Shown here: positions 1 to 64,000 of the stretch, one piece after another
Numbering within the stretch: position 1 is the stretch's first letter
Layout of the letters: each line of letters opens with the position of its first letter
Source: an uncultured Bacteroidota bacterium
GTDB lineage: Bacteria; Bacteroidota; Bacteroidia; Bacteroidales; P3
Direction of reading: 5' to 3'
DNA: 64,000 bases
Assembly (NCBI GenBank): GCA_902775135.1
Contig: CACYKY010000006.1
Span: 124,001 to 188,000, forward strand
Notes under the pieces: model-generated
Seen by the model: the letters and a program-made list of their open reading frames with translations, nothing else
What the model was told of the DNA's origin: nothing
Database searches by the model: none
Position numbers and translations under genes: made by a program

Positions 1-1135
1 AATGACCAGTGGTGGGATTCGGATAAAGTGAAAATTGAGAATTGAAAATTGAAACTTTCTCATGTTCGTCATACTCTTTGCCGCTGTGACCTTTGGCGCC
101 CTTGGAGCCGGATTGCGCCAGCTGCCACAAGAGGGCGCCGCGAGCGAGGGTAAAGGTGCAGGTGTCGGACGGGAGCCGCAGGTCGTTGAAACGTACCTCG
201 TTGGCAGTCACAACCGATGGGAGGATGATGCCACCATCGAGTAGCAGCACAAGGCTGTCGGTGGGGACGGGAATACTCCGCGTATCAAATGCAAGAGAAA
301 ACGCGACATCCTCTGTACCTGAGCTCTGAACGCGCCATTGGCGGGCGAGTGTTTCAATATCAGAGGCCTCCTGCAGGAATGTCAGCGGTGCATCATTGTC
401 GCCAATGAGAAGGTAGGCCCCCTGAGGGAGGCTGTCGGCAGCGAGAGTGACGACGGAACCGTCCATTTCGGAACGGCTGCGCAATTGAAGGAGGGAGGTG
501 TCGCTGCCAATACCCGTGATGCGGTGGTGGAACACGGCGCTGTCGAGCCGATGCTGCCAAACACGATGGCCATCGACTCCAATATAGTCGACAGGGCCGA
601 GGGTGATGCCATAACGGATGGCCAGGATGGACTGCACCCTGCGTAGGACGGCGTTGCCAAGACGGTGATTGAAGTACAACACCTCGGAGACCTTGATGTT
701 TCCGTCGCCGACAGACAGGCTGGCGTAGGCAGATGAGGAGTCGGGGGCAGACTGGCGCAAGGTATGGATCACCGGTTTGCGGTCGGTATGTTCGGCAAAG
801 CGGATGGCAGTGCTGTCGGAGAGGATACGCTCGGTGGTCAGCCCACGACCAATGCTGTCGGCGAAGACGAGCTGCCACACAGTGGCTTCGGTGTCCACGA
901 TGGGCTTATAGACCACCACAACGGTGTAGTCTTCGGCATAGGGGATGCTGTCGAAAAGAAGCGGGTCGGTGGTCGCCGGATGGAAGTTCAGCGACGAATC
1001 GGCGGACGGGCACTTCCAATGGAATGCAGGACTTGGAAGCACCTGCCCGGTCTGTCCCAGCGCGATGCCATAGGACAAGAGGAGGCAGGCGGTGAGGGCA
1101 AGTTTATACAAAGGGCTCATAACTCTCGATTTCAT
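1..1135 (-). CDS. T9SS-secreted protein with DUF8202-like region, cut by the window edge
   Basis: An open frame runs from an ATG at 1135 to the left edge with no stop, about 378 residues seen. It begins with a signal peptide (hydrophobic core LALTACLLLSYGIALG, then Q), so the product is exported; a second in-frame ATG at 1120 (MSPLYK) would give a better-shaped signal peptide. The middle has the pattern ILAIRYGITLGP...DGHRVW followed by ITGIGSDTSLLQLRSRS, which resembles the DUF8202 domain of Bacteroidota surface proteins. The last visible residues, SLYPNPTTG, are the opening of a T9SS type A sorting domain, so the protein should be carried across the outer membrane and anchored or released. 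The domain itself continues outside the window. Function of the passenger is unknown. Confidence 0.8.
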   Translation of the reverse strand, partial: MKSRVMSPLYKLALTACLLLSYGIALGQTGQVLPSPAFHWKCPSADSSLNFHPATTDPLLFDSIPYAEDYTVVVVYKPIVDTEATVWQLVFADSIGRGLTTERILSDSTAIRFAEHTDRKPVIHTLRQSAPDSSSAYASLSVGDGNIKVSEVLYFNHRLGNAVLRRVQSILAIRYGITLGPVDYIGVDGHRVWQHRLDSAVFHHRITGIGSDTSLLQLRSRSEMDGSVVTLAADSLPQGAYLLIGDNDAPLTFLQEASDIETLARQWRVQSSGTEDVAFSLAFDTRSIPVPTDSLVLLLDGGIILPSVVTANEVRFNDLRLPSDTCTFTLARGALLWQLAQSGSKGAKGHSGKEYDEHEKVSIFNSQFSLYPNPTTGH

Positions 1136-1164
1136 GTGGGCACTATTAATGTTACCAATACAAT

Positions 1165-1328
1165 AAAAAGAGAGGGTGCACGTTAATAGGGATGTCTGCA
1201 GCATGATGCTACGGACGATGCATAGGGCTGCGAGGCTCTATGATTCCCCGGGGGTGCGGAAGGCAGAGGAGAATCTCCGACGGTTCCAAATGTTTCGGAT
1301 TCTTCGCTGTAAAGCACCCTCTCTTTTT
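1165..1328. repeat. Perfect 15-bp inverted repeat with 134-nt spacer
   Basis: Arms at 1165-1179 and 1314-1328 are exact reverse complements (AAAAAGAGAGGGTGC / GCACCCTCTCTTTTT). The spacer has further G+C-rich self-complementary patches. It fills the gap between the end of the lipoprotein gene (1337) and the start of the T9SS gene (1135), both on the minus strand. It could be a long-range transcript hairpin or terminator, a small RNA, or a remnant of a mobile element. Confidence 0.5.
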
Positions 1329-1336
1329 TGATTCGA

Positions 1337-1753
1337 TTATTTATATGCTATACATGTATATAGGTTTGTTTTCTCATCAAATGTTATCCGTACTTGATAC
1401 CCCTCTCCAGCTTTTTCCTTTGCCCATGCTGCAGCCTGATCGCTACTATCTGTAACATAGGTGACAACATCTTTTGTTACCCCAGGCTGTGGAGTATAGT
1501 TGTTGTCGTAAAAAACGACCTCATAACCCTTGCGGGCTAACGCTATCAGTTGAACAAGCAGCGAGTCATATTCGTCTTCACTGTGTAGGGTTACTGTTTG
1601 CTGCACCCCATTGACAGAATAATGTACTATGTATACATTGGTGTTAAAACCTGTCGTTTCCTGTGCTGTGTCAATGAAGGTGTCTTTTTGACAGCCGACA
1701 GTCAGGGTTGAAAGCACGGCAAGGAGTGCCAGGGGGAAAATTCTTTTGTTCAT
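1337..1753 (-). CDS. Sigma-module gene 4 (copy 1): small lipoprotein of unknown function
   Basis: 138 residues. The N-terminus is a lipoprotein signal: basic MNKR, hydrophobic run, then TLTVGC at Cys21, followed by QKD. The mature part is about 115 residues with two GY-V segments (ALARKGYEVVFY and GEGYQVRITF) and ends YTCIAYK. It aligns by eye with the protein at 21693-22091, which shares CQKD at the lipobox, ALARxGY, the WAxE helix and the terminal YTCIAxK. Its ATG overlaps the stop of the preceding gene (ATGA, 1750-1753), so it is translationally coupled to it. I do not recognise a described family. Expected location is the periplasmic face of a membrane, or the cell surface. Confidence 0.8.
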   Translation of the reverse strand: MNKRIFPLALLAVLSTLTVGCQKDTFIDTAQETTGFNTNVYIVHYSVNGVQQTVTLHSEDEYDSLLVQLIALARKGYEVVFYDNNYTPQPGVTKDVVTYVTDSSDQAAAWAKEKAGEGYQVRITFDEKTNLYTCIAYK

Positions 1754-2247
1754 TTTTCTTTCAGGTTTATTGTTTGTTGATAGAATATCGCATCTATTTG
1801 TTCTTCGTTTTCGATGTGGAAAATGGTTATGGTTTGCTTGTAGTAGTATATGGCTATTATGTCGTTATTCAAAATGGCAGTATCCATCGGAGCATTGTAT
1901 TTGTGCTTGGGTGCATACTTTATGTCAACCGTATTGCCACCCATAGGGATAGGGAACTCCGGGGGGAACGTCAGAATGTTGAAATCGTCTTTAATACGGA
2001 CCCAGGAGGAGTCGTTTTTGGCTTCCAGGAGGGTGACGTCGACAAAGACGGTATCGTTGAGTTTGAAATCCTTGAGAAAGACGACGTTGAAGTCCTCGTT
2101 GCCGGCATAGCGGGTGTAGACTTCGCTGACCTCGCGCGAGGGGAAGAACCAGTACCAGCGCTTCCAGAGGGTGATGACCGCAAGGTCGACGAGCAAGAGT
2201 ATGCCTACCCACATCCAGAAACGTCGTATGTTCGTCTTTGTATTCAT
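1750..2247 (-). CDS. Sigma-module gene 3 (copy 1): membrane-anchored protein of unknown function
   Basis: 165 residues. One N-terminal membrane helix (residues about 10-28) without a lipobox, then a soluble domain that should lie outside the cytoplasm. The stretch SEVYTRYAG just after the helix corresponds to SEVYRRYCD in the paralogue at 21218-21709; both also share VTLLxAxxxxxW and a C-terminal IFxxEN segment. It starts 36 bp after gene 2 and ends in a 4-bp ATGA overlap with gene 4. Function unknown; its place between a sigma factor and a lipoprotein suggests part of an envelope signalling chain, which is inference. Confidence 0.75.
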   Translation of the reverse strand: MNTKTNIRRFWMWVGILLLVDLAVITLWKRWYWFFPSREVSEVYTRYAGNEDFNVVFLKDFKLNDTVFVDVTLLEAKNDSSWVRIKDDFNILTFPPEFPIPMGGNTVDIKYAPKHKYNAPMDTAILNNDIIAIYYYKQTITIFHIENEEQIDAIFYQQTINLKEK

Positions 2248-2283
2248 TTTCGGTTCCTCGTTGTGCTATTTCTTTCGAGATTC

Positions 2284-2595
2284 CTATATCAGGGAGAGGA
2301 TTTGGGATACGGTGTCGGCGGCCTGCGCAGGGAGGATGTCGCCATAAAAGGCATTCCCCGTGAAGTCGGGAGCTGGCGCAGCCGCATAGGCGGTGTCGGC
2401 ACCGATGGTGAAGAGGGCGAAGAGACAAGCCGCCAGGGCTGTGCGGAGAAAGGCATCATGGCGACGGCGGCGGGCACACCATTTCTCGAAGTCGGCGTCA
2501 TGAGCCGATATCAGGGCACGGATATGGTCGAGGGCTTGACGGTTGCGGGCGGCCTCGGCGTTGATGATTTCTTCAATTTCTTGTTCTGTCTTCAT
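2284..2595 (-). CDS. Sigma-module gene 2 (copy 1): single-pass membrane protein, possible anti-sigma factor
   Basis: 103 residues: about 47 charged residues rich in Arg/Glu, one membrane helix (FLRTALAACLFALFTIGA), then a tail of about 35 residues. This is the shape of a small anti-sigma factor with the N-terminus in the cytoplasm. The paralogue at 20943-21221 has the same size and topology although sequence identity is low. The ATG overlaps the stop of the sigma gene (ATGA, 2592-2595). No zinc-binding HxxxCxxC motif is present, so it is not a classic ZAS anti-sigma factor. The anti-sigma role is inferred only from position and topology. Confidence 0.7.
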   Translation of the reverse strand: MKTEQEIEEIINAEAARNRQALDHIRALISAHDADFEKWCARRRRHDAFLRTALAACLFALFTIGADTAYAAAPAPDFTGNAFYGDILPAQAADTVSQILSLI

Positions 2596-3095
2596 ATTTT
2601 TTTTGTGTTTTTTGCCATTTTCGATATGATGCGTTGTCTCATTTTCTTGACGGCCCCGACGGTCATCCCAAGTTTCTCGGCAATTTCTTTTCCAGAGTAG
2701 CCTTCGAGGGTGAAGGTGAGCAGCCGGTATTCCGTCGGGGTGAGTCCGACAGCGAGCTCCTCCAGCAGTTCTCGGTGGTCTGTGCTTGAGTTGTCGGCCA
2801 CCGTGTCTGCCAGGCGGTCATCGATGGACAGCCAGTCGGGATCCTTGTGTCGATGGCGGTGCGAGAACACGCTCTGGCATTGCCACGTTACCCACGCCAT
2901 CTGCTGCAAAGGGTTGCTGTCTTCGCGCAGAGAGGAGAGATGGGACCAAATGGACACACAACAGTCCTGCACCAGCTCTTTGCAGGTGCTCTCGCTGCAG
3001 GACGAGTGCCACCAACAAAGGGTGCGTATCAACCCCATGTGTTGCTTGAGCAAGCCGTCGAACAGTTTATATTCTGGATCCTTTTCCATGTCCAT
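2592..3095 (-). CDS. Sigma-module gene 1 (copy 1): ECF-type RNA polymerase sigma factor
   Basis: 167 residues from the ATG at 3095 (MDMEKDPEYKLF). The frame is open to 3179, but the extra N-terminus has no counterpart in the paralogue. Region 2 is recognisable in CKELVQDCCVSIW (compare DLVQEvfLrlW) and region 4 in LTPTEYRLLTFTLEGYSGKEIAEKLGMTV..., a normal helix-turn-helix. The protein should direct RNA polymerase to a small regulon. It heads a four-gene operon whose genes 2 and 4 start in ATGA overlaps. Paralogue: 20430-20939. Four cysteines in region 2 are unusual for the family. Confidence 0.88.
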   Translation of the reverse strand: MDMEKDPEYKLFDGLLKQHMGLIRTLCWWHSSCSESTCKELVQDCCVSIWSHLSSLREDSNPLQQMAWVTWQCQSVFSHRHRHKDPDWLSIDDRLADTVADNSSTDHRELLEELAVGLTPTEYRLLTFTLEGYSGKEIAEKLGMTVGAVKKMRQRIISKMAKNTKKI

Positions 3096-3258
3096 TTTGT
3101 TCTGTCTCTCTGTATATATTATAACCACCAAAATGCCAAAAGGTGACATTAGAGGTGTGTTTTTATGATTTTTTAACACTTCTTAAGTTCAATCCGTAAA
3201 CGCAACACTTTGAAAAATAAGTAATAGAATTACGTACAAGATTTTTTATTGACTATTT
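3096..3258. other. Spacer between sigma module 1 and the recombinase
   Basis: About 160 bp. It should carry the promoter of the minus-strand sigma module; the minus strand reads TTTTGG...TTATAATATATACAG at about 3110-3135, which is only a loose match to the Bacteroidota promoter. No terminator with a T-run was seen behind the recombinase. Confidence 0.4.
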
Positions 3259-4272
3259 TTATTGATGAAGGGTCAGACTAGGGAGTTTGCGTAGGGCTTT
3301 GGCCTTGGTCTTGTTCAGCAGGTCGGCATAGACCTTTGTCGTTCCTATGTCCGTATGACACATCAGCTGTTGTACCGTGTAGATGGGTACATCTTTTGTC
3401 AGCAACAGTACGCAGAAGGTATGGCGTGCACTGTGGAAAGAGACGGGCTTCTTTATCTTGGCCTTTTTGCACCACCGCTTCAACACCTCATTGACCTTTT
3501 GATTGGTCTCTTCCTTGAAAACATATTCGCCACTTCGTTTCTGCGCACGCAGTAGGGCTTCCGCTTCGGCGCACAACGGCAATCGCTCATAGGTGTCGGT
3601 CTTCTGTTGGTGGAACTCCAGTTGCAGGTGTTTGCCATTGCGCTTCACATCCTTCCAGCGCAGCCCCTGCACATCGCCATAGCGTAATCCTGTCATGCAA
3701 GAAAACAGGAACATGGTTTGAATATTGTTGTATTCATCAGACAGCTTGGTTTTTGTCAGGTTTTTCAAATCCTTCTCTGTCAGAAAACATCTCTTTTTCT
3801 GTTCTCTTTTGGGGCGTTTTACACGCTGAAGAATTCGGTCGTCGAAAAAACCGTTCTTATAGGCATCGTGGAGGACACAAGCCAGTTTTTGGAAATACAA
3901 CCGTACGGTGCCGGTCATCAAGCCCTGAGACTGGAGATACTGGATAAAGTCTTGGAGATAGGCGGTGCTGACTTTTTCGATGGTGGTGTCACCATAAGCC
4001 TCAAGAAGTCGGCACATAAGACGATACGTATCTTTGGTCTGGGGTTTAATGTTGGCTGACGCTGCGTAAGATTTGGTATACTCCAGCAGGCTAATGGTTG
4101 GTTTCTCCTCGGCTTGACCGCTACCAAGACTGGCAGAATATTGGTAACGGGTGCTGTTGGGAAAAACATCGGAAGACAGGGAGATACTGAGTTCTCCTGT
4201 AGCTGAGTATTGGATAGAGACTACGGAAAACCGGAAATCTGATTCAATTTTAATATTCATTGTGTCAATCAT
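3259..4272 (-). CDS. Tyrosine recombinase / site-specific integrase
   Basis: 337 residues. The N-terminal half is a SAM-like DNA-binding domain as in Bacteroidota phage_int_SAM_5 integrases. The C-terminal catalytic domain has all key residues: Arg in TGLRYGD (about residue 197), HSARHTF (His and Arg, about 280), His in LMCHTDIG (about 304) and the nucleophile Tyr in KVYADL (about 315). It therefore looks intact and able to cut and rejoin DNA. It is divergent from the RHS-tip genes and next to sigma module 1. No other mobile-element genes (mobilisation, phage structure) are present in the window, so it is either a remnant or a dedicated local recombinase. A second ATG lies at 4260. Confidence 0.93.
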   Translation of the reverse strand: MIDTMNIKIESDFRFSVVSIQYSATGELSISLSSDVFPNSTRYQYSASLGSGQAEEKPTISLLEYTKSYAASANIKPQTKDTYRLMCRLLEAYGDTTIEKVSTAYLQDFIQYLQSQGLMTGTVRLYFQKLACVLHDAYKNGFFDDRILQRVKRPKREQKKRCFLTEKDLKNLTKTKLSDEYNNIQTMFLFSCMTGLRYGDVQGLRWKDVKRNGKHLQLEFHQQKTDTYERLPLCAEAEALLRAQKRSGEYVFKEETNQKVNEVLKRWCKKAKIKKPVSFHSARHTFCVLLLTKDVPIYTVQQLMCHTDIGTTKVYADLLNKTKAKALRKLPSLTLHQ

Positions 4273-4342
4273 TTATTGATTTTTATCCATTTTAAATCGG
4301 AAAATAAAGATACGATAAGTTGTCCAATTAGAGAAAAAATAG

Positions 4343-4350
4343 TAATTTTG
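4343..4350 (+). promoter_or_regulatory. Promoter -7 element TAATTTTG of the RHS-tip operon
   Basis: TAATTTTG matches the Bacteroidota TAnnTTTG element, with a GTTG about 20 bp upstream as a weak -33. It lies 21 bp before the ATG at 4371, which supports that start and shows that the truncated RHS gene has its own promoter. Confidence 0.6.
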
Positions 4351-4370
4351 CAACGACGAAAGCAACCATT

Positions 4371-5270
4371 ATGCAACAGGATTACACCATAGCAAGAGAA
4401 AGAAATGCCATGTTCGGAAGTGGCATTTTGAAGGTGTATTTTGATGCTTTTTCTTCAAAAAAAAGACGTGGAACAACTCCTGCAAACATCTATGAACAAT
4501 TTTGTTACGCTGATTTTGTCCACTTCTCTTTCACCGGGAAAGAGAAAGACGAGGAAACCGGCTACGGCTACTTCGGCGCCCGCTACATGGACCACGAGTT
4601 GATGACAATGTGGCTGAGCGTAGATCCGATGGCGGGCAAGTATCCGAGTATTAGCCCGTATGCCTACTGCGTTTGGAATCCTGTGAAACTGGTGGATCCG
4701 GATGGACGAGATGTTGACCCAAGTTGCCTAGATGATTGGAACACCCAAAAGAAGGCAATCCAAGATAAGAAAAATGAACTCATTAATAAAAGGAATGTGT
4801 TAAACCAAGATGTTCGCTGGTGGCAATTTATCAGAAAAAGCCAAATTGAGAATTATAGTGTTAGAATCGAATCGCTAGAAGAAACATTATCTACTATGGG
4901 CAATCTGGAAGAAGATCACAGTACCATATATACCTTATCACATGTTGAGGGGAATGGGTCGGTTAGTTTGATAAGAGAAGGAGAAAAAAGAGGAATGATA
5001 TCTATTAACTTCTCCAGCACTGCTTCTTTTGTCCATGAGGTCACACATGCAGGACAATACTATAATAATGACATCGGTTTTTTTGAAAATGGAGCTATTG
5101 CAGCTTATGATATATATGATGAAGTTGCCGCATACAAAGCAGCTCTAGCATATTCCCCCACTGCATATACATATTTGGGTAAAGAGATGTCCATGCGTCA
5201 AGTGTCTCCTGAATGGGTTAGACCAAGAGATGACAACTATAAATTGTCTAATGGCTGTGGAAAATGTTAG
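4371..5270 (+). CDS. Orphan RHS-tip toxin 1 with HExxH metallopeptidase domain
   Basis: 299 residues, no signal peptide. Residues about 52-117 are the end of an RHS-repeat-associated core: FTGKEKDEETGYGYFGARY, then LMTMWLSVDPM, SPYAYCVWNPVKLVDPDG. The remaining 180 residues are a variable tip containing FVHEVTHAGQ (a zinc-peptidase HExxH) followed by YDEVAAYKAALAY, whose Glu may be a further zinc ligand. Normal RHS toxins are more than 1,000 residues; here nearly all repeats are missing, yet a promoter sits at 4343. The core is G+C-rich and the tip clearly A+T-rich. The next gene is a lipoprotein that fits an immunity role. Likely an antibacterial effector tip or a donor cassette for a full RHS gene elsewhere. 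Confidence 0.8.
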   Translation: MQQDYTIARERNAMFGSGILKVYFDAFSSKKRRGTTPANIYEQFCYADFVHFSFTGKEKDEETGYGYFGARYMDHELMTMWLSVDPMAGKYPSISPYAYCVWNPVKLVDPDGRDVDPSCLDDWNTQKKAIQDKKNELINKRNVLNQDVRWWQFIRKSQIENYSVRIESLEETLSTMGNLEEDHSTIYTLSHVEGNGSVSLIREGEKRGMISINFSSTASFVHEVTHAGQYYNNDIGFFENGAIAAYDIYDEVAAYKAALAYSPTAYTYLGKEMSMRQVSPEWVRPRDDNYKLSNGCGKC

Positions 5271-5391
5271 TATATTTAGCTCTGCTGAAGAAATCAAGAA
5301 GGCTAAAATTGATGGTCTTTTGGGATCCTCTAGTCCTGGTAATTATTACCAGACATATTTAGAGATTCCATCGCTAATATATAGACATTAA
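5251..5391 (+). pseudogene. Possible frameshifted C-terminal tail of toxin 1 or small overlapping ORF
   Basis: In the +1 frame from ATG 5251 there are 46 residues (MAVENVSIFSSAEEIKKAK..., ending LIYRH) that fill the space up to the next gene. Toxin 1 stops at 5270 with the unnatural-looking end NGCGKC. A one-base indel near 5250 would join the two parts into a longer toxin. Alternatively it is a chance ORF. Confidence 0.35.
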
Positions 5392-5409
5392 AAACTGATT
5401 ATACATAAA

Positions 5410-5883
5410 ATGAAACATATACTGACATCGGTATTCATGGTTTTAGTTGTAATATCATGTTTTCTTTCATGTACAGCACATGCTCCTTTGGTATGTGGCA
5501 ACTACTATTCTCAAGGAGACTATATCATTGAGCGAAGAAATGTAGATGGGTGGAGAAAAGGACATTATTTGTTAACAATAGATTCTTCAAATACGTTTGT
5601 ATTAAAAGAAGTCAGTGCTGGATGTGGAATGAAATATTCAGTATGTTCAGGACATTTAAAACAGCGTGGGCCAAATTCTTATTCATTGAACAAAATCAAA
5701 GAAGAGTATCCTTTTGGCGTTTTGGGGAATCCCTTTTATAATGAAAACTCATATTGCGTTACTATTAGAAGTAACGATACCGTCATTCTTCAAAAAGGCC
5801 GTTGGGAGACCGTTTTGATATTGATTCCTCATGACAGCATTCCTAAAGATTTTGATTTCTCTAAATATGGATATGATAAATAG
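5410..5883 (+). CDS. Probable immunity lipoprotein for RHS-tip toxin 1
   Basis: 157 residues. Lipoprotein signal with Cys at ISCFLSC, then a domain with several cysteines that looks beta-rich (GRYEFVLK-like strands such as HYLLTIDSSNTFVLKEV). It starts 18 bp after the possible toxin tail and lies between two toxin genes on the same strand. In polymorphic toxin loci the gene right after the toxin is usually the immunity gene; a periplasmic lipoprotein would fit a metallopeptidase delivered to the periplasm. That role is inferred from position, and the family is not recognised. Confidence 0.6.
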   Translation: MKHILTSVFMVLVVISCFLSCTAHAPLVCGNYYSQGDYIIERRNVDGWRKGHYLLTIDSSNTFVLKEVSAGCGMKYSVCSGHLKQRGPNSYSLNKIKEEYPFGVLGNPFYNENSYCVTIRSNDTVILQKGRWETVLILIPHDSIPKDFDFSKYGYDK

Positions 5884-5901
5884 CGATTTTATTGATAATT
5901 T

Positions 5902-6750
5902 ATGTACAAAAAACCACTCTACAAATCTAGGGGAAAACGGTTTCACTCCTTTATTTTCACTGGGAAAGAACGTGACGAGGAAACGGGGTATGGGTACTTG
6001 CCTCGTCAGGCTCGGCAGGCACACCACGGGGCCCGCTACATGGACCACGAACTCATGACAATGTGGCTCAGCGTAGATATATATGCTGATAAATACCCGT
6101 TCATCTCACCCTATGCCTATTGTGCTTGGAATCCAGTGAAATTGACGGACCCAAGCGGGGATACAATTATTTTTAAGGATAAAAAAGCTGAAGAGATGTT
6201 CGAAAAAACATATAATGACATAAGTGTTAAGTTGATAAAATTTCGCAATAAAAAAAGACTTAGTAAAAAGAAACAGGAGGAATATATTGCATTGTCTAAA
6301 ATAAAGCAATCAATGGATGATGTTAAAAATTCAAAGACGAAATTCTACTATTCTTCCCTGCCTAATGATGGTTCAATAAAATCTGAGGGACATACTTACT
6401 GGAAAGAAGGTGTAGATGGAGTTTCTGTAGATATTACTGAAGAATGTTACGGCACACTTGTTCATGAGACAAAACATGCAAGTCAATTTGTTTCGGGGGA
6501 TTGGGAGGTTGACAAGGGATCGGTTGATGAAGAGGGCCACTTTGGTCTCATTAATTATGATCTCCAAGATGAGTTTGATGCATATCGTCAAGAGTTTAAT
6601 TATCAGTTTTATATCAATCATGAGGAGTATTATGATGATAATCGTATCAAAACAGAATTTGTGAATGGATATAAAGATAAACCATATATAATTCGAGAAT
6701 ACATTCAGTATAATGCATCAAATCCCAAAACAAATAAAAATGAAGAATAA
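5902..6750 (+). CDS. Orphan RHS-tip toxin 2 with HExxH metallopeptidase domain
   Basis: 282 residues. The same truncated RHS core as toxin 1 (FTGKERDEETGYGY...GARYMDHELMTMWLSVD, SPYAYCAWNPVKLTDPSGD), followed by a different tip with LVHETKHASQ (HExxH) and YDLQDEFDAYRQEFNYQ supplying a possible third ligand. Compared with toxin 1 the core carries an insertion of about nine residues (LPRQARQAHH in place of F) encoded at about 5998-6028. The tip is A+T-rich and Lys-rich. It is 18 bp behind immunity gene 1, with no promoter seen in between, and overlaps the next lipoprotein gene. The two tips share the metallopeptidase plan but little sequence. Confidence 0.8.
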   Translation: MYKKPLYKSRGKRFHSFIFTGKERDEETGYGYLPRQARQAHHGARYMDHELMTMWLSVDIYADKYPFISPYAYCAWNPVKLTDPSGDTIIFKDKKAEEMFEKTYNDISVKLIKFRNKKRLSKKKQEEYIALSKIKQSMDDVKNSKTKFYYSSLPNDGSIKSEGHTYWKEGVDGVSVDITEECYGTLVHETKHASQFVSGDWEVDKGSVDEEGHFGLINYDLQDEFDAYRQEFNYQFYINHEEYYDDNRIKTEFVNGYKDKPYIIREYIQYNASNPKTNKNEE

Positions 6751-7267
6751 GTTTTTTTACAGAAATATTAAAATTATACTGCCACTGATTTTGGCTACCG
6801 TGATGGTATCGTCATGTGCGATATCAAAGAAGTGTTCCAATCCACCAGTTTCGTACAAAATAAAGATTAATCAATTAGTTTTTCCTATTGCATTTAATCA
6901 AAAATACTATTGTTATGATATTTATATTGAAGATTCTGTTTGTTCAATATATCAGATAAACAGGGCTTACAAAAAACCATCTCGACTAATATATGATACT
7001 TTATATGTTGAGTCATTTCGTCTTTCACAAGATGAAATTGAAGAGATTGATTCAATAGTTGATGATTTATGGAATAAGCGAGATACGATATATGCCAGTA
7101 ATACGATTGATGGTAATTTAACAAACCTGTATTTGATGAAGAGAGATAAACCGAAAAAAATTGTAATCTCTAACCGAAAAGTGGACATTGTCAATAGGTT
7201 ATTTGATATTGTGAATGTTTATTGCAATAAAGCAATGATACCGCTTTTACAAAAAACATTCGAATAG
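6740..7267 (+). CDS. Probable immunity lipoprotein for RHS-tip toxin 2
   Basis: 175 residues from the ATG at 6740 (MKNKFFYRN), 11 bp inside the end of toxin 2; the frame is open from 6713. The lipobox is VMVSSC. The mature part is A+T-rich in coding, with IEEIDSIVDDLWNKRD and a run of charged residues. Unrelated by eye to the first immunity candidate except for being a lipoprotein of similar size. As the last gene of the cassette it most likely protects against toxin 2, by position. Specific family unknown. Confidence 0.6.
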   Translation: MKNKFFYRNIKIILPLILATVMVSSCAISKKCSNPPVSYKIKINQLVFPIAFNQKYYCYDIYIEDSVCSIYQINRAYKKPSRLIYDTLYVESFRLSQDEIEEIDSIVDDLWNKRDTIYASNTIDGNLTNLYLMKRDKPKKIVISNRKVDIVNRLFDIVNVYCNKAMIPLLQKTFE

Positions 7268-7560
7268 AGGTTATTTATGGCCTTATTACTGGTGCGTTAA
7301 TATTTGAACGTTATTGAGACTGGTACCTATCACAACGGAAAAGAATAGATAATTGAAACGAATAGTACATAAAACCGGCACATACAGCAGGCCCTTCTGG
7401 AAGGCAACGACTGGCCACATACCCCTTGTCCCTGCCAAAGGCCTACCATCTCCCTATCAACTCCCACCACGGTGGGAGAGGGCTGGGCGTTCGTCGGGAT
7501 GAAAAACGCCGATTTAACGTTTATTATAAAAACAGGGGCTGCATTACATGCAGAAGCCGG
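7268..7560. other. Non-coding gap after the RHS cassettes
   Basis: About 290 bp between convergent genes. It holds a perfect CTCCCACC/GGTGGGAG palindrome near 7461-7478 embedded in a CTCCC-rich segment, of the kind found as scattered repeats in Bacteroidales genomes. The base composition rises from A+T-rich to G+C-rich here, marking the right edge of the RHS island. No gene seen. Confidence 0.5.
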
Positions 7561-8145
7561 TCAGCCTGCATTCACCACGGCGGCGATGGCGGTGACGATG
7601 AGGATCAGGGCCGACACCACCATCCAGCGGCGGGGGCGCAGTTTGACATGCTGGCGGCCATACATGATGCCGAGATAGGAGAGCAGGAATACCGCCACCA
7701 GCATGGGCCACAGGGCGCCGTGCAGATGAGCGGCCAGCGAAGCCACGAAACCGGCTCCCAGACCCAGCAAAAAGCCGTTGATGCCCGCGGCCACGGTGAA
7801 GAGCAGCACCCGCAGCGTGCCGGCATTGAGGTCAAAGGAGGCGGGCTTGGTCTTGCGACCCATATAAGGCCACAGCATCTTGGCAGCCACGAAGAGGGTC
7901 ATTCCCAGGAAGATAAAGGCATTGGGTCGGGCAAAAGCCTCGGGATCGTCGGGCAGCTCGAAACGCATCATATTGCCCAGCAGGATGCCCACACAGAACA
8001 GGGCCACCTGGACAACGGCCATCGTGAGGGAGATGAGAAGTCCCGACGACAACGGCACGGGGGCGGCGTCGGCACAGCGCTGCATCAGCAGCATGAAGCT
8101 GATTCCAAAGGCAATAGCAATAACGATAAACGATACTATAGACAT
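7561..8145 (-). CDS. MntP-like putative manganese efflux membrane protein
   Basis: 194 residues with six predicted membrane helices and short loops, the size and topology of the MntP (DUF204) manganese exporters, including the repeated gxxxG-type helices GLLISLTMAVVQVALFCVG and AGINGFLLGLGAGF. The acidic residues that bind metal in classic MntP are less obvious, so the substrate is uncertain. It overlaps the end of rsmA by 10 bp and is the last gene of a TPR-rsmA-mntP operon. It could also be an unrelated small transporter. Confidence 0.5.
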   Translation of the reverse strand: MSIVSFIVIAIAFGISFMLLMQRCADAAPVPLSSGLLISLTMAVVQVALFCVGILLGNMMRFELPDDPEAFARPNAFIFLGMTLFVAAKMLWPYMGRKTKPASFDLNAGTLRVLLFTVAAGINGFLLGLGAGFVASLAAHLHGALWPMLVAVFLLSYLGIMYGRQHVKLRPRRWMVVSALILIVTAIAAVVNAG

Positions 8146-8903
8146 GACTGTATGGTTTTGGTGAGGGAAATGAATTGTTCCACGGAGAGCTGCTCGGCAC
8201 GTTTAGAAAGCATGGCCTCGTCGACGGCGTCGATGGGCAGGCCCGCCGAGCGGAGGGCGTTGCGGAGGGTCTTGCGGCGTTGGTTGAAACCCGCCTTCAC
8301 CACCTGGACGAACAGCTTCTCGTCACATTCCAAGGATGTTACCGTGTTGCGGGTGAGGCGGATGACGGCCGACTTGACCTTGGGAGGAGGATTGAAGACA
8401 TGCTCATGGACGGTGAAGAGGTATTCGATATCATAGAATGCTGACAACAAGACCGATAGGATGCCATAGGTCTTGCTTCCCGGACCTGCAGACACACGCT
8501 CGGCAACCTCCTTCTGGAACATGCCCACCACCTCGACAGCCTGATTCCTACACTCGAAGACGCGGAAGAGTATCTGCGAAGAGATATTGTAGGGGAAGTT
8601 GCCTATGACAGCGAAAGTGTCATGGAACAAGGCATTTAGGTCTAGTTTAAGGAAGTCACCCTCGATAACGTCCAGCGAGGGGTAGTGCTCGTGGAGCCAG
8701 GCTACCGACTCGCGGTCAATCTCGACGACATGGAAGTTGAGCTCCTGTTTCCCAATGAGATACTTCGTCAATACACCCATACCGGGTCCTATCTCGATGA
8801 CATTGTTCGAACGTCCGGAGAGGCTGTCTACAATGCGCTGGGCGATACTCTCGTCGGTGAGGAAATGCTGTCCCAGGAACTTCTTTGCTTTTACTTCATT
8901 CAT
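8136..8903 (-). CDS. rsmA: 16S rRNA dimethyladenosine transferase RsmA (KsgA)
   Basis: 255 residues, the usual length. It transfers methyl groups from S-adenosylmethionine to the two adjacent adenosines near the 3' end of 16S rRNA during 30S maturation. Seen: KKFLGQHFL at the N-terminus, the SAM motif VIEIGPGMGVLT, and the catalytic motif GNFPYNISSQI. The start codon overlaps the stop of the TPR gene (ATGA at 8900-8903) and the end overlaps the MntP-like gene, so all three are translationally coupled. Confidence 0.97.
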   Translation of the reverse strand: MNEVKAKKFLGQHFLTDESIAQRIVDSLSGRSNNVIEIGPGMGVLTKYLIGKQELNFHVVEIDRESVAWLHEHYPSLDVIEGDFLKLDLNALFHDTFAVIGNFPYNISSQILFRVFECRNQAVEVVGMFQKEVAERVSAGPGSKTYGILSVLLSAFYDIEYLFTVHEHVFNPPPKVKSAVIRLTRNTVTSLECDEKLFVQVVKAGFNQRRKTLRNALRSAGLPIDAVDEAMLSKRAEQLSVEQFISLTKTIQSCL

Positions 8904-10726
8904 CTTGCTTTCAATGCGTTATAGCGTTTACGGGCCCGGTCGGAATAGAGCGATGTGGGGTAGTCGATGAGGAGTTTCTCATAGCACTCGAGGGCCTTTT
9001 GCTTGTTATCCAGCTGGTCTTCGTTGAGTTCAGCCATAAGTATCAGGGCGTCGTCGGCCGTGATATCGTAAGGGTAGAAATCCACCAGGTGCTGCAGTAG
9101 GGAGTCGGCATCGGCGTAACGTGCCTGTTTCATGCGTATTTGCGCTTTACGCATCAGCACTTCGTCGAAGAGGGGATGGGAGAGCGAGGCACGGGAAATG
9201 GCATCGTAGGCCTGCCAGGCGGAGTCGAGCCGGTTGCGGTAGAGCAGGAGATCGGCATCCGCGAAGAGTTCCAGCATGCCATAGGTGCTGTCATCTTCCA
9301 TGTTATCAGAGATTAAGAGCGACAGTTCCATCGCATCGTTGGCCACCAGTTTGGAGGTGGAAGAGCGCAGGACCTTGAGCTGCGAATTGGCCCATTCGAA
9401 ATCGTGATTGTAATAGGACAGCTTGGCGTTCTTGAACTTGGCCTGAGCGCCAAGGAGGTCATTCTTATTGGCCTTCTCCACCTGCATATACAGCAGGGAG
9501 GCGTCCCAGATAGCGCCTGCAAACAGCAGGAGGTCACCCAGTTCCAGCTTCACCTCGTCACGTACATTGGGCTTGAGGCGAGGGATCTCCAGCACATCGT
9601 CGAGCATACTCACCGCCGCCTGAGCATCGCCCCCATGATAAGCCATGAGGGTGGCGTAGTGGCGCATGATGGGAATGGTGCGCTCGTTCTTGCCGAGTTC
9701 AGCGATGGCATCCTCGTAGCGCTTGCGCAGGTTCTGGAAGTCCTTGCTATCAATGCGATAGTTATGATTGATACGCGCGAAGTCCACCTCCAGTTCCCCT
9801 ACCCTGCTGGCGAAATAGTGCGGGCTCTCCGGCCCCTTTCTCTGTAGCAATTGATAGGCCTCTGCGGCCACATCGTAGGCCTCGTTCTGCTGCGCTATCT
9901 GCGCCACGCGGAACAGCTGTTCGCCCCCCTTGTCGGGGAAACGGGCATCCACAGCCTCGGCCTGCGTGAGGGCAAAAGCGAAGTCCTTTTGCTGGATGGA
10001 AAACCATATCATCATCTCCAGATAGGTCTGGTTCTCAGGATGTTCGCGCACACGCTGCACCAAGGCTTGCTTCACCCCTTCGGCCAGCCGGTCGTCCGGA
10101 GCCTCCGCCATCGCCTTTTGCATATTGATCTGCACCGACGAAACCATCCTCGGCTGATTGTCGAGCAGATTGAAGTACTCCTGCGTCATAGCGTTGTAGT
10201 CGCCCATAGCTTGATAGACACCCACCACTTCGGTGAAATAGAGCTGCTTGTTACGCGTCTTCTCGCGTGCCGCCTGATAGGTGCGGATAGCATAATCGTG
10301 GCGGCCAATGTTGATGAACGCCATAGCGAGGTCCGGCACCGGTGCCAGATTGGACGTCACCGACTCGACGGCCTTGTCGAAGTATTTTTCGGCCTTCTTG
10401 GCCTGTTTCTGGGCTTGGTAGGCATTACCCTGGTCAACGTACAGCTGGAGCTCCCTGGGGTTGCTTTTAAGGCGTTTCTCGGCCAATTTGGCGGCATCCT
10501 TGTACTCACCCATCTGCAGGTAGGTGGCATAGAGGCGCTGGTAATAAAAACGGTTGGTGGTGCGCTTGTAGAGCGATTCGTAGAGCTGGGCAGCCTGCTG
10601 GAAGTCACCGTTATCGAAATAATAGGCGGCCATCTGCTCCTGCGACTGTTGGGCAACGGAAACGGAGGGCAACAGCATCGCTATTGCCAAGACACACATT
10701 GCCAATATGTTACCCATGCACTTCAT
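8900..10726 (-). CDS. Exported tetratricopeptide-repeat protein
   Basis: 608 residues with a signal peptide ending SVSVAQQ. The rest is helical TPR repeats, for example AAYYFDNGDFQQAAQLYESL, YLQMGEYKDAAKLAEKRL and, at the end, AELNEDQLDNKQKALECYEKLL followed by a Tyr/Ser/Arg pattern typical of the last repeat. A periplasmic scaffolding role is likely, but partners are unknown. The family is common in Bacteroidales and often sits beside rsmA. Its ATG (10726) lies only two bases after the T-run of the tRNA-Lys terminator, leaving no space for a promoter; an alternative ATG is at 10717. Confidence 0.88.
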   Translation of the reverse strand: MKCMGNILAMCVLAIAMLLPSVSVAQQSQEQMAAYYFDNGDFQQAAQLYESLYKRTTNRFYYQRLYATYLQMGEYKDAAKLAEKRLKSNPRELQLYVDQGNAYQAQKQAKKAEKYFDKAVESVTSNLAPVPDLAMAFINIGRHDYAIRTYQAAREKTRNKQLYFTEVVGVYQAMGDYNAMTQEYFNLLDNQPRMVSSVQINMQKAMAEAPDDRLAEGVKQALVQRVREHPENQTYLEMMIWFSIQQKDFAFALTQAEAVDARFPDKGGEQLFRVAQIAQQNEAYDVAAEAYQLLQRKGPESPHYFASRVGELEVDFARINHNYRIDSKDFQNLRKRYEDAIAELGKNERTIPIMRHYATLMAYHGGDAQAAVSMLDDVLEIPRLKPNVRDEVKLELGDLLLFAGAIWDASLLYMQVEKANKNDLLGAQAKFKNAKLSYYNHDFEWANSQLKVLRSSTSKLVANDAMELSLLISDNMEDDSTYGMLELFADADLLLYRNRLDSAWQAYDAISRASLSHPLFDEVLMRKAQIRMKQARYADADSLLQHLVDFYPYDITADDALILMAELNEDQLDNKQKALECYEKLLIDYPTSLYSDRARKRYNALKAR

Positions 10727-10728
10727 AC

Positions 10729-10755
10729 AAAAAAACCGGAATCTAAAGTTCCGGT
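10729..10755 (-). terminator. Terminator behind the tRNA-Lys pair
   Basis: On the minus strand ACCGGAA, seven-base loop, TTCCGGT and seven T residues. It ends two bases before the TPR start codon. Confidence 0.8.
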
Positions 10756-10772
10756 CCTTCTTTGTTGGTTAG

Positions 10773-10845
10773 TGACCCAGCTGGGGCTCGAACCCAGGAC
10801 CCCAACATTAAAAGTGTTGTGCTCTACCTGCTGAGCTACTGAGTC
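10773..10845 (-). tRNA. tRNA-Lys (anticodon TTT)
   Basis: 73 nt. The acceptor stem GACTCAG pairs with CTGGGTC (one G-T), and the anticodon loop is CTTTTAA. The T arm is CCTGGGTTCGAGCCCCAG-like and there is no encoded CCA. Differs from the upstream copy by one base in the D arm. Confidence 0.97.
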
Positions 10846-10875
10846 AGTCATTTCTGACTTGCTGATGGTTGTCTG

Positions 10876-10948
10876 TGACCCAGCTGGGGCTCGAACCCAG
10901 GACCCCAACATTAAAAGTGTTGTGCTCTACCTACTGAGCTACTGAGTC
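10876..10948 (-). tRNA. tRNA-Lys (anticodon TTT), second copy
   Basis: 73 nt, almost identical to the copy 30 bp downstream (one base difference in the D arm). A tandem duplication co-transcribed from the promoter at 10985-11015. Confidence 0.97.
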
Positions 10949-10984
10949 ATCAAAAAGCAGGCCTATGCCCACAAATTGAGTTTG

Positions 10985-11015
10985 CAAAAGTACAACTTTT
11001 TTGTAAAAGGACAAA
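10985..11015 (-). promoter_or_regulatory. Promoter of the tRNA-Lys pair
   Basis: On the minus strand TTTG (11015-11012), 19 bp, TACTTTTG (10992-10985), a full match to the Bacteroidota consensus, about 37 bp before the first tRNA. Confidence 0.8.
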
Positions 11016-11182
11016 ATATTTTATCTCCCACACCCTCAAAGAAAGACAAATATCAATGATTTTCAGCAATATAAAAAATTATTAAATTCTCTTCTTTTTA
11101 TGGATTCATCCGTCTAAAAACCACCAAAACATCTACAAAACAACCTTTTTTCCACCTGCGAAGGAATGCAAAAAAAAGAAAA

Positions 11183-11214
11183 TTTGGTCGGTTTAATTTT
11201 ATTTTGTATATTTG
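11183..11214 (+). promoter_or_regulatory. Promoter of 11272-12284
   Basis: TTTG at 11183-11186, 20 bp, TATATTTG at 11207-11214. Leaves a leader of about 55 nt before the ATG at 11272. The stretch 11016-11182 is A+T-rich and shows no gene. Confidence 0.8.
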
Positions 11215-11271
11215 TAAAAGTCAACAACCAACGACAAGTCCACCAAAGAACAACATAACACAATAAATATC

Positions 11272-11685
11272 ATGGAATTAACAATCAAACTCAAGAAAGG
11301 TGTCGGCGACATAGAATTCGGAATGCCCGTGGAAGAAGTGGTAAAAATACTGGGCAACGCCGACGAAGTGGAGAACATAGACAATGCTGCCGACGAAAGC
11401 ACCACGGTGTTGCGCTACAACGATGACGGTATCACCATTTTCTGCGAAGGCGACAACCCCACCGTTTCCTGCATCGACATCGCCAACGAGGATTGCACCC
11501 TCTTCGGAGAGAACATCTTCGATCTCGACGAGCGCCAGCTGGTGACATTGATGGTAAAGAACAACTATACAGAACAGGATGTCGACGAGGAAGACTGGGG
11601 CGAACGCCGCGTGACCTTCAACGAAGGCAACATCGATTTCTACTATGACAACGGCGAGTTGGTATCCATCATTCTCGGCGCATGA
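11272..11685 (+). CDS. Acidic conserved hypothetical protein
   Basis: 137 residues, very acidic, no signal peptide. It starts MELTIKLKKGVGDIEFG and contains VVKILGNADEVE and VSCIDIANEDCTLFG, suggesting a mixed alpha/beta cytoplasmic domain of the kind found in SMI1/KNR4-like or bacterial immunity proteins, though I cannot place it in a family. It has a strong promoter (11183-11214) and its stop overlaps the start of the WbqC-like gene (ATGA, 11682-11685), so the two are made together. Confidence 0.75.
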   Translation: MELTIKLKKGVGDIEFGMPVEEVVKILGNADEVENIDNAADESTTVLRYNDDGITIFCEGDNPTVSCIDIANEDCTLFGENIFDLDERQLVTLMVKNNYTEQDVDEEDWGERRVTFNEGNIDFYYDNGELVSIILGA

Positions 11686-12284
11686 CACCCCTTTTCTCCA
11701 CAGCCTACCTGCCACCCATAGCCTACGTGGCGTCACTCTCCACACACAGGGAGGTCCTTATCGAGGTCATGGAGACCTTTCCCAAGCAGACCTACCGCAA
11801 CCGCACGGAAATCATGACCGCTGGAGGCGTGAGGACGCTGTCGGTCCCTGTGGTCCGCAACAACCATTCGCGCACCGAGGAGGTGGGCATCGACTACAAG
11901 GAACGATGGAACATCATCCACCTACGCACCATCGCCGCCGCTTACAGCGCCTCTCCTTACTACTTATACTACAAAGATGAGCTAGAGGAAATCCTGATGC
12001 AACGCTATGAACGACTGGTCGACCTCAACGACGCCCTGCTGCAATGGATACTCCGCACGCTGAAGAGCGACTGCCAGGTCCACCATACGCAAGAATTTGT
12101 TAAAGAGTACCCCGACGACTACCGCGATACCTTTTCGCCCAAGCACCCCTACCCTACCGACAGCCACAAACCCTACTACCAGGTCTTTGCCGACCGGCTG
12201 CCGTTCACCCCCAACCTCAGCTTCCTGGACCTGCTGATGAACCTCGGGCCCGAGAGCAAAGATTACTTGAAAAGCATCACGTAA
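11682..12284 (+). CDS. WbqC-like family protein
   Basis: 200 residues. The N-terminal STAYLPPIAYVA, the segment NRTEIMTAGGVRTLSVPV, and the WNIIHLRTIAAAYSASPYY motif fit the WbqC-like family, small cytoplasmic proteins first noted in polysaccharide gene clusters. The reaction is not established. The gene is coupled to the acidic protein before it by an ATGA overlap and ends before a bidirectional terminator. No glycan cluster is nearby. Confidence 0.85.
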   Translation: MTPLFSTAYLPPIAYVASLSTHREVLIEVMETFPKQTYRNRTEIMTAGGVRTLSVPVVRNNHSRTEEVGIDYKERWNIIHLRTIAAAYSASPYYLYYKDELEEILMQRYERLVDLNDALLQWILRTLKSDCQVHHTQEFVKEYPDDYRDTFSPKHPYPTDSHKPYYQVFADRLPFTPNLSFLDLLMNLGPESKDYLKSIT

Positions 12285-12305
12285 AACACATAGAACAAAA
12301 CAAAT

Positions 12306-12345
12306 AGCCCTATTGTTTCACACGAAACAGCAGGGCTTTCTCTTT
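12306..12345. terminator. Bidirectional terminator between wbqC-like gene and mnmG, containing a parS-like sequence
   Basis: AGCCCT...TTGTTTC / GAAACAG...AGGGCT hairpin followed by TTTCTCTTTT, between convergent genes. The hairpin tip, TGTTTCACACGAAACA at 12314-12329, differs from the ParB parS consensus at two central bases. Confidence 0.75.
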
Positions 12346-12348
12346 TAG

Positions 12349-14226
12349 CTAGCGGGCAAATGTGAGCAACAAAACCGACACATCGGCAGGCGACACACCG
12401 CTGATGCGGGAGGCCTGACCTATGGTCGACGGACGATAGCGATTGAGTTTCTCGCGGCACTCATAGCTAAGTGCGGTGAGGGCAAAATAGTCGAAATCGG
12501 AAGGAAGGGCAATGTCCTCAAACTTCAAAATACGGTTGGCCACCTCCTGCTCCTTTTCAATATAGCGCTGATACTTGATCACCGTCTCCACCTCATGCTT
12601 CACCTCTTCGCGGATGTTCTCAGGAACCGACTGCACCGAACCGGCCACCTCGGGAGACAACTCCAAGAGCTCTTCCATTGTCAATTCAGGACGCAACAAC
12701 AACGACGAAAGAGATATGCGCTGCGACAAGGGGGCCGACTGGTGGGCGGCGAGCCACTCGTTGGCACCAGAAGGCAGCACAGGTGCATGCTCTATAGCCG
12801 ACTTCACCTCGGAAGCATAGCGTTGCTTGTCTTCCACACGGCGCATGCGCTCTTCCGACGCCAACCCAATAGCATAGGCCAAAGGCGTCAGGCGCTGGTC
12901 GGCATTGTCCTGACGAAGAAGAATGCGATATTCCGCTCGCGAGGTGAACATGCGATAAGGCTCGTCGACACCCTTGGTCACCAAGTCGTCGATAAGCACA
13001 CCGATGTAAGCCTGCGAACGTCCCAGCACAAAGGCCGGGCGCCCCTGTAGCTTCAACGAGGCATTGATACCGGCCATCAGACCCTGGCATGCAGCCTCCT
13101 CGTAGCCCGTAGTACCATTCACCTGGCCGGCGAAAAAGAGATTTTCAACAAGCTTGGTCTCAAGCGTATAGACCAACTGCGTAGGTGGAAAATAGTCGTA
13201 TTCGATGGCATAGCCGGGCTTGAAGATGCGCGCATGCTCGAAGCCCTCGATGCTATGCAACGCCTCGAGCTGCACCTCCAACGGCAGCGAAGAGGAGAAG
13301 CCGTTGAGATAGTAGGACTGCGAATGCCACCCTTCAGGCTCGACAAAAAGTTGATGATGATCCTTGTCGGCAAAGCGGTCGATCTTGTCCTCGATGGAAG
13401 GGCAATAGCGAGGGCCACGCCCCTGGATGCGACCGGTGAACATCGGCGAACGGGAGAAGCCCGTGCGTAGGATGTCGTGGGTGCGCAGGTTGGTATTGGC
13501 GATATAACAGGGACGTTGTTCGACAAGAGGCTTGGTGTCCGAGAACGAAAACTTGGACGGATGCTCGTCGCCCGGCTGGATGGAAAGGCGGTCGAAGTCG
13601 ATGGTACGACCATCCACACGCACGGGAGTACCTGTTTTGAGACGCAGCACTTCGAAACCCAGCTCGCGGAGTTGGTCGCTCAATCCCACAGCCGGAGACT
13701 CCCCTACCCTACCCCCTTGCCACGACTCTTCGCCAATAAAAATTCTACCATTGAGGAAAGTGCCGCTAGTGAGCACCACAGCCTTAGCAGGCACCTCATG
13801 CCCCATGCGGGTGATGACACCGGCCACCGCACCTCCTTCCACCTTCAGACCCACCACCTCATCCTGCCAGAGCGAGAGGTTGGGGATGGACTCGAGCACA
13901 CGACGCCAGTTCTGTGAAAAAAGCATGCGGTCGCATTGTGCTCGCGGACTCCACATAGCGGGACCCTTGGAAAGATTGAGCATACGGAACTGTATGGCCG
14001 AGCGGTCGGTCACAATACCCGACCATCCGCCCAGGGCATCGACCTCGCGGACGATCTGTCCCTTGGCCACACCACCCATAGCGGGGTTGCACGACATCTG
14101 GCAAATGGTGTCGAGCATCTGTGTTATGAGCAGTACCTTAGACCCCATCCGAGCCGCTGCCGCTGCCGCTTCAGCACCCGCATGTCCGGCTCCCACAACC
14201 ACTATATCGTAATGCTCAAAAGTCAT
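12349..14226 (-). CDS. mnmG: tRNA uridine-34 5-carboxymethylaminomethyl modification enzyme MnmG (GidA)
   Basis: 625 residues, full length. With MnmE it makes the cmnm5 group on the wobble uridine of several tRNAs, using FAD and NADH. The FAD-binding motif DIVVVGAGHAGAEAA is at the N-terminus, followed by SCNPAMGGVAKGQIVREVDALGG and the GTFLNG and CYIANTN family signatures; the C-terminal domain ends ISGVSPADVSVLL. It lies 12 bp after ybeY on the same strand, so the two form an operon of RNA-maturation genes. Confidence 0.98.
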   Translation of the reverse strand: MTFEHYDIVVVGAGHAGAEAAAAAARMGSKVLLITQMLDTICQMSCNPAMGGVAKGQIVREVDALGGWSGIVTDRSAIQFRMLNLSKGPAMWSPRAQCDRMLFSQNWRRVLESIPNLSLWQDEVVGLKVEGGAVAGVITRMGHEVPAKAVVLTSGTFLNGRIFIGEESWQGGRVGESPAVGLSDQLRELGFEVLRLKTGTPVRVDGRTIDFDRLSIQPGDEHPSKFSFSDTKPLVEQRPCYIANTNLRTHDILRTGFSRSPMFTGRIQGRGPRYCPSIEDKIDRFADKDHHQLFVEPEGWHSQSYYLNGFSSSLPLEVQLEALHSIEGFEHARIFKPGYAIEYDYFPPTQLVYTLETKLVENLFFAGQVNGTTGYEEAACQGLMAGINASLKLQGRPAFVLGRSQAYIGVLIDDLVTKGVDEPYRMFTSRAEYRILLRQDNADQRLTPLAYAIGLASEERMRRVEDKQRYASEVKSAIEHAPVLPSGANEWLAAHQSAPLSQRISLSSLLLRPELTMEELLELSPEVAGSVQSVPENIREEVKHEVETVIKYQRYIEKEQEVANRILKFEDIALPSDFDYFALTALSYECREKLNRYRPSTIGQASRISGVSPADVSVLLLTFAR

Positions 14227-14238
14227 AGAATATGGTAT

Positions 14239-14682
14239 TTAGACAATCCGTTCCTCGTGAAACATTTCGTTCCACAGGGTCAAACACTCCTCCTCTTGCC
14301 GACGCATCTCGGCAGCCTCGGAGTCAGACTTATCACCTTGACCCAAGAGATGCAAGACACCGTGTATAATCACCCTGTGCAACTCCTCGTCGAAACCAAC
14401 GCCAAATTTCCCGGCATTCTCCCCTACCCTATCGACACAGACAAAAATGTCGCCCGACACCAGGTCGGCAGCCACATAGTCGAAAGTGATAATATCGGTA
14501 TAGGTATCGTGGTCGAGGTATTGACGATTGACACCAATCATGTATTCGTCGTCGCAGAAGAGATACGAGATATTGCCGACCTTCTTCCCACGACGCAAAA
14601 CGACCTCAGAGATCCATTTTTTCACCTTTTCGGCCTCAAGAAGCTCAAAATTCTCAATCTGGGAAGAAAAACGAATCGACAT
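14239..14682 (-). CDS. ybeY: Endoribonuclease YbeY (16S rRNA maturation)
   Basis: 147 residues. It is a zinc-dependent single-strand endoribonuclease acting in 16S rRNA 3' maturation and ribosome quality control. The active-site motif is HGVLHLLGQGDKS, where the usual third ligand His of HxxxHxxGyDH is replaced: the motif reads GQGD rather than GYDH, so metal binding may be altered or another residue used. NRQYLDHDTYTDIITFDY matches the family's N-terminal signature. The end of the gene includes a parS-like sequence (14249-14264, two mismatches). Confidence 0.93.
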   Translation of the reverse strand: MSIRFSSQIENFELLEAEKVKKWISEVVLRRGKKVGNISYLFCDDEYMIGVNRQYLDHDTYTDIITFDYVAADLVSGDIFVCVDRVGENAGKFGVGFDEELHRVIIHGVLHLLGQGDKSDSEAAEMRRQEEECLTLWNEMFHEERIV

Positions 14683-14812
14683 TATTTCTATTTATATTGT
14701 TGTTTTACTGATATTTACCGCGATTTCGGAATGTTTTTTCGTCAAAATCCGTGCCGTATTTTGGCATTTCCAGGATAGTTGTACTACCCAAGCTAAGGAA
14801 ATTGACGAATCG
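14683..14812. other. Spacer upstream of ybeY
   Basis: 130 bp, A+T-rich, expected to hold the ybeY-mnmG promoter. No perfect TAnnTTTG match was found. Confidence 0.4.
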
Positions 14813-15262
14813 TTAGGCCGCCACCAGAGCAAAATGTGCCTGAAGGACGGAGGCGCGCTCCAATGCATCGGCGGGGTCGATACCGGCGATGTCGAATTCC
14901 ATCCGGACCATCCGACCGCCATCGGAGTAACTCATCCTGTTGGCGAGGGTCTTCATGACGAAGATGCCACTCCCCTTCTCCAACGACTCCACGCTGCCGA
15001 ACCCTTCATAGTCGAATCCCGCTCCCTGATCTGTCACCTCGACGAACACACCCCCGCGACAGGTGCCAAGATTGATAGCGACAGTCTTCATCGCATCGGA
15101 ACCATTGCCATGAACGATAGCGTTCGTCACCGCCTGCAACGCCGCCACCGACACCGTAGAATAGTAGTTGCCCACATGGCACTCGTGGCAAAAATGGAAC
15201 ACCCGCTCCTCTACGTAGGGCAGATTGGCAATATCAGACTGTATTACAAACGATTCGTTCAT
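14813..15262 (-). CDS. RsbW-type histidine-kinase-like ATPase (serine kinase / anti-sigma regulatory factor)
   Basis: 149 residues from the ATG at 15262 (MNESFVIQSD); an in-frame TTG lies three codons earlier. The GHKL ATP site is complete: N box VTNAIVHGN, G1 DQGAGFD, and GSGIFVMKTL. Proteins of this size act as serine kinases that bind and phosphorylate an anti-anti-sigma partner or control a partner switch. No STAS-domain partner or sigma factor is adjacent, so its target is unknown. It has its own promoter element at 15287-15294. Confidence 0.88.
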   Translation of the reverse strand: MNESFVIQSDIANLPYVEERVFHFCHECHVGNYYSTVSVAALQAVTNAIVHGNGSDAMKTVAINLGTCRGGVFVEVTDQGAGFDYEGFGSVESLEKGSGIFVMKTLANRMSYSDGGRMVRMEFDIAGIDPADALERASVLQAHFALVAA

Positions 15263-15286
15263 CCTAGACAATTTTTATTCCAACTG

Positions 15287-15294
15287 CAAATATA
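15287..15294 (-). promoter_or_regulatory. Promoter -7 element for the RsbW-like gene
   Basis: Minus strand TATATTTG, 24 bp before the ATG at 15262. The -33 match is weak. Confidence 0.6.
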
Positions 15295-15457
15295 CAAAAT
15301 TTTTGTCAATCGCAGACAACAATCTCTCTTTTTCCACATTTCTCCCTTTTCGCGTACCCATTCTCTCACCACCCAAAGTGCCATCTGTCAGGCACTTCCC
15401 GCGGCCCTAACCATAAGAAATGTCGCACAAAATATCTGGCAGGCAGGTGGGTAGGGG

Positions 15458-18400
15458 CTAGCGGTAGAAGTAGTCGTTGACCTTGTTGCGATAGTAGGGC
15501 GAAAGGGTAGGGGGTACTGTGCGGAGCTGGTCGGCAGCGGGCAGCTGCTGACGCTGATACTTCTCCAGTTCGGCAGGCGAAGGCTGGCTGTAGAGGTCGT
15601 TGGCCTCGTGACTCTCGCGGCGCTCCTCTTTTTCTCGCTGCATCTCTGCCTTTTCGTGCTCGAGCAGACGCGTCATAATCTGTTGCTGGCGCTTGATGGT
15701 CTGCTGGGTAATGGTACGGTTGACGAGGTCCGTCTCGGTCTGTTCCATCTGCTTCATCATCTGGTCTATCTCCTTGGCCAGCTTGCTGTTGCCTGCATTT
15801 TGCTGCTTCATCTCCTGACCATACTCCTGCATCATCCTACGGATGAGCTCCTGCTGCGCGGCCATCTTGGCAAACTCCTCGCTCATCTGCTGTCCCTGTC
15901 CCAGCTGGTGGCGCCCGTTGGGTTTGTTGCCCTGTTTGTCGAGTTGTTTCTTGAGGGCATCCATCTGTTTGTTGAGCTCCTGCTGCATCTGTCGCATGGA
16001 TTTTGCCGAAGGCTTGCCCTTGCCGGGTTTAGCGCTGGGATTGCTGTTCTTTCCTGGGTTTTTACATTGGCCCGACTTCTGTTTCTGGCTGTTCTGGCGC
16101 ATCTGGTTCTGCATCTGGTCGAGGCTCTCCGCCAGCACCAGCGCCAGATTGTTGAGGGCCGTCATGCTGTACTGCATCGAACCCGAGGCCTGCGAATTCT
16201 TGTAGTTGCCGTAGAAACTCTGGTTCATATCCAACAACCCGCTAAGCGAACGGCTGATGTTGCTGTTCACCTCTCCCAGCTGTTTGGTGATGGCCGAAGC
16301 CACCTGCAACTGGCGTTTGGCCATAGAGCGCAGCGAATCCTCCACATTGCGGAAATCGTCGCGGATACGATTCTGGCGGAATATAATAGACTGATATTTG
16401 GGGTCTTGAATATATGTACGATTGACGTCAGAGATTAGTTCCTCTTGGTTGAAAGAGAGCCTTACGAGGTTCTTCAACAGGCGGCGTACCTCCTCGGCGT
16501 CCTCCGCCAAGTCCTGCTGTTCGGCCTCTACCTGAGCCTCGGCGAGGGCCTCGCTGAGCTGCTCCATCTCCTCGGCAGCCTGCTTCTGCTTGCCCGAAGC
16601 ATCCTTGTTTTTGCCCTTCTGAAGGCTCTGCTGGGCCTCCCGCTGATGCTGTTCAACCTGATTTTCCAGTTTCTCAGGCACCTTGAAATCCGTACTGGGG
16701 TCAAGATCCTTATAGTCCTGCTTGATTTGATCAATGTCCCGTTTCAGCTCCTGGAACTGGTCGTTAATCTGTTGCTGTTTCTCTTGCAACTGCTGGTTAT
16801 CCTTGCTTTTAGCCTGCTCCGTTTCACGCGAAACATTGTGTTGTTCCTCCGCCAGGCGGTCCATCTTCTGGATGGTTTGTTCCACCTTCTTTTCCAACTC
16901 CAGTCGCTTCATCAGTTCGATGTTCTGATCCAGTTGCTTCTCCAACTCGGAGTTGTCCATCTTGAGCTGCTCCAACTCTTGCTGCACCTTATTCTTGTCC
17001 AGCTCTTTCATCATGCGGTCTATCTCCGCCAAGGTTTCCTTCATCTTCTCGTCCATCACCTCGTTCATCAGGCGGTCCAGCTCGCGTTGTTTCTCCATCA
17101 GCTGCTCACTCTGCTCGCGGTATTTCTGCTCCAAGCGGTTGTTTTCCTGAATCTGCTGCTGCATCTGCTGCATCATCTGGCGCACCTGCGACTGCTTCTT
17201 CTGTATCTCCTGGAGGTCCTTTTTATCCTGCCAGTTGAGCTCTTTTTTATCCACCAGCCGACGCATCATCTCGTTGATTTCATCCTGCAATTTCTGCAAT
17301 TCGCTTACCTGATTTTCAGCGCTTTGGCGCACTTCGCTACTGCTCCGCTCCAGCATCTGGTCAAGCTCGTCGGCGGTGGGAATCTTGATTTCGAACACCT
17401 GCGACTTGACGGTCTTGGGTCCATGGATGGCATCGTTGTCGGAGACCTCGAACCAATAGCTCAACTCGTCGCCCGGCGCAAGGGTCAGTTCGGCGGTGTT
17501 GAAGGAGAAGAAGAACTCCTGCGACGCCTCACCCGAACGAAGGGCCATTTCGGCCTCGCTGCGGACCTTCCGGGCCGTGTCGGCAGCATTGGCCGTCTGA
17601 TGGACAAAAACAAGCTTGGAGAAGCCGTAATCGTCCTTCACGCGGCCTCGGAAGAGGCGACGGTCGGGATGTAGCGAGTCGGCCATCTCCTCGACGACAA
17701 TCATCGGCAGGGCATCGGCGATGGCCGAAAGGCTGTAGCGCAGGGTGTCGGAAGTGACGGCATCGTGGTTGCTCACGGCAAAGCCGTAATCCATCGTCTG
17801 CATCACACGGACGCTGAGTTCGGCGCGGCCGTTGGCATCGGTGGCCAAGGGGTGCGCCGTCTCGCCCAGCGAGAAGTGCACGCTGTCGGCGTCCTTGGTT
17901 TGGAAAATCCATTTCACACGCGTACCTTCGGGCACAGCGGCATCGCCGAGGTTCACCACCGTCTCGGCCTCGCGGCCCGTGTAGGCGGGATAGGACAGGA
18001 GCATGCGGAACTCCACCACCTGCGGGTCGGGCAGCATGCGCAGCAGGTGTCCCCCGTCGGTCACTCCGGCGGCCTCGAGGGCGAACTCCTGCGAGCGGCT
18101 CACCTGGCGGAAAGTGTATTCGAAGAGGGTGGGGGAGAGGCGCGTCATCTTGTAGCGCCGGCCCTCGATGTTGATGAACGCTTCGGTGGGCAAGGCCTCG
18201 CCGTCGACGCTGACAGAGAGCGTGTGGTCGTGTCCTGGCCACACGGTGAGGCTGCCGTTCTCGATGGTGAAACGGAACGGCGCAGGGCGCTCGTAGACGG
18301 TGCTGTAGTTGACGATGCGCTTCGACGGCTCCGTCACCACCTGCGGGGCGGCGATGAGCAGGGCGGCGATGACTGCCAGCGGCGGAAGGGCATACTTGAG

Positions 18401-18895
18401 GTACTTGCGGTTGGCCTTGAGGTTGACGGCATCGACGAAAGGCACGGGACGCAGCTGCTCGGTCTTCTGCTCGATGGCGGCGAGGAGGAGCGAGGGGAGG
18501 GGAGAACTTTGATCGCTTTCCGCTTTCCGCTTTCCGTTTTCCTCTTCCTCCATCAGCTGCAGCAGGTTGAGCAGCTTGTCGCTCACCTCGGGGAAGTGCT
18601 TGCCCACAATGCGGGCAGCTTCGGCATGCGAGAGGCGCTTGCCCATACCTGCCATCTTCAGCAGCGGGCGCACGATGTACCAAGCCACCACGCATGCCAC
18701 CGCCGCCAGGCCACCCCAGAAGATGAGGCCGCGGGCCACGCTGGACAGCCATCCGAAATGCTCCAGCAGCACCGCTGCAAGGAACAGCACCCCCACGATG
18801 GCCACAGCATACAACAACCCCTTCACCAGGAGGTTCTTGTAGTACTTCCTGATGAATGCGTCGAGCGCCTGCAGTATGTCGTCTCTATGGCTCAA
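15458..18895 (-). CDS. DUF4175 family large membrane protein with long coiled coil
   Basis: 1145 residues. Two N-terminal membrane helices (about residues 22-45 and 53-75), a third near residue 170, then a beta-rich region to about 500 and a very long Gln/Glu/Lys-rich coiled coil (about 515-860, for example MMQQMQQQIQENNRLEQK). The C-terminal part is again Gln/Met-rich. This fits the DUF4175 proteins of Bacteroidota, large periplasmic envelope proteins of unknown role. It follows a lipoprotein gene by 19 bp and is probably co-transcribed with it. A parS-like sequence (16820-16835, two mismatches) lies inside. Confidence 0.88.
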   Translation of the reverse strand: MSHRDDILQALDAFIRKYYKNLLVKGLLYAVAIVGVLFLAAVLLEHFGWLSSVARGLIFWGGLAAVACVVAWYIVRPLLKMAGMGKRLSHAEAARIVGKHFPEVSDKLLNLLQLMEEEENGKRKAESDQSSPLPSLLLAAIEQKTEQLRPVPFVDAVNLKANRKYLKYALPPLAVIAALLIAAPQVVTEPSKRIVNYSTVYERPAPFRFTIENGSLTVWPGHDHTLSVSVDGEALPTEAFINIEGRRYKMTRLSPTLFEYTFRQVSRSQEFALEAAGVTDGGHLLRMLPDPQVVEFRMLLSYPAYTGREAETVVNLGDAAVPEGTRVKWIFQTKDADSVHFSLGETAHPLATDANGRAELSVRVMQTMDYGFAVSNHDAVTSDTLRYSLSAIADALPMIVVEEMADSLHPDRRLFRGRVKDDYGFSKLVFVHQTANAADTARKVRSEAEMALRSGEASQEFFFSFNTAELTLAPGDELSYWFEVSDNDAIHGPKTVKSQVFEIKIPTADELDQMLERSSSEVRQSAENQVSELQKLQDEINEMMRRLVDKKELNWQDKKDLQEIQKKQSQVRQMMQQMQQQIQENNRLEQKYREQSEQLMEKQRELDRLMNEVMDEKMKETLAEIDRMMKELDKNKVQQELEQLKMDNSELEKQLDQNIELMKRLELEKKVEQTIQKMDRLAEEQHNVSRETEQAKSKDNQQLQEKQQQINDQFQELKRDIDQIKQDYKDLDPSTDFKVPEKLENQVEQHQREAQQSLQKGKNKDASGKQKQAAEEMEQLSEALAEAQVEAEQQDLAEDAEEVRRLLKNLVRLSFNQEELISDVNRTYIQDPKYQSIIFRQNRIRDDFRNVEDSLRSMAKRQLQVASAITKQLGEVNSNISRSLSGLLDMNQSFYGNYKNSQASGSMQYSMTALNNLALVLAESLDQMQNQMRQNSQKQKSGQCKNPGKNSNPSAKPGKGKPSAKSMRQMQQELNKQMDALKKQLDKQGNKPNGRHQLGQGQQMSEEFAKMAAQQELIRRMMQEYGQEMKQQNAGNSKLAKEIDQMMKQMEQTETDLVNRTITQQTIKRQQQIMTRLLEHEKAEMQREKEERRESHEANDLYSQPSPAELEKYQRQQLPAADQLRTVPPTLSPYYRNKVNDYFYR

Positions 18896-18914
18896 TCAAT
18901 CCCCGGTATTGGTT

Positions 18915-19274
18915 TCACATCATGAGGTATGGCGTCAGCCGTTCGTTGGCCTCCATCACCTTGGCGTTGACGGTTGCCTGGTCGTAGTCGGGGTTGTAGC
19001 TCTTCAGCGCGGCCTCGTACTCTTCGATGAATTCCTCGGTTTCTGCTTCAGCGGGATAGACGGAATTGAGACTGTCGTCGAAACGGAACAGCTCCTGCAT
19101 ACATTCCAGGTACTCGTTGGCCACCTCGGGACAAGGCTCGGCCTCAGCGATGGTGAGGCAGTTGACGGTTTTGCGCGCCAGCCGCTGGGCATTGCTCTCC
19201 TCCTCGGCGCTGCCGCCACAGGCAGTGGCAAGAACAGCACCGCACAAAAGTATGGACATCAGTATCTTTTTCAT
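18915..19274 (-). CDS. Small lipoprotein of unknown function
   Basis: 119 residues. Lipoprotein signal MKKILMSILLCGAVLATAC, then a Glu-rich, mostly helical mature part (EEFIEEYEAALKSYNP). First gene of a two-gene operon with the DUF4175 gene 19 bp downstream, so it may work with that envelope protein. Family not recognised. Confidence 0.75.
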   Translation of the reverse strand: MKKILMSILLCGAVLATACGGSAEEESNAQRLARKTVNCLTIAEAEPCPEVANEYLECMQELFRFDDSLNSVYPAEAETEEFIEEYEAALKSYNPDYDQATVNAKVMEANERLTPYLMM

Positions 19275-19369
19275 TATTCTATCGGAATTTGAAAATGCAA
19301 AAATACAAAAACTTTACGACATACTGCTTTTTTTAATCAACAAAATGGCTCGAAATCGAAAAAAAAGCG

Positions 19370-19377
19370 TACCTTTG
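19370..19377 (+). promoter_or_regulatory. Promoter -7 element TACCTTTG of the SDR gene
   Basis: Perfect TAnnTTTG in the typical context GCGTACCTTTGCA, 28 bp before the ATG at 19406. Confidence 0.75.
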
Positions 19378-19405
19378 CAAAAAAAAATAGTAACAACTCC
19401 CAACC

Positions 19406-20206
19406 ATGCAACAGACCATCATCATCACCGGTGCCTCGTCGGGCTTTGGCCTGGCCACCGCCGAACTCCTGGCCTCCAAAGGCCACCGCGTCTACGGCCT
19501 CTGCCGCCGTCCCATGAACCACGAGAGAATACACTATATGACATGCGATGTGCGCAACCGCGAGCAGGTAGCCGAGGTCGTAGGCCTCATCGCCAGCGAG
19601 GCGGGGCGCATCGACGTCCTCGTCAACAATGCCGGCATGGGCATCGGCGGCGCCCTCGAACTGGCCACCCCCGAGGAGATAGACCTCCAAATGGGCACCA
19701 ACTTCATGGGGTGCGTCAACCTCTGCCAAGCCGTACTGCCCTACATGCGCAAGCAGCGCAGCGGCAAAATCATCAACCTCAGCTCCATCGGCGGCGTCAT
19801 GGGCCTCCCCTGGCAGGGATTCTACTCGGCCTCCAAATTCGCCATCGAGGGCTTCAGCGAGGCCCTCAGCGCCGAGGTACGGGGTTTCGGCATCAAAGTC
19901 TCCATGGTCGAGCCCGGCGACTTCGCCACCGGCTTCACCGCCAGCCGCCGCAACAGCCAGGCCACCCTCGACGACCCCGACTACGGCCCCCTCTTCCGCC
20001 GCTCGCTGGACATCATCGAGCAGGAGGAAAACGGAGGCCTCAAGCCCGAGGTCCTCGCACGCCGCATTGCCAAGATGGTCGAGCAGAAGAACCCACCGCT
20101 GCGCAAGGTCGTCGCCAACCTCGAGCAGAAACTCTCCGTCGTCATCAAGCGCGTGCTCTCCGGCAACCAGATGGTGGCCATCCTCCGCAGCTACTACAAG
20201 TGCTGA
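19406..20206 (+). CDS. Short-chain dehydrogenase/reductase (SDR)
   Basis: 266 residues, classical SDR. The cofactor motif ITGASSGFGLATAE (TGxxxGxG), NNAGMGIGG, the catalytic Ser in INLSSIGG and the YSASK motif (Tyr and Lys) are all present. NAD(P)-dependent oxidation or reduction of an unknown substrate. The long C-terminus after VEPGDFATGF resembles SDRs acting on lipids or retinol-like substrates. It has its own promoter (19370) and terminator (20234-20288), so it is a single-gene unit. Confidence 0.92.
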   Translation: MQQTIIITGASSGFGLATAELLASKGHRVYGLCRRPMNHERIHYMTCDVRNREQVAEVVGLIASEAGRIDVLVNNAGMGIGGALELATPEEIDLQMGTNFMGCVNLCQAVLPYMRKQRSGKIINLSSIGGVMGLPWQGFYSASKFAIEGFSEALSAEVRGFGIKVSMVEPGDFATGFTASRRNSQATLDDPDYGPLFRRSLDIIEQEENGGLKPEVLARRIAKMVEQKNPPLRKVVANLEQKLSVVIKRVLSGNQMVAILRSYYKC

Positions 20207-20233
20207 CCCCCCTCCCCATACCGCAACGCCCCC

Positions 20234-20288
20234 CCAGGCTCAAAAGACCGGGAAAAAAGACCCCGCCTCTTGAGCCTGGATTGTTTTT
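20234..20288 (+). terminator. Rho-independent terminator of the SDR gene
   Basis: CCAGGCTCAAAAGA and TCTTGAGCCTGG pair around a 20-nt loop, followed by ATTGTTTTTTC. Confidence 0.8.
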
Positions 20289-20429
20289 TCGAAAAAAAAA
20301 TTTATAATTTTTTATCACTCACAATGTGACACTTACGGAATTGTGTTGAAAAAAAAACACAGGGGGTGTAAGATTTGAGGCCAAAAGTGTCGAATTCTAT
20401 ATGTAGAAAAAAAGCCCAAACCAGGCTCG

Positions 20430-20939
20430 ATGAAAACGGACGTCGAAAGATACAAGACCCTGCTGCAGCGCCATCAGAAACTCATCTGGTGGCTATGCTT
20501 CAACCAATCCCCGACCAACAGCATGCGCTGCGAGGACTTGGTGCAGGAGACCTGTATCACCCTCTGGGAGCATTTCGACACGCTGCCTGCCGACGCCAGT
20601 TCCTGGGAGGAGACCCTGTGGGTGGAGCAGCGCACACGCGACACCCTGCGCTCCCAGCGACGCCGCCACCGACGCCAACCGCAACTGGTGAACCCGCCCG
20701 ACGGCCTGGAGCACCTTGCCGCCCACGACGATGCCGCCGAAGCCCGCGAGCGTGTCCAGGAACTCCTCTCCTCCCTCCCCGAGGAGGACCGACGCCTCAT
20801 GCAGATGCGCAACGAGGGCTACAACGCACGGGAAATAGGACAGGCTCTGGGAATCGAACCCAACGCCGTCTACCAGCGCGCCTTCCGCATACTGGCACGC
20901 CTGAAGAAAAACGAAACCAAACAAACAAAGAAAGGATAA
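20430..20939 (+). CDS. Sigma-module gene 1 (copy 2): ECF-type sigma factor
   Basis: 169 residues. Region 2: CEDLVQETCITLWEHF; region 4: LPEEDRRLMQMRNEGYNAREIGQALGIEP..., a helix-turn-helix. It aligns along its length with the sigma factor at 2592-3095 (for example MGLIRTLCWWHS against QKLIWWLCFNQS, and KELVQDCCVSIW against EDLVQETCITLW), so the two are paralogues. It heads a four-gene plus-strand operon with the same gene order as copy 1. The upstream sequence contains a near-promoter TAAGATTTG at about 20369 (one base too long). Confidence 0.88.
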   Translation: MKTDVERYKTLLQRHQKLIWWLCFNQSPTNSMRCEDLVQETCITLWEHFDTLPADASSWEETLWVEQRTRDTLRSQRRRHRRQPQLVNPPDGLEHLAAHDDAAEARERVQELLSSLPEEDRRLMQMRNEGYNAREIGQALGIEPNAVYQRAFRILARLKKNETKQTKKG

Positions 20940-20942
20940 CCT

Positions 20943-21221
20943 ATGGAACAGACAACAGACAACACACCCCTTCCCTCCGATGCCGAACTGGGGTTCGACC
21001 CCGGAGAACTGCTGAGACAGATGACCGACGGCCTGCCGCAATGGCACCACCGCCAGCACGAGCGCCTGCTGACGCTGCGGCTGTGCACCACGACGATGGC
21101 CCTCTTCGCGCTGCTCATACCGACGGCGTACCTCCTGGCGCCGACGGACAACAACCACATCGCCGACGGCATGACCTATGCCCAGGTTGTACAACTTACC
21201 GACAATATGCTCTGCGCATGA
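20943..21221 (+). CDS. Sigma-module gene 2 (copy 2): single-pass membrane protein, possible anti-sigma factor
   Basis: 92 residues: about 46 mainly polar residues (LLRQMTDGLPQWHHRQHERLL), one membrane helix (TTTMALFALLIPTAYLLA), then about 25 residues outside. Same layout as the gene at 2284-2595. It starts three bases after the sigma stop and its own stop overlaps the next ATG (ATGA, 21218-21221). The anti-sigma role is inferred from order and topology. Confidence 0.7.
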   Translation: MEQTTDNTPLPSDAELGFDPGELLRQMTDGLPQWHHRQHERLLTLRLCTTTMALFALLIPTAYLLAPTDNNHIADGMTYAQVVQLTDNMLCA

Positions 21222-21709
21222 AGCCACGCCACTACATAGCCCTCGCCCTTGCCTTCGTGGGCACCGCCATCAGCATGGTGCTGCTCACACGGCCGCGCCC
21301 GCTGCCCGCCAGCGAGTGCAGCGAGGTCTATCGTAGGTATTGCGACACCTCCGGCATCAGCGCCTCCTACCTCGAAGACTACCCCCTCGACGACTCCACC
21401 ACCATCGCCGTCACCTTGCTCCAGGCTCAAGACTCCGCCACTTGGGCGGAAACCGTCATCTCCTTGTGCTGCAACAACAACCACAATGACTACACACCAG
21501 GCGAAATAAAACTATATCCCATCAAAAAGGCAAACGCTGACCAATTACCCGATAGTGCATTTAAAAACGAATACATAGTAATATCCTACTTTTACGACCT
21601 TACCATTGGAATATTCAAAGTTGAAAACAAAGACCATCAAAAAATCATCATAGATCATTATATTGAACTACTAACAAAAAAGATCAAAGACAATGAAACG
21701 AATTATTAG
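21218..21709 (+). CDS. Sigma-module gene 3 (copy 2): membrane-anchored protein of unknown function
   Basis: 163 residues from the ATG at 21218; the frame stays open far upstream but that part is the shadow of gene 2. One membrane helix (YIALALAFVGTAISMVLL), then SECSEVYRRYCD and a domain ending in IFKVENKD...IELL. Shares SEVYxRY, VTLLxAxxxxxW and the IFxxEN region with 1750-2247. The 5' two thirds are G+C-rich and the last 200 bp much more A+T-rich, as is gene 4. Overlaps gene 4 by 17 bp. Confidence 0.75.
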   Translation: MKPRHYIALALAFVGTAISMVLLTRPRPLPASECSEVYRRYCDTSGISASYLEDYPLDDSTTIAVTLLQAQDSATWAETVISLCCNNNHNDYTPGEIKLYPIKKANADQLPDSAFKNEYIVISYFYDLTIGIFKVENKDHQKIIIDHYIELLTKKIKDNETNY

Positions 21710-22091
21710 AACAACTGCCTGTGTGGCTCTTCTGACCATGACAACCGTCAGTTGCCAAAAAGACGGAATGTACCAGCAGAACACAAACGAATCCCTATGT
21801 GGTACAACCTTGTACTACGCTGTTGATGGGGTATCGCACGAAACATCTTTTTACGACAACAATGGGTGGGATATGATAATGAATAATCTATTTGCATTAG
21901 CGCGGCAAGGATACACCATTGTAATCCATACAAATACAAATAATATACCTATAAAAGATAAAGAAACCATTACATTCACAACTACCAGCGAATCGGAAGC
22001 CAAAGAATGGGCAAATGAAATGGTAACCCTAGGGTACACTGTAACTATTACGTTTAAATCAGGCGTTTACACATGTATAGCAGAAAAGTAA
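21693..22091 (+). CDS. Sigma-module gene 4 (copy 2): small lipoprotein of unknown function
   Basis: 132 residues. Lipobox at TMTTVSC followed by QKD, exactly as in the paralogue (1337-1753). The mature part has FALARQGYTIVIHT, a WANEMVTLGYTVTITF helix-strand and the same terminal YTCIAxK. The coding is clearly more A+T-rich than its neighbours. Starts 17 bp inside gene 3. Confidence 0.8.
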   Translation: MKRIIRTTACVALLTMTTVSCQKDGMYQQNTNESLCGTTLYYAVDGVSHETSFYDNNGWDMIMNNLFALARQGYTIVIHTNTNNIPIKDKETITFTTTSESEAKEWANEMVTLGYTVTITFKSGVYTCIAEK

Positions 22092-22430
22092 AAACCAGCA
22101 CCTCTACTTGGTGCCACCTAACCCCTAAAAGCCTATGAAATTCATCCGACCCTGCCCTTGGCGACAGATGTGCCGGTCGCACAAGGGCGTATAAAAAAAG
22201 GCAAGCCCTTTGGGCGGGGAGAGTGTTTGAAAACAATACCACCAAACACACTCTACCACCTCCCACGGGGGGCTCGCCGATGGCACAGGACCGGACAGTC
22301 CCATGCGTCCATCTACAATGATAACGCAGAAATGGCTTTCCTATTGTGTGGAAAACTCTGTTTTTTGCACATCAACCATGACACGTGGGAAACAAAAACA
22401 ACAAAAATTAACAATTAAAAAACGATTAAA
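22092..22430. other. Non-coding gap after sigma module 2
   Basis: About 340 bp. It contains an imperfect hairpin AGAGTGTTTG / CAAACACACTCT at about 22220-22256, which may end the sigma-module transcript, and an A-rich stretch before the next promoter. No gene supported; the frame 22158-22418 lacks any domain or start context. Confidence 0.45.
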
Positions 22431-22445
22431 ATGAATAATATTTCG

Positions 22446-22453
22446 TACATTTG
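22446..22453 (+). promoter_or_regulatory. Promoter -7 element TACATTTG, four bases before the likely start codon
   Basis: TACATTTG in the usual CGTACxTTTGCA context. It ends only 4 bp before the ATG at 22458, so transcripts would have almost no leader. Confidence 0.6.
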
Positions 22454-22457
22454 CAGC

Positions 22458-23597
22458 ATGAAAAGTATGATGTCCTTTACTTTACGGCACATATTGGCCT
22501 CTCTGATGATGATGTTTATGCTCGTAGGATCGACGGTCGCCAATGCACAGATGGTTATCAAAGAAAATGGCAAGGTGATTGTTGGTCCTAACACGAGACC
22601 CAGCGACGACAGCCTCAATGTGACGAGCATGTCCATTCAGGGGCCTTTAGGTGTGTACAATCATGGGGCGAAACTGGGTTTCGGCGATTTCGGCGTCAAG
22701 GAAAGGATTGGCTGGAATGTCTTCGTCGGGGAATATGGCAACACCGATTCAGACCAGCTTTGGCTGCACGGGAAGAACGGTTTCAAAATCACCAATTGGA
22801 ACGGTGACTATGTCATTGCAGGATGGGGCTGGGATTCGCAATTCATCACCAATTTCACATTCAACACTAATTCCCGTATCGACCGCATTGCCATCAGTTC
22901 CGCTGACGCCCACAAATATGAGGTTTCGCCTATCGAAAATCCCCTCTCCGCCCTTTCCCATCTGAAGGGAATCAAATTCAGATACACCCCCGTTAATGTG
23001 ATGGAGATGCCGAATGTGGACTTGACGAACCTGGACGATAAAGGGCTGGCGGATTATGTTCAAATGGACAATGTCGTCCACATGCAGCAAAAGGGACGTA
23101 TCCGTTATGGCTTATATGCCGGCGAGGTGGCCAATGTCTTCCCCGAATTGGTAGAAGTGGACGACAAAAACAACGAATACATCAACTATATCGAGCTGAT
23201 TCCTGTTCTGATAAATGCCATCAACGAGCTGACAAGCCAACTGCAGGAACATGGCCTTTTGAGGGGAATGCGTACGCAAACAGACAGCAGCGAGACAGAC
23301 AGATGCAATGCCGGCACAAGGGGTGCAATGGATGAGAGTGCAGTGCTTTACCAGAACACGCCGAATCCTTTCACCGACAACACAACAATAGAATACTATG
23401 TTCCTGTCGATGCCTCCTCTGCATCGGTCTACCTATTCACTCTTAACGGCTTGCTGCTGGAGACGTATCCCATTGAGTATATGGGACAGGGCTCGATAAC
23501 TATCGACGGGGCAACACTGCAACCCGGCATGTACGTCTATTCGCTGGTTGTTGACGGCCAGATTGTGGACAGCAAACGAATGATATTGACCAACTAA
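22458..23597 (+). CDS. T9SS-secreted protein with S74-like (endosialidase chaperone-type) domain
   Basis: 379 residues from the ATG at 22458 (MKSMMSFTL); ATGs at 22431, 22467 and 22470 are alternatives. A signal peptide ends STVANAQ. Residues about 150-270 resemble the intramolecular chaperone domain of phage tail spikes (SALSHLKGIKFRYTP..., IRYGLYAGEVANVFPELV, then YINYIELIPVLINAINEL), here used in a bacterial surface protein. The end is a T9SS type A sorting domain: NTPNPFTDNTTIEYYVP ... LQPGMYVYSLVVDG. It is the first of three consecutive exported-protein genes. Confidence 0.85.
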   Translation: MKSMMSFTLRHILASLMMMFMLVGSTVANAQMVIKENGKVIVGPNTRPSDDSLNVTSMSIQGPLGVYNHGAKLGFGDFGVKERIGWNVFVGEYGNTDSDQLWLHGKNGFKITNWNGDYVIAGWGWDSQFITNFTFNTNSRIDRIAISSADAHKYEVSPIENPLSALSHLKGIKFRYTPVNVMEMPNVDLTNLDDKGLADYVQMDNVVHMQQKGRIRYGLYAGEVANVFPELVEVDDKNNEYINYIELIPVLINAINELTSQLQEHGLLRGMRTQTDSSETDRCNAGTRGAMDESAVLYQNTPNPFTDNTTIEYYVPVDASSASVYLFTLNGLLLETYPIEYMGQGSITIDGATLQPGMYVYSLVVDGQIVDSKRMILTN

Positions 23598-23609
23598 AAG
23601 CATAATGAT

Positions 23610-24488
23610 ATGAAAAAGACATTATTCACAATTGTAATGCTGACACTCGCAGTTCTCGGCCACGGGCAGGACACCACGGCTGCCCAAGGCTTCAAGTCCT
23701 TCTTTGGACAGGAGAGCACAGAATGGTATGGAATAATCGGTGATTACGACTTTACAAACAGCTATGTACTACGAAGCCGAAATGACACCATAATAGATGG
23801 TCTAAGATACAAAATATTTGACTTTTACACCATTGTCACATATAATGGCTACGATGAATTTCTCGACCCATATTTGAATCTTTTCATGAGAGAAGATTCA
23901 ACTGTCGGAAAACTATGGTGTCGGTATCCCGAGGAGAGCGAAGAATTTCTCATTGCCGACATGTCTCTTAATGTGGGAGACACTTTCAAAATCAAAAACA
24001 TCGAATATTCTGGATATTCTTATTCCTACTATTATGTACAGGACGTCATTACTTCAGGCTCTGACCTCATTCTGGAATTAAAAAATGCAATTAACGGAGA
24101 AACCATACATTTCATTGAAGGTATTGGGTGCGACAATCTTTTCCATTATACCAGAACCTCGGCTTATTCTTCTATTTTGTGCTGTTATCATGACGAGACA
24201 ATGGTTTATCACAAACAGGGTTATAATGAATGTTACATAACCTGGGAAAATCTCGACGAAATAGCAAATAATAGAATTTCTCTCTATCCAAATCCTTGCA
24301 GTGAATGGCTATATTGTCAAGGAGAAGAAATTGCAGAAGTGTTTTTTGAGGATATAAAAGGCAAACTTGCATGGAAACATCTAGGAGCAGGGAAAATAGA
24401 TATTTCGAGTCTTCCCAGAGGGATGTACATTGCACGCATATCTATCAACAATTCAATAACAACCAGCAGATTAATCATAAAGCTATGA
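23610..24488 (+). CDS. T9SS-secreted protein, function unknown
   Basis: 292 residues. Signal peptide MKKTLFTIVMLTLAVLGHGQ, a central domain of about 190 residues rich in Tyr and Asp with strands such as SYVLRSRNDTIIDGLRYK, and a T9SS type A sorting domain starting ISLYPNPCSEWLY and ending LPRGMYIARISINNSITTS. It lies 12 bp after the previous gene and its stop overlaps the next ATG. The central domain is widespread in Bacteroidales surface proteins but has no known function. Confidence 0.85.
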   Translation: MKKTLFTIVMLTLAVLGHGQDTTAAQGFKSFFGQESTEWYGIIGDYDFTNSYVLRSRNDTIIDGLRYKIFDFYTIVTYNGYDEFLDPYLNLFMREDSTVGKLWCRYPEESEEFLIADMSLNVGDTFKIKNIEYSGYSYSYYYVQDVITSGSDLILELKNAINGETIHFIEGIGCDNLFHYTRTSAYSSILCCYHDETMVYHKQGYNECYITWENLDEIANNRISLYPNPCSEWLYCQGEEIAEVFFEDIKGKLAWKHLGAGKIDISSLPRGMYIARISINNSITTSRLIIKL

Positions 24489-27007
24489 AAAGAGTAATAC
24501 TGCTATTATGCATAATAGGATTAGCCCACACCTTTTATGGCCAAGATGCTTGCATTTATAACAATCCGCTGTCAAATCACGAGTTAACCGGACTGGAGAA
24601 TATCGCGTATGGAAAGGTCTTCACTCCCAAGGGCAACATTCGTGTTTTAATTGTATTTGTCAGTTTTGGAGAACCATATGATTCGCAAGAATTAGATGGT
24701 TGGCCAGTAGATTCAGATCTTCCAGATTGGGCATCAGATTCTAATTCGAAGGTATTCTACCATGATTTCTCTGAGTTTTCAAATGATATTTATTCGGACA
24801 CAAACCGAAACTCAGTATCAAACTATTATTATCAAATGTCAAATGGCTCATTCAAACTGATTGCTGACTATTATCCATCCAGAATCGTTGTTAATGTTTC
24901 AAGTAATGACCAATGGAGAGACATCCATAAAAAAGTACTGTATAAAATCTCCGACAGTGTTAATTGGGAATCCTACGACAATCGTTTAAACAACCCTAAC
25001 TTTCAATGTGACAACTCCGAAACAGGTTCTGACCATAAAATAGACTATATTGTTTTTTGCCATAGATTTTCATGGGGATGGGATACTATACCCCATGCGC
25101 ACCTTCTTTATAAAGATGCTACTGGATTTGCCAGCACCGATTTTATTCATCCCGTACATTATATCCACGTCGGGGACAATTACATTGTAGACAACTGTGG
25201 TTACACCCAAATAACAGGGAATACCTCTCCTCTGGGCACTTTTGTCCATGAGACTGGTCATAGTGTATATGAGGCTCCTCACTACGAAGGAGGAAACAAG
25301 GTTACGGGCAAATACTTTTATCAATCCGTTGCAGGATGGGGGATGATGCATTCGTCGCCCAATCGTTCCTGTGCTATGGGCTGGGAACGATATATATTGG
25401 ACTGGTCGCCACAAATATCCGCTGGTGGCATAGCTTCCGATATTGCCAGTGCAGACGACTTGGCGGCCACAAACGGTATTTTCACCATTCGGGATTTCAT
25501 CACCACCGGTGACGCTATCAGAATCCGTGTTCCCGCAGACGACACAACATACCAATACCTTTGGCTGGAGAATCACCAATGCATATCAACGTTCGACGGT
25601 AGCACAAATCGGGGAACATTCTGTGGAGATAGCATTGAAGAATACAAGTGCGGATTGGTGGCATACGTGGAGGATTATTCTCGTGCAAAGGATAATTACT
25701 ATAACCTATTCTATAACGGCAATGCCATCCGCTGGCTTTCCCGGAATGGGGATTTCGATTTCGGGTACTATCCAACACCTATTCATCCGAACGAATACTG
25801 TTTGAATGAGACATTTGCTTTCTATAAACAGCTGGCCAATCCAATAGGTGGTCAAAATGTCAACGAGCTAATTCGTCACGACTTCAACAACAATGGCCAT
25901 ATTGAGTATAATGATGGTAGTGGAAACTCTCCCTATGTAATCAATAATGGTACAAAAAATGAAAGTGTTGCATTGATTCAGGTGGATTCTGAACCGCCGA
26001 CAGCCAAATACTACACGGGCAAAGGCATGCAGTTCCAGAAGGGCGACAAAGTGGGCATTGCCCGAAATCCCTGTGTGAAGAATAATCCTACCTATGACAC
26101 CATAAACCTGATTCTGGGGGATTATTACCTCAACGGTATCTCCTTCGAAATTTTGAATCAAGCTACCGACGGAAGCCTGATGGTAAAAATACGGATGGAT
26201 GACGTCGACATAGACCAAGATGTTCGCTGGGCAGCCGCTTCCATCGTTTTGAAAGACATTACCACCGACAGTCGTCCCGACGTAGACGTTCAACCTTCTG
26301 TCACCGTGAATATTGATCGCAGTGGTACACCCAACCGACACCGAAACCCCGACAATCCGGGACAAACGTCATCCACGATAGAAGACTTTATCACACCAAC
26401 AACGTTCAGATGCCTCGAGAATTCCTATTTCAAGCAGGAAGCATACTCAACGGTCAATGTTATCAATAAGTCGACCTTGGTGCTTGATTCCGGTTCCGTG
26501 TATGAAGTGAATGACCATGCCGCTCTCAACATCGAGCAGTCGGGCACGTTGGTTGTCCGTTCCGGTGCGACGTTGCATGTCAAAGGGGCCGGACATGTAG
26601 AGGTTAAAAACGGTGCATACATCTGCGTGGAGAATGGAGCCAATGTCATCTTGGAGGATACTCTGAGTGCCCTGAACCTTCGTCCTGGATGTCATACTAC
26701 GCTTAACATCCCCGTAAATGGCAGCTTAAACTGCAATTGCATCACCACCCCTAACGTCAACATCGCTAGCAACGGAATCATTCACGATGATTATAACGGG
26801 AATCGATGTATTCAGAATATCATCTACACCAACGATGCCTACGAGACTGGCGATGCCATCAAGGCTGGCTACGATGTCTGTCCTGAACATCCTTTCGGTG
26901 ATGTTAATGTTACCAACGGAGCCCATGTAATCATAGATGCCGAAGGAGATGTTACGCTGGATAATAGGGTGTGCGTCGAACTCGGATCGTCGTTAGAAGT
27001 ACGCTAG
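24485..27007 (+). CDS. Exported HExxH metallopeptidase-like protein without intact T9SS domain
   Basis: 840 residues from the ATG at 24485 (MKRVILLLCIIG), which overlaps the previous stop as ATGA; the frame is open from 24371. Signal peptide ends FYGQ. GTFVHETGHSVYEAPHY carries a zinc-peptidase HExxH, preceded by the IRVLIVFVSF...YYYQMSNGSFKL pattern of M6/gametolysin-like secreted peptidases. The C-terminal third (about 690-800) is a beta-helix-like repeat (SGSVYEVNDHAALNIEQSG and so on). The protein ends VTLDNRVCVELGSSLEVR with no sorting domain, but a sorting-domain fragment follows the stop in another frame (27009-27092). Confidence 0.75.
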   Translation: MKRVILLLCIIGLAHTFYGQDACIYNNPLSNHELTGLENIAYGKVFTPKGNIRVLIVFVSFGEPYDSQELDGWPVDSDLPDWASDSNSKVFYHDFSEFSNDIYSDTNRNSVSNYYYQMSNGSFKLIADYYPSRIVVNVSSNDQWRDIHKKVLYKISDSVNWESYDNRLNNPNFQCDNSETGSDHKIDYIVFCHRFSWGWDTIPHAHLLYKDATGFASTDFIHPVHYIHVGDNYIVDNCGYTQITGNTSPLGTFVHETGHSVYEAPHYEGGNKVTGKYFYQSVAGWGMMHSSPNRSCAMGWERYILDWSPQISAGGIASDIASADDLAATNGIFTIRDFITTGDAIRIRVPADDTTYQYLWLENHQCISTFDGSTNRGTFCGDSIEEYKCGLVAYVEDYSRAKDNYYNLFYNGNAIRWLSRNGDFDFGYYPTPIHPNEYCLNETFAFYKQLANPIGGQNVNELIRHDFNNNGHIEYNDGSGNSPYVINNGTKNESVALIQVDSEPPTAKYYTGKGMQFQKGDKVGIARNPCVKNNPTYDTINLILGDYYLNGISFEILNQATDGSLMVKIRMDDVDIDQDVRWAAASIVLKDITTDSRPDVDVQPSVTVNIDRSGTPNRHRNPDNPGQTSSTIEDFITPTTFRCLENSYFKQEAYSTVNVINKSTLVLDSGSVYEVNDHAALNIEQSGTLVVRSGATLHVKGAGHVEVKNGAYICVENGANVILEDTLSALNLRPGCHTTLNIPVNGSLNCNCITTPNVNIASNGIIHDDYNGNRCIQNIIYTNDAYETGDAIKAGYDVCPEHPFGDVNVTNGAHVIIDAEGDVTLDNRVCVELGSSLEVR

Positions 27008-27008
27008 G

Positions 27009-27092
27009 CCCTCCGGCACCTACCTCCTCTGCGTCACCACCCCCATGGGCGTGACCACCAAGAAGCTGCTGGTACGGTGTGGTCTGAAGTAG
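27009..27092 (+). pseudogene. Remnant of a T9SS sorting domain
   Basis: Directly after the stop of the metallopeptidase gene, another frame encodes PSGTYLLCVTTPMGV then TTKKLLVRCGLK and a stop, the typical last strands of a type A sorting domain (GxYxLxVxT...GxxTKKLLV). No start codon and an upstream stop in that frame. It is what remains after a deletion or frameshift. Confidence 0.65.
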
Positions 27093-27351
27093 GAGGTATG
27101 AGGTCTGAGTGGAACCTCCCTGCTGCTCCCCTCTCATACCCCCTCCCCCCTTCGGGGTACTCCCCCTAAACTAGGGGGAGAGCGGCTGCCGCGGACGGGG
27201 CGGAGAACAGGATAAAAACTGGTCCCAAAGTCGTACCAAATTCGACATTTCTCATATAGTATACATATAGTTCTCATATACTATATGACATGGGGCGAGT
27301 TTGGGGCCTGCTGGAGGGGCCTTTGGCGGGTTCTGGTACGGGTTTGTTGAC
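27093..27351. other. Non-coding gap with repeat-like hairpins
   Basis: About 260 bp between convergent units. It holds CTCCCCCTAAACTAGGGGGAG (near 27158-27181) and a CTCATATAGTATACATATAGTTCTCATATACTATATGA region (about 27251-27290) with ACTATATG repeats. No gene seen. Confidence 0.5.
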
Positions 27352-27382
27352 AAAAAAAATCCGCTTCGGTGAGGAAGCGGAT
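27352..27382 (-). terminator. Terminator of the spt/acyltransferase operon
   Basis: On the minus strand ATCCGCTTC, short loop, GAAGCGGAT and eight T residues, 8 bp after the acyltransferase stop. Confidence 0.85.
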
Positions 27383-27389
27383 GTACTGT

Positions 27390-28511
27390 TCAGAGGGCCT
27401 TGCCGAAGATGGCGCGCTGCATGAGGGGGGTGGTGTTGTATTGCGTCTCCCAGATTTTGACGGCTTCGTTGCCGATGATCTGGGGGTTGGTGTAGGCGGT
27501 GTGGACGTCGTAGCGGATGGCGGCCTCGTTCATGTCGCAGTAGTAGATGCTGTGGACGCCGCGCTTCTGCCACTCGGGGAGGACGCCATTGAGGAGGAGG
27601 TCGATGGTGTCGAACTTCTTGAAGGCACGGAGGATGTGGTACCAGCCGAAGGGGAAGAGGCGGCCGTTGGCTTTCTTGTAGGCACCGTTGAGGTCGGGGA
27701 TGGAGAGGCCGAAGCCCACGAGGTGGTCGTTCTCGTCGACCACGAACTGCACGAAGTCGAGGTTTACGAAGGGGATGTATTCCTTGATGTAGACCTCGAT
27801 TTCCTTCTCGGTCATGGGGACGAAGTCGTAGAGGTCCTTGAAGCTCTCGTTGATGGCGTGGAAGAACTGGTAGGCGTAGGGGTAGATGTCCTTGCGGCGG
27901 CGGACGCGGACGAGGTGGAGGTGGTATTTCTCCATGATGAGCTTGTTGAGGCGCCCCACCTTGTCGGGGACGGGCTGGTTGGCCGGCATCTTGTACTGCT
28001 GCCACTTGCACTTGATCTCGTAGCCGGCACGCTCGATGAAGCGGATGTAGTACTCGGGGTTGTAGAGGGTGGAGATATTCTGGCGGGCGTCGAAGTTGTC
28101 GATGACCCAGCACTCCTTGTCCATGTCGGTGAAGCCGAAGGGGCCCTCGATTTCCGTCATGCCGTGGGAGCGGCCGTATTCGGCCACCTTGTCGAGGAGG
28201 GCGGAGAAGACGTCGTAGTCCTCCACGAAGTCGAACCATCCGAAGCGCACGGCTTTCTTGTTCCAATGCTCGTTGACGGAGCGGTTGATGATGGCGGCCA
28301 CGCGGCCCACCACCTTGCCGTCGCGCAGGGCGAGGAAGAGCTCGCGGGAGCAATGTTCGAGCGAGGGGTTCTTGTCGGTGAGGAGGTTGCGCTCGTCGAA
28401 GTTCAGCGCGGGGATGTAGGAAGGCACATCCTTGAAGAGGCGGTTGGGGAATGCAATAAACTTGCGCAGGTCGCGGCTGTTCTCTACTTTTTTTACAACA
28501 ATCTCGGCCAT
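27390..28511 (-). CDS. GNAT-like acyltransferase family protein, candidate ceramide synthase
   Basis: 373 residues, no signal or membrane segments. Conserved features: FPNRLFKDVPSYIPALNFDE, GRVAAIINRSVNEHW, EGPFGFTDMDKECWVIDNFD, NPEYYIRFIERAGYE, and the C-terminal LLNGVLPEWQKRGVHSIYY. It belongs to a conserved bacterial family usually annotated as N-acetyltransferase-like. It follows spt by 51 bp on the same strand. Because bacterial ceramide synthase is a GNAT-type acyltransferase often genetically linked to spt, a role in acylating the sphingoid base is plausible, but this is inference from context. Confidence 0.7.
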   Translation of the reverse strand: MAEIVVKKVENSRDLRKFIAFPNRLFKDVPSYIPALNFDERNLLTDKNPSLEHCSRELFLALRDGKVVGRVAAIINRSVNEHWNKKAVRFGWFDFVEDYDVFSALLDKVAEYGRSHGMTEIEGPFGFTDMDKECWVIDNFDARQNISTLYNPEYYIRFIERAGYEIKCKWQQYKMPANQPVPDKVGRLNKLIMEKYHLHLVRVRRRKDIYPYAYQFFHAINESFKDLYDFVPMTEKEIEVYIKEYIPFVNLDFVQFVVDENDHLVGFGLSIPDLNGAYKKANGRLFPFGWYHILRAFKKFDTIDLLLNGVLPEWQKRGVHSIYYCDMNEAAIRYDVHTAYTNPQIIGNEAVKIWETQYNTTPLMQRAIFGKAL

Positions 28512-28562
28512 AGCTGTTGTCTTATCTACTTTTTTTAAACTACTTGTCTTCTTTAACTACTG

Positions 28563-29753
28563 CTACAGCACCTGCAGCTTCTTGAAAGCGTTGTAGATTT
28601 TGTCCACGGCGATGTCGATCTGCTGGTGGGTGTGGGTGGCCATGAGGGCCACGCGGATGAGGGTCTCGTCGTTGGGCACCGCGGGGGCGATGACGGGGGT
28701 GACGAAGACGCCGTTTTCGAGCAGGTCGTGGGTGATGGTGAAGGTCTTGGTGTTGTCGCGGATGAAGAGGGGGATGATGGGGGTTTCGGTGTTGCCGATT
28801 TCGAAGCCGAGGTCCTTGAAGGCCTTGTAGGCGTAGCGCTGGTTGTCCCAGAGGGCGGCGTTGCGCTCGGGTTCGCTGCGCATGATGTGGAGAGCTTCGA
28901 GGACGGAGGCGGTGCTGGCGGGGGTGATGGAGGCGGTGAAGATGTAGGGGCGCACGGAGTGTTTCATCCAGTTGATGGTATCCTTGTCGGAGGCGATGAA
29001 TCCGCCCACGGAGGCGAGGCTCTTGGAGAAGGTGCCCATGACGAGTTCCACCTCGGGGAGCTTGCCGAAGTGGTCGCAGGTACCGCGACCCTCGCGGCCG
29101 AAGACGCCGAGGCCGTGGGCCTCGTCGACCATCAGGGTGGCGTTGTATTTGTTGCAGATGTCCACCATCTTGTCCACATGAGCCACATCGCCTTCCATGG
29201 AGAAGACGCCGTCGGTGACCACGAGCTTGGAGGCCTCGAGGGGGACTTTGGCGAGGACACGCTCGAGGTCGGCCATGTCGTTGTGTTTGTATTTCTGGGT
29301 ATTGGCGAAGGTGATGAGTTTGCCTTCCATGATGGAGGCGTGGACGCGCTCGTCGTAGAAGAGGTAGTCGCCGCGACCCACGACGTCGGGGATGACGCCG
29401 CTGTTGGCCAGGAAGCCCGCGGAGAAGAGCATGACGCCGTCCTTGCCGAGGAATTCGGCCAGCTCATCCTGCAGCTGCACATGGATGTCGAGGGTGCCGT
29501 TGAGGAAGGGGGAGCCGGCGCAGCCGGTGCCGTACTTGTCGATGGCGCGCTTGGCGGCCTCTTTGAGGCGCGGGTCGTTGGTGAGGCCGAGGTAGCTGTT
29601 GCTGCCGAACATGAGGACCTTGCCCTCGTGGCCTTGCACGTAGACCTCGGTGTTCTGTTCGGAAGTGATGGGGGTAAAATAAGGGTAGATTCCCGCAGCT
29701 TTGGTCTCCTGGGGGACGGTGTATTGCGCTAACTTTTGCTGTAAGGGCTTCAT
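28563..29753 (-). CDS. spt: Serine palmitoyltransferase (alpha-oxoamine synthase)
   Basis: 396 residues. A PLP enzyme that joins an acyl-CoA or acyl-ACP with serine to make 3-ketosphinganine, the first step of sphingolipid synthesis in Bacteroidota. Seen: GSNSYLGLTNDPRLKEAA, GCAGSPFLNGT, the aspartate in VDEAHGLGVFG, and the PLP lysine in GTFSKSLASVGG (about residue 244). 2-amino-3-ketobutyrate-CoA ligase is the close alternative; length, GIYPYFTPI and the adjacent acyltransferase favour spt. Confidence 0.88.
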   Translation of the reverse strand: MKPLQQKLAQYTVPQETKAAGIYPYFTPITSEQNTEVYVQGHEGKVLMFGSNSYLGLTNDPRLKEAAKRAIDKYGTGCAGSPFLNGTLDIHVQLQDELAEFLGKDGVMLFSAGFLANSGVIPDVVGRGDYLFYDERVHASIMEGKLITFANTQKYKHNDMADLERVLAKVPLEASKLVVTDGVFSMEGDVAHVDKMVDICNKYNATLMVDEAHGLGVFGREGRGTCDHFGKLPEVELVMGTFSKSLASVGGFIASDKDTINWMKHSVRPYIFTASITPASTASVLEALHIMRSEPERNAALWDNQRYAYKAFKDLGFEIGNTETPIIPLFIRDNTKTFTITHDLLENGVFVTPVIAPAVPNDETLIRVALMATHTHQQIDIAVDKIYNAFKKLQVL

Positions 29754-29818
29754 ATAGTTACTTTAAATATATTTTAAGATGCAAAATAACAAAAAAATTC
29801 TTAATTGTTAAAGAAATT

Positions 29819-30571
29819 TTATGTTAAAAATGCAACCAGGCGGTCGGTCAATCGGCTGGCTCCGATTCTAAATGTCTGACTATTAACATAATCATCGCCC
29901 ATAATTTTTTTTGCCAAAAGGGCGTAATCGAGGGCTTCGGCAGGCTCGGAGATGCCTCCGGCGGCTTTGAATCCGACTTTTTTTGATGATTTTTTAACAT
30001 TTTCCGCCACCACACGGAGCATGGTTTCGGCGGCCTCGAGGGTGGCGCCGGCGGCACCCTTGCCGGTGGAGGTCTTGATGAAGTCGGCTCCGCCGTCGAT
30101 GGCGAGCTGCGACGCCTGTGCCACGAGGGTGGGGGAGGGGAGCTCGCAGGTTTCGAGGATGACCTTCAGGGTGCGACCCTGACAGGCCTGCTTCATGGCT
30201 TGCACCTCGCGGAGCACGCCGTCGCTGTCGCCTTCCAACAGGAGGCCGCGACTGAGGACGATGTCCACCTCGTCGGCTCCCTGGGCAACGGCATACTGCA
30301 CCTCGGCCACCTTCAGCTCCAGCGGCAGCTGCCCGTGGGGGAAGGCGCCGGCCACAGAGGCCACACGGATGCCGCTGCCGGCAAGTACCCGCCTGGCCAC
30401 AGAGACAAAGCGGGGATAGACACAGACGGCAGCCACAAGGTGTCCCTCGGGACGCAGTTCGAGGGTATGGCGACAGAAAGCCTCCACCGAAGCGTCGCTG
30501 TCGGTGGCGTGGAGCGTGGTGTTGTCGATGCAGGAGAACACCCTCCTGCTCAAGTCAATGTCGTTAACCAT
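29819..30571 (-). CDS. deoC: Deoxyribose-phosphate aldolase
   Basis: 250 residues. Splits 2-deoxyribose 5-phosphate into acetaldehyde and glyceraldehyde 3-phosphate in nucleoside breakdown. Seen: the start of the barrel in SCIDNTTLHATDSD, GADEVDIVLSRG, KVILETCELP, the Schiff-base lysine in DFIKTSTGKG, and the second lysine in VGFKAAGGI. It lies 13 bp after rpiB, forming a pentose-phosphate catabolic pair. Confidence 0.96.
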   Translation of the reverse strand: MVNDIDLSRRVFSCIDNTTLHATDSDASVEAFCRHTLELRPEGHLVAAVCVYPRFVSVARRVLAGSGIRVASVAGAFPHGQLPLELKVAEVQYAVAQGADEVDIVLSRGLLLEGDSDGVLREVQAMKQACQGRTLKVILETCELPSPTLVAQASQLAIDGGADFIKTSTGKGAAGATLEAAETMLRVVAENVKKSSKKVGFKAAGGISEPAEALDYALLAKKIMGDDYVNSQTFRIGASRLTDRLVAFLT

Positions 30572-30584
30572 TGATCATTAACCT

Positions 30585-31028
30585 TTACGCCAGCAGCTTG
30601 TTGATTTTCTCCACGCGGCGCTGATGGCGGCCACCCTCGAACTCGGTGTCCAGGAACTCGTCGACGACCTTCAGGGCCGTTGCCTCGTCGATGAAACGTG
30701 CGGGAATGGAGACGCAGTTGCAGTCGTTGTGCTGACGGCCGAGATGGGCAATCTCGGGAGTCCAACTGAGGGCGCAGCGCACGTTGGGATACTTGTTGAC
30801 AGTCATCTGCACGCCGTTGCCGGAGCCGCAGATGACGATGCCGCGACGGTAGTCGCCACGATTGAGGGCGGCGCCCACCTGATGGGCAAAGTCGGGATAG
30901 TCGCAGCTCTCGGTGCTGTCTGTTCCACAATCTTTTACATCGAAACCACGCTGGCGGAGGTGGTCGATGACTTTCAGTTTGAGTTCATACCCTGCATGGT
31001 CGCATGCTATAGGAATTATTTCTTTCAT
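30585..31028 (-). CDS. rpiB: Ribose 5-phosphate isomerase B
   Basis: 147 residues. Interconverts ribose 5-phosphate and ribulose 5-phosphate. Seen: IACDHAGYELK, VKDCGTDSTESCDYPDFA with the conserved YPD, the GIVICGSGNGVQMTVNK loop (catalytic Cys), and NDCNCVSIPARFI. A promoter element CAAAAGTA (TACTTTTG on the minus strand) lies at 31060-31067. First gene on the left side of the proposed origin, facing away from it. Confidence 0.97.
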   Translation of the reverse strand: MKEIIPIACDHAGYELKLKVIDHLRQRGFDVKDCGTDSTESCDYPDFAHQVGAALNRGDYRRGIVICGSGNGVQMTVNKYPNVRCALSWTPEIAHLGRQHNDCNCVSIPARFIDEATALKVVDEFLDTEFEGGRHQRRVEKINKLLA

Positions 31029-31602
31029 TTGTATCGATGTTTAAAACTTTTTCCGATTGCAAAAGTACAATAAAAATGGAACTCTTTCATAATGAGTCAA
31101 CACAACTTTTCAACACGTTTCCCACCGAAGGTACTAAACAAATGGAAATCAGCAGGGAAGAATTTTTCAACACACGACGGTTAAAAGCGTTGTTGGTTGG
31201 TGTCAGCAACGTTATTGATAAAACAAAAGGGTAGGGTAGATGTTGAAAAAGGGTGTTTTTTTCAGCCATTTTTCAACAATGGAAAAGGATGCTAACTTGC
31301 ATCGACGTTTTTAACAAAAAGGTGTTGGAAGAGGGTTTCAACAGGTGGTTGATAAAGTAGCCTAGGTGCTGTCTGTCAAAGGAAAAGAATGTGGAAAACA
31401 TGTTGAAGGAAAAATGAAAACTATTTTGACGAAAAACAGTTACGAAGTTATCAACAGAATTAACAGCCATTAAAAATCAAAAAAATTAAAAAAAAGGAAT
31501 AATAATATTTTTTTGGGTTGGTTATGGGGTAGAAGGTGGGTATATCCTGTTAGGGGAAGAGCTTGAAAAAAAAATATTTGTCGGTGTATTGTTTTTTTTA
31601 TG
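31029..31602. other. Candidate chromosomal replication origin (oriC)
   Basis: About 570 bp without a gene between divergent rpiB and nadA. DnaA-box-like 9-mers (TTATCCACA family): TTTTCAACA at 31107, 31164 and 31270; the same inverted at 31241; GTTTCAACA at 31335; inverted TTATCAACC at 31347; inverted TTTTCCACA at 31390; inverted CCTTCAACA at 31401; TTATCAACA at 31448. Right of the last box is an A+T-rich run (31461-31515) suited to strand opening. Genes on both sides point away from it for several kb, and a perfect parS lies at 34946. The frames inside (31037-31234 and minus-strand ones) have no support. dnaA is not in the window. Confidence 0.65.
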
Positions 31603-31610
31603 TATCTTTG
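31577..31610 (+). promoter_or_regulatory. Promoter of the nadA operon
   Basis: TTTG at 31577-31580, 22 bp, TATCTTTG at 31603-31610; 28 bp before the nadA ATG at 31639. Confidence 0.75.
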
Positions 31611-31638
31611 CACTCTAAAAACCAACCATTCGACAAAG

Positions 31639-32586
31639 ATGACCAACGAAGAATTGAAGCAGGAAATACTGCGACTGAAAAAAGAAAAGAACGCCGTCAT
31701 ATTGGGCCACTACTACCAGCGGCACGAGATACAGGAACTGTCCAACTACATCGGCGACAGCCTTGCGTTGGCGCAACGTGCACAGGAAGCCACAGCGGAC
31801 ATCATCGTCTTCTGCGGCGTGCACTTCATGGCCGAAACGGCGAAGATACTGAATCCCACCCGCAAGGTGCTGCTGCCCGATATGGAGGCCAGCTGCTCGC
31901 TGGCGGAGAGTTGCAAGGCCGAGGATTTCGCCCGCTTCAAGGCCGAACATCCCGACCACATGGTCATCTCCTACGTCAATTGCTCGGCCAAAATCAAGGC
32001 CCTTTCGGATCTGATTTGCACCAGCGGTAACGCTGAGAAGTTGGTGCGCTCGCTGCCCGAAGACCAGAAAATCATCTTCGCTCCCGACAAGAACCTTGGT
32101 GGATACATCAACCAGGTGACTGGACGCCAGATGGTGCTGTGGAACGGTGTATGCACCGTGCACGACGCCATGCAGGCAGAGGCTGTGCTGCAGCTCAAGG
32201 CCGAGTATCCCGATGCCCCCGTCATAGCACATCCCGAGTGCAACCCGGCGCTCCTCAAGGTGGCCGACTTCGTTGGCAGCACCAAGGCGATGCTCAACTA
32301 CATCAAGGCCAGCGATGCCAAAAAGTTTATCGTGGCCACCGAGACGGGCATCCTCTACGAGATGAAGAAGGAAAACCCCGATAAGGAATTCATCACCCTG
32401 CGCGACAACAAGAGCTGCGCCTGCGACGACTGCGCCTACATGAAGCTCAACACCCTTGAGAAACTCTACCGCTGCCTGCGCGATGAGCAGCCGGAAATTC
32501 TCATGTCCGACGAGATGATAGAAGCCGCCAAGCGCCCCATTGTCCGCATGCTGGAGATGAGCAGGCAGCTGGGAATCATCAAATAG
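31639..32586 (+). CDS. nadA: Quinolinate synthase
   Basis: 315 residues from the ATG at 31639 (MTNEELKQEI); the frame is open from 31600 but that lies on the promoter. A [4Fe-4S] enzyme that condenses iminoaspartate with dihydroxyacetone phosphate to quinolinate in NAD synthesis. Seen: ILGHYYQRHEIQ, VFCGVHFMAETAK, VNCSAKIKALSD, HPECNP, and cysteines in the C-terminal CACDDCAYM for the cluster. nadB and nadC are not nearby; nadK is 12 kb away. Confidence 0.97.
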   Translation: MTNEELKQEILRLKKEKNAVILGHYYQRHEIQELSNYIGDSLALAQRAQEATADIIVFCGVHFMAETAKILNPTRKVLLPDMEASCSLAESCKAEDFARFKAEHPDHMVISYVNCSAKIKALSDLICTSGNAEKLVRSLPEDQKIIFAPDKNLGGYINQVTGRQMVLWNGVCTVHDAMQAEAVLQLKAEYPDAPVIAHPECNPALLKVADFVGSTKAMLNYIKASDAKKFIVATETGILYEMKKENPDKEFITLRDNKSCACDDCAYMKLNTLEKLYRCLRDEQPEILMSDEMIEAAKRPIVRMLEMSRQLGIIK

Positions 32587-32594
32587 TGCGGGCG

Positions 32595-33167
32595 ATGAAG
32601 AAGCGCGAGGAGCTTCCCGTGGTGGAAGGTTTCGAGCCGCAGAAGAAGACGATAAGCATGCTGTCGGCAAACCTGCTGGCTATTGCTTTGTTTGTGGTGG
32701 TTGGAGTGTTGCTCGGCATACCTTATCTTTACTTTTACGGCGCCAAGGAGATGGCTTCATGGAATACCATTTTTCCATGGTTTCTTCTGCTTTTGTTGGT
32801 TGGACTTGTTGTCCACGAGCTTGTTCACGGCATCACGTGGCTCCTCTTCACCCATAAGGGCTTCAACCATCTCAGTTTCGGCTTCCTTCCGGGCGGCGTG
32901 TACTGCCATATCGATGTGCCTATGCCCAAAAGACAGTATGTCATCGGTGCCCTGATGCCGCTGCTGTTGGTGGGTATAGTGCCCACTTTGGTGGCCTTCT
33001 GCGTCGGAAGCCTGCTGTGGTTGCTGCTGGGCATTGTTTTTATCGTGTCGGCCGCTGGCGACATGATGATCGTGTGGGCGATAAGGAAAGAGCCCACAGA
33101 TGTACTCGTCTACGACCATCCGTCGGAGGCGGGTTGTTATGTCTACCATAAAACTGTACAGTCATGA
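32595..33167 (+). CDS. DUF3267 membrane protein with HExxH motif (putative intramembrane metallopeptidase)
   Basis: 190 residues from ATG 32595, a few bases after the nadA stop; a GTG at 32586 is also possible. Four or five membrane helices. The second carries LVVHELVHGITWLL, an HExxH in a hydrophobic context, as in the DUF3267 family, which is thought to be related to site-2-type membrane proteases. Substrate unknown. On the plus strand with nadA, probably one transcript. Confidence 0.85.
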   Translation: MKKREELPVVEGFEPQKKTISMLSANLLAIALFVVVGVLLGIPYLYFYGAKEMASWNTIFPWFLLLLLVGLVVHELVHGITWLLFTHKGFNHLSFGFLPGGVYCHIDVPMPKRQYVIGALMPLLLVGIVPTLVAFCVGSLLWLLLGIVFIVSAAGDMMIVWAIRKEPTDVLVYDHPSEAGCYVYHKTVQS

Positions 33168-33195
33168 AAGGCCACCCCGAAAAAGGAATGCGAAA

Positions 33196-34428
33196 ATGAA
33201 CAATCCGTATGCTGGCACCAAGCGGCCGTCGATGAAGCGGCGGAGCGACATCAACAACTACCATGGGAAGCATGTATATATGCTCACCTTGGCGGTAGAG
33301 GGTCGTCGTACGTTGTTGGGCACCCTTGAGGGTGGGGAAGAGGAAGCGTGTGTCAGGGTTACGGAACTGGGCCAGGCGGTGAAGAGTTGCTGGGAGGAGA
33401 TACCCGTCCGGTGCCCGGAAATAAAGATATTGGCTTTCCAGTTGATGCCGGATCACCTGCATGGCATCCTCTATGTGCAGGAGGACATGGAAAAGCACCT
33501 GGGGCAGGTGGTCAGCGGTTTCAAGGCGGGGTGCAACAAGGCGTACAGGAAGTTTCTTGGAGAGGGGGAGGGGAGGGGCGAGGCGGTGCCTCGCCTTACG
33601 CAGAGCCCCTTGGGAGCAGGGGCGTTTACCGAGCAGAGCCCTTTGGGAAAAGCGGCAGCCCCGGGGCCAGCAACCTCCTCCACGTACGCAGCGGCACCGC
33701 CGAAGGCGTACAGGCAGATTGTTGGCGAGACGGTGCCTCGCCTTACGCAGAGCCCATGGGAGGCAGGGCACGGCCTTTTGGGAGATGGGCAGGACGCGGG
33801 CTCCGCGTACGCAGCGGCACCGCCGCTGCCCTTGCCCTCGCAGTACCGCCTGAAGCCCGACGACAAAAGCCACGGCCTCCTCTTTGAGCGCGGCTACAAC
33901 GACCTTATCGCCAAAGGCTACGACATGCTGCCCCGCATGATAGCCTATGTGAAAGACAACCCCCGCCGCCTAGCCGTCAAGCGTGCCCATCCAGACTACT
34001 TCCGCGTGCGTTTTGGCCTAGAAGTGGCAGGGCAGAAATATGCCGCCCTCGGCAACCGATTCCTCTTGCAGCACCCCGAAAAGGTACAGGTACAGCTCTC
34101 CCGCAGCCTCACCGACGTACAGATACAGGCAAAGCTAACGGCATACCTTGCCTTGGCACGACAAGGAGCCGTGTTGGTATCGCCAGCCATCTCCAAGGGT
34201 GAGCAGGCGGTTATGCGTGCCTCCCTCGACGAACATCTCCCTTTGATATTCCTTACCCCGTGGGGATTCAACACATTCTCCAAGCCCGGCCACCAATACT
34301 ATGAAGCCTGCTCCGAAGGCCGTTTCCTCATCCTCGCCCCATGGGAACACCAAAACGAGCATATCCCCTTGACACGCGCGATGTGCTTGACGCTTAACGG
34401 TATGACAGAACAAATATGTAAACTATGA
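33196..34428 (+). CDS. RAYT-like Y1 (HUH) transposase with in-frame repeat insertion and DprA/LOG-like C-terminus
   Basis: 410 residues from ATG 33196 (AAAGGA seven bases upstream); the frame is open from 33100. Residues about 15-125 form a Y1 transposase-like domain with the HUH motif in LMPDHLHGILYV and a tyrosine-bearing helix GFKAGCNKAYRKFL. Residues about 126-215 are low complexity (PRLTQSPLGAG, AAAPPKAY) and encoded by repeats (33584-33824). After the insertion the domain resumes (GLLFERGYNDLIAKGYDM) and a last part (VLVSPAISKGEQAVMR, LIFLTPWGF, FLILAPWE) resembles a Rossmann-type DprA fold. Single-copy RAYTs act on REP palindromes rather than on themselves. Confidence 0.75.
   Translation: MNNPYAGTKRPSMKRRSDINNYHGKHVYMLTLAVEGRRTLLGTLEGGEEEACVRVTELGQAVKSCWEEIPVRCPEIKILAFQLMPDHLHGILYVQEDMEKHLGQVVSGFKAGCNKAYRKFLGEGEGRGEAVPRLTQSPLGAGAFTEQSPLGKAAAPGPATSSTYAAAPPKAYRQIVGETVPRLTQSPWEAGHGLLGDGQDAGSAYAAAPPLPLPSQYRLKPDDKSHGLLFERGYNDLIAKGYDMLPRMIAYVKDNPRRLAVKRAHPDYFRVRFGLEVAGQKYAALGNRFLLQHPEKVQVQLSRSLTDVQIQAKLTAYLALARQGAVLVSPAISKGEQAVMRASLDEHLPLIFLTPWGFNTFSKPGHQYYEACSEGRFLILAPWEHQNEHIPLTRAMCLTLNGMTEQICKL
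33584..33824 (+). repeat. REP-like repeat cluster inside the RAYT-like gene
   Basis: Two identical 25-mers (33584-33608 and 33731-33755; begin CGGTGCCTCGCC, end GCAGAGCCC) alternate with two identical 19-mers CGTACGCAGCGGCACCGCC (33683-33701 and 33806-33824). The GGCGGTGCC of the first type is the reverse complement of GGCACCGCC of the second, so neighbouring units can fold into hairpins. A third partial unit GCAGAGCCCTTTGGGA is at 33633-33648. All stay in frame. Confidence 0.75.
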
Positions 34429-34928
34429 TTGGACAACCCCAAGTATACGAAACCCTTGAGCGGATGGGCATTCCGTTCGACTACTACGAGCACCCCGAGG
34501 CGCCCACCATCGAGATTGCCGCCCAGTTCTATCGCGGCGAAGGCACCACGCTCTGCAAAAACCTCTTCTTCCGCAACCACAAAGGCAACCGCCACTACCT
34601 CGTCATCATGGACAGCCGCTACCCTATGGACATCCATGATATGGAACATCGCCTGCATCAAGGCAAGCTGAGTTTTGCAAGTCCCGAAAGAATGATGCGC
34701 TACTTGGGTGTGAAACCTGGCAGCGTCTCGCTTTTCACGCTTGTCAACGATGTGAACCACGAGGTGACCCTCTTTGTCGACAAATACTTGCTGGAGGCCG
34801 AAAAAGTCAGTTTCCATCCCAACGACAACCACGCCTCCTTGGTGATAACGCGCGACGACATGTTGAAATTCATCCAGCAGATTGGCAACCCCTACGAGAT
34901 TGTTGAAATCTACGACCGGAATTGTTGA
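34425..34928 (+). CDS. Prolyl-tRNA editing-type deacylase (ProX/YbaK-like)
   Basis: 167 residues, cytoplasmic. It matches the stand-alone prolyl-tRNA synthetase-associated editing domain that removes alanine or cysteine wrongly attached to tRNA-Pro. Seen: FDYYEHPEAPTIEIA at the start, the lysine in TTLCKNLFFRNHKG, HYLVIMDSRYPMD, LGVKPGSVSLFTLVND and the final LVITRDDMLKFI. ATG overlaps the stop of the RAYT-like gene (34425-34428). Confidence 0.9.
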   Translation: MIGQPQVYETLERMGIPFDYYEHPEAPTIEIAAQFYRGEGTTLCKNLFFRNHKGNRHYLVIMDSRYPMDIHDMEHRLHQGKLSFASPERMMRYLGVKPGSVSLFTLVNDVNHEVTLFVDKYLLEAEKVSFHPNDNHASLVITRDDMLKFIQQIGNPYEIVEIYDRNC

Positions 34929-34945
34929 TAACCTAGTAAAAACAA

Positions 34946-34961
34946 TGTTTCACGTGAAACA
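34946..34961. promoter_or_regulatory. parS: parS site for ParB (chromosome segregation)
   Basis: TGTTTCACGTGAAACA, a perfect 16-bp palindrome identical to the conserved bacterial parS consensus (TGTTNCACGTGAAACA). It lies in the 50-bp gap between two genes and 3.4 kb from the proposed oriC, where parS sites normally cluster. Confidence 0.9.
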
Positions 34962-34978
34962 TCGATACTGTTGAAATT

Positions 34979-35848
34979 ATGAAGAAAACCGAATATTTTG
35001 TGCAGGAACCGCAGGAGCTGCTGCAGTTTCTTTTTGCCCAGATGCCCGAGACGTCGAAAAGCAAAGTGAAGGAGCTGCTGGCACACAATGTCTATGTCGA
35101 CGGCCGTCGCACCAGCCAGTTCAATTTCCCCCTCTTGAAAGGCATGAAGGTGAGCATAGAGAAAGCCAGCGGAAAGGACCGTCTGCGTCCGCGCGACCTG
35201 GACATCGTCTACGAAGACCAGCACCTCATCGTTGTCAACAAGCACGAGGGTCTGCTCTCCAACAGCAAGCACCCCAACGACAAGACTGTCATCACGGTGC
35301 TCAACCAATACCTCGAGGCGTCGCACCAGCGTTGTCACGCCCACATCGTCCATCGTCTCGATCGCGACACCAGCGGCTTGATGGTGGTGAGCAAGAGCAA
35401 GGAGGTGAGCCAGAAATTCGAGGAGGACTGGAAGGGGATGGTCTTCGACCGCCGCTATGTGGCGGTGGCGTGGGGCCACATCGAACCGCCGCGCGGCGAG
35501 GTGAAAAGCTGGTTCACCGATGGTGAATACTGTGTCCTCTCGTCGCCCACCGACAATGGCGGCAAACTGGCGGTGACGCACTACGAGGTGAAGCAGACAT
35601 CTCGACGCTATTCGTTGGTGGAGTTGAAGTTGGATACAGGTCGGCGCAACCAGATTCGCGTCCACCTGCGCGACCTGCAGCACCCTGTGGTGCACGACCC
35701 CATGTACGGCTACAAGGAAGACCTCTCGCCCGTCTCGCGCCTCTGCCTCCACGCATTCCGCCTCTGCTTCACGCATCCCGTCACCGGACGCCGGCTGAAA
35801 TTCGAAACCCCCATCCCTTCAGCGTTCCTCAAACTGATGGAGCTCTGA
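34979..35848 (+). CDS. RluA-family pseudouridine synthase
   Basis: 289 residues. An N-terminal S4-like RNA-binding part (KSKVKELLAHNVYVDGRRT) is followed by the catalytic domain with HRLDRDTSGLMVVSKS (catalytic Asp) and the family signatures LIVVNKHEGLLS, LKLDTGRRNQIRVHL, and HPVTGRRLKFETPIP. It isomerises uridines in rRNA or tRNA; which site cannot be told from sequence. It follows the parS site. Confidence 0.95.
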   Translation: MKKTEYFVQEPQELLQFLFAQMPETSKSKVKELLAHNVYVDGRRTSQFNFPLLKGMKVSIEKASGKDRLRPRDLDIVYEDQHLIVVNKHEGLLSNSKHPNDKTVITVLNQYLEASHQRCHAHIVHRLDRDTSGLMVVSKSKEVSQKFEEDWKGMVFDRRYVAVAWGHIEPPRGEVKSWFTDGEYCVLSSPTDNGGKLAVTHYEVKQTSRRYSLVELKLDTGRRNQIRVHLRDLQHPVVHDPMYGYKEDLSPVSRLCLHAFRLCFTHPVTGRRLKFETPIPSAFLKLMEL

Positions 35849-35909
35849 AGCGGGGAAAAACGACGAACAACGCAAAAGGACCGTTGATTCCAACAGACAA
35901 TCATCATAT

Positions 35910-35951
35910 TGACAGGGAGTTGTAGGTAATCATATCTGCAACTCCCTGTCA
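35910..35951. repeat. Perfect 13-bp stem hairpin without T-run
   Basis: TGACAGGGAGTTG and CAACTCCCTGTCA separated by 16 nt, between the RluA-like gene and 36072. Strong enough to stop transcription, but followed by GTATCTAGG rather than T residues. Could be a factor-dependent terminator, mRNA 3' end or operator. Confidence 0.7.
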
Positions 35952-36038
35952 GTATCTAGGCCGTGGTTGTTTCCACTCGGAGGGTCGAGAGGGTAGGGGT
36001 GATGGTCGGAGAAAAGAAAAAATAACGGGAGGAGACAA

Positions 36039-36046
36039 TATTTTTG
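36039..36046 (+). promoter_or_regulatory. Promoter -7 element TATTTTTG
   Basis: Match to TAnnTTTG, 25 bp before the ATG at 36072; probably starts the transcript that reaches murA and beyond. Confidence 0.65.
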
Positions 36047-36071
36047 CATTGTTCGCGTTAGATAAGTCGAT

Positions 36072-36734
36072 ATGTATAAAAAGGCAAATGTCATAGTGGT
36101 ATTCATGGCGCTGTGCATCAGCGCTATGGGACAGTGGAGGCCGGCCAGCGAGGTCGACACTTGGAGCGACCGTCAGCCGGCGGAGCGTGGGGCCTATCGT
36201 CTGATGGACGACACCTCGCGGTGGGATTTCCACCTGTCGACGGGCACAACGATGCTGAGTGTGGGAGACCGCGGGAACGCCTATGTCTGGGTGGCGCCGA
36301 AGGTGGAATATCGCGCCAGCGACCGCCTGACGCTCTACGGCGGATTCTCGGCCGTGGGGTCGCTGCTGGGCGGCTACGAGCTGAGGGGCTACGAGCGCAG
36401 CTATGCGCCCCGCCGTCGCGGCACGCAGATGCTGCGTGGCGGCGTGGGAGCCGAATATCGCGTCAACGACCGCCTGAGCATTTGGGCTTCCGTGGAGCAT
36501 ATCGGCGGCTGGCACGAGTCGCTGTGGCTGCCTTACGGCGAGTCGCTCCCCGTGGGAGTGACGGCCCTCAGCGGAGGTTTCAGCTATGCGCTGAGCGACG
36601 AGTCGCTGCTGGAGTTCCACTTCCACGTGGTGCACGACCACTACGGCAACGACGCCCTGGGCCTGCTGGCCCATCCCTACTATGGCTGGGGCGTGCCGGA
36701 ATACGAACTGTTCAGCGGCCCTTGGCCCTGGTAG
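36072..36734 (+). CDS. Exported beta-rich protein, probably outer membrane
   Basis: 220 residues. Signal peptide MYKKANVIVVFMALCISAMGQ. The rest is built of alternating strands with aromatic girdles (RGNAYVWVAPKVEYRASDRLTLYGGFS, WASVEHIGGWHESLWLPYG reduced here to motif level), like a small eight-stranded outer-membrane barrel, and it ends in WPW. Function unknown. First gene after the promoter at 36039, before the DUF4290-murA pair. Confidence 0.7.
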   Translation: MYKKANVIVVFMALCISAMGQWRPASEVDTWSDRQPAERGAYRLMDDTSRWDFHLSTGTTMLSVGDRGNAYVWVAPKVEYRASDRLTLYGGFSAVGSLLGGYELRGYERSYAPRRRGTQMLRGGVGAEYRVNDRLSIWASVEHIGGWHESLWLPYGESLPVGVTALSGGFSYALSDESLLEFHFHVVHDHYGNDALGLLAHPYYGWGVPEYELFSGPWPW

Positions 36735-36770
36735 GGAAACGTGAAAAGACAAACGAGAATTGAGAAACAA

Positions 36771-37391
36771 ATGGAATATAACACCCAACGAGAACAACTG
36801 AAGATTACTGACTATGGGCGCAACGTCATCAAGATGATTGATTACGCCAAAACTATCGCCGACCGCGTGGAGCGCACACAGATGGCCTACCTTATTGTGG
36901 AGACCATGGCCTTGGTGAACCCCAAGGTGAAGGAGCGTACCGACTACCGACATATTTTGTGGGACCACCTGATGTTCATGGCCAACTATGAGCTGGATGT
37001 GGACTGCCCCTATCCTGTGGAGCGCGAGGAAACCACCGTTATGCAGCCCCACCGCATTGAATATAGCGACAGCAAGATACGCTACCGCCACTACGGCCGC
37101 GCGCTGGAGGACATGATACGCGCTGTGGCCGAGATGCCCGAGGGCGAGGAGAAGAGCCTCCTCTCGCAGCAGATTGCCCACACCATGAAGCGTCAGTACC
37201 TGCAATGGAACCGCGACTCGGTGGACGACGACCTCATCCGCGAGCAGCTTGCCGAGCTTTCCGGCGGCCGCATCACCTTGCCGCCCGACTTCCAATTCCG
37301 CGACTCGAAGATTTACCTCGACGCTATGGCTGCCGTTGCCGCTAAGAAGGAAGCCGGTGAAAAGAAAAAGAAGAAAAAGAAGAAAAAATGA
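36771..37391 (+). CDS. DUF4290 family protein
   Basis: 206 residues from the ATG at 36771 (MEYNTQREQL); an upstream ATG-equivalent at 36741 is less likely. Seen: the family-typical start, DYRHILWDHLMFMANYELDVDCPYP, and a C-terminal lysine tail (about a dozen Lys). DUF4290 proteins are specific to Bacteroidota and usually sit before murA, as here, where the stop overlaps the murA start (ATGA at 37388-37391). Biochemical role unknown. Confidence 0.9.
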   Translation: MEYNTQREQLKITDYGRNVIKMIDYAKTIADRVERTQMAYLIVETMALVNPKVKERTDYRHILWDHLMFMANYELDVDCPYPVEREETTVMQPHRIEYSDSKIRYRHYGRALEDMIRAVAEMPEGEEKSLLSQQIAHTMKRQYLQWNRDSVDDDLIREQLAELSGGRITLPPDFQFRDSKIYLDAMAAVAAKKEAGEKKKKKKKKK

Positions 37392-38707
37392 GCAGTTTTG
37401 AAATCATAGGCGGGCGCAAGCTCAAAGGCGAGATAGTGCCGCAGGGAGCCAAGAACGAGGCCCTGCAGGTGCTCTGCGCCGTGCTCCTCACCTCCGAGAA
37501 GGTGCGCATAGAGCATGTGCCCGACATCCGCGATGTCAACAAGCTGATAGACCTCCTGAAACTCCTCGGCGTGAATGTCCGCGAGGACGTGCCGTCGGCT
37601 TGCGAGAGCGGCCGCACCTTCGAGTTCCAAGCCGACCAGGTGAACCTCGAGGTGCTGCAGAGCCCTCAGTTCCGCGAGCAGGCGGGAGCCCTCCGCGGGA
37701 GCATCATGCTGGTGGGACCGCTGCTGTCGCGCTTCGGCCAGGCCGTTGTGCCCCAGCCGGGAGGCGACAAAATTGGCCGCCGCCGTCTGGACACCCATTT
37801 CATCGGCATGGAGCGTCTGGGAGCGGAGGTGGAATACAAGCGCAACGCCTACCTCGTCAGCGCCAAGAAACTCAAGGGGTGCTACATGCTCCTCGACGAG
37901 GCATCCGTCACCGGTACGGCCAATATCATCATGACTGCCGTCATGGCCCGTGGCACCACAACCATCATGAACGCCGCCTGCGAACCCTATGTCTACCAGC
38001 TGTGCAACATGCTCAACCGCATGGGCGCCAAAATCAGCGGTGTGGGCAGCAACCTGCTGACCATCCGTGGTGTCAAGGAGCTGCACGGTTGCGAACATCG
38101 GCTGCTGCCCGACATGATCGAGGTGGGCTCCTTCATAGGCATGGCCGCAATGACGCAGGGCGACATCACCATCAAGAATGCGCAGGTGCAGCATCTGGGC
38201 CTCATCCCGCAGGTGTTCCGCCGCCTGGGTATCGAGGTGTGGCAGCGGGGCGACGACCTCTATGTCCCTGCCCAGGAACACTACGAGATAGAGCGTTTCA
38301 TGGACGGCTCCATCATGACCATCGCCGATGCCCCGTGGCCGGGATTCACTCCCGACCTCATCAGTATAGCCCTCGTGGTGGCCACGCAGGCCAAGGGCAG
38401 CGTGCTCATCCACCAGAAGATGTTCGAGAGCCGCCTGTTCTTTGTCGACAAGCTCATCGACATGGGCGCCCAGATCATCCTTTGCGACCCGCACCGTGCC
38501 ACCGTCATCGGATTGGACCGCGAGCACAAGCTGCGCGGAGTGCGCATGGTATCGCCCGACATCCGAGCCGGTGTGGCGCTGCTCATCGCCGCCCTGAGCG
38601 CCGAAGGCAAGAGCCGCATCGACAACATTGAGCAGATAGACCGAGGCTACCAGCACATCGACCAGCGCCTGATACGCCTCGGTGCCGAAATCAGAAGAGT
38701 AGAATAA
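37388..38707 (+). CDS. murA: UDP-N-acetylglucosamine 1-carboxyvinyltransferase
   Basis: 439 residues, full length. First committed step of peptidoglycan synthesis: moves enolpyruvate from PEP to UDP-GlcNAc. Seen: KLKGEIVPQGAKNEALQVL, RGSIMLVGPLLSRFGQAVVPQPGG (the loop that normally carries the PEP-binding Cys reads Gln-Ala-Val-Val here, so fosfomycin sensitivity may differ), and DLRAGAALLIA-like RAGVALLIAALSAEG. Coupled to the DUF4290 gene. Confidence 0.96.
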   Translation: MSSFEIIGGRKLKGEIVPQGAKNEALQVLCAVLLTSEKVRIEHVPDIRDVNKLIDLLKLLGVNVREDVPSACESGRTFEFQADQVNLEVLQSPQFREQAGALRGSIMLVGPLLSRFGQAVVPQPGGDKIGRRRLDTHFIGMERLGAEVEYKRNAYLVSAKKLKGCYMLLDEASVTGTANIIMTAVMARGTTTIMNAACEPYVYQLCNMLNRMGAKISGVGSNLLTIRGVKELHGCEHRLLPDMIEVGSFIGMAAMTQGDITIKNAQVQHLGLIPQVFRRLGIEVWQRGDDLYVPAQEHYEIERFMDGSIMTIADAPWPGFTPDLISIALVVATQAKGSVLIHQKMFESRLFFVDKLIDMGAQIILCDPHRATVIGLDREHKLRGVRMVSPDIRAGVALLIAALSAEGKSRIDNIEQIDRGYQHIDQRLIRLGAEIRRVE

Positions 38708-38733
38708 CTAACCGAAACTAAACAATATACGTC

Positions 38734-39471
38734 ATGTTCAGCTTTTTCAAACGTAAATATGAACCCCGTCCCATCTTCGCCGCCCTGGGCACCGACATGC
38801 ATTGCCACCTCGTTCCCAAGGTCGACGACGGCTCCAAGTGCGTCGAGGAGAGTGTGGAGTGTCTCAACACCCTCAAGGCTGTGGGATACAACAAGGTGAT
38901 CATCACGCCCCATTTCCAGACCCCCCGCTTTGAGAACGACGAGGACGACATCCGCCGCCGCTACGAGGAGCTGAAGAAGCAAGCCCTCGATGCCGGTGTG
39001 GAGATTGAGATGTCTGGCATCGGAGGCGAATACCGCATCGACAGCGGCTTCCAGAAGCGCCTCGACAATCCCCGTTTCCTCCAGGTCGCGGGCAAGTATG
39101 TGCTCGTCGAGTTCTCGCTGCACCAGCAGATGATGGGATGCGACGAGATGATTTTCGACATGCAGATGAAGGGCTACGAGGTCATCCTTGCCCACCCCGA
39201 GCGCTACCCCTACCTCAACATCCACGGATCGCGCATGGAGCAACTCAAGAACCAGGGCGTCTACTTCCAAACCAACGTCCTCTCCCTCGGCGGATTCTAT
39301 GGCGACGAAGCCAAGAAGCGCGCCTACCAGATGATTGAGCGCGGATGGGTCGAGTTCATGGGCACCGACACGCACAACACCATGTACGCCCAGGCCCTCG
39401 TCGACCTCAGCCACGACCGCAAGGTGGAGAAAATACTGGAGAAATATGAGTTTATGAACAAAACATTGTAA
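38734..39471 (+). CDS. CpsB/YwqE-type PHP-domain tyrosine phosphatase
   Basis: 245 residues, cytoplasmic. A PHP-fold, metal-dependent phosphatase as in capsule regulators CpsB/Wzb of Gram-positives. Metal-binding motifs: DMHCHLVPKVDDGS, TPHFQTPRF, LAHPERYPYL and GTDTHN. It dephosphorylates tyrosine kinases that govern polysaccharide export, but no kinase or capsule cluster is in the window, so the target lies elsewhere. Between murA and purB on one strand. Confidence 0.9.
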   Translation: MFSFFKRKYEPRPIFAALGTDMHCHLVPKVDDGSKCVEESVECLNTLKAVGYNKVIITPHFQTPRFENDEDDIRRRYEELKKQALDAGVEIEMSGIGGEYRIDSGFQKRLDNPRFLQVAGKYVLVEFSLHQQMMGCDEMIFDMQMKGYEVILAHPERYPYLNIHGSRMEQLKNQGVYFQTNVLSLGGFYGDEAKKRAYQMIERGWVEFMGTDTHNTMYAQALVDLSHDRKVEKILEKYEFMNKTL

Positions 39472-39480
39472 CACGATTAT

Positions 39481-40830
39481 ATGAACAGTCTCAATGCCGT
39501 TTCGCCCATCGATGGGCGCTATCGCTCCAAATGCGAGCCCCTCGCCAAGTACTTCTCCGAGGGTGCCCTGATAAAATACCGTGTCCGCGTCGAGGTGGAG
39601 TATTTCATCGCCCTCGCCGACCGACTCAAGGCCCAGCGTCCCGCTTTGGCCGGAGTTGCCGGCAAAGCCGAGCAGCTGCGCGACATCTACCGCCAGTTCA
39701 CCGACGATGATGCCCAAGCCATCAAGGATATCGAAAAGACCACCAACCACGACGTCAAAGCCGTGGAGTACTTCCTCAAGGGCAAGTTCGACCAGATGGG
39801 CCTTCAGGAGCTGAAGGAGTTCATCCATTTCGGCCTCACCTCGCAGGACATCAACAACACCTCCGTGCCCCTCTCCATGAAGGAGTGCCACGACGAGGTG
39901 CTGTTGCCCGCCTACCGCAATATCCTTGCCCTTCTGCAGGCCAAAGCCGAGGAGTGGAAGGACATCCCCATGCTGGCCCACACCCACGGACAGCCCGCTT
40001 CGCCCACCACGCTGGGCAAGGAATGGGGCGTGTTCGCCTACCGTCTGCGCCGTCAGCTCGACGAACTGGAGCGCATACCCTTCACCGCCAAGTTCGGTGG
40101 CGCCACGGGCAATTTCAACGCCCATCTGGCAGCCTTCCCCGATATCGACTGGCGTGCCTTCGGCAACGACTTTGTGGCCAACCACCTGGGCCTCGAGCGT
40201 CAGCAGCTCACCACCCAGATTGAGAACTATGACATGATGGCCGCTTGGTTCGACGCCTGCAAGCGCATCAACGTCATCCTGATTGACCTCTGCCGCGACG
40301 TCTGGACATACGTTTCCATGGAGTACTTCAAACAGCGCATCAAAGCCGGCGAGGTGGGCTCCAGCGCTATGCCCCACAAGGTGAATCCCATCGACTTCGA
40401 GAACGCCGAGGGCAACCTGGGCTTGGCCAATGCCATCTTCGAGCACCTGAGCCACAAGCTCCCCATCAGCCGCATGCAGCGCGACCTCACCGACAGTACC
40501 GTCAGCCGCAACATCGGTGTCCCCATCGCCCACACCATGATCTCCCTTGCTTCGCTCGAGAAAGGTCTCGGCAAGCTGCTCCTCAACGAGCAGGCCCTCT
40601 ATCGCGACTTGGAGAACAACTGGGCCGTGGTGGCCGAAGCCATCCAGACCATTCTCCGTTCTGTGGGCTACCCCAACCCCTACGAGGCGCTGAAGCAACT
40701 CACCCGCACCAACGAGAAGGTCACCGCCGACACCATCGCCGCCTTCGTCGAGACACTCGATGTCGCCCCCGAAGTCAAGGAGCGCATCCGTCACATCACC
40801 CCTCATAACTATATCGGTTACAGCCTGTGA
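39481..40830 (+). CDS. purB: Adenylosuccinate lyase
   Basis: 449 residues. Cleaves adenylosuccinate and SAICAR in purine synthesis. Seen: the fumarase/lyase signature SSAMPHKVNPIDFENAEGN, LTSQDINNTSVPL, HTHGQPASPTTLGKE and FGGATGNFNAH. The length and N-terminus (LNAVSPIDGRYRSK) match the E. coli-type enzyme. Its stop overlaps the start of the ABC transporter gene (ATGA, 40827-40830). Confidence 0.97.
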   Translation: MNSLNAVSPIDGRYRSKCEPLAKYFSEGALIKYRVRVEVEYFIALADRLKAQRPALAGVAGKAEQLRDIYRQFTDDDAQAIKDIEKTTNHDVKAVEYFLKGKFDQMGLQELKEFIHFGLTSQDINNTSVPLSMKECHDEVLLPAYRNILALLQAKAEEWKDIPMLAHTHGQPASPTTLGKEWGVFAYRLRRQLDELERIPFTAKFGGATGNFNAHLAAFPDIDWRAFGNDFVANHLGLERQQLTTQIENYDMMAAWFDACKRINVILIDLCRDVWTYVSMEYFKQRIKAGEVGSSAMPHKVNPIDFENAEGNLGLANAIFEHLSHKLPISRMQRDLTDSTVSRNIGVPIAHTMISLASLEKGLGKLLLNEQALYRDLENNWAVVAEAIQTILRSVGYPNPYEALKQLTRTNEKVTADTIAAFVETLDVAPEVKERIRHITPHNYIGYSL

Positions 40831-42641
40831 AACTCCTGAAGAATTTCACGCTGAGGCAACTTAGGCCGTACAGTGCGCGATGTGCGCTGTATGGCCTTTT
40901 TGTGGTGCTCAGCGTGGTCTTCACCATGTGCACGGCCCTCTCTGTGGCCGACTTCCTCAAGATTCTCTTCGGCACCGGCGACGATGTCCCCTCAGCCACA
41001 GGCAACCTCATTGCCGTCTGGCTCGAACAGCTCTACACGTGGCTCATCTCCTTCGGCCAACTCAAGGCCCTGCTGCTCTTCTCCGTCATCATCTTCGTGC
41101 TCTATTCCTGCAAGAATATTTTCTCCTACCTCTCCGCCATCGAGATATCCATCATCCGTGTCAATGTCGTCCGTACCTTGCGCAACAGGATGTTCCGCAA
41201 GGCCATGCACCTGCCCATGGGCTACTACGACAGCACCCGCAAGGGCGATGTTATGGCCCGCTTCACGAGCGACATGGTGGAGTATGAAGAGGGCGTCCTC
41301 GGCTCCATCCAGATGATTCTCACTTCTGTCATCAGCATGCTGCTCTATCTGCTTATGTTGTTCTATATCAACGTGAAGCTGACACTCTTTGTGCTCTGCA
41401 TGCTGCCTTTGGTGGCTTTTGTCATCTCTGGTATCTCGCACCGCCTGCGTCGCAATTCCAAGGTGGTGCAGGAGATGAACTCCTATCTCGTCTCCCTCAC
41501 CGACGAAACCATAGGCGGCCTCAAAGTCATCAAGTCCTACACCGCCATCGATTTCTCCAACCGCCGTTTCCGCGAGTATAACCACGAGTACACCCGTCGG
41601 CGCATCCTCCTCCTGCGACGTGTCGATGCTTCATCGCCCGTGAGCGATTTTCTTGGCAATGCCATCGTCATCGGCATTCTCCTCTTTGGCGCCTGGCTGG
41701 TATTTCATGGCGACCAGGGGCTCACCTCCGAGCTTTTCATCTCCTATGTGATGCTCTTTGTGCTGATGATTCCTCCCGCTAAGGAGCTCTCCACTGGCTT
41801 CTCGCAAATCAAGAAAGGGCGTGCCTGTGCCGACCGTATCGAAGCCTTTCTCGGCGAGGAGGAAGAACCCGAGACCTGTCAGGAAAGCCCGGCACCTACA
41901 ACCCATACGGCAGACGCTCCCGATGTGGAGTTCCGCCATGTCTCCTTTGCCTACAAGCCAGGAGTACCGGTGCTCGACGATATATGCTTCGATGTTCCAC
42001 GTGGAACAACGGTGGCTCTTGTAGGCTCCTCTGGCAGCGGCAAGTCCACCATCGCCGACCTCCTCTGCCGCATGTACACTTGCACCCAAGGAGAGATACT
42101 CCTTGGGGGAGAGGACATACAGGCCATGCCTTTGTCCCGCCTGCGTTCGCACATAGGTGTGGTGGCGCAGGATACGCTGCTCTTCAACGATACCGTCGCC
42201 GCCAACATTGCCTTCGGCAAGCCCGACGCCTCGCGCGACGAGGTGGTGCGCGCCGCCCAGGCCGCCCAAGCCCATGATTTCATCATGCAGCTGCCACAAG
42301 GCTACGACACCAACCTAGGCGAGGGGGGAGGCCTTCTCTCCGGCGGACAGCGCCAGCGCATCAGCATCGCCCGCGCGTTGCTGCGCAATCCCAAACTGCT
42401 CATCCTCGACGAGGCCACCTCGGCCCTCGACACCGAAAGCGAGCGCCTCCTGCAAGCTACCCTCAACGACGTGCTCCGCGATCGCTCGGCCATCGTCATC
42501 GCCCACCGCCTCTCCACCATCGTGGGGGCCGACAGCATCATTGTCCTCGACCATGGCCGCATCGTGGAACGCGGCACCCACGCCGAGCTCATGGCCTTGG
42601 GTGGACGCTATGCCGAACTGGTTGCCCTGCAATCATTCTAA
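40827..42641 (+). CDS. ABC exporter with fused membrane and ATPase domains (MsbA-like)
   Basis: 604 residues. About six membrane helices in the first 330 residues, then an ATPase domain: Walker A GSSGSGKST (about residue 398), LLSGGQRQRISIARA as the signature, Walker B LLILDEATSALD, and the H-loop IVIAHRLS. The layout fits lipid or drug exporters such as MsbA; substrate unknown. A parS-like palindrome (41993-42008) lies in the coding for FDVPRGTTV. Start overlaps the purB stop. Confidence 0.93.
   Translation: MKLLKNFTLRQLRPYSARCALYGLFVVLSVVFTMCTALSVADFLKILFGTGDDVPSATGNLIAVWLEQLYTWLISFGQLKALLLFSVIIFVLYSCKNIFSYLSAIEISIIRVNVVRTLRNRMFRKAMHLPMGYYDSTRKGDVMARFTSDMVEYEEGVLGSIQMILTSVISMLLYLLMLFYINVKLTLFVLCMLPLVAFVISGISHRLRRNSKVVQEMNSYLVSLTDETIGGLKVIKSYTAIDFSNRRFREYNHEYTRRRILLLRRVDASSPVSDFLGNAIVIGILLFGAWLVFHGDQGLTSELFISYVMLFVLMIPPAKELSTGFSQIKKGRACADRIEAFLGEEEEPETCQESPAPTTHTADAPDVEFRHVSFAYKPGVPVLDDICFDVPRGTTVALVGSSGSGKSTIADLLCRMYTCTQGEILLGGEDIQAMPLSRLRSHIGVVAQDTLLFNDTVAANIAFGKPDASRDEVVRAAQAAQAHDFIMQLPQGYDTNLGEGGGLLSGGQRQRISIARALLRNPKLLILDEATSALDTESERLLQATLNDVLRDRSAIVIAHRLSTIVGADSIIVLDHGRIVERGTHAELMALGGRYAELVALQSF
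41993..42008. promoter_or_regulatory. parS-like palindrome
   Basis: TGTTCCACGTGGAACA, a perfect 16-bp palindrome with one mismatch to the parS consensus TGTTNCACGTGAAACA. Inside the ABC transporter gene; ParB sites within genes are common near origins. Confidence 0.6.
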
Positions 42642-42656
42642 AAAAAACGAAACGAA

Positions 42657-43946
42657 ATGGAAAAAGGAGCGAAAGGGAATGGAATGAAAAAGCATGGGAG
42701 ATCCGGCAAGCTGTTGGGTGCCTTTGTCCTCTCGCTCCCCTTCATGCCCCATCGCTCCCTGCTTCTCCTGCCCCTGTTCTATCTCCTTTTTGTTGCACCT
42801 CTCGCTGCCCAAGAGCCTGTTGCATCCGTCACCGGATGGTTGGCCACAGTCGACGAAGCCACGCAGCAGATAGTCCTCTCCTGGCATCCCAGCGCCGACG
42901 CCAGCGCCATGGGCTACCACATCTGCTCCGGTACGCCCTGTCTCGACTACGACACCATCTACGGCCGTATGGACACCACCTACCGCTGCGTCGACCATGC
43001 GGCCACCGAGCGCCACTCCTACCGTATCCATGTCTTCGACAGCGCCTACAACGTCAGCTCCCTGACGCCCTCCTTTGGCAATGTGGTGCTCACGGCCGAT
43101 GTGCCGCGATGCTCCACCGAGGTTACAGCCCTTTGGACCCCCTACGAGGGCATGCCCGGCGGGGTGGGTCAATACAGCCTCTTGGCACGCCTCGAACCCT
43201 ATGATACCGCCTATCATCCCCTCACCGTTGCCGACAGCACGGGCACCTTTGCCCACACCTTCACCATTGCCGAAGGCACCACGCGCGTATGGCTCAAGGT
43301 GCAGGTGGTGGGAGGAGCGGACTCCACCCTTGTTTCGACTAGCAACATCGTGGCCGTCGACCGCTTCACCGTCGACACCGCCGCTTTCTTCGACATCCTT
43401 TCCCTCGACTACGACAGCCTCTTCTGTCGCGCCCTCCTCGCCCTTTCCCTCGACACCGCCTACCACGCCAACCCCTATGTTCTCTCTCGCTCCATCGACG
43501 GCAGCCCCTGGGATTCGCTGGCGGCCATCGCCCCCACCGAGGTGCCTTTCCACTATGTCGACTCCGACATCAATCCCTTCGATTCCCTCTACTGCTACCG
43601 CCTCTCGGTGCTCGATGCCTGCGGCCTCAACCCCCGCCATAGCGACAGCCTCTGCATGGTGGTCCCCACGCCCCCAGAGCCCGCCCACGCCATCCCCAAC
43701 ATCGTTGTCGTGGGCGACGATGCCAACGGCACCTTCCTGCCCCGCCTGCGGGGCCTCAAGGGCGACCTCTACGAACTCTTCGTCTACAATCGCAACGGCC
43801 TGCTGGTCTTTTCCACCTCCGACCCCGACGCCGGATGGACCCCCTCTTCCTCCACGCCCCAGGGCGCCTATGCCTACTCGCTGCGCGTCCGCTTCAATAA
43901 CAACCGCATCAAAATATTCACCGGCTCCGTGCTGGTAATCAAGTAG
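42657..43946 (+). CDS. T9SS type B secreted protein with fibronectin-like domains
   Basis: 429 residues. After a signal sequence (hydrophobic LLLLPLFYLLFVAPLAAQ) come beta-sandwich repeats with the fibronectin III look (ATVDEATQQIVLSWHPS, CLDYDTIYG...). The C-terminus YELFVYNRNGLLVFST ... GAYAYSLRVRF ... FTGSVLVIK is the gliding-motility-associated (type B) T9SS signal, differing from the type A ending of the other exported proteins here. Start codon could also be 42684. Role unknown, probably surface adhesion or display. Confidence 0.82.
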   Translation: MEKGAKGNGMKKHGRSGKLLGAFVLSLPFMPHRSLLLLPLFYLLFVAPLAAQEPVASVTGWLATVDEATQQIVLSWHPSADASAMGYHICSGTPCLDYDTIYGRMDTTYRCVDHAATERHSYRIHVFDSAYNVSSLTPSFGNVVLTADVPRCSTEVTALWTPYEGMPGGVGQYSLLARLEPYDTAYHPLTVADSTGTFAHTFTIAEGTTRVWLKVQVVGGADSTLVSTSNIVAVDRFTVDTAAFFDILSLDYDSLFCRALLALSLDTAYHANPYVLSRSIDGSPWDSLAAIAPTEVPFHYVDSDINPFDSLYCYRLSVLDACGLNPRHSDSLCMVVPTPPEPAHAIPNIVVVGDDANGTFLPRLRGLKGDLYELFVYNRNGLLVFSTSDPDAGWTPSSSTPQGAYAYSLRVRFNNNRIKIFTGSVLVIK

Positions 43947-43984
43947 CAAGCATTCTGTCAAACAAGCAATCAAACCATCAAACA

Positions 43985-44839
43985 ATGAAGATAGCCCTCT
44001 ATTATCGCCACATCGACCCCGCCGACCTTCCGGCCTATGACCACCTCTGCGCCGAGCTCCGCCGCGCCAACATCGAGACACAGACCGTCGGCGACGGCGA
44101 TAGTGTCGACGGTTTCGACTATCTCTTCTCCATCGGCGGCGACGGCACGCTGCTCTCTTCCGTGCAGTTCATCCATAGCACACGCCCCGACGCGTTCCCG
44201 CCCATTCTGGGCATAAATTTCGGCCACCTGGGCTTCCTCACCACCGCCGGCAAGGAAAACCTCGCCACCCTCGTTTCCGACCTCCTGGAGGGCCATTTCA
44301 CCCTCGAGCGTCGCACCCTGTTGGCAATCCGCGGAACGGAGAGCGGCGTCTCCACCCTGAACTACGCCCTCAACGAGGTCTTTCTCCACCGTCCCGAGGA
44401 CTCTTCCATGCTGCGCACCGAGGTCTATGTCGACGACCTCTACGTGGCCACCTACGCCGGCGACGGTGTCATCGTGGCCTCGCCCACGGGTTCTACGGCC
44501 TACAGCCTCTCCTGCGGCGGACCCATCCTGACGCCCGACTGCGGCTGCTTCGTCATCACCCCCATCGGCGCCCACACCCTCACCCTGCGCCCCATCATTG
44601 TGCCCGACAGCTCGAGCCTGCGCTTGGTTACAGTCCCCTCCACCCACCATGTGAACACCCCCAAGGCTGACGAACCCTTCACCCTCGGCCTCGACTCGCG
44701 ACGCGTCACCCTCTATGGCTCGGCCACCCTCGAACTCCAGCGCGCCCCCTTCGCCATCCACCTCATCCGCATGAACACCCAGAATTTCTTCTCCGCCATC
44801 CGCGACAAGCTCATGTGGGGCACCGAGGTCCGTCCCTAG
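43985..44839 (+). CDS. nadK: NAD kinase
   Basis: 284 residues. Phosphorylates NAD to NADP. Seen: SIGGDGTLLSSVQF with the catalytic Asp, GINFGHLGFLTTAGKE, the NExF-like LNEVFLHRP, and SPTGSTAYSLSCGGPI. Cytoplasmic. Last gene of the long plus-strand run from the origin side; a terminator follows. Confidence 0.96.
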   Translation: MKIALYYRHIDPADLPAYDHLCAELRRANIETQTVGDGDSVDGFDYLFSIGGDGTLLSSVQFIHSTRPDAFPPILGINFGHLGFLTTAGKENLATLVSDLLEGHFTLERRTLLAIRGTESGVSTLNYALNEVFLHRPEDSSMLRTEVYVDDLYVATYAGDGVIVASPTGSTAYSLSCGGPILTPDCGCFVITPIGAHTLTLRPIIVPDSSSLRLVTVPSTHHVNTPKADEPFTLGLDSRRVTLYGSATLELQRAPFAIHLIRMNTQNFFSAIRDKLMWGTEVRP

Positions 44840-44895
44840 CCCACCCCTGTCAAATAGGTATCAAGTTCACCCTTTCTTATAAGAAAGTACAAAAG

Positions 44896-44929
44896 AAAGC
44901 CCTGCCAGACAATGGTTTGGCAGGGCTTT
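44896..44929. terminator. Bidirectional terminator between nadK and ccsA
   Basis: AAAGCCCTGCCA, ten-base loop, TGGCAGGGCTTT, a perfect 12-bp stem between convergent genes with short A/T tracts on both sides. Confidence 0.8.
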
Positions 44930-44948
44930 GATTGGAGGGTGGAAACGG

Positions 44949-45875
44949 CTACATGTAGGCATGCACACCACCCAGGAGGAAGTTGACCCCGAAGTAGGTG
45001 ACGATGACGCTCAGGAAGGCTAGGGTACAGTAGAGGTGGAAACTACGGGGTTTCTGGCAGATGCCCAGCGAGGGATGCATCGGTAGCAGGTAGACGATGA
45101 GTGTGATGAGTGCCCAGACCTCCTTGGGGTCCCAGCTCCAATAGTTGCCCCACGAGATGTTGGCCCACACGGCGCCGATGATGATGCCCAGGGCCAGCAG
45201 GAAGACGGCGGGGTAGAGCATTAGGAGGTTCAGCCTGTGGAAGCGTTCGGATCCGCCGTTGCGGTGGCCGAGGATGAGTCCGGCCACGCCGCCCATCATG
45301 ATGAAGAAGAACAGGGCGTAGGCGAACATGATGACCGTTACATGCAGCGTCAGCAGGGGGGAGCTGAGCACAGGCATGAGGTTGGTCACGGGAGGGTTGC
45401 TGCCGCTCATCATGGCCACCAGCAGGCAGAAGCCCATGGTGAGCATGGCTACGGGCAGCGCCATAGAATGCCGCTTTGTGAGGCTGAGGCCTATGAGGCC
45501 TATGGCGATGGCCATGAGGTTCATGCTGTCGAAACCTCCCGCCATGGGCACATGGCCGCCTGCAATCCAGCGCAAGATGAATGTCAGCACCAGGAAGGCC
45601 GTCAGCACAGTTACCCACGTCAGCGCCGCCCAGCGGGCCCATCGTGGCAGTTCACGGCCCCTTCCCGAGAGGAAGATGGCGTAGGCGAAGAAGAGCAAGC
45701 CCGTCACGATGCTTACTATCGCCGCGCAGGCCACCAAGGCCATCAAGGCCACGAACCACCAGGAGGTGTAGAAATGGTCGGCGACCCACTCGTCGCCTCT
45801 GTAACGTTCGAAAATGGTGCCTGCAGCGAGTACTGTCGCCACAAGCACCATGAGGGTTGTTCTTGCTGTTTTCAT
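44949..45875 (-). CDS. ccsA: Cytochrome c biogenesis protein CcsA (ResC)
   Basis: 308 residues with eight or so membrane helices. The haem-handling motif WGNYWSWDPKEVWALIT (WWD domain) and conserved histidines in LTLHVTVIM and LPMHPSLG identify it as the membrane partner of CcsB/ResB, which attaches haem to apocytochromes c. The N-terminal 70 residues match the extension seen in Bacteroidota CcsA. No ccsB or cytochrome gene is intact here; the neighbour is a decayed gene cluster (45885-47305) that once held a di-heme protein. Confidence 0.92.
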   Translation of the reverse strand: MKTARTTLMVLVATVLAAGTIFERYRGDEWVADHFYTSWWFVALMALVACAAIVSIVTGLLFFAYAIFLSGRGRELPRWARWAALTWVTVLTAFLVLTFILRWIAGGHVPMAGGFDSMNLMAIAIGLIGLSLTKRHSMALPVAMLTMGFCLLVAMMSGSNPPVTNLMPVLSSPLLTLHVTVIMFAYALFFFIMMGGVAGLILGHRNGGSERFHRLNLLMLYPAVFLLALGIIIGAVWANISWGNYWSWDPKEVWALITLIVYLLPMHPSLGICQKPRSFHLYCTLAFLSVIVTYFGVNFLLGGVHAYM

Positions 45876-45884
45876 TGATGGGGA

Positions 45885-46067
45885 TCAGATTGCGTTGATG
45901 AATTTCACCACAGCGTCGCGGTCGGCCTTGGAGAGTTGGCGGAACTTCACCACGCTGCGGCGGGCATCGCTTTGGGCGGAGCCGTGCCACATGATGGCCT
46001 CGATGACGTTGCGGGCGCGGCAGTCGTGCAGACGGTCGGCGTGGCCGGAGCAGAGGGGTGCCAGTCC
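45885..46067 (-). pseudogene. C-terminal fragment of a di-heme (DUF1111) oxidoreductase
   Basis: 61 residues, GLAPLCSGHADRLHDC then RARNVIEAIMWHGSA and LSKADRDAVVKFINAI to the stop. This is the end of DUF1111 thiol oxidoreductase / di-heme peroxidase-like proteins (LHDGRAR..EAI.WHGGEA...FL). It is joined in frame to an imelysin fragment, and its haem-binding CxxCH regions are gone. Product of a deletion. Confidence 0.75.
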
Positions 46068-46232
46068 GCGCAAGGCGGCGTCGTTGGGGTTGGCTTTGAG
46101 GGCGGCCAGTTCCGTAGCCAGCTGCTCTGTTTTGGCGGCCAGAGCGCCGTAGGTGGGAACCACCGTGTGGTCCACAAACTGCTCGGCGATGGCGGCGGCT
46201 TGGCTGTCGTCCTCGTTGTGGGTGTTGTCATT
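46068..46232 (-). pseudogene. N-terminal fragment of an imelysin family protein
   Basis: 55 residues: NDNTHNEDDSQAAAIAEQF then VDHTVVPTYGALAAKTEQL and ATELAALKANPND. This matches the start of the mature imelysin (iron-associated peptidase M75-like) helical domain, after its lipoprotein signal. It is cut at both ends: fused upstream to porin coding in another frame and downstream to the DUF1111 fragment. Confidence 0.75.
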
Positions 46233-47305
46233 CCTCTTTGCGCCCTCTCTTTTTCGCTCATCAGGGCCAGCACGTCCACTCCCGCCTCGATGGAGGCGTC
46301 CCAGGCGGCTTCGCCCACAAAGGTGTGGGGGTAGGGGTTGCCGGTCATGGTGGTCTGGTTCTTGTTGCGGGCCGAAATGGCGGCGGCATCGGAGAGGTGG
46401 CCGTAATCCACGTTGCCCCGCACGACGAGGTAGCGGTTGCGGTAGGCGAAGTCGAAGCATCCGATGGCCACAAGGCCGTCCAGGTCCTTGTAGCGACTGT
46501 TGACGTCGGTGACGATGTCGTTGTTGTTGCTGCCGCCCAGGTAGCCGCTGAGGCTCAGCCGCAGGCCGCTGATGCCTGTCCAATCCACGCGGGCGGCACA
46601 GGCCAAAGCGTTGGCCGGACGGAACTCGTAGGGCGACGCCGAGCCGTTGTGCACCCAGCCTTGGTCGTTGAAGAGGTTGCTGTTGAGGCCCGGCAGCAGC
46701 TGCGCCTCGTAGCGCCACGCACCCGCACGGCCCCAGACGCTGAGGCCCGTCTCGTGCCAGGTGCAGGGCATGATGGTGTTCTCGCCCTCGGGACGGTAGA
46801 CACCAAAAAACATGTTCGGTGTGTGGTTGTTGTTGGTCATGCCTACGGGTACCACTATATGTCCCGCGCGCACGTTCAGATGCTTGTTGAAACTCTTCTG
46901 CACCCAGAATTGTTCCAGAGCCACCTCGCCGCCGCGCTCCAGCTCCTGCTCGAACTCGCCGGTCTCCTCGGTCTCCTTCTCCACAGCGGCTTCCACGCCT
47001 CCGTGCTCGAATTCAATCTCGGTCCCCACGCTCCATCCGTGTCCGAAGTCGTATCCCAGCATGATGACGGCGTGCGGCAGGTCCACGCGGCCGTAACTCG
47101 GGGCATCCTTGTAGCGGACGGCGTGCGAATAGCGGAACACATTGTCGCTGTAGAAATGGTGACTGTACACGGCCTCGCCGTATCCGCCTACCGTCAGGCG
47201 GCTCTTCTGCGCGGTCGCTGCGGTGTCGGTCTGCGCCGATGCCATCGGCCCGCAAAGCAAGGCCGCAAGAGTGCAGATAGTTGTAATTCTGTAGATTGTA
47301 TTCAT
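46232..47305 (-). pseudogene. Truncated outer-membrane porin
   Basis: About 358 residues from ATG 47305 (MNTIYRITTICTLAALL, signal peptide ending ASAQ). Beta-barrel features: LTVGGYGEAVYSHHFYSDN, DFGHGWSVGTEIEFEHGG, NVRAGHIVVPVGMTNNNH. The barrel coding ends near VLALMSEKERAQRG, about 60-100 residues short of a complete porin, and runs on in a nonsense frame to 45947. Promoter at 47328-47335. In homologous clusters such a porin accompanies imelysin and di-heme proteins. Confidence 0.75.
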
Positions 47306-47327
47306 AGTTTGACTTTTTTTTCGTCGG

Positions 47328-47335
47328 CAAAGATA
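47328..47335 (-). promoter_or_regulatory. Promoter -7 element of the porin remnant
   Basis: Minus strand TATCTTTG, 23 bp before the ATG at 47305, so the decayed locus may still be transcribed and supply ccsA. Confidence 0.65.
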
Positions 47336-47389
47336 CATAATACACTCATATCCAACACTAACCAAAATTAGTGATTTTACGCCATCCAT

Positions 47390-47880
47390 CCGTTGCCGAC
47401 GCCGTTGCCCCTCTCTCTTCCCCCCACCTTCTGCAGGGTATCGGCCCGGGGTAAGTCTGCCTCATCAAGTAGTATTCCTCTTTTTTTCTTTTTGTCACCT
47501 CTTTGGTTACACTTACTATTCTAAGAGGGGATAAGGGGAAGAGTAGGAGAGGAGTAAGAGAGGAGTAAGAGGGGATGGGGTTTAGATGCTGAGTTATAGT
47601 GTGTTAGGTGTTTTTCTAATTTTAATGCATTGAGGGATAGTTCTTTAGGTTTGCTTTTGGGCGATTTTCCGGGTCAAACAACTCCGATGGAGGAAAAGGG
47701 CGAGTGGATAATTTTATTGGACAAATGGGCGGTTGGCGAAAGGTGAAAAGACGGCCGGAAAGTGGTGCTCGGCGGACAAAAACAAGTCTGCGGGAAATAA
47801 AAATTTGCACAATTCGGGAAAAATTTGTTACTTTGTATTTTGCACTTGGTGTGCAAAAACCGAATAATTAACTGAAAATC
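47390..47880. other. Non-coding gap with purine-rich tandem repeat
   Basis: About 490 bp between divergent genes. Three 11-bp units (GAGTAGGAGAG, GAGTAAGAGAG, GAGTAAGAGGG) at 47541-47573 form a one-strand purine tract of about 45 nt with a pyrimidine-rich T8 run about 60 bp earlier. Near the right end TTTG...TTACTTTGTATTTTGC supplies a loose promoter for 47892. No gene supported. Confidence 0.55.
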
Positions 47881-47891
47881 AATACGGTGAT

Positions 47892-48092
47892 ATGAGAAAA
47901 ATAATGAAAAAACTGCTGCCGTTGATGCTTGTGGCCGGTGTGCTGGCCTTGAGCGGTGTGCAGGTGTCGTGCAAGAGCTCGAGCGACAACATGTACCAGC
48001 GTCAGCAAACCAACAAGGCTCGCAAAATCAAATCGAACATCAAGGTGAAGGGTACCAACAAGAGTCACGGACACACTAACAGAACCTACTGA
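47892..48092 (+). CDS. Small basic lipoprotein
   Basis: 66 residues. Lipobox SGVQVSC (Cys27), mature part of about 40 residues, strongly basic (NKARKIKSNIKVKGTNKSHG) with His and Tyr at the end. The stop overlaps the manA start (TGATG). The combination of lipid anchor and basic tail suggests binding to anionic surface polymer, which is speculation. Similar small basic lipoproteins occur in other Bacteroidales. Confidence 0.7.
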   Translation: MRKIMKKLLPLMLVAGVLALSGVQVSCKSSSDNMYQRQQTNKARKIKSNIKVKGTNKSHGHTNRTY

Positions 48093-49144
48093 TGCAGAGC
48101 GCACTATATCCACTTAAATTCCTACCCCTCTACAAGAATGTCATCTGGGGCGGCAATAGGCTGAAAGGCTACGGATTCAACTACGACCCCCTGCCCAACT
48201 GCGGCGAGCTGTGGGCCCTCTCCTCGGTGGAGGGGAAGGAGTCGGTTATCGCCAACGGCTTCCTGGCGGAGAACACGCTGAACGAGGCCATCGAGATCTA
48301 CATGGGCGACCTGGTGGGCGACAAGGTGTACAACCGCTTCGGGACGCAGTTCCCGCTGCTGCTGAAGGTTATCGACGCCGCCCGCGACCTCTCCATCCAG
48401 GTGCACCCCGACGACGAGCTGGCTCAGAAGCGCGGTATGCCTTGCGGCAAGACGGAGATGTGGTATGTGATGGAGGCCGAGCCGGGTTCGAAGCTCATCA
48501 GCGGGTTCCGCCGCGATGTGGATCCCGAGGAGTACCGCGCCGCGCTGGCGGCAGGCCACCTGGAGGAGCTGCTGCATGCCGAGCAGCCCGCCAAGGGCGA
48601 TGTCTACTTCATCCCCGCCGGACGGGTGCATGCCTTGGGTCAGGGGCTGATGGTGGCCGAGATACAACAGACCTCCGACTGCACCTACCGCATCTACGAC
48701 TACAACCGTCGCGATGCCGACGGCAACCTGCGCCAGCTGCACACCGAGGAGGCTATGGACGCCATCGACTTCAGCGCCATCGGCGACCACGCCGGCACGC
48801 GCTACCAGGCCCGCATGGACGAGACCACCACCTTGGCGCATTGCCCCTATTTCACCACCAACCTCATCCCCCTCACCCGTCCGCTGCGGAAGAACCTGGA
48901 GGATGTGGAATCGTTTGTCATCTACTTCTGCGTGGAAGGCCTGGCGGCCGTGAAGAGCATGGAGACCATCGTGCCCATGCATGCCGGCGAGTGCGTGCTG
49001 GTGCCCGCCGCCGCCGAGAGTGTGGAACTCTTCTGCGAGGGTCCGGCCAAGCTGCTTGAGGTGAGCATCGACACCGCCGGATGGACCGACGCACTGCGCG
49101 CCGACAACGACTGGCTGGCGGAGTTCGTGGGTGACGAAAAATAA
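48092..49144 (+). CDS. manA: Mannose-6-phosphate isomerase
   Basis: 350 residues, class I. Interconverts fructose 6-phosphate and mannose 6-phosphate, feeding GDP-mannose. Zinc-binding residues in IQVHPDDELAQKRGMPCGKTEMWYV and in GRVHALGQGLMVAEIQQTSDCTYR; the arginine in YDYNRRD is conserved. Coupled to the small lipoprotein gene before it. Confidence 0.95.
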   Translation: MQSALYPLKFLPLYKNVIWGGNRLKGYGFNYDPLPNCGELWALSSVEGKESVIANGFLAENTLNEAIEIYMGDLVGDKVYNRFGTQFPLLLKVIDAARDLSIQVHPDDELAQKRGMPCGKTEMWYVMEAEPGSKLISGFRRDVDPEEYRAALAAGHLEELLHAEQPAKGDVYFIPAGRVHALGQGLMVAEIQQTSDCTYRIYDYNRRDADGNLRQLHTEEAMDAIDFSAIGDHAGTRYQARMDETTTLAHCPYFTTNLIPLTRPLRKNLEDVESFVIYFCVEGLAAVKSMETIVPMHAGECVLVPAAAESVELFCEGPAKLLEVSIDTAGWTDALRADNDWLAEFVGDEK

Positions 49145-49149
49145 AAAAA

Positions 49150-49181
49150 TTTGCCCGTTTGAGAAAAAAGTGCTACTTTTG
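49150..49181 (+). promoter_or_regulatory. Promoter of the coiled-coil/zapA/rny operon
   Basis: TTTG at 49150-49153, 20 bp, TACTTTTG at 49174-49181. 35 bp before the ATG at 49217. Confidence 0.8.
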
Positions 49182-49216
49182 CACCGCTTTTTATAGTATC
49201 ATAGGCATTGAAGAAT

Positions 49217-49513
49217 ATGTTTGATTTTGAGACATCGGTAACGGGGATTGAATTCAAAGTGAGACAGTTGGCAGACGAAGTGGCACGTCTGCGCAAGTTG
49301 GTGTCCCAGAAGGAGAACAGGTGCGATGAACTTGAGGAAGCGTTGAAAAATAGTGAAATAACAATAAACAATTTAAAAGAAGAGAACAAATTATTAAAAC
49401 TAGGGAACAAGTTGTCAGAGAAAGGCGAGAGTGCTGAGATAAAACTTAAAATCAATCAGATGATTCGCGCCATTGACAAGAGTCTTGAGATAGTGAAAAA
49501 CTCCGCCCTGTAG
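49217..49513 (+). CDS. Short coiled-coil protein upstream of zapA
   Basis: 98 residues from the ATG at 49217 (MFDFETSVTG); a TTG at 49208 is the other option. Almost entirely helical with heptads (VRQLADEVARLRKLVSQKEN, EEALKNSEITINNLKEENKLLK), no signal. Located 37 bp before zapA, under one promoter. By position and shape it could be a ZapB-like partner in cell division; this is inference. Confidence 0.75.
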   Translation: MFDFETSVTGIEFKVRQLADEVARLRKLVSQKENRCDELEEALKNSEITINNLKEENKLLKLGNKLSEKGESAEIKLKINQMIRAIDKSLEIVKNSAL

Positions 49514-49550
49514 ACCTAGGGGCGGTCATAAATGAGGAAGCAGAAAGAAG

Positions 49551-49856
49551 ATGGAAACAGTATCGGCATCGGTAAATATCATGGGACGCACATACAAATT
49601 GCGTGTGGCCGCCGAGGATGAGGCGGCGCTGCGCAAGGCGGCCGGTCTCATCGACACGCAGGCCAAAGCCTACGGCAAGCAGTATGCCTACAACGACCAT
49701 CAGGACTTGTTGGCAATGGTGGCATTGACGCAGATCACACAATTGACTAAGATACAAGACTCGCTGCGGTTCAAGGACACCGACCTCGAGCAGAGGCTGC
49801 AGTCCATCGACAGCGTGCTGGACCAAATCCTGCATCCGACCCAAAACAGTTTGTAA
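49551..49856 (+). CDS. zapA: Cell division protein ZapA
   Basis: 101 residues. Binds and bundles FtsZ at midcell. VNIMGRTYKLRVAAEDEAALRKAAGLID is the ZapA N-terminal domain, followed by a coiled coil (LRFKDTDLEQRLQSIDSVLDQ). Typical size. In many bacteria a 6S RNA gene follows zapA; here a structured gap precedes rny. Confidence 0.9.
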   Translation: METVSASVNIMGRTYKLRVAAEDEAALRKAAGLIDTQAKAYGKQYAYNDHQDLLAMVALTQITQLTKIQDSLRFKDTDLEQRLQSIDSVLDQILHPTQNSL

Positions 49857-49859
49857 ACT

Positions 49860-50040
49860 CAACACCATTTACGAACCGAGTCGGCTCAGGGGCGGGTAGG
49901 TTGTATGGCTGATACGCCCGGCGCTCAAATCCTACAGTTGCAGAGTTTACCATAACTCTAGGAGGGGATTACCGTGATGCAGGATTTCTTTTTAGACTGA
50001 CCTCGAACCTTTCACAGGCAGCCGCCGTTCCCACAACAAA
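49860..50040 (+). ncRNA. Candidate structured RNA between zapA and rny (possibly 6S RNA)
   Basis: 180 nt without ORF but with strong self-complementarity: AGAGTT (49935-49940) and AACTCT pair around TACCAT, flanked by ATCCTA / TAGGA; further stems in GAGTCGGCTC and GGCAGCCGCC. Position right after zapA recalls the zapA-ssrS arrangement of other bacteria. It may equally be a long leader of rny. No terminator T-run is clear; TTTCTTTTT at about 49987 is in the 3' half. Confidence 0.4.
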
Positions 50041-50056
50041 AAAACAACAACACATC

Positions 50057-51598
50057 ATGACAGTACTATTTATTATAATCGGCCTTGTGGCCGGAGGCGC
50101 CTTGGGAGTGTGGCTCACCACTTCGGTGCTGCGCAACAAGCTGCTCGCCAAGAGCCAGCAGGTCCTGAAAGACGCTGAAGAGAAAGGCGAAGTCATCAAG
50201 AAAGACAAAATCCTCCAAGCCAAGGAGCAGTATCTGCAGCTGAAGGGCGAGCACGACAAGCGCGTCAACGAGCAGAACAACAAACTCCGCGATCAGGAGA
50301 ACAAGCTGAAACAGCGTGAGCAGAGCCTCAACCAGCAGGTCAACGAGCTGCAGAAGAAGAGCAACGAGCTCAAAGGCGTCAGCGAGAATCTCAACAACCA
50401 GATCGACGCCCTCAAGAAGCGCCAGGCCGAAGTGGAGAAGGTCTACAAGGAGAGTGTCACCAAGCTGGAGCACATTGCCGGCATGAGCGCCGACGAAGCC
50501 AAGCAGCAGCTGGTGGACGCCATGACCGAGGAGGCTCGCGCAGAGGCTTCAACCACCATCATGGACATCGTCGAGGAGGCCAAGATCACCGCCGCCGAAC
50601 AGGCCAAGAAGATTGTCATCCAGAGCATCCAGCGTACCGCCACAGAGACCGCTGTCGAGAACACCGTCAGCGTCTTCAACCTGGAGAACGAAGAGGTGAA
50701 GGGCCGCATCATCGGCCGCGAGGGCCGCAACATCCGCACCCTCGAGAGCCTCACCGGCGTGGAGATTATCATCGACGACTCGCCCGACGCCATCATCATC
50801 AGCGGCTTCGACCCCGTGCGCCGCGAGATAGCACGCCTGTCGCTCCACAAGCTGGTCACCGACGGCCGCATCCACCCCGCCCGCATCGAGGAGGTGGTGG
50901 CCAAGACGCGCCGCCAGATTGAGCAGGAAATCAACGAGGTGGGCAAGCGCACTTGCATCGACCTCGGTATCCTCAACATGAACCATGAGCTCATGCGCAT
51001 GGTGGGTCGCATGAAATACCGCTCCAGCTACGGTCAGAACCTCCTGCAGCACAGCCGCGAGGTGGCCAACCTGGCCGCCACAATGGCTTCCGAGCTGGGC
51101 CTGAATCCCAAACTGGCCAAGCGTGCCGGTCTGCTCCACGATATCGGCAAGGTGCCCGAGACCGACCCCGAGCTGCCGCATGCCATCTTCGGTATGAAAC
51201 TCGCCGAGAAGTACAAGGAGCATCCCGACATCTGCAACGCCATCGGCTCGCACCACGACGAGGTGGAGATGACCAACCTCATCAGCCCCATCATCCAGGT
51301 GGCCGACGCCATCAGCGGCGCCCGTCCCGGCGCCCGTCGCGAGGTCGTCGAGGCCTACATCAACCGCCTGAAGAAGCTCGAGGATATGGCTATGACCTAT
51401 CCCGGAGTGGTGAAGACCTACGCCATCCAGGCAGGCCGCGAGCTGCGCGTCATCGTCGGCGCCGAGAAGGTGAGCGACGTCGAGGCCAACAAGCTCAGCT
51501 ACGACCTCTCGCGCCAGATTCAGAGCGAGATGACCTATCCCGGCCAGATCAAGGTTACCGTCATCCGCGAAACCCGCGCCATCAACTACGCGAAGTAA
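50057..51598 (+). CDS. rny: Ribonuclease Y
   Basis: 513 residues. Membrane-anchored endoribonuclease that starts mRNA decay. One N-terminal helix ([17 protein letters not shown]), coiled coil to about residue 190, KH domain ([20 protein letters not shown]), HD domain with [12 protein letters not shown] and SHHDEVEM, and the C-terminal [22 protein letters not shown]. Full length. Confidence 0.97.
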
Positions 51599-51628
51599 TC
51601 CATAGGTCCTTAAAGCCCTATAAGTCCT

Positions 51629-52693
51629 ATGATTCTTTCAGCTATCCATTGGAATGTCGACCCGGTGATGATGCACCTCGGCCCCACCACCTTGCGGGTG
51701 GTTGGGGTGTTGTGTGTCGCCGTCCTGCTCTACATCCTTGCTATGCCTCTCTTTTCGAAGGACAAGAAAGACAAGGACGGCAAGGAGAAGAAGGAGAAGC
51801 GTGACGTTTGGGACTATCTCCTCATGGCCCTCATCCCCGCGGTGTTGGCATTCATCTGCTTCAAGACCGACAGTTTCAATATGCGCTGGTACTCGATGGG
51901 CTTCCTGGTGGCTTTCGTACTGGGCTACTGGATTGTGTCGCGCATGTTCAAGCGCGAGGGCGTCAAGAGCGACTACCTGGAGAGCCTGGTAATCTACATG
52001 TTCGTCGCCACGCTGGTGGGTGCCCGCTTGGGCCATTGCCTGTTCTACGAGCCCGGCTATTTCCTCACCTCCGAGCATTGGCTGGAGATAGTGTGGCCCT
52101 TCCGCAACGGCGAATTCAAGGGCTTCGAGGGCTTGGCCAGTCACGGTGCGGCCTTCGGAATCCTGTTGGCCATGTACCTCTACTGGCGCAAGTACGGCAT
52201 GAACATCTGGTGGATACTGGACCGCATGGTCATCGTCATCGCCCTCGGTGGCGCCTTCATCCGTTTGGGCAACCTCTTCAACAGCGAGATCTACGGTCAC
52301 GCCACCTCGCTGCCTTGGGGCTTCGTCTTCGAGCGCAACGGCGAGACCGTCGCCAAGCACCCCACACAGCTCTACGAGAGCCTGAGCTACTTCCTCATCT
52401 TCGCCGTCTGCCTGTGGTACTACCGCCACAAGCAGGGCCGTGTGAAGAGCGGCACCATCTTCGGATGGTGGCTCGTGGCACTCTTCGGCGTGAGGTTCCT
52501 CATCGAGTTCGTCAAGAACGACCAGGAGGCCTTCGAAGCCGATATGTGGCTCAACATGGGCCAGCTGCTCAGTCTGCCCTTCATCATCGGCGGCCTGGTC
52601 ATCGCCTGGCTCGCCAAACAAGAGAAATTCCCGCAGGGACCGTTCCCCAAGGGAGAGAAAGTCAAATCTATTAATAACGAGAAAAAGAAATGA
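51629..52693 (+). CDS. lgt: Prolipoprotein diacylglyceryl transferase
   Basis: 354 residues, longer than usual owing to an inserted charged loop (KDKKDKDGKEKKEK) after the first helix. Moves diacylglycerol from phosphatidylglycerol to the lipobox cysteine, needed for the many lipoproteins here. Motifs: GARLGHCLFYEPGYF, GLASHGAAFGIL, IRLGNLFNSEIYG (catalytic Arg region) and HPTQLYE. Overlaps the next gene (ATGA, 52690-52693). Confidence 0.96.
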   Translation: MILSAIHWNVDPVMMHLGPTTLRVVGVLCVAVLLYILAMPLFSKDKKDKDGKEKKEKRDVWDYLLMALIPAVLAFICFKTDSFNMRWYSMGFLVAFVLGYWIVSRMFKREGVKSDYLESLVIYMFVATLVGARLGHCLFYEPGYFLTSEHWLEIVWPFRNGEFKGFEGLASHGAAFGILLAMYLYWRKYGMNIWWILDRMVIVIALGGAFIRLGNLFNSEIYGHATSLPWGFVFERNGETVAKHPTQLYESLSYFLIFAVCLWYYRHKQGRVKSGTIFGWWLVALFGVRFLIEFVKNDQEAFEADMWLNMGQLLSLPFIIGGLVIAWLAKQEKFPQGPFPKGEKVKSINNEKKK

Positions 52694-53436
52694 AAACTCT
52701 GATACTTGTACGTCATGGCGAAAGCGCCTGGAACAAACTGAACCTCTTCACCGGTTGGACCGATGTCGACCTCACCGAGGCCGGCATCAAGGAAGCCTAC
52801 GAGGCTGGCAAACTGCTGAAAGCCGAAGGCTACCGCCCCGAACTCTGCTTCACCTCCTATCTCAAGCGCGCCGTCAAGACCCTCAACGAGATCCTCGACG
52901 CTATGGATATGGATTGGCTGCCCGTGCAGAAAAGCTGGCGCCTCAACGAGAAGAGCTACGGCGCCATCCAGGGCCTCAACAAGGCCGACACCGCCGCCAA
53001 GTACGGCGACGAGCAGGTGCTCCTCTGGCGTCGCGCCTTCGATGTGCAGCCGCCCGCTCTCGACCTCCACGACGAGCGTAGCCCCCGCATGGACCCGCGC
53101 TACAACGAGATCCCCGACAACCTCATCCCCCTCACCGAGAGCCTCAAGGACACCATCGAGCGCCTCATGCCCTACTATCGCGGCACCATCATGCCCGCCT
53201 TCGAGAACCGCAACACCCTCATGGTTGTGGCTCACGGCAACTCCCTGCGCGGCATCGTGAAGGAACTGAAAGGCATGTCGAACGAGGAGATCATCAAGTT
53301 CAATCTGCCTACGGCAGTACCCTATGTGTTCACCTTCGACGAGAAAATGAACCTCGTCGAAGACAAATTCCTGGGCGACCCCGAAGTGATTGCCGCCAAG
53401 ATGCAAAGTGTTGCCAATCAGGCCAAGAAAAAGTAA
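52690..53436 (+). CDS. gpmA: 2,3-bisphosphoglycerate-dependent phosphoglycerate mutase
   Basis: 248 residues. Glycolytic exchange of 3- and 2-phosphoglycerate. VRHGESAWNKLNLFTGW contains the phospho-histidine; SWRLNEKSYGAIQGLNK and the second His in MVVAHGNSLRGIVKEL complete the site. Coupled to lgt. Confidence 0.97.
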   Translation: MKTLILVRHGESAWNKLNLFTGWTDVDLTEAGIKEAYEAGKLLKAEGYRPELCFTSYLKRAVKTLNEILDAMDMDWLPVQKSWRLNEKSYGAIQGLNKADTAAKYGDEQVLLWRRAFDVQPPALDLHDERSPRMDPRYNEIPDNLIPLTESLKDTIERLMPYYRGTIMPAFENRNTLMVVAHGNSLRGIVKELKGMSNEEIIKFNLPTAVPYVFTFDEKMNLVEDKFLGDPEVIAAKMQSVANQAKKK

Positions 53437-53454
53437 AAAAAACAAGAAATGAGG

Positions 53455-53533
53455 AATGAAAAATGAAAAAAAGTTTCATCTGTAAAACGCTGTGATTCAG
53501 TTTTTCATTTTTCATTTTTCATTTTTCATTTAA
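53455..53533. repeat. TTTTCATTT repeat with inverted partner
   Basis: Four tandem copies of TTTTTCAT-like 9-mers (about 53501-53533) face an inverted GAATGAAAAATGAAAAA stretch at 53454-53472, so the RNA can form a long A+T hairpin between gpmA and the tRNA-Ser promoter. Could act as terminator for gpmA. Confidence 0.65.
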
Positions 53534-53538
53534 TAAAA

Positions 53539-53570
53539 TTTGGTCAGTTTAAAAAATGTTTGTACTTTTG
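53539..53570 (+). promoter_or_regulatory. Promoter of the tRNA cluster
   Basis: TTTG at 53539-53542, 20 bp, TACTTTTG at 53563-53570. Confidence 0.8.
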
Positions 53571-53621
53571 CAACGTTTTTGAGAGATAAAAATTGGTACA
53601 TTTTAGTCTGACGAAACACAC

Positions 53622-53712
53622 GGAGAGGTGGGTGAGTGGCTGAAACCAACAGTTTGCTAAACTGTCGTACTCGATTAGGGTACCGGGGGTTCGAATCCCC
53701 CCTTCTCCGCCA
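53622..53712 (+). tRNA. tRNA-Ser (anticodon GCT)
   Basis: 91 nt with a long variable arm. Acceptor GGAGAGG pairs with CTTCTCC (one wobble), anticodon loop TTGCTAA, encoded GCCA 3' end. Confidence 0.96.
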
Positions 53713-53714
53713 AG

Positions 53715-53744
53715 AAAGACGCCTCCGAAAGGGCGTCTTTTTTT
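53715..53744 (+). terminator. Hairpin terminator between tRNA-Ser and tRNA-Pro
   Basis: AAAGACGCC and GGCGTCTTT pair around a short loop followed by TTTT, within the tRNA cluster, 19 bp before tRNA-Pro. Confidence 0.75.
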
Positions 53745-53762
53745 GATAACGACGGCAACCGG

Positions 53763-53837
53763 CGGGGCATAGCGAAGCCCGGTTATCGCGCCTGCTTTGG
53801 GAGCAGGAGATCCCCAGTTCGAATCTGGGTGCCCCGA
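53763..53837 (+). tRNA. tRNA-Pro (anticodon TGG)
   Basis: 75 nt. CGGGGCA acceptor pairs with TGCCCCG, CCTGC-TTTGGGA-GCAGG anticodon arm, CCCAG/CTGGG T arm, discriminator A, no encoded CCA. Confidence 0.96.
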
Positions 53838-53864
53838 CAGAACTGAGAGGACTAGAATCATGAT

Positions 53865-53941
53865 GGCCCCGTAGCTCAGCTGGATAGAGCAACTGCCTTC
53901 TAAGCAGTAGGTCCTGCGTTCGAATCGCAGCAGGGTCACCA
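53865..53941 (+). tRNA. tRNA-Arg (anticodon TCT)
   Basis: 77 nt including an encoded CCA. GGCCCCG pairs with CAGGGTC with one C-A mismatch and one wobble; anticodon loop CTTCTAA. Confidence 0.95.
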
Positions 53942-53966
53942 AAAACCAAAAAAAGGTACACTAACG

Positions 53967-54003
53967 CCGCCGGTCCTTCTGAAAGGACCGGCGGTTTTTT
54001 TTA
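53967..54003 (+). terminator. Terminator of the tRNA cluster
   Basis: CCGCCGGTCC and GGACCGGCGG form a perfect 10-bp stem followed by eight T residues; the next ATG is six bases further. Confidence 0.9.
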
Positions 54004-54009
54004 ACAGGC

Positions 54010-55770
54010 ATGATGAAAAAAATACTGACTCTAACAACCCTCTTCGCTGCCCTGCTGACGCTGGTGGGGTGCGAGAAGACGGAAGACGATACCCCCGACG
54101 GCATGATCGAGATCTTTGCCGAATCCATGAACGGCGGCAGCAAGGTGATCCTCGACGGCCTCGACGCCACCTGGAGAAGCGGCGACGAGATACGCATCAA
54201 CGGCTCCACCGCCACCGTTGAACGTTGCGGCGACCGTGCCTATATCAGCAACGCCAGCATCTCCGAAGGCACCAACCGCGCCCTCTATCCCGCCTCTTTG
54301 TCTACTGTCAACTGGGGCACCGACAACCCCACCATCACCTTCCCCGCCTACTACCACTACCGCACCGACGGCGCCGGCCACCAGGTCCTCGACCTCCCCA
54401 TGGCCGCCTACTCCACCGGCAGCACCCCGCTCCAGTTCAAACACCTCACCGGCGCGCTGTATATCACCGTGAAGAACACCAGCGCCAACCCCCGCACCAT
54501 CCAATCGGTGACCGTGAAAAGCAATACCTATGCCTTGAATGGAAACATGAATGTAGCTATGAATACAACAAGCCTTATCTCAGCAAGAGGGGATGCAAAT
54601 GAAAAATATCGTTGTGTCACCCTTGTCTTCGATGAGGTTGTGAATCTTTCCACAAATGCGAGCGTGCAGGTAATGATACCCATCCTGCCTGTGGGGAGCG
54701 ACAACAAGTTCACCATCGAAGTGAAATCCTATGAGGAAGGCCAATCCACCTCCTATCTGTCCAGCAAATCCCAAACCTCCGAAGCTGACCACTCCCTTGC
54801 CCGCAACCAGCTAGGATATGCCCCGATGGATATTCCGGTAGGGGAAACTAATGTTTCAGTTTTGCCATTTAATGATAATTCTCGTTGGTATGAGATTTAT
54901 ACCCCATTTGATTTTGTGAAGATGACAGAAGCTATTAACAATACTAGTTCGTACAATGGCGAAGAATTCCATTTGATGAATGATATTGATATGACTGGAT
55001 TTGCAGTTACGACTATAAATAACATTTCGTTTGGAGGAACGATAAAAGGATATAATCATAGTATTAGTAATCTTACCATTAATGGAATTAAGGTTGGAGA
55101 CAAAGCCTATTGTGGATTGTTTAAGTCGCTCAGTCCTAGTGCTGTAATTCAAAACATAACGTTTAACAACCTTAGTTTGGTTAATGTGAGTGTAGGCATT
55201 TTGCCGTTATATGTGGGTGCTATTGAGGCATATTATCCAGATCAATCTAATACAACATTGTCCTTAAGTAATATCATAGTGGAAATTGATTCTTTTGATG
55301 ATGGCGAAGCAGAAGGAGATGTATATTTCGGAGGTCTTCTTGGTTGTTTTGAGCAGGATGCTCCAATAAGTATTTCTAACTGTCAAGTCACTACAAACAA
55401 TTTTATTATACATGGTAAGAATATTTGGTGGGGAGGCTTTGTTGGTTTGACGAAAAACAAGCCTATTAGTATAACAAACTCATCCTGGACAGGTGTTGGC
55501 TCTACTACAATTATTGCTACCACTACAGTAAGGGCTGGCGGCTTAATAGGGAATAAAACTTTAAATACTTTTAATACATCAAATTGTAGAGTATCTGGTG
55601 GTATGGACGTCACGTGTGCTTATTATTATATAGGCTCTCTTATTGGCTACTACAATGCAATAACACAGGCTACTATTACGGATTTCAGTTCTTCTGGCTT
55701 CTCAGTTTCGGTGAATGGTACACCGATATCAGTTAATAATATTGGCAATCAAAACAAGATACAGCTATGA
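54010..55770 (+). CDS. Mosaic lipoprotein: fimbrillin-like N-terminus, GLUG-like repeat C-terminus
   Basis: 586 residues. Lipobox LTLVGC, then a region (about 25-280) that follows the fimbrillin/Mfa-like pattern: DATWRSGDEIRING, ALYPASLSTVNW, LPMAAYSTGSTPLQFKHLTG, ending before PVGETNV. The remaining 300 residues are repeats of the form GEEFHLMNDIDMTGF, FGGTIKGYNHSISNLTING and GGLLGCFEQ, as in GLUG-type beta-helix adhesins. The first part is strongly G+C-rich, the second (from about 54850) A+T-rich. It begins six bases after the tRNA terminator, so it lacks a clear promoter of its own. Likely surface-exposed. Confidence 0.8.
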   Translation: MMKKILTLTTLFAALLTLVGCEKTEDDTPDGMIEIFAESMNGGSKVILDGLDATWRSGDEIRINGSTATVERCGDRAYISNASISEGTNRALYPASLSTVNWGTDNPTITFPAYYHYRTDGAGHQVLDLPMAAYSTGSTPLQFKHLTGALYITVKNTSANPRTIQSVTVKSNTYALNGNMNVAMNTTSLISARGDANEKYRCVTLVFDEVVNLSTNASVQVMIPILPVGSDNKFTIEVKSYEEGQSTSYLSSKSQTSEADHSLARNQLGYAPMDIPVGETNVSVLPFNDNSRWYEIYTPFDFVKMTEAINNTSSYNGEEFHLMNDIDMTGFAVTTINNISFGGTIKGYNHSISNLTINGIKVGDKAYCGLFKSLSPSAVIQNITFNNLSLVNVSVGILPLYVGAIEAYYPDQSNTTLSLSNIIVEIDSFDDGEAEGDVYFGGLLGCFEQDAPISISNCQVTTNNFIIHGKNIWWGGFVGLTKNKPISITNSSWTGVGSTTIIATTTVRAGGLIGNKTLNTFNTSNCRVSGGMDVTCAYYYIGSLIGYYNAITQATITDFSSSGFSVSVNGTPISVNNIGNQNKIQL

Positions 55771-55961
55771 AAAAGAAAACATATATAATTCCGACGATGA
55801 CGGCGGTGGAAATACGTGCCGAGAGAGGGTATGCGGAGAGCGTCAACGGGGTGCCACCGGCGGGGCTGATCGAGCTGTTCTACGGGTCGGGGTCGGGAGA
55901 GACAGAGAGCTTCACCGTGCGCGAGGGTTGGGGCGATGGCTCCAATGGCTTCTGGGAATAG
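55767..55961 (+). CDS. Small protein coupled to the mosaic lipoprotein
   Basis: 64 residues, no signal. Begins KKKTYIIPTMTAVEIRAERGYAES and ends in a Gly/Ser/Glu-rich part (YGSGSGETESFTVREGWGDG). The start MKKxYIIPxMxxVxI is a common opening of short Bacteroidales proteins encoded next to surface lipoproteins. ATGA overlap with 54010-55770. Function unknown; it could be a precursor peptide. Confidence 0.65.
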   Translation: MKKKTYIIPTMTAVEIRAERGYAESVNGVPPAGLIELFYGSGSGETESFTVREGWGDGSNGFWE

Positions 55962-55967
55962 CGGCTG

Positions 55968-56498
55968 TCAGCGTTTCAGCACTATCCACATCAGGTAGCA
56001 CGCCAGCGCAAAGATGCCTACGGGCAGCAGTATCGGGAAGATGGTCCCCAGCAGTAGGATGGCTCCAAGAATCATCAGCAAATTCGACGCAAGTTTCTTT
56101 TCTTTCGGCATTGCCTGCCGCCCTTGGCGGTAGCGGGCAAGGAAGGCCTGCCATTTTGGCATGTTCCACATCCGCTTCAGCCACCCCATGGGGTTGCCCC
56201 GCTGGTCGACGGTTTCGGCCCGCGTGACGGGTATCTCCTTCACCTTCACCTTGATGGCTTTCGAAAAGCCTTTGCCACCGACATGGGCGGTGAGCACCAG
56301 GCGCGTGCGCCCCTTCGAGCGGTTCAGGCGGAAGCGCTTGCTGCCGCCGATTTCGAGGGGTATGACGCTGGTTTTGTATCCGTTGTCTATGGTGAGGTCC
56401 ACACTTTCGGCACCGGGACAATCCCAGCGCACTTCCACAATTTCGCCTTCGGTGACCGTCGTGCGGTCGGTTGTGAATGTCATTCTTTCCATATCCAT
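55968..56498 (-). CDS. Membrane protein with extended beta domain, unknown function
   Basis: 176 residues from ATG 56498 (MDMERMTFTTDRT); the frame is open to 56561. A domain of about 75 residues (TVTEGEIVEVRWDCPGAESVDLTIDNG) looks like an Ig-type fold, followed by a charged linker (GWLKRMWNMPKWQAFLARYRQG) and two C-terminal membrane helices (NLLMILGAILLLGTIF and ALACYLMWIVLKR). Cytoplasmic beta domain with a C-terminal anchor; no family recognised. Confidence 0.7.
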   Translation of the reverse strand: MDMERMTFTTDRTTVTEGEIVEVRWDCPGAESVDLTIDNGYKTSVIPLEIGGSKRFRLNRSKGRTRLVLTAHVGGKGFSKAIKVKVKEIPVTRAETVDQRGNPMGWLKRMWNMPKWQAFLARYRQGRQAMPKEKKLASNLLMILGAILLLGTIFPILLPVGIFALACYLMWIVLKR

Positions 56499-56668
56499 CC
56501 TTCTATCAATTTCCGTGCCAATACGATGCCCCGCTGACACGACGATTTTTCGATACGACAATTTATTCCAGACCTGGGGCAGGGTGGGGGCGGAGGCGAG
56601 AAGTGGCTAATGGTTTTCCGGCGCCGCCGGAGGTGAGAGAAAAATTTTCGTATTCCAAAAAAAAAGTG

Positions 56669-56676
56669 TATTTTTG
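56669..56676 (+). promoter_or_regulatory. Promoter -7 element of the S46 peptidase gene
   Basis: TATTTTTG, 27 bp before the ATG at 56703. Confidence 0.7.
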
Positions 56677-56702
56677 CAGTTTGATATAAAAATAACGACT
56701 AT

Positions 56703-58814
56703 ATGAAGAAAATCGTCCTTTTCCTCGCTATTACAATGTTTGCGCTGCCTTCGCGTGCCGACGAGGGCATGTGGATTCCCATGCTTTTGCAGCGCAACGA
56801 GGCTGCTATGCAGCGTGCGGGCATGCACATTTCGGCCCGCGACATCTACGACATCAACAATGCGTCGCTCAAGGATGCCATCCTGCTCTTCGGTGGCGGC
56901 TGCACGGGCGAATTCGTCAGCGACGAGGGCCTCGTGCTCACCAACCACCATTGCGGCTACAGCTACATCGTGCGCCACAGTTCGGTGGAGCACGACTACC
57001 TGACCAACGGTTTCTGGGCGATGACACGCGACCAAGAGATTCCCTGTCCCGGCCTCACGGTGACACGACTGGTGAGGATGGAGGACGTTACTTCGCAGGT
57101 GCTTGCCGGCGTCTCCGACGAGACCTCGGAGCCCGACCGCGAGAAAATCATCGCCAAGAATATTGCCGCAGTCAGCGCCAAAGCCACCGAGGGCACGCAC
57201 TATAAGGCCGTTATCAAGCCTTTCTATTATGGCAACCAGTACTTTATGTACATCAACGAGGTGTTCACCGACGTGCGTCTGGTGGGCGCTCCGCCGAGCA
57301 ACATCGGCAAGTTCGGTGGCGACACCGACAACTGGATGTGGCCGCGCCACACGGGCGACTTCTCCATGTTCCGCGTCTACGCCAAAGACGGCAAGCCTGC
57401 CGACTTCAGCAAGGACAACACCCCCTATCGTCCGTTGAAGCACCTCCAGATCAGTCTCAAAGGTGTTGAGGAAGGCGACTTCACCTTCGTCTTCGGCTAT
57501 CCCGGCACCACGCGCCGCTATGTGACCCACGATGCCGTCGACCTGGCCGCCAATGTGGAAAATCCCGTGCGCATCGCCCTGCGCGACATCCGTCTGGCAC
57601 ACTACAACGCCGCCATGCAGCAGAGTCCCGCCCAGCGCCTGAAATACGCTTCGCGCGTGGCCTCCATCGCCAACGGCTGGAAGAAATGGCAGGGCGAGAG
57701 CCTCGGTATCGAGCGCCTGCACGGTGTGGAGCAGAAGATGGAGCAGGAGGCGGCTTTCCAGAAATGGGCCGACAGCAAGCCCCAGTACCTCAATGTCCTC
57801 TCGCAGCTCGAGGACAACTATGCCAAGCTGCGCGAGGTGGAGACGGAGTGGACCTACTTCAGTGAGGCCGTTCTTGCCAGCGACTTCATGAGCCGTGCTA
57901 TGCGTCTGAGTATGGCGGGCAACGCCCCTAGCGGCAAGGCCGCCGTGGAGCGCGCCAAGAGTTCGCTGGACAGCACCTATTTCGACGATTTCGATGAGCA
58001 CTCGCCCGTGGACGAGGCCATCTTCCTGGAGTGCTTCAACTACATGTGGGAGCACGGTTTTGCCCCCTTCCTGCACGCCGAGGACGCCCACGCGGCCCAC
58101 GACATGCTGAAGAAGATCTATGCCAAGTCGGCCCTCAACGATCCCGACAAACTGGAGAAACTGCTGAAGAAAATCGAAAAGAAGAACAAGCCCGAGCTGG
58201 CCCTCGAGGACCCCGCCGTGAAGCTCTTCGAGGAGGCCTACAACTTCTGCTACAGCAACAGCAAGCGTGCACAGTACAGAGAGGCCGACGACAACATCCA
58301 GCGCCTGATGCGCACCTACATCAAGGGCCAGATGGAGATGTATCCCGACAGCAATTTCTTCCCCGATGCCAACCTGACGCTGCGCGTGGCCTACGGCCAT
58401 GTGGAGGGCTTCAAGCCCAAGGACGCCACCTACTACACCGCCTACTCCACCATCGACGGCATCATGGAGAAGGAGAATCCCGATGTGTACGACTACTGCG
58501 TGATGCCGCGCCTCAAGGAGCTGTGGCAGAAGAAGGACTACGGCATGTATGCCAACAAGAAGGGCGAGCTCCCCGTGGCCTTCATCGCCACCAACCACAC
58601 CACCGGCGGCAACTCCGGTAGCCCCGTGCTCAACGCCGACGGCCAGCTGGTGGGCATCAACTTCGACCGCTGCTGGGAGGGCACCATGAGCGACCTGCTC
58701 TTCGACCCTGCCTACTGCCGCAACATCTCGCTCGACATCCGCTACTGTCTCTTCGTCATCGACAAGTACGCCGGCGCACGCCACCTGGTGGACGAGATGA
58801 CGCTGGTGGAGTAG
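56703..58814 (+). CDS. S46 dipeptidyl-peptidase, DPP11-like
   Basis: 703 residues, signal peptide ending FALPSRA. A periplasmic serine exopeptidase that frees dipeptides from oligopeptides in amino-acid-fermenting Bacteroidales. Catalytic residues: His in LTNHHCGYSYI (about 82) and Ser in GGNSGSPVLNADG (about 637). The S1 pocket reads INFDRCWEG, where the Arg corresponds to the residue that makes DPP11 prefer Asp/Glu (DPP7 has Gly). Own promoter at 56669. Together with the C25 protease it suggests peptide use as food. Confidence 0.93.
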   Translation: MKKIVLFLAITMFALPSRADEGMWIPMLLQRNEAAMQRAGMHISARDIYDINNASLKDAILLFGGGCTGEFVSDEGLVLTNHHCGYSYIVRHSSVEHDYLTNGFWAMTRDQEIPCPGLTVTRLVRMEDVTSQVLAGVSDETSEPDREKIIAKNIAAVSAKATEGTHYKAVIKPFYYGNQYFMYINEVFTDVRLVGAPPSNIGKFGGDTDNWMWPRHTGDFSMFRVYAKDGKPADFSKDNTPYRPLKHLQISLKGVEEGDFTFVFGYPGTTRRYVTHDAVDLAANVENPVRIALRDIRLAHYNAAMQQSPAQRLKYASRVASIANGWKKWQGESLGIERLHGVEQKMEQEAAFQKWADSKPQYLNVLSQLEDNYAKLREVETEWTYFSEAVLASDFMSRAMRLSMAGNAPSGKAAVERAKSSLDSTYFDDFDEHSPVDEAIFLECFNYMWEHGFAPFLHAEDAHAAHDMLKKIYAKSALNDPDKLEKLLKKIEKKNKPELALEDPAVKLFEEAYNFCYSNSKRAQYREADDNIQRLMRTYIKGQMEMYPDSNFFPDANLTLRVAYGHVEGFKPKDATYYTAYSTIDGIMEKENPDVYDYCVMPRLKELWQKKDYGMYANKKGELPVAFIATNHTTGGNSGSPVLNADGQLVGINFDRCWEGTMSDLLFDPAYCRNISLDIRYCLFVIDKYAGARHLVDEMTLVE

Positions 58815-58891
58815 GGGAGAATCGCCGAAATCGAAATTTGGATTAAAAGAATTTTTGTAACTTAAAAGTTTTTTAAAGCAACAACAGAATA

Positions 58892-61800
58892 ATGAAAAAG
58901 GCTTTTTGGCTTTTGGCTTTTGCTGCGGGTTTGATGCTGAATGCATCGGCCCAGGAGAAGGAATGCTATCGTGTGGTAGCCGACAACTACGGGGAGCTCC
59001 GTTTGGAGATCGACCTCGGCGAACCTGTGGTGGGCACCACCACCATCTGCGGGCAGCAGTTCAGCACCCTCGGCTTCGAGGGTCTTCTGCCCATGGGCAT
59101 CGACGGCGCTCCGGCATTGCCCACCTTCTCGAAGATTATCGAGGTGCCGCTGTGCAGCAACTTCGAGGTGATTGTGCGTGGGTTGGAATACGACACCCTG
59201 CAGCTTGCGGGCCCTGTGCTGGCCCCCATGCAGCCCTCGCGCAGCAAGAGCGACACGACGGCACCCAAGCTGTCGTACCTCCGCGGGGTCTATGAGAACG
59301 ACATGTTCTTCGGTGGCGCTGCCGCCGATGTGGAAGCATTGGGCATCGCCCGCGACCGCCGTCTGGCGCGCCTGCAGTACAACCCCGTCAGCTACAACCC
59401 CGTCAGCGGCAAGGTCGCCGTTGTGCGTCGCGCCGAAGTGACGGTGCGCTATCGCGGAGTGGATCAGGCCGGAACACAGGAGATGTTCGACCGCTACTAC
59501 TCGCCGGCTTTCGCCAGCGGTTCCGCCATCATCAACGCTCTCTACCCCAAGGCTGTCCGCACCACCGCTCCCGTGCGCTACCTCATCGTGGCCAACAGCA
59601 TGTTCCGCGGCCATCTGGACACCTTCGTGGAGTGGAAGCGCCGCAAGGGCTTCATCACGGACATCGTCTACACCGACGACCCCGCTGTGGGCACCACCAC
59701 GACAACGATTTCGGCCTACATCAAGCGTCAGTACACCGAGGCCACCACCGCCAGCCCTGCTCCCACCTATGTGCTGCTGGTGGGCGATGTGGCTCAGCTG
59801 CCGGCCTTCACCGGCGTCTCCTCGTCCGAACACGTCACCGACCTCTATTATATGACATGGACCACTGGCGACAACCTCCCCGACTGCCACTACGGCCGCT
59901 TCTCGGCGCAGAATGTGTCGCAGCTGACGCCTCAGGTGCAGAAGACCCTGATGTATGAGCAGTACACCTTTGCCGACCCCTCGTTCCTCGACCGTGCGGT
60001 GATGGTGGCCGGTGTCGACGGTGGCTCCAGTGGCGACTTCGGCTACACCCATGCCGACCCCGCAATGGATTATGCCATCTCCAACTACGTCAATGGCACA
60101 AAGGGTTTCTCGGATGTGCGCTATTTCAAGAACAACACCTCCATCGCCCCGACTTGCACCACCAACGTCACCATCGCCGGCAACTCCAACAGCATGTCGG
60201 CTACGGTGCGCAGCTATTACAACCAAGGCGCCGGATTCATCAACTACAGCGCCCATGGTAGTGCCACCAGCTGGGGTACACCCAACTTCACCACTACCCA
60301 TGTCTCCTCGATGACCAACAACCAGAAATTCGGCCTGATGATCGGCAACTGCTGCCTGACCAACAAGTTTGACGAGAGCACCTGCCTGGGTGAGGCGCTG
60401 CTGCGCAAAAGCAACTACGCCGGAGCTGTGGGTTACATAGGTGGCAGCAACAGCACCTACTGGTACGAGGACTTCTATTGGGCTGTCGGCGTTCGCAGCG
60501 CGGGTAGTATTGGACCCACCATGTCGATGGCCTACGTTTCGGCCAACCTTGGCGTCTACGACCGCGTGTTCCACACCCACAACGAGTCCTATTCCAACTG
60601 GGCCGTTACGCAGGGCGCCATGATGATGCAGGGCAATATGGCCGTGCAGGCGTCCGGCACGAGCCGCTCGCTTTACTATTGGGAGATCTACCACCTCATG
60701 GGCGACCCCTCGGTGATGCCCTATATGACACAGGCCGAAACCATGACCCTCAGCGCCCCCAACACCCTCACCTATGGCACCACCTCGCTGAGCGTCACGG
60801 CGGCCCCCTATGCCTATGTGGCCCTGACCGATACCACCACGCATACCCTCGTGGCTGCCGCTTGGGCCAATGGTAATGGGCAGGTTACCTTGACGCTGCC
60901 CGCCACCACGCCCGTGGGAGGATACTCTATTGCCGCCTGGGCACAGCAGTACAAGCAGGCCTTCCTTCCCCTCAGCATCATCAATCCCAACGGGCCGTTC
61001 CCGGCGGTGACCTCCATCGTCCCCGCCAGCCCCCTGGTGCCGGGCGACACCGTAGCCCTCGAGGTGACCGTCGAGAACAACGGCAACGCTACGGCGAACG
61101 GTGTGACCATCAACCTGGTCTCGTCCAGCACGCTGCTCACGCTGCCCGTCAGCACCATCAACATCAGCTCGATGGCTGCCGGAAGCCAGCAGGTTTTCTC
61201 TACGCAGATTTATGCCATCGTGAACTCCAATGCCCCCGACAACACCCCCGTCAACATCACCTCCAGCGCCACATGGACAGGAGGCACCATGACGGCCGTC
61301 ACCGTGCAATCCCTGACCATCGGGTCGCCGGTGCTGAGCATCAAATATTCCGACCCTGTGCCGAGTGTCCAACCCGGTGGCAACAAGACCCTGACGGTCA
61401 AACTTTACAACACCGGCCACGCCGCGCTGACGGCCTATAATTTCACCATCACTCCGGCCACCTCGCTCCTCTCCTTCACCTCGACCGCCATTCCCGCTTC
61501 AGGCACCCTTGCCGCCGGCGACAGCATCAGCGCTGTGATCACCCTGCATGGCGACTCGCAGCTCCCCCAGGGCATCGATATACCTCTGTATTTCAATGTC
61601 AATGCCCGCTCGGCTACCTTTGCCGACACGCTGCCCGTATTCGTCGGCAACAGCTACTGTGAGACCTTCGAGAACAACCAGACGCACCTCAGCGGCTGGA
61701 GCTACGGCGCCGTGCAATGGCTCATCTATGATACGGGCGCTTACGAAGGCAACTACTGCAGCGGTTCGTCCTACACCATGGGTGCCAACCTGACGTCGGA

Positions 61801-62917
61801 GATGTACATCAGCGTCACCACCACAACGGCCGACAGCATCAGTTTCTACTATAAGGTATCGTCGGAAGCCAACTACGATAAGTTCCACTTCTACATCGAC
61901 GGCACCGAGAAGTTCAACGCTTCGGGCGAAGTGCCCTGGACGCGTGCCGCCTACCCTGTTGCGGCAGGTACCCACATCTTCCGCTTCACCTATTCCAAGG
62001 ACGGCAGCGTCAGCACCGGCAGCGACCGTGCGTGGGTCGACAATATCGTCATGCCGCATTCCTCCACTCCCGCCAGCTTCCGCAGCGACACCGTCTGCGT
62101 GGGTCAGCACTACACCGTCGGCAACCAGACCATCAACACCAGCACTCCCGGCACGGGCAGCGTCAGCACCACCCTTGGCAACGGCACGTTGCTCATGGTG
62201 GATTACACCATCGTAGGCGCCCTTGCGGAAGACATCTATGATACCGCTTGCGCCAGCTACACCTGGTACGGCACCACCTACACCGCCTCCACCGAGGCCA
62301 CACATACCGTCAGCGCTATCGGCAACTGCGACTCCACCTTCACGCTGCACCTCACCATCTTGGGTGCCGTCAACAACGTGCAGGTTGTCGAGGTATGCGA
62401 CAGCTTCTACTGGAACGGTATGATGGTCACCGAGAGCGGCAACTTCATCGACACCATCCATGGGGCTGCTGGATGCGACACCATCCAGGGATTGCAGCTG
62501 ACGGTGAACCATTCCGTCCAAGACACCCTCTATGCCCGCACCGAGGCTCTGAACTACGATTGGAACGGCACGGTTTACACCGAAACGGGTATTTACCAGC
62601 AGACCTTCCCCACCGCCGAGGGATGCGACAGTATCGTCACCCTCATCCTCGCCTTCGGCAACGATCCTCTGCCGGGCACCGAGGGCATCGACGACCTCGA
62701 GACCGCCGCCCTGACGCTCTATCCCAACCCCACGGCAGGACAGCTCAGCTTGGGTCTCACGGTCACGGAGGTGGTGGTATACGACATGCTTGGCCACGAG
62801 GTGATGCGTCGCGCCAACGTCACCACCCTCGACCTCTCCGCCTTCCCGCAGGGCGTCTATATGCTCCGCCTCACGCTCCCGGCAGCCACAGCAACCCGCC
62901 GGGTGGTGAAACAGTAG
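58892..62917 (+). CDS. Gingipain-type C25 cysteine protease, T9SS-secreted
   Basis: 1341 residues. Signal peptide MKKAFWLLAFAAGLMLNASAQ; a propeptide to about 220; caspase-like C25 domain with YLIVANSMFRGHLDTFVEWK, VLLVGDVAQLPAF, the His in INYSAHGSATSW (about 452) and Cys in IGNCCLTNKFDE (about 486). Then Ig-like and adhesin-like regions (repeated CDSxYW/ACDSIVTL motifs) and a T9SS type A domain: LTLYPNPTAGQLSLG ... FPQGVYMLRL. A broad surface or secreted proteinase like RgpB/Kgp in plan, though substrate preference is unknown. Followed by a strong terminator. Confidence 0.93.
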   Translation: MKKAFWLLAFAAGLMLNASAQEKECYRVVADNYGELRLEIDLGEPVVGTTTICGQQFSTLGFEGLLPMGIDGAPALPTFSKIIEVPLCSNFEVIVRGLEYDTLQLAGPVLAPMQPSRSKSDTTAPKLSYLRGVYENDMFFGGAAADVEALGIARDRRLARLQYNPVSYNPVSGKVAVVRRAEVTVRYRGVDQAGTQEMFDRYYSPAFASGSAIINALYPKAVRTTAPVRYLIVANSMFRGHLDTFVEWKRRKGFITDIVYTDDPAVGTTTTTISAYIKRQYTEATTASPAPTYVLLVGDVAQLPAFTGVSSSEHVTDLYYMTWTTGDNLPDCHYGRFSAQNVSQLTPQVQKTLMYEQYTFADPSFLDRAVMVAGVDGGSSGDFGYTHADPAMDYAISNYVNGTKGFSDVRYFKNNTSIAPTCTTNVTIAGNSNSMSATVRSYYNQGAGFINYSAHGSATSWGTPNFTTTHVSSMTNNQKFGLMIGNCCLTNKFDESTCLGEALLRKSNYAGAVGYIGGSNSTYWYEDFYWAVGVRSAGSIGPTMSMAYVSANLGVYDRVFHTHNESYSNWAVTQGAMMMQGNMAVQASGTSRSLYYWEIYHLMGDPSVMPYMTQAETMTLSAPNTLTYGTTSLSVTAAPYAYVALTDTTTHTLVAAAWANGNGQVTLTLPATTPVGGYSIAAWAQQYKQAFLPLSIINPNGPFPAVTSIVPASPLVPGDTVALEVTVENNGNATANGVTINLVSSSTLLTLPVSTINISSMAAGSQQVFSTQIYAIVNSNAPDNTPVNITSSATWTGGTMTAVTVQSLTIGSPVLSIKYSDPVPSVQPGGNKTLTVKLYNTGHAALTAYNFTITPATSLLSFTSTAIPASGTLAAGDSISAVITLHGDSQLPQGIDIPLYFNVNARSATFADTLPVFVGNSYCETFENNQTHLSGWSYGAVQWLIYDTGAYEGNYCSGSSYTMGANLTSEMYISVTTTTADSISFYYKVSSEANYDKFHFYIDGTEKFNASGEVPWTRAAYPVAAGTHIFRFTYSKDGSVSTGSDRAWVDNIVMPHSSTPASFRSDTVCVGQHYTVGNQTINTSTPGTGSVSTTLGNGTLLMVDYTIVGALAEDIYDTACASYTWYGTTYTASTEATHTVSAIGNCDSTFTLHLTILGAVNNVQVVEVCDSFYWNGMMVTESGNFIDTIHGAAGCDTIQGLQLTVNHSVQDTLYARTEALNYDWNGTVYTETGIYQQTFPTAEGCDSIVTLILAFGNDPLPGTEGIDDLETAALTLYPNPTAGQLSLGLTVTEVVVYDMLGHEVMRRANVTTLDLSAFPQGVYMLRLTLPAATATRRVVKQ

Positions 62918-62940
62918 GGGTTGGCCCTGAAAACAAAAAA

Positions 62941-62978
62941 AACGCGAGGGTTCCAATTGCTGGAACCCTCGCGTTTCT
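62941..62978 (+). terminator. Terminator of the C25 protease gene
   Basis: AACGCGAGGGTTCCA, five-base loop, TGGAACCCTCGCGTT, a perfect 15-bp stem followed by TCTTT. Confidence 0.85.
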
Positions 62979-63051
62979 TTGACTACCATGGGCACGTTGG
63001 CCGCAGGCTTCACTCCTCCAGGACATGCGTGTAGGTCTCGCCCTGCATCTA

Positions 63052-63465
63052 TCATACACGGACAAGATGAACCACCACGTCGCCGGGGATGTCGGTCATT
63101 GGCACGATTGTACCGCTGAAGGTACACTCGTTCTCAGTCAGGCTGTTGACGGTGTAGACAAAATGGGCCCCACTACGTGGCGTGATGGTCAGCTTGTTGC
63201 CGTCCACACCCCAGGTGAAGCCGTTGTTCTCTGTCACACCGTTGTCGTTGGCCAGACCCGTGCCGTCTTCATTCATAATGAAGAGCATATTCTCTGGCGT
63301 CATGTTTTGGCCATTGACAGTCATGCTTTCGATTTGCCAAGTGCCGACAAACATCTCGGCACTATAGCTGTCGCCCGAGTTGTTGCCGTCGTTGTCTTTT
63401 TCGCCGCAGGCGACCATGGCCGTCATCGCGAAGGCGACCATCAGAATTGAAAATACTTTTTTCAT
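63052..63465 (-). CDS. Lipocalin-like lipoprotein
   Basis: 137 residues. Lipobox AMTAMVAC, an Asp/Asn/Ser-rich linker, then a lipocalin-like barrel start: AEMFVGTWQIESMTVNG (the GTW motif), LFIMNEDGTGLAND, FTWGVDGNKLTITP, and CTFSGTIVPM. Lipocalin-like domains of this sort (DUF4923/lipocalin_5 type) are common in Bacteroidales; ligand unknown. 38 bp downstream of the antitoxin-like gene, probably sharing its promoter. Confidence 0.8.
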   Translation of the reverse strand: MKKVFSILMVAFAMTAMVACGEKDNDGNNSGDSYSAEMFVGTWQIESMTVNGQNMTPENMLFIMNEDGTGLANDNGVTENNGFTWGVDGNKLTITPRSGAHFVYTVNSLTENECTFSGTIVPMTDIPGDVVVHLVRV

Positions 63466-63503
63466 GATTTAAAGTGTTTAAGGATTAATAATTTGATACT
63501 TCA

Positions 63504-63761
63504 TCACCGGGCTTCTTTGTTGTCGATACCCATACCCCACTCGCGGAACAGATCTTCTGCCGGGCGGTATCTTCCTGCGGCCGAGTCCTCCTCAGCCTTG
63601 TCGATTCGTGCGTTGAGTTCCTCCATCGTATAGGGTTTCAACTGCTCGCAATCACCTTTCTCAAGGTGGTCGATGAGGTGTTCGGCCACCCAACGCATTT
63701 CGCTCCGCGAGAGCGTCCCATATAGGTATTCAAGCAGGTTGTTCAATGTTGCGGTACTCAT
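63504..63761 (-). CDS. Orphan antitoxin-like protein
   Basis: 85 residues. An N-terminal ribbon/helix part (STATLNNLLEYLYGTLSRSEMRWVAEHL) and a C-terminal unfolded stretch (NARIDKAEEDSAAGRYRPAEDLFREWGMG), as in antitoxins of RelE/ParE-type modules in Bacteroidetes. The toxin gene that normally follows is absent: the next gene is the lipocalin-like lipoprotein. It may act on a toxin elsewhere or have become a stand-alone regulator. Confidence 0.75.
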   Translation of the reverse strand: MSTATLNNLLEYLYGTLSRSEMRWVAEHLIDHLEKGDCEQLKPYTMEELNARIDKAEEDSAAGRYRPAEDLFREWGMGIDNKEAR

Positions 63762-63784
63762 GATCCGAATTCATTTTGATTTTG

Positions 63785-63815
63785 CAAAAATACAAAGAAT
63801 ATTCGGATTGACAAA
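63785..63815 (-). promoter_or_regulatory. Promoter of the antitoxin-like/lipocalin operon
   Basis: On the minus strand TTTG (63815-63812), 19 bp, TATTTTTG (63792-63785), about 24 bp before the ATG at 63761. Confidence 0.75.
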
Positions 63816-63838
63816 AAAAATTGTGGTCCGCAACAAAA

Positions 63839-63878
63839 AAGGTGCCCGCTACAGCATCGTAGCGGGCACCTTTTTGTT
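63839..63878. terminator. Terminator before the antitoxin operon
   Basis: GGTGCCCGCTA and TAGCGGGCACC pair around CAGCATCG with A-run before and T-run after, so it works in both directions; on the minus strand it ends the epimerase gene. Confidence 0.85.
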
Positions 63879-63889
63879 TTATCAGCAGC

Positions 63890-64000
63890 TTAGAGAAGCT
63901 TCTTCTTGAGGTTGAGGATCATGTCGTCGGTCATCTTCTCCAGGTCGTACTGGGGATTCCATCCCCACTCGTTGCGGGCGCAGCTGTCGTCCATCTTGTC
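63890..64000 (-). CDS. C-terminus of NAD-dependent epimerase/L-threonine dehydrogenase-like enzyme (partial)
   Basis: The last 36 residues (DKMDDSCARNEWGWNPQY then DLEKMTDDMILNLKKKLL) before the stop at 63890; the gene begins beyond the right edge. DDSCARxEWGWxPxYDLxxMTxDM is the end of the SDR-type L-threonine 3-dehydrogenases of Bacteroidales. Partial, so identity is moderately sure. Confidence 0.7.
   Translation of the reverse strand, partial: DKMDDSCARNEWGWNPQYDLEKMTDDMILNLKKKLL

Follow-up and report, generated by a model that had tools for sequence, protein, structure and literature searches.

Two copies of a four-gene set lie in the window (the whole 64,000-nucleotide stretch of DNA analysed), each encoding an ECF sigma factor, a small one-helix membrane protein (g2), a membrane-anchored protein with a periplasmic domain (g3) and a lipoprotein (g4). 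The set proposed in the first-pass annotation is real, and both copies were read where it had placed them. Copy 1 occupies the minus strand and begins with the sigma gene (3095-2592; 167 amino acids, with regions 2 and 4 and without region 3). This is followed by g2 (2595-2284; 103 amino acids), a candidate minimal anti-sigma factor with a short predicted cytoplasmic side, an Arg-rich stretch directly before its one transmembrane segment and a short periplasmic tail. The third protein, g3 (2247-1750; 165 amino acids), occupies a DUF4252-like slot and combines an N-terminal transmembrane anchor with a periplasmic alpha-beta domain that carries the motif SEVYTRYA. The fourth, g4 (1753-1337), is a 138-amino-acid lipoprotein with the lipobox VGC-QKD (C21, then QKD) and a C-terminal GYxVxIxFDxxTNxYTCIAxK that is kept in family alignments. 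Copy 2 runs on the plus strand and encodes a sigma factor of 169 amino acids (20430-20939), a 92-amino-acid one-helix membrane protein that is likewise a candidate minimal anti-sigma factor (g2; 20943-21221), a 163-amino-acid protein with a transmembrane anchor and a periplasmic domain (g3; 21218-21709) and a 132-amino-acid lipoprotein with the sequence SC-QKDG (g4; 21693-22091). Identity between the copies is 28% for the sigma factors, 21% for g2, 26% for g3 and 36% for g4, and gene-by-gene values this low (21-36%) mark them as old paralogues.

The 4-nt ATGA overlaps noted earlier in copy 1 are present between sigma and g2 (2592-2595) and between g3 and g4 (1750-1753). Overlaps and short gaps make coupling of neighbours plausible in both copies, but do not establish the fixed production ratio once read from them. 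Copy 2 is joined differently: sigma and g2 are separated by 3 nt, g2 and g3 meet in ATGA, and g3 and g4 overlap by 17 nt. The open reading frame immediately preceding copy 1 (3259-4272), also on the minus strand, resembles a tyrosine-recombinase integrase by its sequence, and no such frame was noticed at other copies. A search of a plasmid collection gave no DNA match.

Both first genes encode ECF sigma factors (sigma-70 group IV; sigma2 and sigma4, no sigma3), as the first-pass annotation had read gene 1. The copy 1 protein matches TIGR02937 (E = 6e-15) and PF08281 (E = 4e-8), and that of copy 2 matches TIGR02937 (E = 9e-21), PF08281 (E = 1.5e-9) and PF04542 (E = 2.6e-7), all over cut-off. 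When superposed, the sigma2 and sigma4 domains agree with solved ECF domains to about 2-2.5 A. More specific models fit less well: the PG_0214-type sigma model NF058625 scores 25.9 and 48.7 bits, below its curated cut-off of 130 bits, and the Bacteroides FecI-type model TIGR02985 scores 30 and 47 bits, far under its cut-off of 126.

The g2 proteins share an Arg/Lys-rich inner flank before the single transmembrane helix in nearly all aligned paralogues, together with a short outer tail. Class I anti-sigma factors (ASDI/ZAS) have a recognisable anti-sigma domain over 50 amino acids, often with Hx3Cx2C, and class II factors (CnrY-like) wrap sigma2 and sigma4 with a short cytoplasmic segment of two helices, followed by one transmembrane helix. 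A Pfam scan of 34 g2 proteins and the two window copies found neither a class I anti-sigma model nor FecR, and the window copies of g2 have no Pfam or NCBIfam match. A PDB sequence search with g2 gave no significant match, and a profile built from DUF4252-linked membrane proteins reaches just 10-15 bits, for the g2 copies of module L, the P type and g92, which is suggestive at most. In Bacteroidetes, class I anti-sigma genes adjoin only 6% of ECF sigma genes, and control of the rest has been left open (PMC7406223); because the share is so small, anti-sigma factors outside class I are to be expected in this group. In copy 2, sigma and g2 share a reading frame with a single TAA between them, so the pair could be modelled with AlphaFold as one artificial read-through chain (window 20430-21218, TAA read as Gly; pTM 0.60). 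Most of the sigma part has pLDDT 92-98, the linker is disordered (below 50), and g2 residues 20-28 and 31-64 are helical, mostly at pLDDT 92-96 and falling at the end, a range that a lone transmembrane helix would give too. A minimal anti-sigma factor of the CnrY kind would yield such a prediction, which is support rather than proof.

For g3 of copy 1, AlphaFold gives a confident model (pLDDT 91.8, pTM 0.79) in the order transmembrane helix, short helix, two strands, helix, three strands, helix. Compared with the PDB, this fold has no usable match (best Foldseek E = 0.33; best VIA Z = 4.5), and a PDB sequence search with g3 gave no significant match. The solved periplasmic protein 4poi, which the DUF4252 profile touches at E = 0.69, is absent from the g3 fold-search matches. 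No Pfam model fits g3, and a family scan of 49 g3 proteins did not report DUF4252; this places g3 outside DUF4252 by the Pfam criterion, though it fills the DUF4252 slot. Its anchor differs among copies (transmembrane segment, lipobox or signal peptide), and this variation argues for an extracytoplasmic site of action. In Bacteroidota, the signal that sends lipoproteins to the surface (LES) is C-x-K-(D/E)2 after the lipobox cysteine (PMC5080379); among 41 g4 proteins, 32 have C-x-K-(D/E) at this position and only 8 carry the complete signal. A PDB sequence search with g4 gave nothing significant, and its contact with protein L (E = 0.1) was taken as chance. No curated Pfam or NCBIfam family matches g2, g3 or g4, in the window copies or in members from across the genus. 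At the level of these models, then, genes 2-4 do not coincide with known anti-sigma or polysaccharide-utilisation partners, which had been put forward as the observation that would undo the original proposal.

The complete second copy reported earlier proved to be an undercount. The genome (2.57 Mb, 39 contigs), searched with sigma, g3 and g4 queries and read locus by locus, contains 14 g3 modules, all of them in the order sigma, one-helix g2, g3, and two further related sigma loci (G and H) without g3. Locus G (L051:2877-3978) has an in-frame TAG in region 2, its region 4 is fused in a single open reading frame to a transmembrane helix and an outer part, and a BspA-LRR protein adjoins it. A g4-type fourth gene is present in 9 of the 14 modules, as a short lipoprotein (A, B, D, F, I and K) or as the N-terminal part of a long lipoprotein (M, N and O). 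Modules C and J have instead a T9SS-tail or BspA-LRR protein, module L has a TonB-plug/outer-membrane barrel protein, and module E runs toward a contig end. The system is thus a three-gene core with a swappable fourth gene, not a fixed set of four. Modules D and E (L049:2782-6432) are divergently transcribed neighbours with one common intergenic region; in other genomes, pairs at L119 and L121 also lie close together on opposite strands, divergent or facing. In the sigma tree, ten of the genome's own sigma factors (those of nine modules including copy 1, and that of locus H) form one clade (support 99/93), those of M, N and O form a separate clade (97/97), and that of P falls within a clade of DUF4252-linked sigma factors (98/98), where its placement has support of 87/84 and its branch is long.

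The first-pass annotation asked how often the genes are adjacent, with homologues of genes 2-4 at random distances from the sigma gene as the contrary outcome. Searches with a closer subset of the g3 alignment found 77 g3 loci beyond the window's own genome, and in 74 of these a sigma gene lies within 52-900 nt ahead of g3 on its strand, so not at random distances; the gap mostly contains one membrane protein of about 80-280 amino acids. Of the three exceptions, one is at a contig edge (L093) and two look decayed (L147, L149). The g4 domain follows g3 directly at 44 of 73 testable loci. At L074, L076, L077, L086, L094 and others, g2 is longer (170-280 amino acids), with apparently several membrane helices and a similar short tail at its end; since such forms occur in many species, the anti-sigma slot itself is widely diverged. 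Within the window's own genome alone, Mantel tests on paralogue distance matrices gave positive correlations for sigma-g2 (r = 0.48, P = 1e-4), sigma-g3 (r = 0.35, P = 0.005), g2-g3 (r = 0.35, P = 0.004), g3-g4 (r = 0.61, P = 2e-4) and sigma-g4 (r = 0.46, P = 0.01), and a weaker one for g2-g4 (r = 0.29, P = 0.08). Modules have therefore mostly been copied whole, and since the correlations are moderate, some exchange of parts between modules is possible. The idea that the set is inherited as a unit accordingly survives for the core, given its synteny and largely joint divergence, and needs correcting for the fourth gene, which is not fixed.

From g3 profile matches, we infer that the window belongs to the genus Candidatus Colimorpha (Bacteroidales), described as UBA1711 of family P3 (PMC8957277). 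The profile matches 57 of 59 sampled genomes of this genus, with 1-15 matches each, and all 35 genus genomes that are >=90% complete. In wider samples it is rare: it was detected in 2 of 177 genera of the order (295 genomes sampled) and in 2 of 140 genera of the phylum (296 genomes), one of the latter being the window's own genome and the other marginal (E = 6e-4), in searches with a first-look filter that can miss distant relatives. The g4 domain is likewise almost restricted to the genus, with weak matches elsewhere. Named g3 loci include Candidatus Colimorpha merdihippi; most of the others come from bins of rumen and horse-gut Bacteroidales. Outside the genus, the closest relative found lies in a different family of the order (L096, L097), where a sigma gene, a membrane protein gene and a g3-like gene form a locus present in one copy.

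Upstream of copy 1, the promoter region (3113-3178, minus strand) contains a TGTTAAA box (3178-3172), TTTTGGC (3141-3135) and TATAAT (3123-3118). TGTTAAA occurs upstream of 28 of 77 modules, compared with 3.9 in shuffles and, sigma A itself being excluded from the comparison group, with 5 of 87 non-module genes at the fetched loci (Fisher P = 1e-6); for the window's own genome alone the count is 6 of 15 (P = 0.001). TTTTGGC and TATAAT-like elements often come after the box, so that module promoters resemble those of the housekeeping TTTG / TATAAT type, apart from the added TGTTAAA box, which is also present before some non-module genes. A search of module upstream regions for a sigma-specific -10 motif brought out only these housekeeping-like -35/-10 elements and TGTTAAA. 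Paired GTTAAA-N4-GTTAAA sites number 9 in the genome, against 2 for a backward control; two are at modules, and the rest mostly precede genes for apparently secreted or envelope proteins. At the GTTAAANNNNGTTAAA sites of G000 (L218-L226), the GTTAAA boxes are 10 nt apart and lie upstream of TTTTGGC/TATAAT-like promoters. The paired boxes may mark a regulator common to modules and envelope genes.

We consider it likely that each set forms a self-contained envelope signalling unit, composed of a sigma factor, a minimal membrane anti-sigma factor, a periplasmic relay and an outer sensor or output. The predicted two-helix cytoplasmic segment of g2 would hold the sigma factor, its single transmembrane helix would span the inner membrane, and its short periplasmic tail would receive the signal. 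The g3 protein would be a membrane-held periplasmic relay domain, in the slot taken by DUF4252 proteins in the wider order, and g4 an outer-membrane, possibly surface-exposed lipoprotein that could serve as sensor, output or both and that is exchanged between copies. An envelope stimulus would change g4, g3 or both, upon which g2 would release the sigma factor through proteolysis or a change of shape, and the freed sigma factor would transcribe its targets, probably including its own operon. Such autoregulation is unproven, because the promoters look housekeeping and the TGTTAAA box also stands before other genes.

The same promoters bear on a different role for g2, that of a membrane tether or co-activator, with the sigma factor controlled through operon transcription and not through sequestration: primary-sigma-like operon promoters with a common TGTTAAA box could be the real control point, and g2 lacks a known anti-sigma domain. 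We regard this as unlikely, since the position and small one-helix shape of g2 are those of anti-sigma genes, sigma and g2 co-diverge strongly, and this slot is filled in DUF4252-type operons elsewhere by a larger membrane protein, which for PG_0215 has been called a putative anti-sigma factor. A further alternative is compatible with the anti-sigma role of g2 and differs in what gene 4 does and in how large the regulon is. Each module would be a private switch whose sigma factor chiefly drives its own operon, with gene 4 as output and not sensor, and the many copies would be a repertoire of separately switched surface proteins. Exchange of the fourth gene among short or long lipoproteins, T9SS-tail/BspA-LRR proteins and a TonB-type barrel speaks for this alternative, as does the co-divergence of g3 and g4, but no sigma-type promoter was identified before gene 4, TGTTAAA pairs precede other envelope genes as well, and the genes overlap or nearly so, which makes sensor and output indistinguishable. 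It is a possibility, though less likely than not. Bacteroidales often have many ECF sigma factors. The modules might on that account be multiplied ordinary FecI/FecR or polysaccharide-utilisation sigma systems, and sigma loci H and L do adjoin outer-membrane barrels, but the lack of FecR in every g2 scanned, the TIGR02985 scores far below cut-off and the lack of a SusC/SusD match among the scanned fourth-position genes make this origin very improbable.

Returning to the signalling unit, the family offers a uniform, much-repeated candidate answer to what controls the other Bacteroidetes ECF sigma factors, namely a minimal, membrane-anchored anti-sigma factor whose gene has a constant position, and its natural paralogue pairs are material for tests of partner specificity. 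The family also shows how a single genus of herbivore-gut bacteria can multiply one regulatory operon and exchange the fourth gene like a cartridge. We tentatively suggest that in Candidatus Colimorpha the sigma / anti-sigma / DUF4252 operon has become a library, with up to about 15 mutually insulated signalling units in a genome of 2-3 Mb. Each unit might combine a surface lipoprotein or T9SS protein of its own with a miniature anti-sigma factor whose sequence class is new, and a sigma factor private to the unit would read or switch that surface protein.

Among known systems, ECF sigma factors with a one-helix membrane regulator are also found in FecI/FecR/FecA, sometimes beside an outer-membrane barrel as at loci H and L; the modules differ in having no FecR domain, and those of the window have no TonB receptor. 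The likeness to CnrH/CnrY (class II) is one of layout and not a sequence comparison: CnrY has a very short cytoplasmic part with two helices before a single transmembrane segment (PMC7406223), as predicted for g2, whereas the metal sensor CnrX is absent here and the partner genes are other. The closest parallel is the sigma / membrane protein / DUF4252 arrangement, so the earlier statement that no described system has this set was too strong. Operons of this kind are on record in Porphyromonas gingivalis (PG_0214-0218 and PG_0985-0987), where they are raised under H2O2 (PMC10101095, PMC10434189); PG_0214-0218 are co-induced, with PG_0215 as the putative anti-sigma factor (PMC10101095). Another is listed in a published table for Prevotella bivia (PMC11410844). 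Among DUF4252 loci sampled in the order, 25 of 30 lie behind a sigma gene, and at those that were read a membrane protein usually precedes the DUF4252 gene as well. Like the modules, DUF4252 operons comprise a sigma factor, a one-helix membrane protein, a small exported domain and further small genes, and g3 and DUF4252 share an N-terminal LYxRYa-x-pGvxxVxI motif. Alignment of g3 with DUF4252 by hhalign reaches probabilities of 93.4 and 93.8 over the N-terminal 27-50 columns only, and the DUF4252 profile (PF14060) has no match in the whole genome at E = 10. Differences lie in g2, which in this genome is mostly half the size of the larger membrane protein of DUF4252 operons and has no recognisable N-terminal domain, in the sigma factors, which are mostly in clades of their own, in the copy number of up to 15 per genome and in the dedicated short lipoprotein as fourth gene. 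We conclude that the modules are not wholly new in kind but a version of the sigma / membrane protein / DUF4252 arrangement that has diverged and multiplied; systems of this general design are known from Bacteroidota, and the multi-copy form, almost restricted to one genus, looks to be undescribed.
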